30,938 nucleotides of DNA, taken from a virus. Of this stretch, positions 1-30,938 are shown one piece after another; the first letter of the stretch is position 1, and each line of letters opens with the position of its first letter. The translations under genes were made by a program, and so were the position numbers. A model generated the notes under the pieces. It was not told the DNA's origin. It was given only the letters and a program-made list of their open reading frames with translations, and did no database searches. The stretch spans positions 1 to 30,938 of the IMG/VR virus record IMGVR_UViG_3300009529_000030; one strand, 5' to 3'.

Positions 1-1640
1 ATCACCCATTGCTACCATCTCCGACTGATGAGGAGATAGTGCTACTTGGTGAAAAGGATCCACAACTGCTCAAGGATCTTTACACGGCGCACGAGGGACG
101 AATCAAGGCATCAATAGATGATCCAGTCCGCCACGGGTTTGATTTGCCCGGATGGGATAGAATAAAGAACTCCCTAGAGAGTCTAAACGAATGTCTTGCC
201 CTGGGGGGCAATCGTTCGGGTAAGACAACTGGTTGCGCCAAAATGGTAATGCAAGCGGTAATGGAGAACAATGATGGGCATATTGTTTGCTTTTCACAGA
301 ATGCGGATACATCTGTAAAGGTGCAACAAGCCGCGATGTGGGAGATGATGCCCAAGGAGTTCCGTAAGAAGACAAAAAGCATCGAGGGCTACATCAACTT
401 CTCAATGCAAAATGGTTTTACTGGCTCTTCGTTTATATTTCCTGACACTCGAACTCGTGTCGATTTTAAGACATATACCCAGTTCAGTAACAATCAAACT
501 ATTCTTGAAGGCTTTGAGTTTGGATTCAAAGCCCCCAAAGGACTTAATATTGGTGCTTGGCTGGACGAGTATCTTGGGGATGCCGCGCTGGTCAATACCC
601 TGCGCTTTCGTCTAGCTACCAGAAACAGTAAGATGGTAATCGGCTTTACGCCGATTGATGGGTATACGCCATTCATTGCTGACTATCTAAAGAATGCAGA
701 AACGCTGGCAACTAGACCGGCTGAACTCCTGCGAAACAATCCAGTCCCAGTTGCCCAATACAGCCCATCGAGGGATGCCGGGATAGTCTACCTGCACTCG
801 GACGAAAACCCATTCGGTGGCTACGAGCGTATTGCAAAGGATCTCAACGGTAGACCCGATGATGAGATTAAGGTTCGTGCATATGGACTACCGGTAAAAT
901 CCGCGAACTCATTGCTTCCGTATTTCAATACCGAGGTAAATGTTCTTTCCGAGGAACCAAATAAATACGATATGACGTTCCCTGACATATCCGACAAAAG
1001 CAAGTTTACTTGCTACCAAGTGGTTGACCCCGCTGGTGCTAGGAACTACACGATGATATGGGCTGGAGTAAACAAAGCAGGGGAAGTCTACATACGCCGC
1101 GAATGGCCCGATCGAAACAGCTACGGAGAGTGGGCTTTGTTTGGAGATCCCAAGTGGAAGTACGGTCCAGCATCAAAGAAGATAGGACTCAATGTCGAAG
1201 GATACTGCGAACTGTTCCAGGAGATTGAAGAAGAGCTTAGTATTGAGGTTAGCGAGAGGATAGGTGACTCCAGGTTCTTTGCTCGTGAGAATGAAAACAA
1301 CGATGATCTATTTACAGCTTTCTATGACTACGGAGTGAGTTTCATTCCATCAAGTGGTGTAATGGAAGAACAGGGCATAGCTGCCCTTGATGATTGGTTC
1401 AGCTACAATCCCAATGTGGGCATCGATGAAGCCAACCGCCCAATGTGCTACATACATAGTGACTGCGGTAACTTGATTGACAGCTTGATCAACTACAACT
1501 CAAACGGAAAATCAGACGAAGCACTCAAGGACTTCTTTGACGTTATCCGATACCTGCGGATGTCCAACGGCGGAGAAGGTCCAGATTTCTTTAAACAAGG
1601 CTCAATGCAAACAACATTAACCAACAAGGGAGGATACTAG
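1..1640 (+). CDS. terL: Terminase large subunit (5' end outside the window)
   Basis: Packaging motor ATPase and nuclease that translocates DNA through the portal into the prohead and cuts concatemers. Numbering from the TTG at position 9, a Walker A motif GGNRSGKT lies at residues 66-73, a Walker B-like stretch ending in Asp186-Glu187 (GAWLDE) follows, and a coupling-type segment GFTPIDG lies near residue 212. The C-terminal RNase H-like nuclease region begins around YQVVDPAG, with Asp340 as the likely first metal ligand. The frame is open to the left edge, with His and Pro codons before the TTG, so the true start is probably upstream and the gene is 5' partial. About 540 residues is a usual TerL length. 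It leads the late operon and is followed 1 nt later by a small gene whose AGGGAGG ribosome binding site lies inside the terL 3' end. The family call is strong; the small terminase is not visible. Confidence 0.93.
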   Translation, partial: HPLLPSPTDEEIVLLGEKDPQLLKDLYTAHEGRIKASIDDPVRHGFDLPGWDRIKNSLESLNECLALGGNRSGKTTGCAKMVMQAVMENNDGHIVCFSQNADTSVKVQQAAMWEMMPKEFRKKTKSIEGYINFSMQNGFTGSSFIFPDTRTRVDFKTYTQFSNNQTILEGFEFGFKAPKGLNIGAWLDEYLGDAALVNTLRFRLATRNSKMVIGFTPIDGYTPFIADYLKNAETLATRPAELLRNNPVPVAQYSPSRDAGIVYLHSDENPFGGYERIAKDLNGRPDDEIKVRAYGLPVKSANSLLPYFNTEVNVLSEEPNKYDMTFPDISDKSKFTCYQVVDPAGARNYTMIWAGVNKAGEVYIRREWPDRNSYGEWALFGDPKWKYGPASKKIGLNVEGYCELFQEIEEELSIEVSERIGDSRFFARENENNDDLFTAFYDYGVSFIPSSGVMEEQGIAALDDWFSYNPNVGIDEANRPMCYIHSDCGNLIDSLINYNSNGKSDEALKDFFDVIRYLRMSNGGEGPDFFKQGSMQTTLTNKGGY

Positions 1641-1641
1641 T

Positions 1642-2016
1642 ATGGCAAAGAAAAGACTAACTGCGTTAGCCAAGGAATACGGCGTGACGTTTGAATATAT
1701 ACACGATATCATTTTAAACAATCTCGAAGAGGAAATGGTGACCGGTAAGGGTAAGAACCTTTGGATCTCGGAAAAAGGGCAAGTGATAGTGGAAAACTTA
1801 ATACCGATGGTAACTGTTTATCGAGGTGTAGTAATCCGCCAAGCCCCAAACCCGCAATATGTTTTCGCGAAAACACAGGACTCCTACAAGATGTTCAAGG
1901 TCAAGATTCCGCTTGCCCTATCTGGTAAACTTACATCAAAGGTTATTTACTTTGAGTCCGATAATGTTGGTGATGACCCAAAGTATCAATGGATAAAGCC
2001 ACCGCTTCGCCGATAA
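1642..2016 (+). CDS. Small protein of unknown function between terL and portal
   Basis: A 124-residue protein I do not recognise. The N-terminus (ALAKEYGVTFEYIHDIILNN) resembles a short helix-turn-helix such as those in small DNA-binding phage proteins. The middle and end look like beta strands rich in Val, Ile and Tyr, and the C-terminus is basic (KPPLRR). The start is well supported: ATG follows the terL stop by 1 nt and is preceded by AGGGAGG about 10 nt upstream, one of the few good ribosome binding sites on the late strand. The position between terminase and portal would suit a packaging accessory or small-terminase-like role, but this is inference from context only. Confidence 0.8.
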   Translation: MAKKRLTALAKEYGVTFEYIHDIILNNLEEEMVTGKGKNLWISEKGQVIVENLIPMVTVYRGVVIRQAPNPQYVFAKTQDSYKMFKVKIPLALSGKLTSKVIYFESDNVGDDPKYQWIKPPLRR

Positions 2017-2049
2017 AACATTGTCAAGTATGATATATTAGTAGAATTT

Positions 2050-4158
2050 ATGGAAAACGAAACAATTTCCAAGGCATTAACATATGTCGAGAAGGAACCA
2101 AGTGTTGAAACACTTCGGTATGCCTATGATGAAACAGTAAACGAACTTGAGGCATATTTTGATTTATGCCGACAAAGTTATGATGATCGCCGTAATTGGT
2201 GGCCCGGCAAGAGCCGTGACCACCGTAAGCACGGCGCGGATGCTTTTCCCTGGGAGGGAGCTTCCGATATGGAGAGCCACGTTATTGATGAGCGCATTAC
2301 TCGTCTAGTATCTTTATTTGTAGCATCGCTGAATCGTGCGAATGTTCGTGCGTTTCCAACAGAAGTTAGCGATATTGGTAGAGCAAAGCTAGTATCCAGT
2401 TTTCTCAAGTGGATGGTTAGCTCTGGATATATCCCACGCTTTGCGCGGGAGATGGAACTCGGCGCAAACTACCTGCTTGAGCGAGGTATACTTATCAGCT
2501 ATGTAGGATGGCATCGAGAGGATCGCACATTTCTACAGGAACTCGATCTTCAACAAATTAGCCAAATCGCTCCAGAGATTGCTACACTTATTCAGTCCGG
2601 TGACGAAGATGAGCAACTGGTTAAGTTGATGCAAAGTACATTTAATGGTGTCACAACTCGTAGAGCTAAATCCGCACTTAAAGAATTACGCAAAAAAGGA
2701 AAAGCTAAACTACCTGTTGTGCGCCGACAAATTGACGCACCCGAAGTAAAGACACTTGCACCCGATGGTGATTTCTTTTTCCCATCATATGTCACGGATC
2801 CGCAACGCGCTCCGTATTGCTTCTGGCGCACTTACTTCACACCACAGGAACTAGAAAACAAAATTGCCACCGATGGATGGGATGCGGACTTTGTTGACTA
2901 CGTTATCAAACATTATCGTGGAGTAAACATTGATAGCATCGAGCGCGAGCAAGAAGGTCGCCGATCCACAAGCCTAACCGATAACGCTTACGAAGCTGAC
3001 GAACTGATTGAGCTTGTTTACGGTTATCAACGATTGGTTGATTCAGAGGACAATGCAGAAGGAATCTACTGCACGGTATTCCATCGCCAGTTCAGCGGAA
3101 ACCAAGAAGCTCCCGGCTACGCAAAGTTTGAATTACTAAATGGATACGAGGACTACCCAGTTGTAGTCACCAAGCTGTCCGAGGACAGCAAGCGTCTATA
3201 TGATGCAATGACTATCCCCGATGTTCTTCGTGGAATTCAGAATCAAGTCAAGGTTGAACGCGACTCCCGCGTTGATCGCAACAGCATTGCAACTCTACCT
3301 CCGATACTGCACCCAGTAGGACAGGCTCCAACTGATTGGGGTCCGGGACGTATGATTCCGTATCGCCGTAAGGGAGATCTGGACTTTGCTCCTACTCCGC
3401 CTCCGCCAACTGGATCGATTGAAATCGAAAAGACTTTAGAACAACAAGCCGACAGACTTGTGGGACTTGATGAAACTTCATCAATCAGCGGTATTCGCAA
3501 ACAGTTCCTGGTTGACAAGTTCCTTTCTCACGCTGCTGAAGTAATGTCTATGGCATTTAAATGCTTCCAGCGTTTTGGACCGGACGAAATATTTTTCCGA
3601 GTAACAGGCAACGCTAATCCAATGACGTTCACAAAGGGTGATCCCAACGAGAACTACGACATTATGATTAGCTACGATGTTCTCAACGCGGATCCGCAGT
3701 CCCAAGAAAACAAACTCCAACAGATTGTTTCTTTGACGCAAATGGATCGCAACGGTCGAATCAACATTGATGCACTACTTGATATTGCTGCATCATCGAT
3801 TGATCCAGTTCTAGCTGACAACATTCTACAACCCGCACAAGTCGCTGCTGAACAAATCACTAAATTTGTTACCGATGATCTTGCAAAAATATATTCCGGT
3901 ATGGAAATGCCAGCTAGACCGAATGGCGGTCAGCTTGCGTTGCAAATCATTGATCAGTATGCGCGACAACCCGATATTGCAAAACGACTGGTTGAAGACG
4001 AAGCGTTTGCTGCTCGTCTCCAAAAGTATGCTGGTCAGTATCAGTTTGCTCAACAACAGCAAATCAATGCTACACAGTATGGACAGTATGGAACAACCGC
4101 CGCAGCGGTTGGCAACGTCCAAACTCAACAGTTATCGGGATCCTCTTATGGCGGATAA
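2050..4158 (+). CDS. Portal protein
   Basis: Forms the dodecameric portal ring at the capsid vertex through which DNA enters and leaves. The 702-residue length fits large podovirus-type portals. Recognition rests on the N-terminal region with the FPWEGASDMESHVIDER segment near residues 66-82, typical of this portal group, followed by long helical and wing-like regions and a Gln/Ala/Tyr-rich C-terminal tail (residues about 660-702) that could form the barrel. It sits directly after terL and before the scaffold and capsid genes, the classical order. The ATG has no obvious Shine-Dalgarno sequence, only an AT-rich leader. The last 11 nt overlap the start of the wall-hydrolase gene in another frame, suggesting translational coupling. 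I assign the function from motif memory and gene order, not from a structural comparison. Confidence 0.88.
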   Translation: MENETISKALTYVEKEPSVETLRYAYDETVNELEAYFDLCRQSYDDRRNWWPGKSRDHRKHGADAFPWEGASDMESHVIDERITRLVSLFVASLNRANVRAFPTEVSDIGRAKLVSSFLKWMVSSGYIPRFAREMELGANYLLERGILISYVGWHREDRTFLQELDLQQISQIAPEIATLIQSGDEDEQLVKLMQSTFNGVTTRRAKSALKELRKKGKAKLPVVRRQIDAPEVKTLAPDGDFFFPSYVTDPQRAPYCFWRTYFTPQELENKIATDGWDADFVDYVIKHYRGVNIDSIEREQEGRRSTSLTDNAYEADELIELVYGYQRLVDSEDNAEGIYCTVFHRQFSGNQEAPGYAKFELLNGYEDYPVVVTKLSEDSKRLYDAMTIPDVLRGIQNQVKVERDSRVDRNSIATLPPILHPVGQAPTDWGPGRMIPYRRKGDLDFAPTPPPPTGSIEIEKTLEQQADRLVGLDETSSISGIRKQFLVDKFLSHAAEVMSMAFKCFQRFGPDEIFFRVTGNANPMTFTKGDPNENYDIMISYDVLNADPQSQENKLQQIVSLTQMDRNGRINIDALLDIAASSIDPVLADNILQPAQVAAEQITKFVTDDLAKIYSGMEMPARPNGGQLALQIIDQYARQPDIAKRLVEDEAFAARLQKYAGQYQFAQQQQINATQYGQYGTTAAAVGNVQTQQLSGSSYGG

Positions 4159-4777
4159 ACAAGAATTTGTTCCAGTTATTCGGGTAGGCGGTCCAGCCCC
4201 CAAGCCCAAAGCTCAACCTAAACCTGCTGCCACCAATGTAGGCACAAAGGAATACGGCGCACAGCGAGCGGAACAGGCGCGGCGGGATAAGATTGTAGGC
4301 ACTCTTGTGGATGCCATTGCACTTGAGGCTCGCGGAGAAGGTGTCCCCGGAATGGCTCTAGTTGCAAAAAGCATTATCAACCGCCAGAAATATCTTCGTG
4401 ATAAACAGGACTGGGAAGGTGTTCCAGTTTACAAGAACGCATATCTTACTGACGGCAAGACGGACATAATGTCGATTCTAACCGCGAAAGATCAATATCA
4501 AGTGATGAACCGCGATGGTACTCCTAGATACGACAAGCAGAATCCGTTGACTGATCAAGATCGCATAAATGCTAGAAACGCTTTGGGCATTGCACTTAAT
4601 GCCGAAAAATATGCACAACTCGCCCAGCAAGAACAATGGCCCGAAGAGGCAATGTATATTACTGGATTCCGAACAAGGACTGCAAAAGATGATCCCTCTC
4701 AAAATATAGGAAACTTCCTTTACGGTAATCACATATTCAATACCGCAACTGGAACAGCTAAACCATACAAGAAATAA
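4148..4777 (+). CDS. SleB/CwlJ-type cell wall hydrolase
   Basis: A 209-residue protein resembling the Hydrolase_2 (SleB/CwlJ) family, which cleaves peptidoglycan glycan strands. A Pro/Lys-rich N-terminal linker (residues 15-45) leads into the catalytic domain. There LVDAIALEARGEG (residues 53-65) supplies the likely catalytic Glu60, followed by GMALVAKSIINR (68-79), the family signature with the Asn-Arg end, and a C-terminal GNHIF segment (His195). The frame is open further upstream to 3866, but that part is the shadow of portal. I chose the ATG at 4148 because the family domain fits from there and it overlaps the portal stop by 11 nt. No signal peptide or membrane segment is visible. Placement among head genes, not next to the holin candidates, suggests a virion-borne or entry hydrolase, though it may instead be the endolysin. 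No other lysin is seen in the window. Confidence 0.82.
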   Translation: MADKQEFVPVIRVGGPAPKPKAQPKPAATNVGTKEYGAQRAEQARRDKIVGTLVDAIALEARGEGVPGMALVAKSIINRQKYLRDKQDWEGVPVYKNAYLTDGKTDIMSILTAKDQYQVMNRDGTPRYDKQNPLTDQDRINARNALGIALNAEKYAQLAQQEQWPEEAMYITGFRTRTAKDDPSQNIGNFLYGNHIFNTATGTAKPYKK

Positions 4778-4778
4778 T

Positions 4779-5000
4779 ATGACGTTAGAGACAGATCTAA
4801 AAGCCCTAGCAAACCACGAATCATTTGCTCGATTCCTTCAAGTGATTGAGCAACTCCGTGAAGAAGCCATCGAGGAACTTCACCAAGCAAACTCAGAAAC
4901 ACTACAGCAAGTATCCGGTCGAATACTGACATATGACCAAATACTTCAGATGTGTAACTGGAAAACAATTAGGCAGGTTCATAGCCAATCAATCCATTAG
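4779..5000 (+). CDS. Small conserved-looking protein of unknown function
   Basis: A 73-residue protein starting 1 nt after the hydrolase stop, with start context AATAATATGA and no good Shine-Dalgarno sequence. It is mostly helical and charged (HESFARFLQVIEQLREEAIEEL) and ends in a short LTYDQILQM segment. I recall similar small proteins beside portal and scaffold genes in marine podoviruses, but no function is known to me. A minor head or chaperone role is possible from its position only. Confidence 0.75.
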   Translation: MTLETDLKALANHESFARFLQVIEQLREEAIEELHQANSETLQQVSGRILTYDQILQMCNWKTIRQVHSQSIH

Positions 5001-5067
5001 GGTTGCCTAATATGTTAAGATACTTTCATCGCCATCGCTCGGCGTAAAGGAGTGGAAACAAAAAATT

Positions 5068-6189
5068 ATGTCAGATGAAATAGCAACGGAGATCGCTGAA
5101 TCCGTAACCGAAACACCAGCGGAACAGACTAATATGACAGCGGCTGACTTTATAGCCAGACGCTTGGGGCAAGCTCAAAAGCAAGCTCAACCCGAACCAG
5201 AACAGCAAGAAGTTGCTAAAACGGTAGAGGAAGAAGCAAGCGAAGAAATTGCTCCCACGGCAGAAGCAACCGAAGAGGTAGCGGAAGAGGAAGCAACTGA
5301 GGCGGAAGCCGAAGAAGCAGAACCCGAAGCATCCTCAGAAGATGTTCTTTCACAGTTTGATCTTGATGATATGTCCGATGCAGATCTTCGAGAACTATCC
5401 GAAAAACTTGGCAGTCGAGCAGTAGCGCGATTTGGCGAGCTTACCGCAAAACGGAAAGCCGCAGAAGAGCGTCTCGCTTTACTAGAGGCTAAGTTGCAGG
5501 AAGCACCAAGCACTCTCAAAGCACCCGAAAAAGTAGCAAATAACCCCTTCGCTTCTCTGGATACAGCAGAAGCCATACAGGAAAAAGCCGAGGAAATAAA
5601 TTCCGTAATCGAGTGGGCAGAGGATACGTTGTTTAATGCAGATGGATACGCTCCCGATGATGTAGTCGTGACTGTTGATGGAAGAGAGATGACTAAGGCT
5701 GATGTGCGGAAGACTCTATTAAACTCCCGCAAATCCAGAGATAAGTTTCTTCCTGCACAACTACAAAGCATTCAAGCCAAGGAACAGGGAACAAAGCTAC
5801 AAGAAACATTCGCAGCAAAAGCTGTTAATGAGCTACCCTGGCTATCCGGCGAGGACAATGACACAAGACAACAGTATAATGCAATTATGCGCGATAAACG
5901 AGTTGAGAAGATGCTAAAGGATCTTCCACCCGATGTTTCCGCACAAATGCCTTATTTAATGGCTCACGCAGCCAACAGCTTATACGGACGCAAGCCCGTT
6001 CCGCAGGACAAGGCTCCAGTTTCTCCGAAACTGAATCCGCCCAAAGCTGTTGATTCATCCGCGGCGAAGCCAGAAAAGAAACCTTCACGAGAGCAGAAAG
6101 CCATCCGCGATCTTGCCCAGCAATGGAAAGAAAGTGGTAACAATGCTGATTTCATCAAACTTCGTACAAAACAATTATTAACCCGATAA
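5068..6189 (+). CDS. Acidic scaffold-like head assembly protein
   Basis: A 373-residue, strongly acidic protein directly upstream of the capsid gene, the usual place of the scaffolding protein that guides prohead assembly and is then lost. Residues about 40-95 are an almost pure Glu/Ala/Thr stretch that must be disordered. Residues about 105-150 (DADLRELSEKLGSRAVARFGELTAKRKAAEERLALLEAKLQ) look like a coiled coil. The C-terminus is basic (about residues 325-373), as expected for a capsid-binding tail. The ATG is preceded by AAAGGAG, but 15 nt upstream, which is unusually far. The function is inferred from composition, length and neighbours; no catalytic motif is seen, so a self-cleaving protease scaffold is unlikely. 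Confidence 0.8.
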   Translation: MSDEIATEIAESVTETPAEQTNMTAADFIARRLGQAQKQAQPEPEQQEVAKTVEEEASEEIAPTAEATEEVAEEEATEAEAEEAEPEASSEDVLSQFDLDDMSDADLRELSEKLGSRAVARFGELTAKRKAAEERLALLEAKLQEAPSTLKAPEKVANNPFASLDTAEAIQEKAEEINSVIEWAEDTLFNADGYAPDDVVVTVDGREMTKADVRKTLLNSRKSRDKFLPAQLQSIQAKEQGTKLQETFAAKAVNELPWLSGEDNDTRQQYNAIMRDKRVEKMLKDLPPDVSAQMPYLMAHAANSLYGRKPVPQDKAPVSPKLNPPKAVDSSAAKPEKKPSREQKAIRDLAQQWKESGNNADFIKLRTKQLLTR

Positions 6190-6205
6190 TCCCCTATAAA
6201 ATATT

Positions 6206-7216
6206 ATGGCATTTTCAAATACCTATGATGTAACCAATCCGGGATCGGCTGTTTCCAATCGCGAAGACCTTACAGATGTATTGACCATCTTGGCTCCCGA
6301 AGAAACTCCGGTTCTTTCCTCTGCACAAAAACAACGTGCAGTCGCTACTAACACCGAATGGACTGTTGACGTTCTTTCTGCTCCTGATACCGCCGGTATC
6401 GTAGAAGGTGAAGACGTTGTTATTCACACCGACCAGTTCGCTGGACGCGCTCGTATGGGTAACTTCACACAGAAGTTCCGCCGCGACTACAAGGTTTCTG
6501 ACCTTCAAGAAGCTGTTGACTCTGTCGGTCCCGCTAAAATTGCTCAAGCAGAAGCTAAAGCAATCCGCGAACTCAAACGTGACATTGAAGCAACTCTTTG
6601 CTCCACCAATGTTAAACAACAAGCTACCGATGTTCTTCCTTATAAGATGACCGGTCTTGGTGGTTTCATCGACAGCGCAGCTGCCGACACGACTGTTCCT
6701 GTTGGATTCAAAACTCCTGCTTCTAGCATCTACACCGCTACCGAAGCTGGCACGACTCCTTTCAGCGAGACTACCTTCAACGACATCATTTCAAGCATCT
6801 TTGAAGTGAACGGTGTATCCAACGGACTTGTTCTTGTAGCAGACGTAGGTCTTCGCCGTGTAGTTAGCGACTTCGCTCGCCTCTCCACGGTTTCGACTGA
6901 AACCAGCATCCGCAACGTCAACTATGACGGCAATGTTGCTGCTATCAAGCTCTCTGTTGAGCTTTACCAAAGCGACCACGGTGTTGTATCTATCGTTAAC
7001 GCTAACCCCGACTGTATGCCTAACTTCGGTGGTACAACTGCTAACTCCAGCGGTTACCTCGTAAACCCCGAATACTACGGTGTCCACGAACTCATTCCTA
7101 TGGGTTCCACTCGCCAGCCTAACAATGGTGGCGGTGAGCGCGGTTTCGTTGATTGCGCCTTGACCCTCGGTGTTTACCACCCACAGGCTCACGGCTTGAT
7201 CCAAGACGTTACTTAA
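6206..7216 (+). CDS. Major capsid protein, SU10/DUF5309-like
   Basis: A 336-residue protein that I match to the SU10-type major capsid family (DUF5309), an HK97-fold shell protein. The supporting segments are the N-terminal NREDLTDVLTILAPEETPVLS (about residues 18-38), EWTVDVL, and GNFTQKFRRDYKVSDLQEAV (about 86-105). Codon use is visibly restricted (GTT, CGC/CGT, AAC, TTC), as in a highly expressed gene. The start ATG lies in an AT-rich leader (TATAAAATATT) with no Shine-Dalgarno sequence, surprising for the most abundant virion protein. A strong intrinsic terminator follows 7 nt after the stop codon and would give this gene its own high-abundance transcript end. The gene order portal, scaffold, capsid supports the call. 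Confidence 0.92.
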   Translation: MAFSNTYDVTNPGSAVSNREDLTDVLTILAPEETPVLSSAQKQRAVATNTEWTVDVLSAPDTAGIVEGEDVVIHTDQFAGRARMGNFTQKFRRDYKVSDLQEAVDSVGPAKIAQAEAKAIRELKRDIEATLCSTNVKQQATDVLPYKMTGLGGFIDSAAADTTVPVGFKTPASSIYTATEAGTTPFSETTFNDIISSIFEVNGVSNGLVLVADVGLRRVVSDFARLSTVSTETSIRNVNYDGNVAAIKLSVELYQSDHGVVSIVNANPDCMPNFGGTTANSSGYLVNPEYYGVHELIPMGSTRQPNNGGGERGFVDCALTLGVYHPQAHGLIQDVT

Positions 7217-7223
7217 TTATTCT

Positions 7224-7256
7224 GGTGCGGGGGGCAAACGCCCCCCCACCTTTTTA
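7224..7256 (+). terminator. Intrinsic terminator after the capsid gene
   Basis: The arm GGTG-C-GGGGGGC (7224-7235) pairs with GCCCCCCCACC (7240-7250) around an AAAC loop, giving an 11-bp stem with one bulged C (7228), followed at once by TTTTT (7251-7255). This is a textbook rho-independent terminator. The next gene starts at 7259, so genes downstream depend on read-through or on promoters outside this spot. Confidence 0.93.
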
Positions 7257-7258
7257 AT

Positions 7259-7564
7259 ATGCAAATCGTAAATCAAGACCCAAAGATTTCTGATGAAGAA
7301 ATCAACGATGCTCTTTTTGCGGAGATTCAAGCAAGTCTCCGGGAAGAAGTATCAACCGAACGTCAACGCTACGATATAGCGCGTAAAGACGCTAGTAGCA
7401 ATGTTGGCAAGACTCACCCGATCCTGGGTAAGTGCGTGGCAGCAATGCCTCCAAGAGAATACTTCCGCTTGATCAAAAAATACGGACACGCAGAAGTTCA
7501 TTCTAAAGAATTTTTAAAATACTTCCAAAAGAAATTTAGCGATCTCAGCCCGAACAAAATTTAA
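7259..7564 (+). CDS. Small protein of unknown function after the capsid gene
   Basis: A 101-residue, highly charged protein that I do not recognise by function. It begins with an acidic helical region (SDEEINDALFAEIQASLREEV) and has a conserved-looking central block, GKTHPILGKCVAAMPPREYFRLIKKYG (about residues 50-76), then a basic C-terminus. The start codon lies 3 nt after the U-tract of the capsid terminator (TTTTTAATATG) and no ribosome binding site fits upstream. Its stop overlaps the next start by one base (TAATG). A head-completion or minor virion role is possible from position. Confidence 0.78.
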   Translation: MQIVNQDPKISDEEINDALFAEIQASLREEVSTERQRYDIARKDASSNVGKTHPILGKCVAAMPPREYFRLIKKYGHAEVHSKEFLKYFQKKFSDLSPNKI

Positions 7565-8760
7565 TGCAAACCAGAACATACGGCGAACTCTTCAAATTGA
7601 TTCAATCCCTAGCAGGGGTTCGTGCGTTTGCACCCTCGGAGCAGGATGATATTGCGAATTTTATTAATCGTAGATTCTCGGAGATATACAACGAGAGTCC
7701 TATATGGCCCCGATACGTTGTTCCTAATGAACCGCGTAGCGGAACTATAAACCAAGTTGTTCCATATACCCAAGATGCCGTCATCGTAAAGGGAGCAGGA
7801 AGCGAGAATGCCAACGGATTCTACACGAAGGGGATGACTAGAGATTTAGGAGCAGCCTACACAAAGGATCTTTCTTCCATTCGTTTTACTATTAGCGGTG
7901 TAACTTCGGATACAGCAATAAACGGTGAGTATCAGTTTTATGCTTCAACTAATAATGCTGGTCCATTTGGAACAGAGGAAGATGGTAGCTGGGTAAAGGT
8001 TGACGATCCCCGATACGAAATCACACGATTACTATATAGTAATTGGCAAGGTCCAAGTGGACAATTCTGGAGATTAAGTGCTAGCGAGATACCCGGCGGA
8101 ATCGTAGGTATAGGAGCTCCCAACAGAACAAACTTTCCCTGGCTTGCTACTTGGAGCGAAGGAACTTTTTCTGGTCCAGATGAGACTTATCAGTTCTCAA
8201 ACAATGTTACGGAAAACAAACTGGACTTGCCTGATGTTCCAACGGGCGGAGAAGAAAAAAGTTTTCTTTTATACTCCGGATCCCCAAGTGCGTCTGGTAC
8301 GCAAATGGTTGTCCGAGGCGGAAAGCTACCTGCGCCATTTGCCAACACGACACAGCGGATCGGTGACTTCATTCGCATTCACAGAACCCAGCCGTTCTTA
8401 AATGAATCCGCATTAGAATATAACTTCTACGTAGCCGCTGATGGAGCGCACGTAATGAATGTTGTTTCCTCTACGGAAGGAGTGTATTACGTTACATACA
8501 AGGCTCCGTTTGTTCCGTTTAGCGTTACTAGCGATTACGAGAACAGCACGGTTGAGGTTCCTTTAGAATTTTTCCATTATCTTGCTCACAGTGTATACGC
8601 GGACTTCCTGCGTATGGATGGGCAAACCGATAAGGCTTTTGCCGAAGAGCAAAAAGCCGGAACATATATGGCACTTGAATTAGAACGCATCGATACACGA
8701 TCCAATAATAATTCATTGAACCAAAGATTCTCAACCTACGTAAATAAGCAAGCTCGATAA
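7564..8760 (+). CDS. Putative head-tail adaptor / neck protein
   Basis: A 398-residue structural protein. The N-terminal 60 residues (YGELFKLIQSLAG, then a helical segment DDIANFINRRFSEIYNES and PIWPRYV) are typical of neck or adaptor proteins that dock under the portal in podovirus-type phages. The rest is rich in Gly, Ser, Asn and Thr and probably beta-structured. The C-terminal region (HYLAHSVYADFLRMDGQTDKAFAEEQKA) is helical again, a pattern seen in tail tubular A-like proteins. It is coupled to the preceding gene by a TAATG overlap and sits between the capsid and tail genes. The exact class (gp4/gp11/tail-tubular-A type) cannot be fixed by eye. Confidence 0.68.
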   Translation: MQTRTYGELFKLIQSLAGVRAFAPSEQDDIANFINRRFSEIYNESPIWPRYVVPNEPRSGTINQVVPYTQDAVIVKGAGSENANGFYTKGMTRDLGAAYTKDLSSIRFTISGVTSDTAINGEYQFYASTNNAGPFGTEEDGSWVKVDDPRYEITRLLYSNWQGPSGQFWRLSASEIPGGIVGIGAPNRTNFPWLATWSEGTFSGPDETYQFSNNVTENKLDLPDVPTGGEEKSFLLYSGSPSASGTQMVVRGGKLPAPFANTTQRIGDFIRIHRTQPFLNESALEYNFYVAADGAHVMNVVSSTEGVYYVTYKAPFVPFSVTSDYENSTVEVPLEFFHYLAHSVYADFLRMDGQTDKAFAEEQKAGTYMALELERIDTRSNNNSLNQRFSTYVNKQAR

Positions 8761-8773
8761 TTTAACCCACACT

Positions 8774-9079
8774 ATGAACTCATACATATCCAACCTATAC
8801 CTAAAGCCCACCGATGGTGCTACATCGCAACGCTTGACCCCGGACACAACTACCGAAGCTACCTTCGGAGCATTTGAGGTTCGGACAAAAGCAATCTCTT
8901 TCGATGTGCAAACCAATGATGCGTTTATGACGATTGATGGGAGCGTTCCTAGCTCTACCAATGGTCACAAGATTTATGCAGGTCGTGCATATACCTTGAG
9001 CAAAGAAGCTGCTATCAAAGCACGATTCATTGCTGCCGCTGGCACTTCGGTCATATTCGCCTCCGAACTGACTAACTAA
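8774..9079 (+). CDS. Small beta-rich structural protein, unknown
   Basis: A 101-residue protein that looks like a single small beta-sandwich: alternating hydrophobic and polar strands with Gly/Asn turns (ISFDVQTNDAFMTIDGSVPS, then GHKIYAGRAYTLSKEAA). No catalytic motif or membrane segment is visible. Size and position between the adaptor and the LRR protein suggest a decoration, head-fibre base or tail accessory protein. I recall similar short proteins in environmental phages without assigned roles. The ATG has no visible Shine-Dalgarno sequence, and the stop abuts the next start (TAA then ATG). Confidence 0.72.
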   Translation: MNSYISNLYLKPTDGATSQRLTPDTTTEATFGAFEVRTKAISFDVQTNDAFMTIDGSVPSSTNGHKIYAGRAYTLSKEAAIKARFIAAAGTSVIFASELTN

Positions 9080-10135
9080 ATGGTCACGGAACAGCTAACA
9101 GTTGTTGGCGGTTTACTCCAGGAGTCACTCGCCTCCCCAATGCACGGATTCGATGCGCTGGGTTCGGATAGTATTGACTCATTGCCTACACCGGATTCGT
9201 TGCGTTACGGCTTGTTTTCTTTTGTAGCACAAGCAGATAACCCTACGGTATCATTCCAGACCGGGGTACAAACCAATACGATTTACTGGCCCGATGGACA
9301 GTTCACCGGAACTGGAGCTTCAAATTCAAGAACTCTTATAGGTATAACGACCGGCGATGCGTTAACTGTTCAGCTTGAAAAACCGTTAAAGTTCGGATTT
9401 AAAAACATTCAATCAACTGGTGGTTTGGGTGACTTTGAGGTTTTTTGGGAAGCACTTGTTGACTCAACTAATATTGAACTGAGGGACTACGGTATTACCC
9501 GCCCAATACTCAACTCAATGACAAACACGTTGAGCAACCTTGATCTTCGTGGAAACAATGTTAGTGGCGACTTCCCTGACGGCGTTACTGTTACAAATAA
9601 TCTATACATCCAGGACAATAGCTTTACTGGGGCATTGCCAGCTTTCAGCAATAGTATGCTTCGTTACCAAGTGAACGGTAATGGATTTCGTGGAGACATT
9701 CCAGACATTAGTGCATCTACAACTATTTCATCATTCTTGTGTTACAATCAAGATGACGGAGTGCCAGAAACTCGACCCAATGTTCGAGTAATGCTTACCG
9801 GCACTATCCCCGATTTATCTGGATGCACCGCTCTTACGTTTTATCACGTTGGTGCTGGACCGGCTTGGCAAAGAGGTAAGAAGAATCAATTATCCGTAGC
9901 TTCGGATTTTGACGTTGGCGTAAATCTTGAAAAGTTTTTTGCGAGTAACTGTCAAATATCCACAGCGGGTATTGATAAGATTTTAAACAAGTTCGCTGCT
10001 AAAGCAGGAACTTTCACGAACCCTACCACTATTGATTTAAGTGGAACAAATGGGTATCCTACATCAACTGGGCTTGCCGATCGCGACACGCTCGTAGCCG
10101 ATGGCTGGACAGTAGAACTTCCAGCCTTACCGTAA
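9080..10135 (+). CDS. Leucine-rich-repeat protein, possible virion adhesin
   Basis: A 351-residue protein. The first 130 residues look like a virion-attachment or beta-rich domain. After that comes a run of degenerate LRR units: LDLRGNNVSGDFPDG (about residues 154-168), LYIQDNSFTGALP (175-187), YQVNGNGFRGDIPD (196-209) and MLTGTIPDLSG (238-248). The LxLxxNxxxGxxP form resembles plant-type LRRs. The C-terminal part (IDKILNKFAAKAG, then TIDLSGTNGYP and DGWTVELP) resembles the closing module of bacterial surface LRR proteins. LRRs are binding scaffolds, so a receptor-binding or glycan-binding role on the virion is likely but inferred. It is followed by a one-base TAATG overlap into a membrane protein gene. 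Confidence 0.75.
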   Translation: MVTEQLTVVGGLLQESLASPMHGFDALGSDSIDSLPTPDSLRYGLFSFVAQADNPTVSFQTGVQTNTIYWPDGQFTGTGASNSRTLIGITTGDALTVQLEKPLKFGFKNIQSTGGLGDFEVFWEALVDSTNIELRDYGITRPILNSMTNTLSNLDLRGNNVSGDFPDGVTVTNNLYIQDNSFTGALPAFSNSMLRYQVNGNGFRGDIPDISASTTISSFLCYNQDDGVPETRPNVRVMLTGTIPDLSGCTALTFYHVGAGPAWQRGKKNQLSVASDFDVGVNLEKFFASNCQISTAGIDKILNKFAAKAGTFTNPTTIDLSGTNGYPTSTGLADRDTLVADGWTVELPALP

Positions 10136-10305
10136 TGCAAGATCAAATAATGGGTCACCTTAAAATTTGGGGAACTGTTTTCCTCGCTGAACTAACAGCC
10201 TGGAATCTTGAGGACTTTAGTCTCTTGGCAAGTATTATTGCATACCTATGCGGTGCGCTTGGCTCGTTAGCTTTGGCGTATCACCATATTATCAAGAAGA
10301 AATAA
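10135..10305 (+). CDS. 56-residue membrane protein, putative holin
   Basis: A short ORF reading MQDQIMGHLKIWGT and ending HHIIKKK. Residues about 29-50 (SLLASIIAYLCGALGSLALAYH) form a clear membrane helix; a second weaker hydrophobic stretch lies at residues 9-23. The short Lys-rich tail after the helix fits a small class II-type or pinholin-like protein. The ATG overlaps the previous stop by one base, and its own stop overlaps the next start the same way (TAATG at 10303). Two further small membrane proteins follow at once, so this is probably the first gene of a lysis cassette. The role is inferred from size, topology and context. Confidence 0.7.
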   Translation: MQDQIMGHLKIWGTVFLAELTAWNLEDFSLLASIIAYLCGALGSLALAYHHIIKKK

Positions 10306-10622
10306 TGGTTGATTTCAATGACAGCACAAAGATTACAATCCCAATCCGCAATCTCATTGCGTTGATTTTTGCTGTCGCCGTATCCGTAACCGGCTACGTC
10401 AACCTTGTTTCCAGAATTACAGCCCTAGAACACGCTCAGTTTGTCAAGGACGTAGAAATCCAGATGAACTCCGAGTTCCGGATTAAGTGGCCCCGTGGAG
10501 AGTTAGGAGCATTGCCTGATGACGCAGAACAGAATTTACGCCTTACATACGTTGAAGGCAACCTCTCGGAACTGAACAAACTTGTTCGCAAACTTCAAGT
10601 AAAGGAAGGTATAACAGAATGA
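10305..10622 (+). CDS. Single-pass membrane protein with coiled-coil tail, lysis-cassette-like
   Basis: A 105-residue protein. Residues about 13-35 (PIRNLIALIFAVAVSVTGYV) are a membrane helix, followed by a helical tail that includes FRIKWPRGELGALPDDAEQ and ends in a coiled-coil-like EGNLSELNKLVRKLQVKE. A longer reading of the frame exists upstream, but the ATG at 10305 is preferred because it makes a TAATG overlap with the preceding gene and starts just before the membrane helix. The WPRGELG segment looks familiar from environmental phages. An i-spanin-like or holin-accessory role is possible; no lipobox is seen. Confidence 0.8.
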   Translation: MVDFNDSTKITIPIRNLIALIFAVAVSVTGYVNLVSRITALEHAQFVKDVEIQMNSEFRIKWPRGELGALPDDAEQNLRLTYVEGNLSELNKLVRKLQVKEGITE

Positions 10623-11023
10623 CCCCAGAATTATTAGCAATGCTCGGTGGTGGCGTGAGTGGATTTGTATTCAAGTTCATCGCACAGCAAGCCCAAAACC
10701 AAACAAGACTATTTGAACAAACCATCAAAAAACAAGAAACAGCAGATGCAAGTGCTGATGCTGCTGATAAACGCGGTGGTGCAGGTGGGGCTTGGATTCG
10801 CAGGTTTATTGTGGTTAGCACAATGTTTGCAGTCATAGCCGCTCCGTTCATTATCGCATTCACCGATCTAGGTGTATCCATCCAGAGCAATACCAGTTCC
10901 TTCTTTGGTCTATTCAAAGGGACAAAGTGGGATACTGTAACTGGATATGTTATACTACCAGAGGTAAGACAAACAGCCCTAGCCATCGTAGGTTTCTACT
11001 TTGGCTCAAGCCAAGTTAAATAA
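10619..11023 (+). CDS. Membrane protein resembling 3TM phage/GTA-type holins
   Basis: A 134-residue protein with an amphipathic N-terminal segment (LLAMLGGGVSGFVFKFIAQQ), a charged coiled region (about residues 25-55), an Arg-Arg pair followed by a long membrane helix (RRFIVVSTMFAVIAAPFIIAF, about 61-81) and a C-terminal hydrophobic segment ending GFYFGSS. This layout matches what I recall of the 3TM holin family of GTAs and marine phages. It overlaps the preceding stop by 4 nt (ATGA) and is coupled to the next minigene by TAATG. Three consecutive membrane genes make a lysis cassette likely, although the only wall hydrolase seen lies far upstream at 4148. Confidence 0.72.
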   Translation: MTPELLAMLGGGVSGFVFKFIAQQAQNQTRLFEQTIKKQETADASADAADKRGGAGGAWIRRFIVVSTMFAVIAAPFIIAFTDLGVSIQSNTSSFFGLFKGTKWDTVTGYVILPEVRQTALAIVGFYFGSSQVK

Positions 11024-11160
11024 TGCACGGACGTAAACTCATCAATATAGACGAGCTATGTACTTGCGGTAAATCTAAACAAATGCCCAAGTGCGATGGC
11101 ACTTGTGCCAAAAAACCCAACAACCAAAAAAGATATGCGACAAAGAAAACCAGCAGGTAA
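11023..11160 (+). CDS. 45-residue CDGSH-like iron-sulfur minigene product
   Basis: Reads MHGRKLINIDELCTCGKSKQ and continues into MPKCDGTC, then a Lys/Arg-rich tail. Residues 13-28 follow the CDGSH (mitoNEET-type) 2Fe-2S consensus C-x-C-x2-S/T-x3-P-x-C-D-G-S/A/T-H at every position except the last, where Cys28 replaces the ligand His. The predicted ligands are Cys13, Cys15, Cys24 and Cys28. The ATG overlaps the holin-like stop by one base (TAATG). The motif match is direct; cluster binding is inferred, and Zn binding by four Cys is an alternative. The basic tail could bind nucleic acid or membrane. Its last 26 nt overlap the start of the next minigene. Confidence 0.72.
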   Translation: MHGRKLINIDELCTCGKSKQMPKCDGTCAKKPNNQKRYATKKTSR

Positions 11161-11218
11161 AGCAGGAAAAGGTTCCTGCGGAGAAGGAAAGATGGGGCGG
11201 AAGGGATACGGCAAGTAA
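11135..11218 (+). CDS. 27-residue Gly/Lys-rich minigene, tentative
   Basis: Starts at an ATG inside the preceding minigene in another frame and reads MRQRKPAGKAGKGSCGEGKM, then GRKGYGK. It is almost only Gly, Lys and Arg with one Cys. Support is contextual: its stop overlaps the next start by one base (TAATG), exactly as in the other members of this chain, and it fills the only gap in the chain. It could be a chance ORF that merely carries ribosomes to the next start. Confidence 0.45.
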   Translation: MRQRKPAGKAGKGSCGEGKMGRKGYGK

Positions 11219-11331
11219 TGCCATATTCCAAGTACAGTCCAAAACAAAAGAGATTGGCTACTGTGGCTCCGCCACGCAATAAAATCACACAAGCTGATTT
11301 CAATAAATTACGTAGAAGGAAGAAGAAGTAA
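11218..11331 (+). CDS. 37-residue basic minigene product
   Basis: Reads MPYSKYSPKQKRLATVAPPR and then NKITQADFNKLRRRKKK. It is strongly basic with a poly-basic C-terminus, and both ends are coupled to neighbours by TAATG overlaps. I recall near-identical short proteins (PPRNKIT followed by ADF and an Arg/Lys tail) in environmental phages, which supports coding. Function is unknown; a nucleic-acid-binding or packaged basic peptide would fit its composition. Confidence 0.68.
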   Translation: MPYSKYSPKQKRLATVAPPRNKITQADFNKLRRRKKK

Positions 11332-11474
11332 TGCCAAAGGACGCTTGTTATAGAAAAGTAAAAGCTCGTTATAAAGTCTTCCCATCCGCATATGCGAGTG
11401 GGGCAATAGCCAAGTGCCGTAAGGTAGGGGCTGCTAACTGGGGCAATAAGTCCAAACGGAAAAATGTCAAATAA
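11331..11474 (+). CDS. 47-residue basic two-Cys protein of a widespread viral family
   Basis: Reads MPKDACYRKVKARYKVFPSA and then YASGAIAKCRKVGAANWGNK with a Lys-rich end. The block with Cys6, Tyr-rich spacing, PSAYASGA and KCRKVGAANWG is one I recognise from many aquatic phages and some large eukaryotic viruses, without a known function. Two Cys (6 and 29) and many basic residues suggest a small metal- or nucleic-acid-binding fold. Both ends overlap neighbours by the TAATG pattern, so it is surely translated as part of the chain. Confidence 0.8.
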   Translation: MPKDACYRKVKARYKVFPSAYASGAIAKCRKVGAANWGNKSKRKNVK

Positions 11475-11746
11475 TGGATGTACGCAAAACAAAGAAGGGC
11501 GCGGCTCTCAAGAGGTGGTTCGAGGAAAAGTGGATCGATGTCCGCTCCGGGAAGCCTTGCGGACGACAAAAGGGAGAAAAGCGCGGAACACCATATTGCA
11601 GACCATCGAAGCGTGTAAGCGCAAGAACCCCTGTGACTGCTGGGGAGATGACCTCATCGGAAAAGCGAAGCCGCATTGCAGAAAAAAAACGCCTTGGACA
11701 ACCCGCTGGTAAACCACGCAGGGTAAAGTCCGTAAAGAGAAAATAG
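11474..11746 (+). CDS. 90-residue basic Cys-containing protein, widespread unknown viral family
   Basis: The central part carries the family block KRWFEEKWIDVRSGKPCGR (about residues 13-31) followed by GTPYCRPSKRVSARTP and a GEMTSSEKR segment, ending in a poly-basic tail. I recall this block, often next to the ACYRKVK-type protein, in aquatic phages and giant viruses (possibly DUF5872, name not verified). The protein is extremely basic. I chose this frame over an overlapping 82-residue frame at 11464 because the family block is here and the start forms a TAATG overlap. Function is unknown; DNA condensation or a virion role is possible. Confidence 0.82.
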   Translation: MDVRKTKKGAALKRWFEEKWIDVRSGKPCGRQKGEKRGTPYCRPSKRVSARTPVTAGEMTSSEKRSRIAEKKRLGQPAGKPRRVKSVKRK

Positions 11747-11752
11747 ACTTTC

Positions 11753-11762
11753 GTGGTATAAT
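11753..11762 (+). promoter_or_regulatory. Extended -10 promoter candidate
   Basis: TATAAT (11757-11762) is a perfect -10 hexamer preceded by TGG, an extended -10 (TGnTATAAT). No convincing -35 lies 16-18 nt upstream. It falls in the only real gap of this stretch (11747-11788). Initiation near 11769 would give a leader of about 20 nt before the ATG at 11789, which has no Shine-Dalgarno sequence. Confidence 0.55.
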
Positions 11763-11788
11763 ACGAACAACTTTAACTACACATAACT

Positions 11789-12643
11789 ATGTCCAGACGC
11801 AGATTAAATTTATTCACAATCGGTAAAAAACTCAAGGAAACCTTTGTGCCACCGCCAAAGCCAAAGGAACCGTATATGATGAACAAAAAGCAGCGGGAAT
11901 CCTTTGACAAGAAGGCTGCTGAAATTAAAACACAACGGCAGGAGACTTTTAGTCGCCAAGCTGTTGCTGGGACAGGAACTGTTCTTGCTGCTGGATACAT
12001 TCGTGGCAAAACGAAAAATCAACCCGGCGAAGGAACTGTTCCAAAACCCACAACTGCATCGACTACTCGCGAACCAGTTAGTCAGCCCAAGGTTGACTTT
12101 GTTCCTTGGAGAGAGCGCAAGTTCCCCGCTGATTTGAGTGCAAGAAAAGATGATGGAGTTGCCAAGGGTGTAACTCAACGCTCATCTGTTTCTGATTCCA
12201 AGAAGGGGATCACCTACGGTGATGTTCGCCGTGGACGAGCTACTGCTATGCAGGAAATGAAAGCTCGCTCGCAAAGGGTGCGTAAAGCCAGACAGGACAA
12301 ACAAATCGCTTCTGAAATGAGCAAGCCTGCGGCACGGCAACCCGCAAAATCGGTAATTGATTTCAAGCCGAATCTTCAAGCTACACAGGATTATTTCAAG
12401 TCCCTACAGAAAGCACCTACGCCCTCGCCCCGCGCCGAGGTTGACACAGAATCATACAAGCCCATCCTTGGGAGCCGTATGGGTATTGGTAAGTACGAAA
12501 GAACGGCAGAAGCAAGAAGCCAAAAGGAAGCCCTTAAAGCGTCCCTACCCCCGAAGCCAGTTCGCTCCGACTACCCTGACTATAATGCTTATAGGGCTGC
12601 GTATCGTGCATACAACGAAGCAAAGCGAGCCGCTAAATTATAA
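11789..12643 (+). CDS. Basic, mostly disordered protein of unknown function
   Basis: A 284-residue protein that I do not recognise. It is strongly basic and low in complexity, with Pro/Lys segments at the start (VPPPKPKEPY), a short hydrophobic Gly/Ala stretch at residues about 56-70 (RQAVAGTGTVLAAGYIRGK), and an Arg/Lys-rich helical middle (GDVRRGRATAMQEMKARSQRVRKARQDK). The C-terminus has a repeat-like YPDYNAYRAAYRAYNEAKRA. Disorder and charge suggest an internal virion or DNA-binding protein. It starts a new block behind a probable promoter and is coupled to the next gene by TAATG. Confidence 0.75.
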   Translation: MSRRRLNLFTIGKKLKETFVPPPKPKEPYMMNKKQRESFDKKAAEIKTQRQETFSRQAVAGTGTVLAAGYIRGKTKNQPGEGTVPKPTTASTTREPVSQPKVDFVPWRERKFPADLSARKDDGVAKGVTQRSSVSDSKKGITYGDVRRGRATAMQEMKARSQRVRKARQDKQIASEMSKPAARQPAKSVIDFKPNLQATQDYFKSLQKAPTPSPRAEVDTESYKPILGSRMGIGKYERTAEARSQKEALKASLPPKPVRSDYPDYNAYRAAYRAYNEAKRAAKL

Positions 12644-12939
12644 TGGCAAAGAAAAGCGCAAAGGCATCGATGCGATGCGGTGAAGTTCGCCAATCGAACC
12701 GAACAGGAAAAAAGATTATGAAGCTCTACTGCGAAGGCGGTAAGAGAAAGCTCGTTCACGCTGGCGCAAAAGGATACGGACATAACTACTCGGATGCCGC
12801 TCGGAAGTCATTCCGAGCTAGGCATAAGTGCGATACCGCAAAACCCGGAACAGCAAAACATTTAGCTTGCACCGAACTTTGGGCAGGAAAGGGAGGACGC
12901 ACAAAGAGTTCACCCAAATCCCGAAGAGGTAAATATTAA
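12643..12939 (+). CDS. 98-residue basic Cys-containing protein, widespread unknown viral family
   Basis: Contains RCGEVRQSNRTGKKIMKLYCEGGKRKLVHAG, then ARKSFRARHKCDTAKPGTAKHLACTELW, then a Lys/Ser/Arg tail. The SFRARHKCDTAK block is one I recall from small proteins of many aquatic phages, where it is followed by another Cys-Trp segment as here. Four Cys (residues 11, 29, 65 and 76) might bind a metal. It is flanked on both sides by TAATG overlaps. Function is unknown. With the products at 11331 and 11474 it forms a set of basic Cys proteins in one operon. Confidence 0.8.
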   Translation: MAKKSAKASMRCGEVRQSNRTGKKIMKLYCEGGKRKLVHAGAKGYGHNYSDAARKSFRARHKCDTAKPGTAKHLACTELWAGKGGRTKSSPKSRRGKY

Positions 12940-15515
12940 TGGAATACAGATCATACGGAGGATTGGACGACCGTATCACCCAGGATGGTGATGTCGGTTT
13001 TGTTGGTTTTAACAATCGACTACGGCCCGATCAATTACAGCAGGGACTACTAGCGGACTCCCAAAATATGCGACTTGGCAGAAACGGCGAAGCTCAAGTC
13101 CGCAAGGGTATTCGCGTCATTGAAGCACCCTTTGCTGTAAGTACATCTGGTGTCTTGGTTCTTCCTACCGAAGCACAAATCGGCGATGGAGTAACCGCAC
13201 TACTCCCAACAATCATTACTGCCGCATCTCTGGATGCTGGCACAAATGAAGTCACGCTGACACTAGGTACTCCCGCCGGTCATTCATTCGCGGAAGGCGA
13301 TGAGGTATTCGTTGAAGGCATTGGGTTTGATTTCACAGATCCAAATGGAACCCACACCCTCGCAGCTGGTACTACTTCAACCAGTCTGGTATATGTGCTT
13401 TCATCGAGTGTAGCATCAACCTATACGACTGACGCAACCTCTTTGGTTGGATTCAATATGGTTCTCGATGAGGCGTTGGTTACGGAAGTCTACGCAAGTT
13501 GTGCATTCAGCGATCCATCCGAGGACGCAAGCCAGTATATTCTGATTGCATCAAACGCAAAAGTGGTTGCGAAAAATCTAGCTACCGGGGCGACAACGGA
13601 TCTCACATATCCAACCGGAGCTTCGGTGGGATCGGAATCATCAATGCTTCAAGCATTTAACAAGGTATTTATTTTTCGCAAAGGGCAAACCGCACTTGAG
13701 TGGGATGGGGATTTCGGCAACAACTTTGAATACGTTGGTAGTGGAGACAAAACTCAACCCAAGCAACTTTCTCCTAGCCGCGTTGATATAGTTGACGGAA
13801 AGGCAACAGCACAATTTGCTTCCCTTGCGGATATGAACGGTCTTGCTGTTGGCGATACTTTTATTGTAGAGACAACCGGAAGCCCCTCTACATTTGAAGT
13901 TGGGACTGAATACATAGTTTCCGCTCGTGATGATGTAGCATTTGAAATTGATTTTTTTGTTCAACTGGCGGACCAAGCGAATATAAGTGGGGTCATATTT
14001 CAACAGCAAGTATCTCAGGGACTGGGCTTTATTCATATGCCAGCACCAGAGTTTGCGGTATATCACCAGCGTAGACTGGTAATGCCATTCCAGTTTGATC
14101 CTGCGATTGCAACACTTACGTATACATCGCGAAATACTTTAGATGAAATCATTGCGTCCGACATACTTGATTCGGACACCTACGATCAGATCTATGCCAA
14201 GTATCGTTTCAATGCTGGACTAGCCGACTTTACGGTCGGCTTGCACTCATTTGCGGAGGACAACCTTTTGGTATTTAACCGAAACAGTATACACTTGGTT
14301 CAGAACACCAACAATCTAGCTACGGCAACTACAAAGCTATTGACTGATGAAGTTGGTTGTGTGGCAAGGGACAGCATAGTTCAAGTTGGCAATCGGATTA
14401 TATTCCTCTCGGACAATGGTGTTTATGGAACAGATTTCTTGGACGAGTACAACCTTCGGGGAACCGAAACACCACTAAGCGAACCAATCAATCCGGTCAT
14501 CGATCGGATCAATCGAGCAAATTGGAGTAAATCCGTAGCTACATACTTTGACAACAGATATTACATTGCAGTCCCGATTGACGAATCACAGCGGAACAAT
14601 GCTCTTCTAATCTACAACTTCCTTAATGGACAATGGGAAAGCGTTGATACAGTCAATAGTAGTGACTGGGACATCGAGGCACTCATCGTAGCCGGTGACA
14701 GCAATCAACGCGGACTATACGCAATCAACAGTTTAGGTGGAATCCACAGAATTGATTCCCGGCTGGAGGGAACAGATCTCATCAATGTGCAGATCGGTGG
14801 AGACAACCAAGTGGTTGATATTCCCGCTACATTAACAAGTAGGCAGTATACGCTGGGAACACTCGAACGCAAGAAGTGGAACCAAGTAGAACTGCACATA
14901 GAAAGTAGCGAGGAGAACGATAGCGACTTGACGCTTTCCGCCGAAACGGAAAACCCGGACTCAATCATTCCCCTTGAGGATCTTTCGGACTACAATCCAG
15001 TTGTTCGCGTAAATGAGGACTTCATTGTTATATCTGGATTGGGCGGGACTGGGGACTTAAATCTGGACGAATCGTTAAACAGATATAACGGAACTTATGG
15101 GTTGGTTGCATCGTCTGGGACATTGAGGGAATACCAAACTACCACAACCTCATTTACGCTCAAATGGGAAAGTGATCCGCTGGAGGCTGACTTCGGGTTA
15201 AAAATTGTTTCTACTTCTTCAATAACAATATTGTCAAGCACCGATGCTACGTTAGAGTTTGGACCGGACGCGACCATCTTTAACTATGATATTTATGGAC
15301 CGGACGCGACGTTCGATGGACTATCGGCATACCTGGTTGAAAGTCAGCCAACTGTTCTATCAGCGGGTGAAGATGTTTCCATCCGTGCTAGAATAGGTAA
15401 TGCACGTGGACACGGCATTCAATTTACAGTTAACAATACAAGTGGAAGACCTCGTATCCGAGCAATAAGAACACAGGGATCGATCTCCTTCCGATCAACT
15501 CAGAAAGCAATTTAA
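12939..15515 (+). CDS. Tail nozzle-like large structural protein
   Basis: An 858-residue, beta-rich protein. The start (DDRITQDGDVGFVGFNNRLRPDQLQQG, then SQNMRLGRNGEAQVRKG) is the type found in podovirus tail nozzle or tail-tubular-B-like proteins that form the distal tube below the adaptor. The middle has repeated blade-like strands (ADFTVGLHSFAEDNLLVFNRNSIHLVQN, NRIIFLSDNGVYGTD, NRYYIAVPID, NALLIYNFLNGQWESVD) consistent with a beta-propeller. The last 150 residues are Ser/Thr/Asp-rich, with a repeated GPDATF/GPDATI motif near residues 770-790. Position before the fibre supports the assignment. The ATG overlaps the preceding stop (TAATG). Confidence 0.75.
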   Translation: MEYRSYGGLDDRITQDGDVGFVGFNNRLRPDQLQQGLLADSQNMRLGRNGEAQVRKGIRVIEAPFAVSTSGVLVLPTEAQIGDGVTALLPTIITAASLDAGTNEVTLTLGTPAGHSFAEGDEVFVEGIGFDFTDPNGTHTLAAGTTSTSLVYVLSSSVASTYTTDATSLVGFNMVLDEALVTEVYASCAFSDPSEDASQYILIASNAKVVAKNLATGATTDLTYPTGASVGSESSMLQAFNKVFIFRKGQTALEWDGDFGNNFEYVGSGDKTQPKQLSPSRVDIVDGKATAQFASLADMNGLAVGDTFIVETTGSPSTFEVGTEYIVSARDDVAFEIDFFVQLADQANISGVIFQQQVSQGLGFIHMPAPEFAVYHQRRLVMPFQFDPAIATLTYTSRNTLDEIIASDILDSDTYDQIYAKYRFNAGLADFTVGLHSFAEDNLLVFNRNSIHLVQNTNNLATATTKLLTDEVGCVARDSIVQVGNRIIFLSDNGVYGTDFLDEYNLRGTETPLSEPINPVIDRINRANWSKSVATYFDNRYYIAVPIDESQRNNALLIYNFLNGQWESVDTVNSSDWDIEALIVAGDSNQRGLYAINSLGGIHRIDSRLEGTDLINVQIGGDNQVVDIPATLTSRQYTLGTLERKKWNQVELHIESSEENDSDLTLSAETENPDSIIPLEDLSDYNPVVRVNEDFIVISGLGGTGDLNLDESLNRYNGTYGLVASSGTLREYQTTTTSFTLKWESDPLEADFGLKIVSTSSITILSSTDATLEFGPDATIFNYDIYGPDATFDGLSAYLVESQPTVLSAGEDVSIRARIGNARGHGIQFTVNNTSGRPRIRAIRTQGSISFRSTQKAI

Positions 15516-15516
15516 T

Positions 15517-16227
15517 ATGGCAGTAATAGTAGCAGGAAAAACATTCGCCAACGGCGAACAGTTAACAGCGGCGAAGATTAACAACATCACCGCGTTATCT
15601 ACCTTTGACCCAACCAACGCAGTTGACAACGCCTCAACGAACGTTGTTGGTGGAGCAATCGTGGTTCGTGACGCTGGTATCACTACCGGTAAGATTGCAG
15701 ATCTTGCCGTAAGCGAAGCAAAGATCGCAGCACTAGCTGTTACCGAAGGCAAGATTGGCGGTAGCGCAGTTACCGCTGACAAGATCGCATCCGGTGCAGT
15801 TACAACTGCAAAGATTCTGGATGCTAATGTAACTTTTGCGAAGCTCACAGATGTCATCGATGATGACACGATGGCTACCGCAACCGATACAAATATCGCT
15901 ACATCCGAAAGCATCAAGGCTTATGTGGATTCTGCTCCTAACTTTACGCCCAGCACATATGCAGGCGAAGAAAGCGTTACGCTTCCTAATGGGTTAATTA
16001 TGAAGATGGGACTTTCTTCAAGTGTTGCTCCAGATAATAGTCTTGCAGTTAGTTTTGGAACAAGTTTTCCAAATGCCGTAATATCTGTAGTTCTAACCAA
16101 AAATGTAGCGTTACAAGCTGGGGGCGGGGGTGAGCTTACAGTAGACTCTGTTACTACAAGTGGCTTTACTATTAGGAATGGACTAGATTCTGCTGGTCAA
16201 GTATATTTTCAGGCAATCGGATACTAA
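15517..16227 (+). CDS. Short tail fibre with decapeptide repeats and gp53-like tip
   Basis: A 236-residue fibre protein. The N-terminus (VIVAGKTFANGEQLTAAKINNI) is a common virion-attachment start. Residues 59-108 are five tandem decapeptides of the form K-I-x-x-x-A-V-[ST]-x-x (the fifth has N in place of A), ending with another Lys-Leu, which predicts a trimeric repetitive shaft. The C-terminal 90 residues (LPNGLIMKMG, then SFGTSFPNAVISVVLT, TSGFTIRNG and a final VYFQAIGY) match the gp53-like C-terminal fibre domain that forms receptor-binding tips. It follows the nozzle gene by 1 nt in a TTTAATATGG context. The role is host recognition; the receptor is unknown. Confidence 0.85.
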   Translation: MAVIVAGKTFANGEQLTAAKINNITALSTFDPTNAVDNASTNVVGGAIVVRDAGITTGKIADLAVSEAKIAALAVTEGKIGGSAVTADKIASGAVTTAKILDANVTFAKLTDVIDDDTMATATDTNIATSESIKAYVDSAPNFTPSTYAGEESVTLPNGLIMKMGLSSSVAPDNSLAVSFGTSFPNAVISVVLTKNVALQAGGGGELTVDSVTTSGFTIRNGLDSAGQVYFQAIGY

Positions 16228-16233
16228 AGTTTA

Positions 16234-16722
16234 ATGATACTTAACCCACTACTTCAATCAGTTCAGATTGCGTTACAGAATGGAACGCAAGCTGACGCTC
16301 TGTCTATGATGGATGAAGTGGTGCAGTTCTGTAAGGATCACGAGAACGGAAAAGTATTTGATGGATGGGACGAAGAACTCATTCGGTTGATGGTTGCTTA
16401 TCATTGGGCAAAGAAGACCCTAATTGTTCACCAAGACGAACTTGGGGGAATCAAGGGTGTATTTATGTGGTATAATTGTAACGAGGAAGATGGTTGGCAT
16501 TTCATAAACAAATGGCATCCGGATCGGGAAGACGGCGATAGCATCTTCTTGGCTTTCTTGTTTGCCAAGGATACACCTGCATTTAAGGAGCTTACTCTTG
16601 ATTTTCTTAATCGATGCCCCGAAGCATTGGAAAAGAAAAAGCTGGGACTCCGCTATCGTAGCGGATTCCCCAAGCGTGTAACTTACGACAATCGACTTTT
16701 TAAAAAAATACTTAACAACTAG
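16234..16722 (+). CDS. Acyltransferase-like virion-region protein
   Basis: A 162-residue protein. Residues about 75-165 (KTLIVHQDELGGIKGVFMWY, then INKWHPDREDGDSIFLAFLF and LRYRSGFPKRVTYDNRLF) look like a GNAT or toxin-activating acyltransferase-type fold, with a strand carrying GVFMWY, a central helix, and a basic end (RSGFPKRVTY) before the last helix. Similar proteins lie between fibre and ejection genes in other podovirus-type phages, and T7 internal protein A is also described as GNAT-like. No donor-binding loop can be confirmed by eye, so activity is uncertain. A GTGGTATAAT sequence inside the gene (16467-16476) copies the promoter candidate at 11753. Confidence 0.6.
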   Translation: MILNPLLQSVQIALQNGTQADALSMMDEVVQFCKDHENGKVFDGWDEELIRLMVAYHWAKKTLIVHQDELGGIKGVFMWYNCNEEDGWHFINKWHPDREDGDSIFLAFLFAKDTPAFKELTLDFLNRCPEALEKKKLGLRYRSGFPKRVTYDNRLFKKILNN

Positions 16723-16735
16723 ATAGGAAAAAAAT

Positions 16736-18115
16736 ATGGGAGGCAAAGGCGGAACTACTATTCAAGCACCAGAAGCTGTTGATCCTGGTCAGGCAATGGG
16801 TGAATACCTGTTCGGACAGGACTTTAGTTCATTTCAGGGCATCACCGATCCGATACTGCAACAGCGTATTCTTGCGGCAGAGAGAGCATATCGTCCCCAA
16901 TACACGGCATTAGAGCTTGCTGATATTGGAACGATGGCTCAAGGACTTGCGGCGAGAGAAAACCCCGAATACCAACGGATACAGGGAGAACTCCAAGCCG
17001 CCCGTGCTGGTGCTGAAATTGCTCAATCTGGTGTGAGCGAAGAAGAGATGCGAGCATCCCTTCAAGCAGAAGCAGATAGGCTTTATCCGCCGACCCCGCG
17101 CCCACTACGAAATATTCGAGAATACCAAGATCTCAATGAAGCAGCTAGAGAGGCTTTCGTTTCGCAGGGTATGATTGCTGGTCAAACCAAAGCAGAAGAA
17201 AGAGCAGCCCAAATAGCACAACTTGAAACGCAACTTGAGGCGATACCGCAAACCCTAGAGGCAACGCCCGGACTGTTTGATCTCCTAGAGGATCAATCCC
17301 GCCGAGCAGGTGCGCTCCAACGCGAACAGCTTGGTCTACAACGCGCAGAGGACGTAGCGGCACTTGAAAGATTTGCACCACAAGTAGTTGAGGCTTATCG
17401 GGGTGCTGATCCATATAGCACACGGCTGGCAGAACTGGCTCAAGCTCAAGCCGAGCGAGCCTACGGTCGGGCAGCAGCACCCATAACCGAAGAAGAACGC
17501 CGTGAGGTTGAGCAATCCGTTCTGGCGAGATCCGGCATCGATCCCATAGCACAGGCTGACCGTTCGGCGGTTGAGATGGCTTTGGGGCGCAGGGGACTGC
17601 GCCAGCAACAAGAACAGTTCGCAGCTGGACTCGGACAAGGAGCTTTTGCACAACAACGCGCACTTGCTGGTGATATCGGTGCTACCATCTTGGGTCGTCC
17701 TTCCGCAGCCATCGGACTAGGTGGGCAAATGCTAGGGCAAGCCCAACAGGGCGCAGCTGGTGCAATGGGTCCACAACTGTTTGATCCAAATGCAGGTGTT
17801 AATCTTGCAATGGCTCAACGCCAAGACGAGATCGGACTTCTCGGCGCACAAGCACAAGCTGATGCCGCACGTAGTGCAGGTATATCTTCTGGTTTAGGTT
17901 CTATTGCTGGTGGTATTCTCTGCTGGGTTGCTCGTGAGGTATACGGAGCGCAGAATCCAAAGTGGGTTCTGTTCCGCAACTGGCTGTTGGTTGATTCGCC
18001 AAGCTGGTTCCGTAATCTCTATATCCGCCACGGTGAACGCTTTGCTAAATTCATTTCCAATAAACCACGACTAAAGAACCTCATCCGCAAATGGATGGAT
18101 ACCAAGATCAAATAA
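16736..18115 (+). CDS. Internal/ejection-type virion protein with C-terminal CWVAREVYG domain
   Basis: A 459-residue protein. The N-terminus MGGKGG is typical of internal virion proteins of this region. Residues about 60-340 are Ala/Gln/Glu-rich helical and coiled coil. A Gly/Ala-rich stretch (about 345-395) leads into a distinct C-terminal domain at residues 396-459 beginning CWVAREVYGAQNPKW, a family I recall at the ends of many phage structural proteins, often as CFVA-x-VYG. This is probably one of the proteins ejected with the DNA to bridge the envelope. The start has an acceptable TAGGAAAA upstream, better than most late genes. Confidence 0.75.
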   Translation: MGGKGGTTIQAPEAVDPGQAMGEYLFGQDFSSFQGITDPILQQRILAAERAYRPQYTALELADIGTMAQGLAARENPEYQRIQGELQAARAGAEIAQSGVSEEEMRASLQAEADRLYPPTPRPLRNIREYQDLNEAAREAFVSQGMIAGQTKAEERAAQIAQLETQLEAIPQTLEATPGLFDLLEDQSRRAGALQREQLGLQRAEDVAALERFAPQVVEAYRGADPYSTRLAELAQAQAERAYGRAAAPITEEERREVEQSVLARSGIDPIAQADRSAVEMALGRRGLRQQQEQFAAGLGQGAFAQQRALAGDIGATILGRPSAAIGLGGQMLGQAQQGAAGAMGPQLFDPNAGVNLAMAQRQDEIGLLGAQAQADAARSAGISSGLGSIAGGILCWVAREVYGAQNPKWVLFRNWLLVDSPSWFRNLYIRHGERFAKFISNKPRLKNLIRKWMDTKIK

Positions 18116-18116
18116 T

Positions 18117-18677
18117 ATGGCATTTCAAACAGGCACACAAATAGATCCTCGTCTAGCGATCGCCGACTACAGCGGGTTCGCCCGTGCCGGCGAGATTGAG
18201 GGTGCTGGTATGGCTCAAATGGGTCAAACAGTCAGCACAGGTCTCAAGCAATACAAGGAGGACAAGAAGCAAGAGAAGAAGGATCAAGCCAAGATCAACC
18301 GAGCAATCAGTTTCGGCGAGTCAATGATTAATATGATTGGCGAAGACGATCCTATGGCGAACGTCATCGCGGATCAGTTGGCTATGAACTTCGGTGCGGA
18401 TGTCCCCTTCGATCAAAAGGCTTCTGCTGCTGACGGACTCACTAGTGAGATCACAAAGATGTTTTTGCTCCAGCAACAAACTGCTCCTCTGAGATATGAA
18501 ACGACTCCCAGTGGAACTGAGTTGGCTATGCGTGGTGGCGACGTAGTTGCAAAAACTGCACCCTACCAAATGAATACCAGTGGTGGATACCCTTTGTTTG
18601 GCGCAGGAATGGGAACTCCCGCTTTACCCGGAACTCCAACACTTGCTGATCTAGAAAAAGCACGTTCAGTAAAATAA
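18117..18677 (+). CDS. Internal virion protein, small
   Basis: A 186-residue protein. It opens with MAFQTGTQIDPRLAIADYSGF and a Gly/Ala/Met segment, then a charged coiled coil (LKQYKEDKKQEKKDQAKINRA), then a Gly/Pro-rich end. This composition and its place between two large ejection-type genes match small internal core proteins of podoviruses. There is no enzymatic motif. It starts 1 nt after the preceding stop in an AATAATATGG context without a Shine-Dalgarno sequence. Confidence 0.7.
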   Translation: MAFQTGTQIDPRLAIADYSGFARAGEIEGAGMAQMGQTVSTGLKQYKEDKKQEKKDQAKINRAISFGESMINMIGEDDPMANVIADQLAMNFGADVPFDQKASAADGLTSEITKMFLLQQQTAPLRYETTPSGTELAMRGGDVVAKTAPYQMNTSGGYPLFGAGMGTPALPGTPTLADLEKARSVK

Positions 18678-18688
18678 CCCCCTCCAAT

Positions 18689-21600
18689 ATGGCGGAAGAT
18701 CTATCAAGACCTCTCAACGAAGAGGAACTTCGTGAATACTACGGACTCCTAGAAAAACAACAGCAAGGCATTGCTGGTGAAGTTGGTAAGACTTTTGCGG
18801 AGGAGAACGTAGAGGACACAAACACCTTTGGCGACTACGCCACCGCTATGGCAACTGATATTGCTATATCGGAAGGTGGAAGACTTGCCGCTGCAACTGC
18901 TGGTAGCGTTGTTCCCGGTCTGGGAACTGCCGCCGGATGGGTTGTTGGCGGACTTGGTGCTGGCGCGGCTGGATCGATCGCTCGCCAAAAAATGCTTGGG
19001 CAAGACATCAACTACGGAGAAGTGGTTGCCGATGCCTTCCTAAATATTATTCCAGTAGCCAAGGGTTTTAAATTATTTAAAAACAAAACTGCCAACACCG
19101 CCGCTTTCCAAGCGGCTGTCGGAACTGGTTTAGCAACTGGCGCAGAAGCGATTGAGAAAGTTGTTGCCGAGGACAGACTTCCAACCGTTGAAGAGCTTGA
19201 AGGCGCAGGTATTCGTGGCGCGGTTCTTGGTACTGGACTGGGTGTGGCTGGGTCAAGTATGGAGAAGGCTTATAGGAAGTTTTCTGGTCTAGGGCGTGAG
19301 GAACTAGACAAAGCCTACAGGCTCGGCGATCCGGATGCAAAGTATCTTGTCGATGGAGTGATGATGACCGGCAAGGAACACGCCGATTTGATCCGTAAGA
19401 ACTATTCTGGATTACGAATGGATCTCAAGGAAGCGTTTATGGATGGACGCGCTCGTTTGCAGGAACTCCAGAAAACTTCTGGCGGTGGGCAAATAAAGAG
19501 CAAGGGCGGAGTCTTTGATGTATTCGCCGATGATATGGATTACAACCTCAACAGCCGATTGGCGGAGGCAAAGATTGCCTACCGAAACGGAGAGATTGAA
19601 TCCCTCATTAATCTAGACGGAAAGTTTCTGGTAAACAAAGCTGATGAGCTTGGCGTAGAAGCATCTACGCTTTCTGATTCCATCAATAAATATCTATACG
19701 CAAAACACGCACTCAAGTTCAATCGCCTCAAAGCAAAGAACTTTAAGGCTGCCGGTAAAGAAGGCGCACCCGCTGGTATCTCGGACGAACAAGCAAAGAA
19801 CATTATCGCCGAGTTTGAGAAGTCCGGGCTACATAAGGAACTCGATCAAGTGATCAAGAGTCGCCGTGAGCTTTCGGATCAAATTTTGGACACGCTGGAA
19901 GAAGGTGGAATCGTTAGTGCCGCGAGAGCCAAGGATCTACGTAAGATGTTCCCGGACTATGTTCCGTTGAATCGTGTTATCGATGAGGACGGAAAGTTCA
20001 AACCTGGACTATACCAAGCATTTGGTTCCGAGCGTTCTGTTAATGAAATCGGTGCAAATATTGTTGGTAACTTATCTTCCGCCATCAGAATGGCGGAGAT
20101 CAACAAGGCGAATAAGTCCTTCCTCAATCTCGTAGAAAACAAAGCAAACAAAAAAGCAGCGCAGGGTATTGTGTCGGTCTATCGCCCGAAGGATCAGATG
20201 CCAGACAAGATTGATCCCAACTCAGTTGTAACTGTATTCGACAACGGAGAGCGTATATCGATGTCGTTTGCTGATCCTAAGTTAGCGGCGGCAATGAAGG
20301 GGCATAATAAAGATACCCTTGGAACCGCAATGAAGTTTGCTCTCGGATATAACAGACTCGTTGGTTCTTTGTATACCCGATTCAACCCGGAGTTCATCCT
20401 TCCCAATTTGTTCCGTGACCGGTCCGAGGCTATCGTCAATGCAGTTGCAAAAATGGATGTTGGCAATGCAATGAAGGTTGCAAATCCTTTGCAGGATCTT
20501 CGCACGATTCGTAGAAATCTATTTAGGAAAAAAGATGCGCCAGCGGAAACTGATCCCGGAAAGGCTGCGATGGACGCGATGTATAAGCAGTTCGTTGAGG
20601 ATGGCGGAAGCACTGGAAACTTAGGCGCGGCAACTATCCGAACCGTTGAGGAAAGTATTGAAAAGCTCAAGAAGAGTGTATCACAGCCAGAGAAGTCCCA
20701 CATCAAGGATGCCGCTAAATTAATTGACAACATCAATGCTGTAGTCGAGGACTCAACTCGATTCAATGTGTATCGACAAGCACTCGATAGTGGTATGACC
20801 AGAAAGCAAGCGGCTCTTGCCGCTCGTGACAGTTCTTTTGATCCGCTTCTCAAGGGCGCAAAGGGCGATACCATTAGAGCTTTGTATCTGTTCTCCAATC
20901 CGAGTATTCAAGGTGCAAGAAACTTCCTTCGAAGTATGAGGAACCCCAAGGTTGCCGGTGGCGTTATGGGATCAATGATGATGACTACCTTAGGCTTGGA
21001 TTTGTACAACCAAAGTATTGACCCAGAATGGAGAGAAAAACTCAAAGGATCAGACGGAAGCACTTGGAAGACTGACAAGAGCCTAACGCTCGTTTTGGGC
21101 AAGGGTGCAGATGGTAATCTTCAGACACTTCATATTCCTATCGGTTACTCGATTGCTCCATTTAAAAAGTTTGCGGACTTCGTTCAAAAGAAATCCATCC
21201 AAGAAGGTATGATGGGCATACGCCCATCCGCCACAGAAGCCAGAAAGACTCCGCTGGAAGAAAGTGGAGAACTTCTCAAGGCGTTTACTGACGGATACAA
21301 TCCAATGGGTGGATCCATATGGCCCACACCGATGGCTCCGTTTATTCAGCTTTGGAGAAACGAAGACGGACTTGGAAGGGACATCCGCCCGAACTGGCTT
21401 GAGGCAAAAAATATTTCAGAAGTCGAGAAGGTATATCCTTGGACGATGGATACTCGTGGTGGCGAGATGGCAATCTCCTACGCCGAACAGCTACGTGAGC
21501 TTGGCTATGATGTTTCACCGGAGAACCTTCGGTTCTTGTATCAAAATTATATTGGCGGTCCTGGTAAGACGGTTTCCAAATTGTTCAATGTTACCTCCAA

Positions 21601-22102
21601 GATTGTGAACAAGCAGCCGTTAAACAGAACCGACTGGCCCGTTGTTAGACGATGCTTCGGGACAAGCCCGAAGGAAACATTCGAGGCTCGTAACTACGAT
21701 GCCGAGACTGTTGAAACCATTGACAAGGCTTACAACACACAACGACAAAAAGCATCGCGACTTGCAAGCAATGCGATGCGCCAGATTCGTGCAAAGGAAA
21801 CCGATGCCGAAAAGAATCTTGTTGTGCAGGATGTCGTTCGTGAGAATCCGGAACTTGCGACTCGGATACTTAAATCCCTAGAAACCAAGATCAAGGATGA
21901 TCGCCTTGGACTGACTTCCGCAGATAAGAGACTCAAGAATCTTACATCATTCGGACGCGCCGAATACTTCTTGAACAAGATGGACACGATGCCAGCCAAT
22001 GAACTCGGCGAATATCTGCGAGCAATGCAGGAACGCAATGTTCTTACGCCGAAGGTTGCCCGGATCATTCGGGAGATGCAGATGATAAGAGCTAATCAGT
22101 AA
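18689..22102 (+). CDS. Large ejection-type virion protein, LPD38-like region
   Basis: At 1137 residues this is the largest protein in the window. Residues about 63-100 form a Gly/Ala-rich hydrophobic segment (GSVVPGLGTAAGWVVGGLGA, a glycine-zipper pattern) that could insert into a membrane. Long charged helical regions follow. Around residues 553-590 the segment YNRLVGSLYTRFNPEFILPN followed by LFRDRSEAIVNA resembles the large polyvalent protein-associated domain LPD38 found in ejected phage proteins. The C-terminus is helical and basic. It is probably the main channel or ejectosome protein delivered with DNA. No lytic transglycosylase motif is evident, so wall cleavage may rest with the SleB-like protein. 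Its last 11 nt overlap the opposite-strand nuclease gene. Confidence 0.8.
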   Translation: MAEDLSRPLNEEELREYYGLLEKQQQGIAGEVGKTFAEENVEDTNTFGDYATAMATDIAISEGGRLAAATAGSVVPGLGTAAGWVVGGLGAGAAGSIARQKMLGQDINYGEVVADAFLNIIPVAKGFKLFKNKTANTAAFQAAVGTGLATGAEAIEKVVAEDRLPTVEELEGAGIRGAVLGTGLGVAGSSMEKAYRKFSGLGREELDKAYRLGDPDAKYLVDGVMMTGKEHADLIRKNYSGLRMDLKEAFMDGRARLQELQKTSGGGQIKSKGGVFDVFADDMDYNLNSRLAEAKIAYRNGEIESLINLDGKFLVNKADELGVEASTLSDSINKYLYAKHALKFNRLKAKNFKAAGKEGAPAGISDEQAKNIIAEFEKSGLHKELDQVIKSRRELSDQILDTLEEGGIVSAARAKDLRKMFPDYVPLNRVIDEDGKFKPGLYQAFGSERSVNEIGANIVGNLSSAIRMAEINKANKSFLNLVENKANKKAAQGIVSVYRPKDQMPDKIDPNSVVTVFDNGERISMSFADPKLAAAMKGHNKDTLGTAMKFALGYNRLVGSLYTRFNPEFILPNLFRDRSEAIVNAVAKMDVGNAMKVANPLQDLRTIRRNLFRKKDAPAETDPGKAAMDAMYKQFVEDGGSTGNLGAATIRTVEESIEKLKKSVSQPEKSHIKDAAKLIDNINAVVEDSTRFNVYRQALDSGMTRKQAALAARDSSFDPLLKGAKGDTIRALYLFSNPSIQGARNFLRSMRNPKVAGGVMGSMMMTTLGLDLYNQSIDPEWREKLKGSDGSTWKTDKSLTLVLGKGADGNLQTLHIPIGYSIAPFKKFADFVQKKSIQEGMMGIRPSATEARKTPLEESGELLKAFTDGYNPMGGSIWPTPMAPFIQLWRNEDGLGRDIRPNWLEAKNISEVEKVYPWTMDTRGGEMAISYAEQLRELGYDVSPENLRFLYQNYIGGPGKTVSKLFNVTSKIVNKQPLNRTDWPVVRRCFGTSPKETFEARNYDAETVETIDKAYNTQRQKASRLASNAMRQIRAKETDAEKNLVVQDVVRENPELATRILKSLETKIKDDRLGLTSADKRLKNLTSFGRAEYFLNKMDTMPANELGEYLRAMQERNVLTPKVARIIREMQMIRANQ

Positions 22103-22559
22103 GCTCTACTCGCTTGGCATCTTTTTCGTAGACGTATCCAACGTCCTTTTTGACCCACTCCCGCCGACTGAAGTCGGTGGTCTGCGGTAAACTTTTTGTT
22201 GTCCACCCGAAGTCGTAGTTCTCGTGGAGCAATCTCATTATATTCCAAACGTGGGCTACCCCCTTGTATTCGGAAACGTAAAGTATCTGTTGACCGGTCC
22301 TAACTGCGATGTCGTAGTTTGCATCAACCTTGTGCTTTTCGATGAGCCAAGGATCATATCGCTTCCGGCGGCACTTGACCTCGATCAAGTATAAATCATT
22401 ACTGAAGTCATAGGTGCTGAACTTATCAATAGCTTTCTCGGTCCCACGCAGAACGCTGGGAAACAGGGCTACAAGGCACTCTATAACTTGATTGTCGTTC
22501 ACATAGTTTGGGGTAAAGAGCAAGTCTGGCGGTTGAAAGGGTATGAACGATAAACCCAC
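22092..22559 (-). CDS. PD-(D/E)XK-type nuclease candidate
   Basis: A 155-residue protein starting at GTG. Asp45 in EKAIDKFSTYDF, followed by LYLIEVKCRRKRYDPWL with Glu60-Val-Lys62, gives the D-(E)-x-K core of the PD-(D/E)XK fold. The basic segment after it (RRKRYDPWLIEKHK) would contact DNA. Candidates are a Holliday-junction resolvase or a phage-encoded VRR/endonuclease-like enzyme. There is no Shine-Dalgarno sequence before the GTG. The frame is the same as that of the upstream helicase, separated by the helicase TGA and 11 further open codons. It is the last gene of the leftward module and ends inside the 3' end of the opposite late gene. Confidence 0.68.
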   Translation of the reverse strand: MGLSFIPFQPPDLLFTPNYVNDNQVIECLVALFPSVLRGTEKAIDKFSTYDFSNDLYLIEVKCRRKRYDPWLIEKHKVDANYDIAVRTGQQILYVSEYKGVAHVWNIMRLLHENYDFGWTTKSLPQTTDFSRREWVKKDVGYVYEKDAKRVELTD

Positions 22560-22592
22560 GAGCGTCTTAATAGCACGACTACCAAACTTGCA

Positions 22593-23945
22593 TCAATTAA
22601 ATCTGCCGACAAAGTGTCGAAATTTGAAAATTCCTTTTACGTCTCGTTCTCCTTCACGGTTCTTCGCTACGTTATACATCATTTCAATGTATGGTCCGTA
22701 GTTGTCAAGCGTTTTAGATGCTTCAACATCACCCTCCTTGGGCCATAAAAGCAGAACGATGTCAGCATCGTTCTCAATATCGCCGGAATCCTTGAGATCA
22801 TAGAGCATCAGTCCACCAGGACGCTTTGCTCCCTCTCTCCCGACTTGGCAAAGTAGGACAATGGGTATGTTTAGTTCAAGGGCAAGTTTCTTGATGCGGT
22901 GGGAAACGTCCGCAATCGCATCATTCTTGGACATCCTGCCTTGGGCAAATGGTATAAGTTGTAGATAATCAATGATTAACAGCTTGATGTCATCGGATCG
23001 GACAAGGGATCTAGCCTGGGACGCTAGGTCTTGGACACTCTTGACTGAGTGTAAACTCTTGATGTTCAAGCCTTTAATGGTATCCAGAGCCTCATTTACA
23101 GCCTTCACATCACCCTCGGTTGCTACACCGTCACGAATGCGCTTCATCCATACGGACGAGAGGCACGATACAAGACGCTGTGTTACCTGTTTTTGGGGCA
23201 TTTCGAGCGAAATGATAGCTGTGCCTACCCCCGACTTCAAAGACGCACTCAGGGCGATATTTAGGGCAAGCTGGGACTTGCCACAAGAAGTGGGTGCAGC
23301 GATCACCATAACCTCGCCCGGAGCTATGCCTCCGTTACCGAGCTTCTCATCGAGGTGACTGATGTGAGTCTTGACTGCTTCGGACACATACTCCCTAGCC
23401 ATCATCTTCTGGTAGTCCTCACGTAGCCCCTCAACCGAATCAGCCAAGGCGGTGGACTTACGGTTGCTCTCAGCGAGAACAACCATCTCGGACTCAACTG
23501 CGGAGCGAATGACATCCGGATCAACCCTCTCTTGCAGGGCGTTCTCGGTGGCTATACGGCAGGATCGTGCGATCTGTCGAAGTTGGGACTTCTCTTTTAC
23601 TAGCTTGGCAAAGTAATTCAAGGAGGTGGCAGTTTCGACCGTGCCTGTTGAGTGCATAATTCCACCAACTCCACCGACTGCATCATCCGTGCCATCCTTC
23701 TTTGCTTGCTCGAAGATTGAGATCTCCGAGATTTCATCACCGCGATCAGCGATGGCTTCAATAGCTTTGAAAATGAATTTGTTTCGCTCGACATAAAAGT
23801 CCTCGCTGGAAATTATGCCGGAAATTCTGTCGTAGTTTTCTGTGCCTTCACCGAGGCAACAGCACCCAATGACAGCTTCCTCCGCCTCTACATTATGAGG
23901 GGCGTGGAGATCGTTCGCTACATTTACATTCAGTTTGTATTTCAT
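22593..23945 (-). CDS. dnaB: Replicative DNA helicase, DnaB family
   Basis: A 450-residue hexameric 5'-3' helicase for the replication fork. An N-terminal DnaB domain starts at HNVEAEEAVIGCCCLGE (residues 17-33). The RecA-like domain has Walker A APTSCGKS (217-224), SLEMP (246-250) with its Glu, Walker B LLIIDYLQL (322-330), CQVGREG (366-372), the signature DSGDIENDADIVLLL (386-400) and the likely arginine-finger region KNREGERD (429-436). All key residues are intact. The start is supported by GAAAGGAAC about 6 nt upstream. No loader, primase or polymerase is in the window, so these may come from the host or from outside the window. Its 5' end overlaps a small upstream ORF by 53 nt. Confidence 0.96.
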   Translation of the reverse strand: MKYKLNVNVANDLHAPHNVEAEEAVIGCCCLGEGTENYDRISGIISSEDFYVERNKFIFKAIEAIADRGDEISEISIFEQAKKDGTDDAVGGVGGIMHSTGTVETATSLNYFAKLVKEKSQLRQIARSCRIATENALQERVDPDVIRSAVESEMVVLAESNRKSTALADSVEGLREDYQKMMAREYVSEAVKTHISHLDEKLGNGGIAPGEVMVIAAPTSCGKSQLALNIALSASLKSGVGTAIISLEMPQKQVTQRLVSCLSSVWMKRIRDGVATEGDVKAVNEALDTIKGLNIKSLHSVKSVQDLASQARSLVRSDDIKLLIIDYLQLIPFAQGRMSKNDAIADVSHRIKKLALELNIPIVLLCQVGREGAKRPGGLMLYDLKDSGDIENDADIVLLLWPKEGDVEASKTLDNYGPYIEMMYNVAKNREGERDVKGIFKFRHFVGRFN

Positions 23946-24093
23946 TTACGTTCCTTTCGATTTCTTTTAGTACCTGTCCCAAGAACTTGAATTTCATTTT
24001 GGTCACGTTCAAGGTTTTTTCTTCATCTAAATCGTTGTAGGTTTTATTAGCTACATCGATGCCGTCTTTAAGTGTGTCAAGATTAGTAGTCAT
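23893..24093 (-). CDS. Small helical protein overlapping the helicase start
   Basis: A 66-residue ORF if started at the ATG at 24093 (MTTNLDTLKDGIDVANKTYN), which has TTGGAATACT just upstream; an in-frame ATG at 24123 would add 10 residues that look non-coding. It is helical and charged, ending in CKCSERSPRPS, with no recognisable family. The last 53 nt overlap the start of the helicase in another frame, so it may act mainly as a coupling leader. Moderate confidence that it is real. Confidence 0.5.
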   Translation of the reverse strand: MTTNLDTLKDGIDVANKTYNDLDEEKTLNVTKMKFKFLGQVLKEIERNVNEIQTECKCSERSPRPS

Positions 24094-24117
24094 AGTATTC
24101 CAATATATCACGTAGAG

Positions 24118-24152
24118 CAACACAAAGGGGACGCAGATTTCTCTGCGCCCCC
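24118..24152 (-). terminator. Hairpin, probable terminator of the recombination block
   Basis: Read on the minus strand, GGGGCGCAGA pairs with TCTGCG-T-CCCC around a GAAA loop: a 10-bp stem with one bulged base, followed by TTTGTGTTG. The stem is strong and the loop is a GNRA-type GAAA; the T-tract is short. It lies between the DUF1599-like gene and the small gene before the helicase, so it probably reduces transcription into the helicase block. Confidence 0.65.
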
Positions 24153-24169
24153 AACGTACTATACACTAA

Positions 24170-24520
24170 CTACTTGCGCCGTTCGAGCATCCCCAGGGCA
24201 ATAAGACTGTATCCAATCAAGTCTCGGTAAATGTCACGAACGGTGTCTCCTTTGCCGTTCACGGCGAGTTCGCCATCCCGACAAAAAGATTTAATGCGTT
24301 GGAATTTATCCTGCATCCGCAATGACAACCCAAGCAAAGGATCGATCCCGAACTCCGATGAACCATCGAAGTTGGCGAATGGATTATCGCAGGATGATCC
24401 GCCTGTGTAGTCATTATTCTTTTCAGCGGTCAAGGAAAGGATTTCCTCAACCTCGCTACGCCGGAACTCTTCCCACCATTTCTTGGTGTAGAATCCCTGC
24501 GGTGTTTTTTCCGGTTCCAT
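24170..24520 (-). CDS. DUF1599 / Nmad1-like protein
   Basis: A 116-residue protein resembling DUF1599 (nucleotide modification associated domain 1), an all-helical family related to the MazG side of nucleotide metabolism. The supporting features are EKNNDYTGG near residues 33-41, then LSLRMQDKFQRIKSF and a late GDTVRDIYRDLIGYSLIALG, where acidic residues may bind metal. The family occurs in phages with modified or protected nucleotides, which fits the methyltransferase gene further right. The ATG overlaps the preceding stop by one base (TAATG). The exact substrate is unknown. Confidence 0.65.
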   Translation of the reverse strand: MEPEKTPQGFYTKKWWEEFRRSEVEEILSLTAEKNNDYTGGSSCDNPFANFDGSSEFGIDPLLGLSLRMQDKFQRIKSFCRDGELAVNGKGDTVRDIYRDLIGYSLIALGMLERRK

Positions 24521-24759
24521 TAGAACGGAAGAGCTTCGTCAGCCGTGGCAACTTCTGGAGTTTCCTCGGCTTCACGTGGCTTGTCGAGTGAGATGGAAAG
24601 ATACTTCTTCCCAGCCTTGGACACTTGTGACCAGGCTGAAAGGTAGTAGTCCTTACCTTCTACGTTGAGCTTCCCTTTGAGATCGGGATGCTTTTCACTC
24701 TTCTTATCGGCGGGGAACAATGCTCCCCGGTTGGTGTCGTCATATGTTTTTTCTGCCAT
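24520..24759 (-). CDS. Small ssDNA-binding-like protein with SSB-type acidic tip
   Basis: A 79-residue protein between the ERF-like and DUF1599-like genes. Residues 10-56 (NRGALFPADKKSEKHPDLKG, then LNVEGKDYYLSAWSQVSKAG and KKYLSISLDK) look like a compact beta-barrel of phage accessory type. The last 20 residues are Glu/Asp/Ala-rich and end in DEALPF, close to the DDDIPF tip by which bacterial SSB recruits partners. A role as a minimal SSB or recombination accessory is inferred from tip, size and neighbours. The start context is AATAATATGG without a Shine-Dalgarno sequence. Confidence 0.68.
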   Translation of the reverse strand: MAEKTYDDTNRGALFPADKKSEKHPDLKGKLNVEGKDYYLSAWSQVSKAGKKYLSISLDKPREAEETPEVATADEALPF

Positions 24760-24778
24760 ATTATTATTTGGGTTAGGG

Positions 24779-25306
24779 TTAAATTAGATCGTCAAGCGCA
24801 TCCTTGGGTGCGCCGTTCATCCTGTCGAATGCCTTCTTGGCATCGTGCTGACGTTGGGCCTTCTCCATTGCAGCCTCGCTGGGCTTGGGGGCGAGTTTGC
24901 CGTGAGTATTGGTAGCATCAGCGTCCTTCGTATCATCGATAGCGAAGAGTCCGTTGAGTGCATACTTGCGAGCATACGAACTTGCGGATCCGGTGATCTG
25001 GGCATCGTCCATACCTTTTTTGGTTTCGGCTTCACGAGCGTAAGCAGTCACGCTGAGTTGTGCGCCGACAGGATCGATGACAGCTGCGGATGCTTTGACA
25101 TAAACGCGACCGCCGACTTCCTGCATTTCATCTGTAACGATGAGTGCAAGTTGTTGCTTGTGCAACAACGGCTTCACGGCTTCGAGGATGTCCTCGGCGG
25201 ATCGGTATCTGTAGTTACCGAACTTGTTTGTTTGTCCCTTGGGAGCTTTGAGTGATCCCTGGACGGCACGTAGTCTATCGACTAGTGTAGTATTATCTTC
25301 TTCCAT
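24779..25306 (-). CDS. erf: ERF-family single-strand annealing protein
   Basis: A 175-residue recombinase that anneals complementary single strands during phage recombination. The ERF signature is complete: KFGNYRYRSAEDILEAVKPL (residues 28-47), a central VGGRVYVKASAAVIDP, and QITGSASSYARKYALNGLF followed by AIDDTKDADA (103-131). The Lys/Gln-rich end and the acidic tip DALDDLI are usual. A good AGAAAGG lies about 8 nt before the ATG. It overlaps the preceding endonuclease gene by 14 nt. It works with the RecB-like nuclease, the endonuclease VII-like protein and the small SSB-like protein. Confidence 0.94.
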   Translation of the reverse strand: MEEDNTTLVDRLRAVQGSLKAPKGQTNKFGNYRYRSAEDILEAVKPLLHKQQLALIVTDEMQEVGGRVYVKASAAVIDPVGAQLSVTAYAREAETKKGMDDAQITGSASSYARKYALNGLFAIDDTKDADATNTHGKLAPKPSEAAMEKAQRQHDAKKAFDRMNGAPKDALDDLI

Positions 25307-25736
25307 TTTTTATTACCTTTCTGTATAGTTTAGTTCTTTCTTTTTCGTTGGTGCATTCGGCGATCTCCGCTTTAGTGCAACCTTTCGCCCTCAATTCAAG
25401 GGATTGTTTGTCCTTTGTCAAGCGCAAAAAACGTCTGCACTTCTGCGTCAGACCAACCGGATGTAAATACGGCATCGGTGGCTTATCTAAATAGTCCGCC
25501 ATATTCCGTAGAACACGAGGCAGTTGCTCCTTACGTCCGCCACATCGCTTCAAGAAAAAGTTCTCGATCTTTCCGAGCAAGCTATTGGCTTGCCGGGATA
25601 TAACTCCGCGAACTAGACCGGTCTGGTGATCGTGATCAAGAACCCAGTCATTTGTTTTGACTGAGAGCATAGGGCATCGTTCGGGTTTGTTTTCTTCTCG
25701 GAACTTTTTTATGAGGCTTTGGGGCAGATATGTCAT
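25293..25736 (-). CDS. Recombination endonuclease VII-like nuclease
   Basis: A 147-residue protein with the endonuclease VII / HNH core WVLDHDHQTGLVRGVISRQA (residues 31-50) followed by NSLLG with Asn51. The DHDH motif (34-37) carries the metal and general-base residues of the betabetaalpha-Me fold. Family members resolve branched DNA before packaging. Unlike T4 gp49, the zinc Cys pairs are mostly missing (Cys21 and Cys65 only), so the structural Zn site looks degenerate. The C-terminal half is basic. The start overlaps the previous stop (ATGA). Confidence 0.85.
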   Translation of the reverse strand: MTYLPQSLIKKFREENKPERCPMLSVKTNDWVLDHDHQTGLVRGVISRQANSLLGKIENFFLKRCGGRKEQLPRVLRNMADYLDKPPMPYLHPVGLTQKCRRFLRLTKDKQSLELRAKGCTKAEIAECTNEKERTKLYRKVIKNGRR

Positions 25737-26008
25737 AATGAGTTTACTGGTTCGTCATTGAGAACCGCAATCGCTTGGCGCAACTGCGTGTTCGTTTCCA
25801 TCAAATCTCTGTTGATGTTGGTCACGTGATCGATCTTGTCTTGGAGTCTATTGTTCTCAAGCGTTTGGGCCATACATTTTTGATTGGCTCTTCGCAGATC
25901 AAACTTTAGTTTAGTTACCTCGGTGTCCGCAAGGATTAGATCCCTACGGATCGAGGTGATCTCCCTTTCTAGACGATCGTGATAATCGGTATCTTTATTT
26001 ATCCCCAT
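25733..26008 (-). CDS. Coiled-coil protein of unknown function
   Basis: A 91-residue protein that is almost entirely a predicted coiled coil (from about residue 10 to 82, e.g. LEREITSIRRDLILADTEVT and LENNRLQDKIDHVTNINRDL). There is no membrane segment or catalytic motif. It overlaps the downstream endonuclease gene by 4 nt and the upstream membrane-anchored DNA-binding gene by 14 nt, so all three are probably made together. It may be an oligomerising partner. Confidence 0.75.
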   Translation of the reverse strand: MGINKDTDYHDRLEREITSIRRDLILADTEVTKLKFDLRRANQKCMAQTLENNRLQDKIDHVTNINRDLMETNTQLRQAIAVLNDEPVNSL

Positions 26009-26327
26009 TTTTCTTCAGGGTATATCGTCTTACGTGGATCGCCGGAACCGTGCGTCCCAACTTTTCTGCGATAACGTGATCGCGGAATGGAGATTCAAGG
26101 ATCATATTATCCTCTACTTCGGTATATCGGCGGCGTTGAGTAACCTTTGACTTGGTGTGCCTTTGCGCTTGCTCAATATAATCATCGTTGTTCTTGAGAA
26201 GCGTTTCAGCCAGGACTTTCATCATCTCTCTTTCTCGGAGATGTTTCATTATAAAGTGGTAAGCAATTACCACCAGCGTGGAAAACGCCACGGCGAAGAC
26301 TAGTGTCTTAACGATTTCAGTATCCAT
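25995..26327 (-). CDS. Membrane-anchored Myb/SANT-like DNA-binding protein
   Basis: A 110-residue protein with two parts. Residues about 7-27 (KTLVFAVAFSTLVVIAYHFI) are one membrane helix, followed by the positive KHLRERE, which by the positive-inside rule puts the C-terminus in the cytoplasm. Residues 65-107 (QRRRYTEVEDNMILESPFRD followed by HVIAEKLGRTVPAIHVRRYTLKK) are a helix-turn-helix of the kind seen in phage Myb/SANT-like proteins: aromatic-x-ED start and LGRT-x-AI recognition helix. This could tether phage DNA or regulate genes at the membrane. It is the first gene after the tmRNA-like RNA; the upstream AAAGAAAC is a weak ribosome binding site. Confidence 0.78.
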   Translation of the reverse strand: MDTEIVKTLVFAVAFSTLVVIAYHFIMKHLREREMMKVLAETLLKNNDDYIEQAQRHTKSKVTQRRRYTEVEDNMILESPFRDHVIAEKLGRTVPAIHVRRYTLKKNGDK

Positions 26328-26353
26328 ATGTTTCTTTTTTTATTAGTTATTGT

Positions 26354-26419
26354 TGGTGGAGATGGGAGGAGTCGAACCTCCGTCCTTGACCGAAGTCAAG
26401 TCGAGAACCTTTCATCCCC
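26354..26419 (-). ncRNA. tmRNA-like minimal tRNA-like RNA with UUCG-capped stem
   Basis: Reading 5'-3' on the minus strand from 26419: GGGGATG pairs with CATCTCC (26364-26358) as a 7-bp acceptor with a G-U pair at position 3, discriminator A and encoded CCA (26356-26354). The T-arm GGAGG-TTCGACT-CCTCC (26381-26365) abuts the acceptor with exact tRNA geometry. The linker GGAC before the T-arm and the AAAGGTTCTCGA block after the acceptor resemble the conserved ends of tmRNA, not those of a tRNA. Between them, CTTGAC and GTCAAG form a 6-bp stem closed by a TTCG tetraloop (26400-26385), so there is no anticodon loop and no tag-coding region. G3-U70 plus A73 are the alanyl-tRNA synthetase identity elements. 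The 5' 24 nt overlap the end of the preceding ORF. Alternatives are an attP remnant of a host ssrA 3' end or a truncated phage tmRNA. Confidence 0.7.
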
Positions 26420-26599
26420 GGTGATGTCCTCAACGGACAGTATTTCTCCAGTTCCCCCTCGCTTGAGATGAACCAATGGTTCATTTTTTAGTGGGTTCTT
26501 GGAAAGTAATAAACGCACCGCACCTTTATCATCGTGCGCCCACTTAATGGCACTCGTGACAAGTCCCTCTGTGCGGTACGTTATTTTAAATTCTCTCAC
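26396..26599 (-). CDS. 67-residue protein of unknown function overlapping the tmRNA-like RNA
   Basis: Reads MREFKITYRTEGLVTSAIKW and later VHLKRGGTGEILSVEDIT. It looks like a single small alpha/beta domain, and I recall short phage proteins with this layout (ITY strand, helix with W, later ILSVE strand), but no function. The start overlaps the nuclease stop by 4 nt, which supports translation. The last codons (GDERFST and stop) lie within the tmRNA-like RNA, so 5' processing of that RNA would cut this mRNA inside its coding end. Confidence 0.7.
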   Translation of the reverse strand: MREFKITYRTEGLVTSAIKWAHDDKGAVRLLLSKNPLKNEPLVHLKRGGTGEILSVEDITGDERFST

Positions 26600-27354
26600 T
26601 TAATAGGCTGTTTGCACATCCTCTCCTTCCAGTAGAGCTTTGCCAGCTGCTTGGCACAATCGAGGTAATGTTTCTTTGCTTCCTCACTCCACCATTGGTG
26701 ATAATGTTCGGCGGTTTCGGTGCAGATACAGACGGACAAACAGTCCGGAATGTAATCCAGCTTGAGTAAAGTTGCCAGCATCCAACTCTCAACGATGAGT
26801 TGTTTGCAGTCCTTCGGGTAAAAGATCCCCGATCCCTTTGTCTTGCGAGTCTTGTAGTCCGCCAAGAATATCTTGCCGTCCTTCTTGCCAACAAAGTCAA
26901 TGCTTCCGGCGATCTTGAGGCGAGGATGCCCGACAACATATTCAGTCGCCATAAGCTCTATCTCTTCGTTCTTTACCCACTTGACAAATGGTAATGACCA
27001 GTCGTCCCAGGGCGTTGCCTCCTCGGTGTTCTCGCCGATAAGCATCTCTTCGATTCGCTTGTGGACCGCTGTTCCAAACTCGGAACTCGGAATGTCCTCG
27101 CCGGTCCAAGGATGCTTTCGGAATCCGTAAGTCATATCCTTTAGCTCACGCCAATCGAGATCAGAAAGATGATCACTTCTCGCATACTCAACAAGTTTCT
27201 GCGGCACATAGATGGAATCAAGGAAGGAATCCTTGACGCAACTGAGAACGGTCGTCACGGACGGCCAAGCCTTCTTGTGCTTGATCGCTTGTGATGGAGT
27301 CTCGATTTCCGGTAGGAACTTTGGTAGTTTTTCTGCGGTGTAGAAGTGAGCCAT
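26596..27354 (-). CDS. RecB/Cas4-like PD-(D/E)XK exonuclease
   Basis: A 252-residue nuclease. The family pattern is complete: SVTTVLS at the start, EFGTAVHKRIEEML with His98, IAGSIDFVGKK with Asp153, IFLADYKTRK with Asp166-Tyr-Lys168, and QLIVESWML with Gln185 in the motif that follows. No helicase domain or Fe-S Cys cluster is evident. In phages such enzymes chew ends to give single strands for annealing proteins, which suits the ERF gene in the same module. The start ATG is preceded only by an A-rich stretch. It overlaps the next gene by 4 nt (ATGA). Confidence 0.88.
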   Translation of the reverse strand: MAHFYTAEKLPKFLPEIETPSQAIKHKKAWPSVTTVLSCVKDSFLDSIYVPQKLVEYARSDHLSDLDWRELKDMTYGFRKHPWTGEDIPSSEFGTAVHKRIEEMLIGENTEEATPWDDWSLPFVKWVKNEEIELMATEYVVGHPRLKIAGSIDFVGKKDGKIFLADYKTRKTKGSGIFYPKDCKQLIVESWMLATLLKLDYIPDCLSVCICTETAEHYHQWWSEEAKKHYLDCAKQLAKLYWKERMCKQPIK

Positions 27355-27366
27355 TTTTTTCTTGGG

Positions 27367-27762
27367 TTAGAGTTCTAGGTTTTGGATAATTTCATTGAGT
27401 CCATCGCGGATTGCACCACGCCGACAAGCTGGCTTGCCAATGCTTTCATCGACAGCGTAATCGAACTGCTTGAATAATTCTCCGTCCTCAAAGAAGAAGA
27501 TGGTAGCTTTGGTTTTATCCCAGCCGAAATGGTTGTCGTGCCAAGTAACATTGTTATCAATGATGAAATCCAGAATGTCCGTATCGGTTTCTGGAGCAAG
27601 ATCGAACTGTTCGGGGATCATATAAACATCTCCCTCTTGCAGATCGGCAAAGTAGGCATCCTGGAAAACCATTCTGCCATTGCGTTTAATCAACTGTTGA
27701 ACCTGTTCCCCATCGGCGAGTTGTTGTCCATCGGGGAATGTATATGTCTTTATATCTTTCAT
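27367..27762 (-). CDS. Acidic protein of unknown function
   Basis: A 131-residue acidic protein. I place the start at the ATG at 27762 (MKDIKTYTFPDGQQLADGEQ) because GAAAGGAAA lies about 4 nt upstream; an upstream in-frame ATG at 27840 would add 26 residues crossing a hairpin. The sequence has alternating strands and a Trp/His/Asn-rich centre (VTWHDNHFGWDKTKATIFFF). No family recognised and no membrane segment. High acidity is compatible with a host-inhibitor or DNA-mimic role, but this is speculation from composition. Confidence 0.72.
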   Translation of the reverse strand: MKDIKTYTFPDGQQLADGEQVQQLIKRNGRMVFQDAYFADLQEGDVYMIPEQFDLAPETDTDILDFIIDNNVTWHDNHFGWDKTKATIFFFEDGELFKQFDYAVDESIGKPACRRGAIRDGLNEIIQNLEL

Positions 27763-27788
27763 ATTTTTCCTTTCTGTTTTTTGTGCTT

Positions 27789-27808
27789 GACACCCAGATT
27801 TAGGTGTC
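27789..27808 (-). promoter_or_regulatory. Inverted repeat in the leader of the acidic gene
   Basis: GACACC and GGTGTC form a perfect 6-bp inverted repeat with an 8-nt spacer, 26 nt upstream of the start at 27762 on the minus strand. It could be an operator or a 5' leader hairpin. The spacing to the GAAAGGAAA ribosome binding site leaves that site free. Confidence 0.4.
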
Positions 27809-27834
27809 GTTAAAATTGATTCTATCGCGAATGC

Positions 27835-27862
27835 GCCCACCAGCCCCTAAGGCTGGATGGGC
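27835..27862 (-). other. Strong hairpin downstream of the 41-residue membrane gene
   Basis: GCCCA-CCAGCC pairs with GGCTGG-A-TGGGC around a 5-nt loop, giving 11 bp with a single bulge. The stem begins at the stop codon of the small membrane gene. No T-run follows on either strand, so it is not a standard intrinsic terminator; mRNA 3' end protection or a factor-assisted stop is possible. Confidence 0.6.
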
Positions 27863-27987
27863 TACGCTCCTAATAGAAGATTTATTATGTATCCAAGTAA
27901 TAAAATACATACTAGTATAAATAATCCCACTACGAAGCCAACCAAAGCTCCTTCGAGAGCATCTCTGAAATGTGTTTTTTTATCCAT
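27862..27987 (-). CDS. 41-residue single-pass membrane protein
   Basis: Reads MDKKTHFRDALEGALVGFVV and then GLFILVCILLLGYIINLLLG before the stop. It has a short basic N-terminus and one long hydrophobic segment (residues about 14-40) with Gly spacing. No family recognised. It sits 4 nt beyond the methyltransferase stop and ends in a strong hairpin. TTTACA, a 16-nt spacer and TATTAT lie just upstream inside the methyltransferase end, and would place the transcript start at or next to the ATG (leaderless). Possible roles are a superinfection or host-membrane factor, or an early lysis regulator; these are only inferences. Confidence 0.6.
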   Translation of the reverse strand: MDKKTHFRDALEGALVGFVVGLFILVCILLLGYIINLLLGA

Positions 27988-27991
27988 AGCT

Positions 27992-29059
27992 TTATAATAC
28001 TCTTAGAAGTAAGGTTGTAAAGGCTTTTTCTGCGGTTGCTGGAACTACTCCGTTTCCGCATAGGCGCAATCTGTCCACCCTGTCGGAAGACCCATTAGCT
28101 GTTCCACCCAATCTGGATTGAGCTTGCCTGTCGCCTTCCCGCAATGTCCGGCTACGTCCTCCTCCAAGTTCGACTTGCCCCGATTCGCCAGTTGCTCCCG
28201 ATTCTCGTCCGTGATTGTCGGGTGAACCTTGTTGGCTCTCGGTGTCGCCCACGACTCTTGGGGCTTCCCAATCGTGCTGGGGATTTCCTGGTTTAGAAGG
28301 CCACCGATCTCGTGTGCTTGAACCGCTACATCCAAGGTGTCCATCGAGACTTTTCCGTCCCGAATCCTGCCCCCTGCGTAACCGCCCTTGTGATCCCTCG
28401 CTGATGCCGTGGGCCATATCGGTGGCACTACTTGATCCCGCAGGTTGCTGGACCGTTGTCGCCGACTGGTATGGCTCTCCTTGAATGACTTCGAGATCCC
28501 TGCCTCCAGGTGATCCATCGTGTTCGGAGTAGCCCAAGATAAAGACTCGCTTTCTCTGATGAGGTGCGCCGACTTCACTCGCTGAGAATACTCCTGCCGT
28601 TGCTCGGTAACCCAAGCCTTCCAGTCGTCCGAGGACATACTTGAGAACTGATTCTCCGTCCGCTGTTTTGGCGGAGATGATTCCTTCAACGTTTTCGAGG
28701 AAAACAATTCGAGGTTGGCATTGCCGGATTCCTTCTGCGATGTATGGGAACAAGTGTCGTGGGTCTTCCACGCCTTGGCGAACTCCCGCAGTTGAGAAGG
28801 GTTGACACGGGAATCCTCCAGAGAGGATGTCCACGCATCCACGAAACTTTCCGTAAGGGAAGGTCTTAACGTCCGTGAATATAGGTGCTGCATCCAGCTT
28901 ACCCTCTTCAATCTTTGCAACCAAGTTCGCGATTGGGAATCCTTCCCTCTCCACGTAAGCGATTTCTCGCAGATTTGGGAGAACTCTTTTGAGTCCAAGC
29001 CCGATGCCTTCGTATCCACTACAGAGGCTGAGATGTCTAATTGCTTTGGTATTATCCAC
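27992..29059 (-). CDS. dcm: C5 cytosine DNA methyltransferase
   Basis: A 355-residue enzyme that methylates C5 of cytosine in DNA. Motif I is SLCSGYEGIGLGL (residues 11-23), motif IV GGFPCQPFSTAG (81-92) with catalytic Cys85, motif VI ENVEG (122-126), motif VIII QRKRVF (168-173), and the C-terminal motifs IX-X end in LRLCGNGVVPATAEKAF with GNGV at 335-338. Residues about 175-330, the target-recognition region, are Gly/Ser/Arg/Asp-rich and include the DTESQQGS-type segment usual for phage enzymes. The start is GTG at 29059, sharing one base with an ATG at 29061 of another long frame (ATGTG), both behind AAAAGGAT. It probably protects phage DNA; no partner restriction enzyme is seen. Confidence 0.93.
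   Translation of the reverse strand: MDNTKAIRHLSLCSGYEGIGLGLKRVLPNLREIAYVEREGFPIANLVAKIEEGKLDAAPIFTDVKTFPYGKFRGCVDILSGGFPCQPFSTAGVRQGVEDPRHLFPYIAEGIRQCQPRIVFLENVEGIISAKTADGESVLKYVLGRLEGLGYRATAGVFSASEVGAPHQRKRVFILGYSEHDGSPGGRDLEVIQGEPYQSATTVQQPAGSSSATDMAHGISEGSQGRLRRGQDSGRKSLDGHLGCSGSSTRDRWPSKPGNPQHDWEAPRVVGDTESQQGSPDNHGRESGATGESGQVELGGGRSRTLREGDRQAQSRLGGTANGSSDRVDRLRLCGNGVVPATAEKAFTTLLLRVL
27994..28021 (-). promoter_or_regulatory. Possible sigma70-like promoter before the 41-residue membrane gene
   Basis: On the minus strand, TTTACA, a 16-nt spacer and TATTAT (27999-27994) match 5/6 and 5/6 of the consensus hexamers. The predicted start falls at the ATG at 27987, so the message would be leaderless. 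It lies inside the coding end of the methyltransferase, so chance is possible. Confidence 0.35.
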
Positions 29060-29061
29060 AT
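28045..29061 (-). CDS. Second-frame ORF over the methyltransferase, phage MTase-associated family
   Basis: A 338-codon open frame embedded in the methyltransferase gene. Its C-terminal half carries motifs I know from phage proteins linked to cytosine methylases: DDWKAWVTEQRQEYSQR (residues 145-161), SWATPNTMDH (175-184), IWPTASARDHKGG (215-227), SWATPRANKVHP (270-281) and LNPDWVEQLMGLPTGWTD (314-331). These W-[AP]-T-[PA] units and the LNP-WVE-LMG-P-GWT end are too regular to be a shadow. The ATG at 29061 has the better spacing from AAAAGGAT. The N-terminal 130 residues have no features I can place and may be read only because the methyltransferase needs them. It could be a separate full-length protein, an internal start product, or a frameshift fusion. 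Confidence 0.62.
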   Translation of the reverse strand: MWIIPKQLDISASVVDTKASGLDSKEFSQICEKSLTWRGKDSQSRTWLQRLKRVSWMQHLYSRTLRPSLTESFVDAWTSSLEDSRVNPSQLREFAKAWKTHDTCSHTSQKESGNANLELFSSKTLKESSPPKQRTENQFSSMSSDDWKAWVTEQRQEYSQRVKSAHLIRESESLSWATPNTMDHLEAGISKSFKESHTSRRQRSSNLRDQVVPPIWPTASARDHKGGYAGGRIRDGKVSMDTLDVAVQAHEIGGLLNQEIPSTIGKPQESWATPRANKVHPTITDENREQLANRGKSNLEEDVAGHCGKATGKLNPDWVEQLMGLPTGWTDCAYAETE

Positions 29062-29081
29062 TTTATCCTTTTGTTTGATGT

Positions 29082-29519
29082 TTATTTGAACATAAGCTCC
29101 ATATCTTCTTCGTCTTCTTCAAGATCCCAAGATCTGTCATTGCCGTTGATATATTGTCCTGCGAATGCCATTCCGGGTTCTCCATACTCTGCGGTTACGG
29201 AGAACCCTTGATCTGTCAATTCTCTATACACCGCTATTGGCGGTGACCAAGCCGTATCAAAACTAAAGCAAGCGTATCCCTCGCCAGAATCAACTACATC
29301 GATACAGCAGGCTTCCCACTTCGTATCCCAATTATCCAATCGCCAGTTATACCAGTTCGGGGTATCGCTGGGACAGGTTGTGTCCTCCAGTTCTTTCGGC
29401 ATAGGCTTGATAAGTTGAAAGAAGCGAGCATCGTCACCCTTTTGGGCTTCCTTTACTAGCTCCCGTATTTTTTTAGCGTCCCCTTCAATTATGAGACTGT
29501 TGTAGCACCAGTTAGGCAT
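29082..29519 (-). CDS. DUF1281 / YubB ferredoxin-like domain protein
   Basis: A 145-residue protein that fits the DUF1281/YubB family of plasmids and phages: start MPNWCYNSLIIEGDAKKIRE, FQLIKPMPKELEDT (about residues 34-47), then YNWRLDNWDTKWEA, FSFDTAWSPP and EYGEPGMAFAG. All the family's hallmark segments are present, with an acidic tail (DLEEDEEDMELMFK). Function is unknown; the domain is a ferredoxin-like fold often found on mobile elements. A clear GAAAGGA lies about 10 nt before the ATG. Confidence 0.88.
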   Translation of the reverse strand: MPNWCYNSLIIEGDAKKIRELVKEAQKGDDARFFQLIKPMPKELEDTTCPSDTPNWYNWRLDNWDTKWEACCIDVVDSGEGYACFSFDTAWSPPIAVYRELTDQGFSVTAEYGEPGMAFAGQYINGNDRSWDLEEDEEDMELMFK

Positions 29520-29537
29520 ATCGTTTTTCCTTTCGTG

Positions 29538-29837
29538 TTAGTATTCGGAATCGTAAAATTCCTGCTTTGCTGTTTTTATGAGTTCTTCCCTTTCGGGTTG
29601 AGAGATTGTTTTGTCGATGTCGTTTCCGTCATCGTCGCAGTAGTAGTATTTCAGTAGCTCGATATCCGTAATGTGGATCTCCTGCCACTTTTGGGTTACC
29701 CATTGGTTCCCGGCTTCGGAACTGCATTCGCAGTTCTCGTATTCAAAAGCGATTCGCACGGTCCCTAATAGGTATTCATCGAAACCTACTTCGATCTCCA
29801 CTTCACGCTCGACTTCTCCATTTATATCTTCGTTCAT
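29538..29837 (-). CDS. Acidic protein of unknown function
   Basis: A 99-residue, strongly acidic protein. It starts with VEREVEIEVGFDEYLLGTVR and continues with a beta-rich centre containing two Cys (ENCECSSEAG) and a Tyr-rich segment (LLKYYYCDDDGND). No family recognised. The start is 1 nt after the preceding stop (TAAAATG), so it is coupled to the HhH-like gene. The small size and net negative charge are common among early host-interaction proteins, but no function can be assigned. Confidence 0.72.
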   Translation of the reverse strand: MNEDINGEVEREVEIEVGFDEYLLGTVRIAFEYENCECSSEAGNQWVTQKWQEIHITDIELLKYYYCDDDGNDIDKTISQPEREELIKTAKQEFYDSEY

Positions 29838-29838
29838 T

Positions 29839-30456
29839 TTATCGATTCCATTCTAGTTTGATTGCAAGCCATATGATGGCTTGATATTGAAAGCCTTTCA
29901 TTCTTGCTTTACCTGCAAGCTCGGCGGTGATCGCCTCGATTCGGCGGTATTGCTTCTCAGTTACGGAGTCAATCGTCTTGACTACTCCATCGCCGGGCTT
30001 CGTTAGGCAAGCTCGGATATGCCAGCTATCGATCGTGATATGATCGGGCGATTGCAAGCCTACGTTCATTGCGAATGAGTGAACCTTCGGCGATGTTGCC
30101 AAGGCATCCCTTTCATCCGTTAGGATTTCCCAAGCAAACCTTCGGTTGCGGTGCGTGTTGCAGACAGTCACGCTAGTGACTGGCTCTCCCGCCACGAATG
30201 CAGCCAGCATCGCTTCGGCATCCTTCTTGTTTTGCTCCCATCGGTTTTTCGGAGAAAGCCTTGCGGTAACTCCAGCGACTTTGTATGGACTGATGCCATA
30301 CTTCTTGCTCATCTTGCGGACGAACTGTTGAGCTTCATCATACCAAACCCGCCCTGCTCGGCGAGTTGCACTATCCGCTGATTTATACCTAGCGGTTAGG
30401 TTTTGGCGGATGTCTTCATCCGACAACTTTACTACTGTTCGTTTTCCTAGTTGCAT
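29839..30456 (-). CDS. Phage protein resembling HhH-GPD DNA glycosylases
   Basis: A 205-residue protein. Residues about 30-75 (RVWYDEAQQFVRKMSKKYG, then VAGVTARLSPKNRWEQNKKD) and 120-155 (TSPKVHSFAMNVGLQSPDHI, then TIDSWHIRACL) follow a pattern I recall in a widespread phage family: LSP-x-N-x-W-x-x-N, then K-x-x-F-x-x-N, then TID-x-W-x-x-R. The Lys in the middle block and the Asp in TIDSW are placed like the catalytic Lys and Asp of HhH-GPD glycosylase/lyases. That link is by eye only. A base-excision or modification role would fit the nearby methyltransferase. Its start lies 41 nt inside the preceding gene. Confidence 0.6.
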   Translation of the reverse strand: MQLGKRTVVKLSDEDIRQNLTARYKSADSATRRAGRVWYDEAQQFVRKMSKKYGISPYKVAGVTARLSPKNRWEQNKKDAEAMLAAFVAGEPVTSVTVCNTHRNRRFAWEILTDERDALATSPKVHSFAMNVGLQSPDHITIDSWHIRACLTKPGDGVVKTIDSVTEKQYRRIEAITAELAGKARMKGFQYQAIIWLAIKLEWNR

Positions 30457-30643
30457 ATTTACTTTCGTTTTCGTTTATCATTTTCCAAAACTCCTCCTCG
30501 GTGCATTCTCCTTGGAAGATTGTCTTGATCGAGAATCCTTTGACGCCATTTGATAGCGTGTGCTCTTGGCGATGCCTACCATCATAAATGGTAGCTTCGC
30601 CTTTTTCTTTCGAGTAATACCCGAAGGTTCTATCCATTTTCAT
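30416..30643 (-). CDS. Small protein of unknown function
   Basis: A 75-residue protein beginning MKMDRTFGYYSKEKGEATIY, with DGRHRQEHTLSNG and a helical FWKMINENESKYA segment. DGRHR resembles the ParB/sulfiredoxin-like D-G-x-H-R motif, but the rest of that domain is missing, so I do not assign it. The start follows the preceding stop by 1 nt (TAAAATG). The 3' 41 nt overlap the HhH-like gene in another frame. Confidence 0.6.
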   Translation of the reverse strand: MKMDRTFGYYSKEKGEATIYDGRHRQEHTLSNGVKGFSIKTIFQGECTEEEFWKMINENESKYATRKTNSSKVVG

Positions 30644-30644
30644 T

Positions 30645-30938
30645 TTATACTTGGGTTATTAGGTGATACATTCTGCAAGCAAGATCCTTCATCTTCTGTT
30701 CCTTTTCGTGCTTCGATCTCACCTGATCATAATACATACTTGCCGGGAACAAGCATTCATTGTCCTTTCGGCGGATGTAGATCCGTAGTTCCCTTGCTTC
30801 ATTGAGTGGAATGCTAGGGCGATTGCCCCAAGGCGTTACTGGTTTACTTCCTCGTATTACGAGTTTGTAAGAGCTTCCGCATTGTTTTGCATTGGCTCGC
30901 ATTGTTTTGATGAGTTGCCATCCCGCATCATTATTAGG
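30645..30938 (-). CDS. Unknown protein, 5' end beyond the right edge
   Basis: At least 97 residues; the frame is open to the window edge, and codons before the first ATG at 30902 (reading NNDAGWQLIKT) look coding, so the true start is probably outside. It is basic and contains SSYKLVIRGSKPVTPWGNRP, then PLNEARELRIYIRRKDNECL and a C-terminal helix (HEKEQKMKDLACRMYHL). No family recognised. It is followed after 1 nt by the next gene. Confidence 0.62.
   Translation of the reverse strand, partial: PNNDAGWQLIKTMRANAKQCGSSYKLVIRGSKPVTPWGNRPSIPLNEARELRIYIRRKDNECLFPASMYYDQVRSKHEKEQKMKDLACRMYHLITQV

Follow-up and report, generated by a model that had tools for sequence, protein, structure and literature searches.

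tmRNA is the bacterial RNA that rescues stuck ribosomes. The locus considered here raises the question of what a 66-nt RNA that resembles tmRNA and has no tag region represents in a viral genome, and how it could act there. The window, i.e., the whole stretch of DNA analysed, is a 30,938-base IMG/VR virus contig encoding a terminase, a major head protein and a DnaB-type helicase, together with genes for an ERF recombination protein, endonuclease VII and a PD-(D/E)XK nuclease.

The original prediction had called for a covariance search with the tmRNA model. The Rfam tmRNA model RF00023 matched the RNA with 58.8 bits (E 9e-21, cut-off 47), and relatives were found in other phages. The alignment spans model positions 1-374 with about 310 central positions deleted, and the score was 50.2 bits when only 181 bases were supplied. 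The search pattern had one match in the window and none in 100 shuffles; the RF00023 score and this result exclude a chance origin. ARAGORN called neither a tmRNA nor a tRNA at this site of the window. The sense strand is the minus strand, running 26419→26354, and the RNA reads, 5' to 3', GGGGAUG AAAGGUUCUCGA CUUGAC UUCG GUCAAG GAC GGAGG UUCGACU CCUCC CAUCUCC ACCA. Its parts are as follows (TLD, tRNA-like domain):

26354..26419, minus strand: the whole TLD-only tmRNA, 66 nt (RF00023 match; at least 163 distinct relatives)
26413..26419, minus strand: acceptor stem, 5' strand GGGGAUG, with G3 at 26417 (7/7 pairs; pairs 5 and 6 covary)
26401..26412, minus strand: D region AAAGGUUCUCGA, without D-stem, carrying GG and UCGAC motifs (motifs conserved in relatives)
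26395..26400, minus strand: capping stem, 5' strand CUUGAC, a stub of tmRNA helix 2 (compensatory changes at 5/6 pairs; both length classes)
26391..26394, minus strand: UUCG tetraloop, replacing the pseudoknots and tag ORF (from sequence)
26385..26390, minus strand: capping stem, 3' strand GUCAAG (covariation)
26385-26382, minus strand: GGAC 5' of the T-arm (from sequence)
26365..26381, minus strand: T-arm GGAGG-UUCGACU-CCUCC (5/5 pairs; two pairs covary)
26358..26364, minus strand: acceptor stem, 3' strand CAUCUCC, with U70 at 26360 (U70 invariant in unbiased scans)
26354..26357, minus strand: A73 and encoded CCA (A73 in 97/97 and CCA in 34/97 distinct relatives, among the matches listed)

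All parts named in the original prediction are present on the minus strand: a 7-bp acceptor with G3·U (GGGGAUG/CAUCUCC, including G3·U70), A followed by CCA, a T-arm joined directly to the acceptor, GGAC, and a 6-bp stem closed by UUCG (CUUGAC-UUCG-GUCAAG). Its feature list had overlooked the tmRNA-type D region with the GG and UCGAC motifs (26401-26412). The stemless D region, the UCGAC motif and the GGAC 5' of the T-arm are traits of tmRNA, and G3·U70 with A73 form the identity set of alanyl-tRNA synthetase (AlaRS). Between the strands of the capping stem lies UUCG only, with no tag frame, resume codon or pseudoknots of a complete tmRNA; both TLD halves are present and little else, as in the TLD-only form of the DS6A kind. 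The window RNA is the complete TLD of tmRNA, without tag ORF and without pseudoknots. A permuted two-piece tmRNA was rejected, with RF04321 giving only 25.3 bits (cut-off 47) and a covalent hairpin closing the stem, as was a tRNA, the D-stem and anticodon arm being absent and no tRNA being found by ARAGORN. The TLD fold lies 1.2 kcal/mol above the computed minimum, a calculation that does not include tertiary contacts; the single-sequence minimum is a fold other than the TLD, and the z score is only -1.7. The structural evidence is therefore comparative.

The first pattern for relatives set no constraint on A73, on the pairing of the T-stem or on the capping stem, and matched at least 120 viral stretches. 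With the window and one contig-edge case these gave 97 distinct sequences among the matches listed; in almost all of them the acceptor (7/7) and the T-stem (5/5) are fully paired. Further scans raised the set to at least 163 distinct TLDs in at least 236 viral loci (at least 189 distinct contexts); the contigs are often short and related, and distinct sequences do not equal independent events. GGAC and part of the T-loop were fixed in all patterns, and G1-G4 and CUCC also in the first pattern and the class A scan, so that conservation there is uninformative in the respective samples; E-values from the home-made model are rough. The distance from UCGAC to GGAC is bimodal among these TLDs. Class A (47 sequences, spacing 12-19 nt) has a plain hairpin and includes the window RNA; its scan was complete, with 87 stretches across the whole collection. 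In most RNAs of class B (116 sequences, spacing 22-36 nt; e.g. L069, L076 and L058), A-rich bases are followed by a small nested hairpin. Relatives also use loops other than UUCG, and the nearest relative, L463, differs from the window RNA at few positions. The nested hairpin of class B, with an AARNCC..GG motif in 80/116, is a candidate binding site.

TLD-like RNAs also occur, unannotated, in the tRNA arrays of the Streptomyces phages LuckySocke, Shaeky, BRock, Alone3 and pSt2308 (L481-L485), the Alone3 copy scoring under the RF00023 cut-off. The copies of LuckySocke and Shaeky occupy 17977-18057 and 42932-43013, respectively. On BRock, ARAGORN makes a false tmRNA call of 626 nt, its tag being questionable. 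The cultured-phage matches of the first blast that were examined were permuted tmRNAs or, in one case, a stretch adjoining an integrase, and no TLDs. Pattern matches of 80-90 nt in genome contigs were mostly ordinary tmRNA 3' ends with a chance upstream GGGG; six passed the TLD filter and five of them are TLDs, the sixth, L142, being tRNA-like with discriminator G. In a contig of the Pseudanabaenaceae cyanobacterium LEGE 13415 (L144), a TLD lies near genes of an RNA-binding-protein family and for RNA 2'-phosphotransferase, a setting suggestive of RNA repair. Another TLD is found in a single-cell genome, Prochlorococcus sp. AG-409-P03 (L225); no normal tmRNA exceeded the RF00023 cut-off in that assembly, a model that may miss cyanobacterial permuted forms.

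Compensatory changes in the acceptor and the UUCG stem, a check suggested with the original prediction, were found. Among 15 distinct class A RNAs, 99.3% of the cells for 18 pairs are standard, vs 51-63% with slid partners. In this set both partners change in 5/6 pairs of the capping stem and in two pairs each of the acceptor and the T-stem. When all sequences are considered, almost all types of pair occur at the 6-7 positions of the capping stem, clearly exceeding the shuffled and slid controls; for class A, with G runs at the end of the 3' strand, some slid values are high and the control is weaker than for class B.

To keep G3·U70 from being built in, two unbiased scans constrained no acceptor position other than base 70. 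The scan for bases other than U70, complete over the whole collection, returned four stretches and no TLD among them: one tRNA-Arg(UCU)-like sequence accounts for two of them, and the other two are chance matches. The U70 scan returned at least 119 stretches, and G3 is present in 80 of 81 distinct TLD-like sequences among the matches listed, the exception appearing to be cut or a chance match. The invariant A73 stands at a position free in the pattern; neither U before CGAC (96/96) nor GG (95/96 distinct relatives, among the matches listed) was in the pattern. In LuckySocke and BRock, pair 4 is changed from G-C to U-A with G3·U70 kept. Since the invariant G3·U70 and A73 are the AlaRS identity set, the charged form is almost certainly used, and alanylation of phage TLDs almost certainly selected. 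Judged from these comparisons, phage TLDs are under strong selection for structure and alanine identity. The original prediction of a tag-less tmRNA-like domain that might be alanylated and act as a decoy for SmpB or EF-Tu, or as a minimal rescue RNA, is thus supported by the homologues, the covariation and the invariant G3·U70 and A73.

The window RNA is placed among co-directional genes, an overlap with one of which the original prediction had missed:

26596..27354, minus strand: PD-(D/E)XK nuclease gene, upstream (Pfam PF12705; 24 relatives)
26396..26599, minus strand: 67-aa ORF, its 3' end overlapping the RNA, with a UGA stop at 26398-26396 inside the capping stem (ORF and relatives)
25995..26327, minus strand: 110-aa gene, downstream (gene context)

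The upstream ORF extends into the RNA, always in one phase, in four cases: the window, L009, L051 and L270. Its stop codon, a UGA or UAA within the capping stem, falls 21 nt into the RNA in all of these but L270. Because the stop codon lies inside this stem, cleavage by RNase P would leave the 67-aa mRNA without a stop. The overlap is seen in some relatives only; in further ones, among them L068 and L118, the RNA starts beyond the end of the upstream gene. In L247-L249 a homologue of the 67-aa gene ends at its own stop and is followed by the downstream-gene homologue with no RNA between them, and the RNA is absent beside the relatives of the nuclease gene. In L463, a phage sharing the ERF, endonuclease VII and PD-(D/E)XK genes with the window, the TLD is preceded by a terminator-like site and opens a run of genes. 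The TLD thus shifts position relative to genes with its sequence kept. Promoter scans of 25900-27000 in the window and of the vicinity of the L463 TLD gave no promoter-like site. An 88-nt relative with a longer capping stem (L270:4640-4727) is read through in its entirety by the upstream ORF. In L002, a TLD at 4017-4081 lies within a portal protein gene (2656-4173), at its 3' end, and is read in frame as part of the C-terminal tail; sharing of bases between portal gene and TLD occurs also in L006, L024, L044, L106, L434, L449, L465 and others.

On balance, the phage TLD probably occupies stalled ribosomes without giving a tag and so blocks trans-translation. Host RNase P and 3' nucleases would excise it from the operon transcript, and host AlaRS would load it with alanine. 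Host SmpB and EF-Tu.GTP would bind it, and it would enter stalled ribosomes as tmRNA does. With no resume codon, no degradation tag would be delivered, and the TLD would compete with host tmRNA and SmpB. With trans-translation suppressed during infection, phage proteins and mRNAs would escape tagging and decay. In the window, maturation of the RNA would also remove the stop of the 67-aa gene, tying the output of this gene to the efficiency of rescue. A DS6A-like molecule is described as strongly inhibiting tmRNA whether charged or not, perhaps via titration of SmpB (PMC4131195, PMC11915505), and TLD.SmpB supports template-free polyalanine synthesis (PMC3929946). Titration of SmpB alone would not need an invariant alanine identity; entry into the ribosome, or true rescue, is therefore favoured over passive titration. 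More tentatively, tag-less Ala-TLDs may be a general phage device that hijacks SmpB, enters stalled ribosomes and replaces trans-translation by tag-free capture or alanine addition, some of them, including that of the window, being wired to a gene made non-stop when the TLD matures, as a switch reading the state of rescue.

The main rival reading is a genuine rescue RNA without tag, Ala-TLD and host SmpB entering stalled ribosomes, capturing the nascent chain and adding one or more alanines, with the ribosome freed by another hydrolase; ribosomes would be cleared and proteins not destroyed, to the benefit of the phage. The invariant G3·U70 and A73, which imply a charged form in use, agree with this, as do the polyalanine made in vitro by TLD.SmpB without mRNA (PMC3929946) and a mitochondrial tmRNA without tag frame that is thought to help cells handle incomplete mRNAs (PMC11915505). 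The TLD, however, has neither resume nor stop codon, the search for a release-factor partner gave one RF-1-like protein in 1/50 TLD records, and the tmRNA of E. coli was inhibited by a molecule of this kind (PMC11915505); rescue proper is less likely than inhibition. A compact tRNA mimic that recurs across phages, some copies lying in tRNA arrays, might also be a decoy or bait for an RNase or defence enzyme that attacks tRNA or tmRNA, rescue not being the target; yet it offers no anticodon arm or tag region to known tRNA-cutting enzymes, and the invariant alanine identity would be left unexplained, so that such a role is quite improbable. Much the same applies to processing punctuation, i.e., a tRNA-like fold directing RNase P to cut polycistronic mRNA. 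TLDs do lie inside operons, overlapping or abutting upstream ORFs, but RNase P and RNase Z require neither G3·U70, A73 nor the UCGAC motif, all invariant here, and the L463 TLD does not lie between the same genes; this function is hardly to be expected.

An attP core, which the original prediction had named as the result that would speak against it, or a remnant of integration into host ssrA, would agree with tmRNA genes being common att sites (PMC10865867) and with tyrosine integrases in 6/50 TLD records (the nearest about 1 kb from the TLD) and 3/11 further ones. An attP would be expected to have an integrase nearby, but no match to Pfam PF00589 was found in the window record, possibly a fragment, and no tyrosine integrase was found in L463 or in the five Streptomyces phages, whose records are deposited as complete genomes. 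In three of the three checked long contigs with class A TLDs (L434, L449 and L458, 36-38 kb) a weakly scoring integrase was present, and lysogeny is possible for these. An att core needs no 5' half, but the 5' half of the TLD is present and covaries, and the integration site of DS6A is a tRNA-Lys gene (PMC10865867). Four bacterial assemblies, one from a cultured cyanobacterium, have a normal tmRNA of about 390 nt and a TLD on another contig; the acceptor and T-arm of the TLD differ from those of the host tmRNA in all four, with contig binning of metagenome-assembled genomes as a caveat. Neither SmpB nor a full tmRNA over the cut-off was found in the 50 TLD records (possibly fragments) or in the five Streptomyces phages. 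The lack of SmpB in these 55 records, the few integrases and the differing host tmRNAs make the att-site reading extremely unlikely.

This kind of RNA is already known, contrary to the original prediction that no RNA of this form had been described. Mycobacterium phage DS6A (tmID 11587) is listed with a 'TLD only' tmRNA in PMC4131195 and PMC11915505, with reference to Mao et al. (2009). The window RNA is likened to it through this description as TLD-only; the TLDs reported here are many, from other phages, and mostly without detected integrase. An engineered Thermus thermophilus TLD, crystallized with SmpB (PDB 2CZJ; Bessho, 2007), consists, as described in PMC3929946, of the 5' 25 nt, UUCG and the 3' 34 nt. 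The window RNA likewise has exactly 25 nt before UUCG, with 37 nt after it, but is a natural phage gene rather than a crystallography construct; nature thus parallels the UUCG-capped TLD built by crystallographers for work on SmpB. Two plastids (Mallomonadaceae) carry tmRNAs of about 65 bp without CDS (PMC4131195, PMC11915505), and in jakobid mitochondria there are tmRNAs that no longer have this region (Jacob et al., 2004, cited in PMC11915505 and PMC3985003). These organelle forms share with the phage RNAs the retained TLD and the loss of the mRNA-like region; they stand alone, whereas phage TLDs would act beside an intact host tmRNA. Full-length or permuted phage tmRNAs (Melnitz, PMC9004378; Streptomyces phage Wakanda) have the same TLD, are phage-encoded and often lie among tRNA genes, but carry a tag ORF and pseudoknots or consist of two pieces, and the window RNA has neither feature. 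In Carsonella, smpB and ssrA overlap such that maturation of tmRNA would make the mRNA non-stop (PMC4131195). There too the 3' end of an ORF overlaps the 5' end of a tmRNA, with smpB as the gene and a complete tmRNA, in contrast to the 67-aa ORF and TLD of the window.

The present analysis adds the breadth of the class, its covariation and the invariance of its alanine identity; it also finds no phage SmpB and names cultured phages that carry such RNAs. Phage TLD-only tmRNA had rested on one phage in the open-licence PMC literature, a survey elsewhere being possible. At least 163 distinct sequences, the invariant alanine identity, the two size classes and the unannotated copies of cultured Streptomyces phages suggest that interference with trans-translation is common among phages. 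Annotation based on ARAGORN hides this whole class of small RNA genes, and the cultured Streptomyces phages offer laboratory systems for its study.

Elsewhere in the window, two overlapping open frames of 355 and 338 aa occupy 27992-29061 on the minus strand. The 338-aa frame, the only one scanned, matched a DNA methyltransferase PHROG, and relatives in L252 and L256 suggest that the 355-aa frame may be the real gene.
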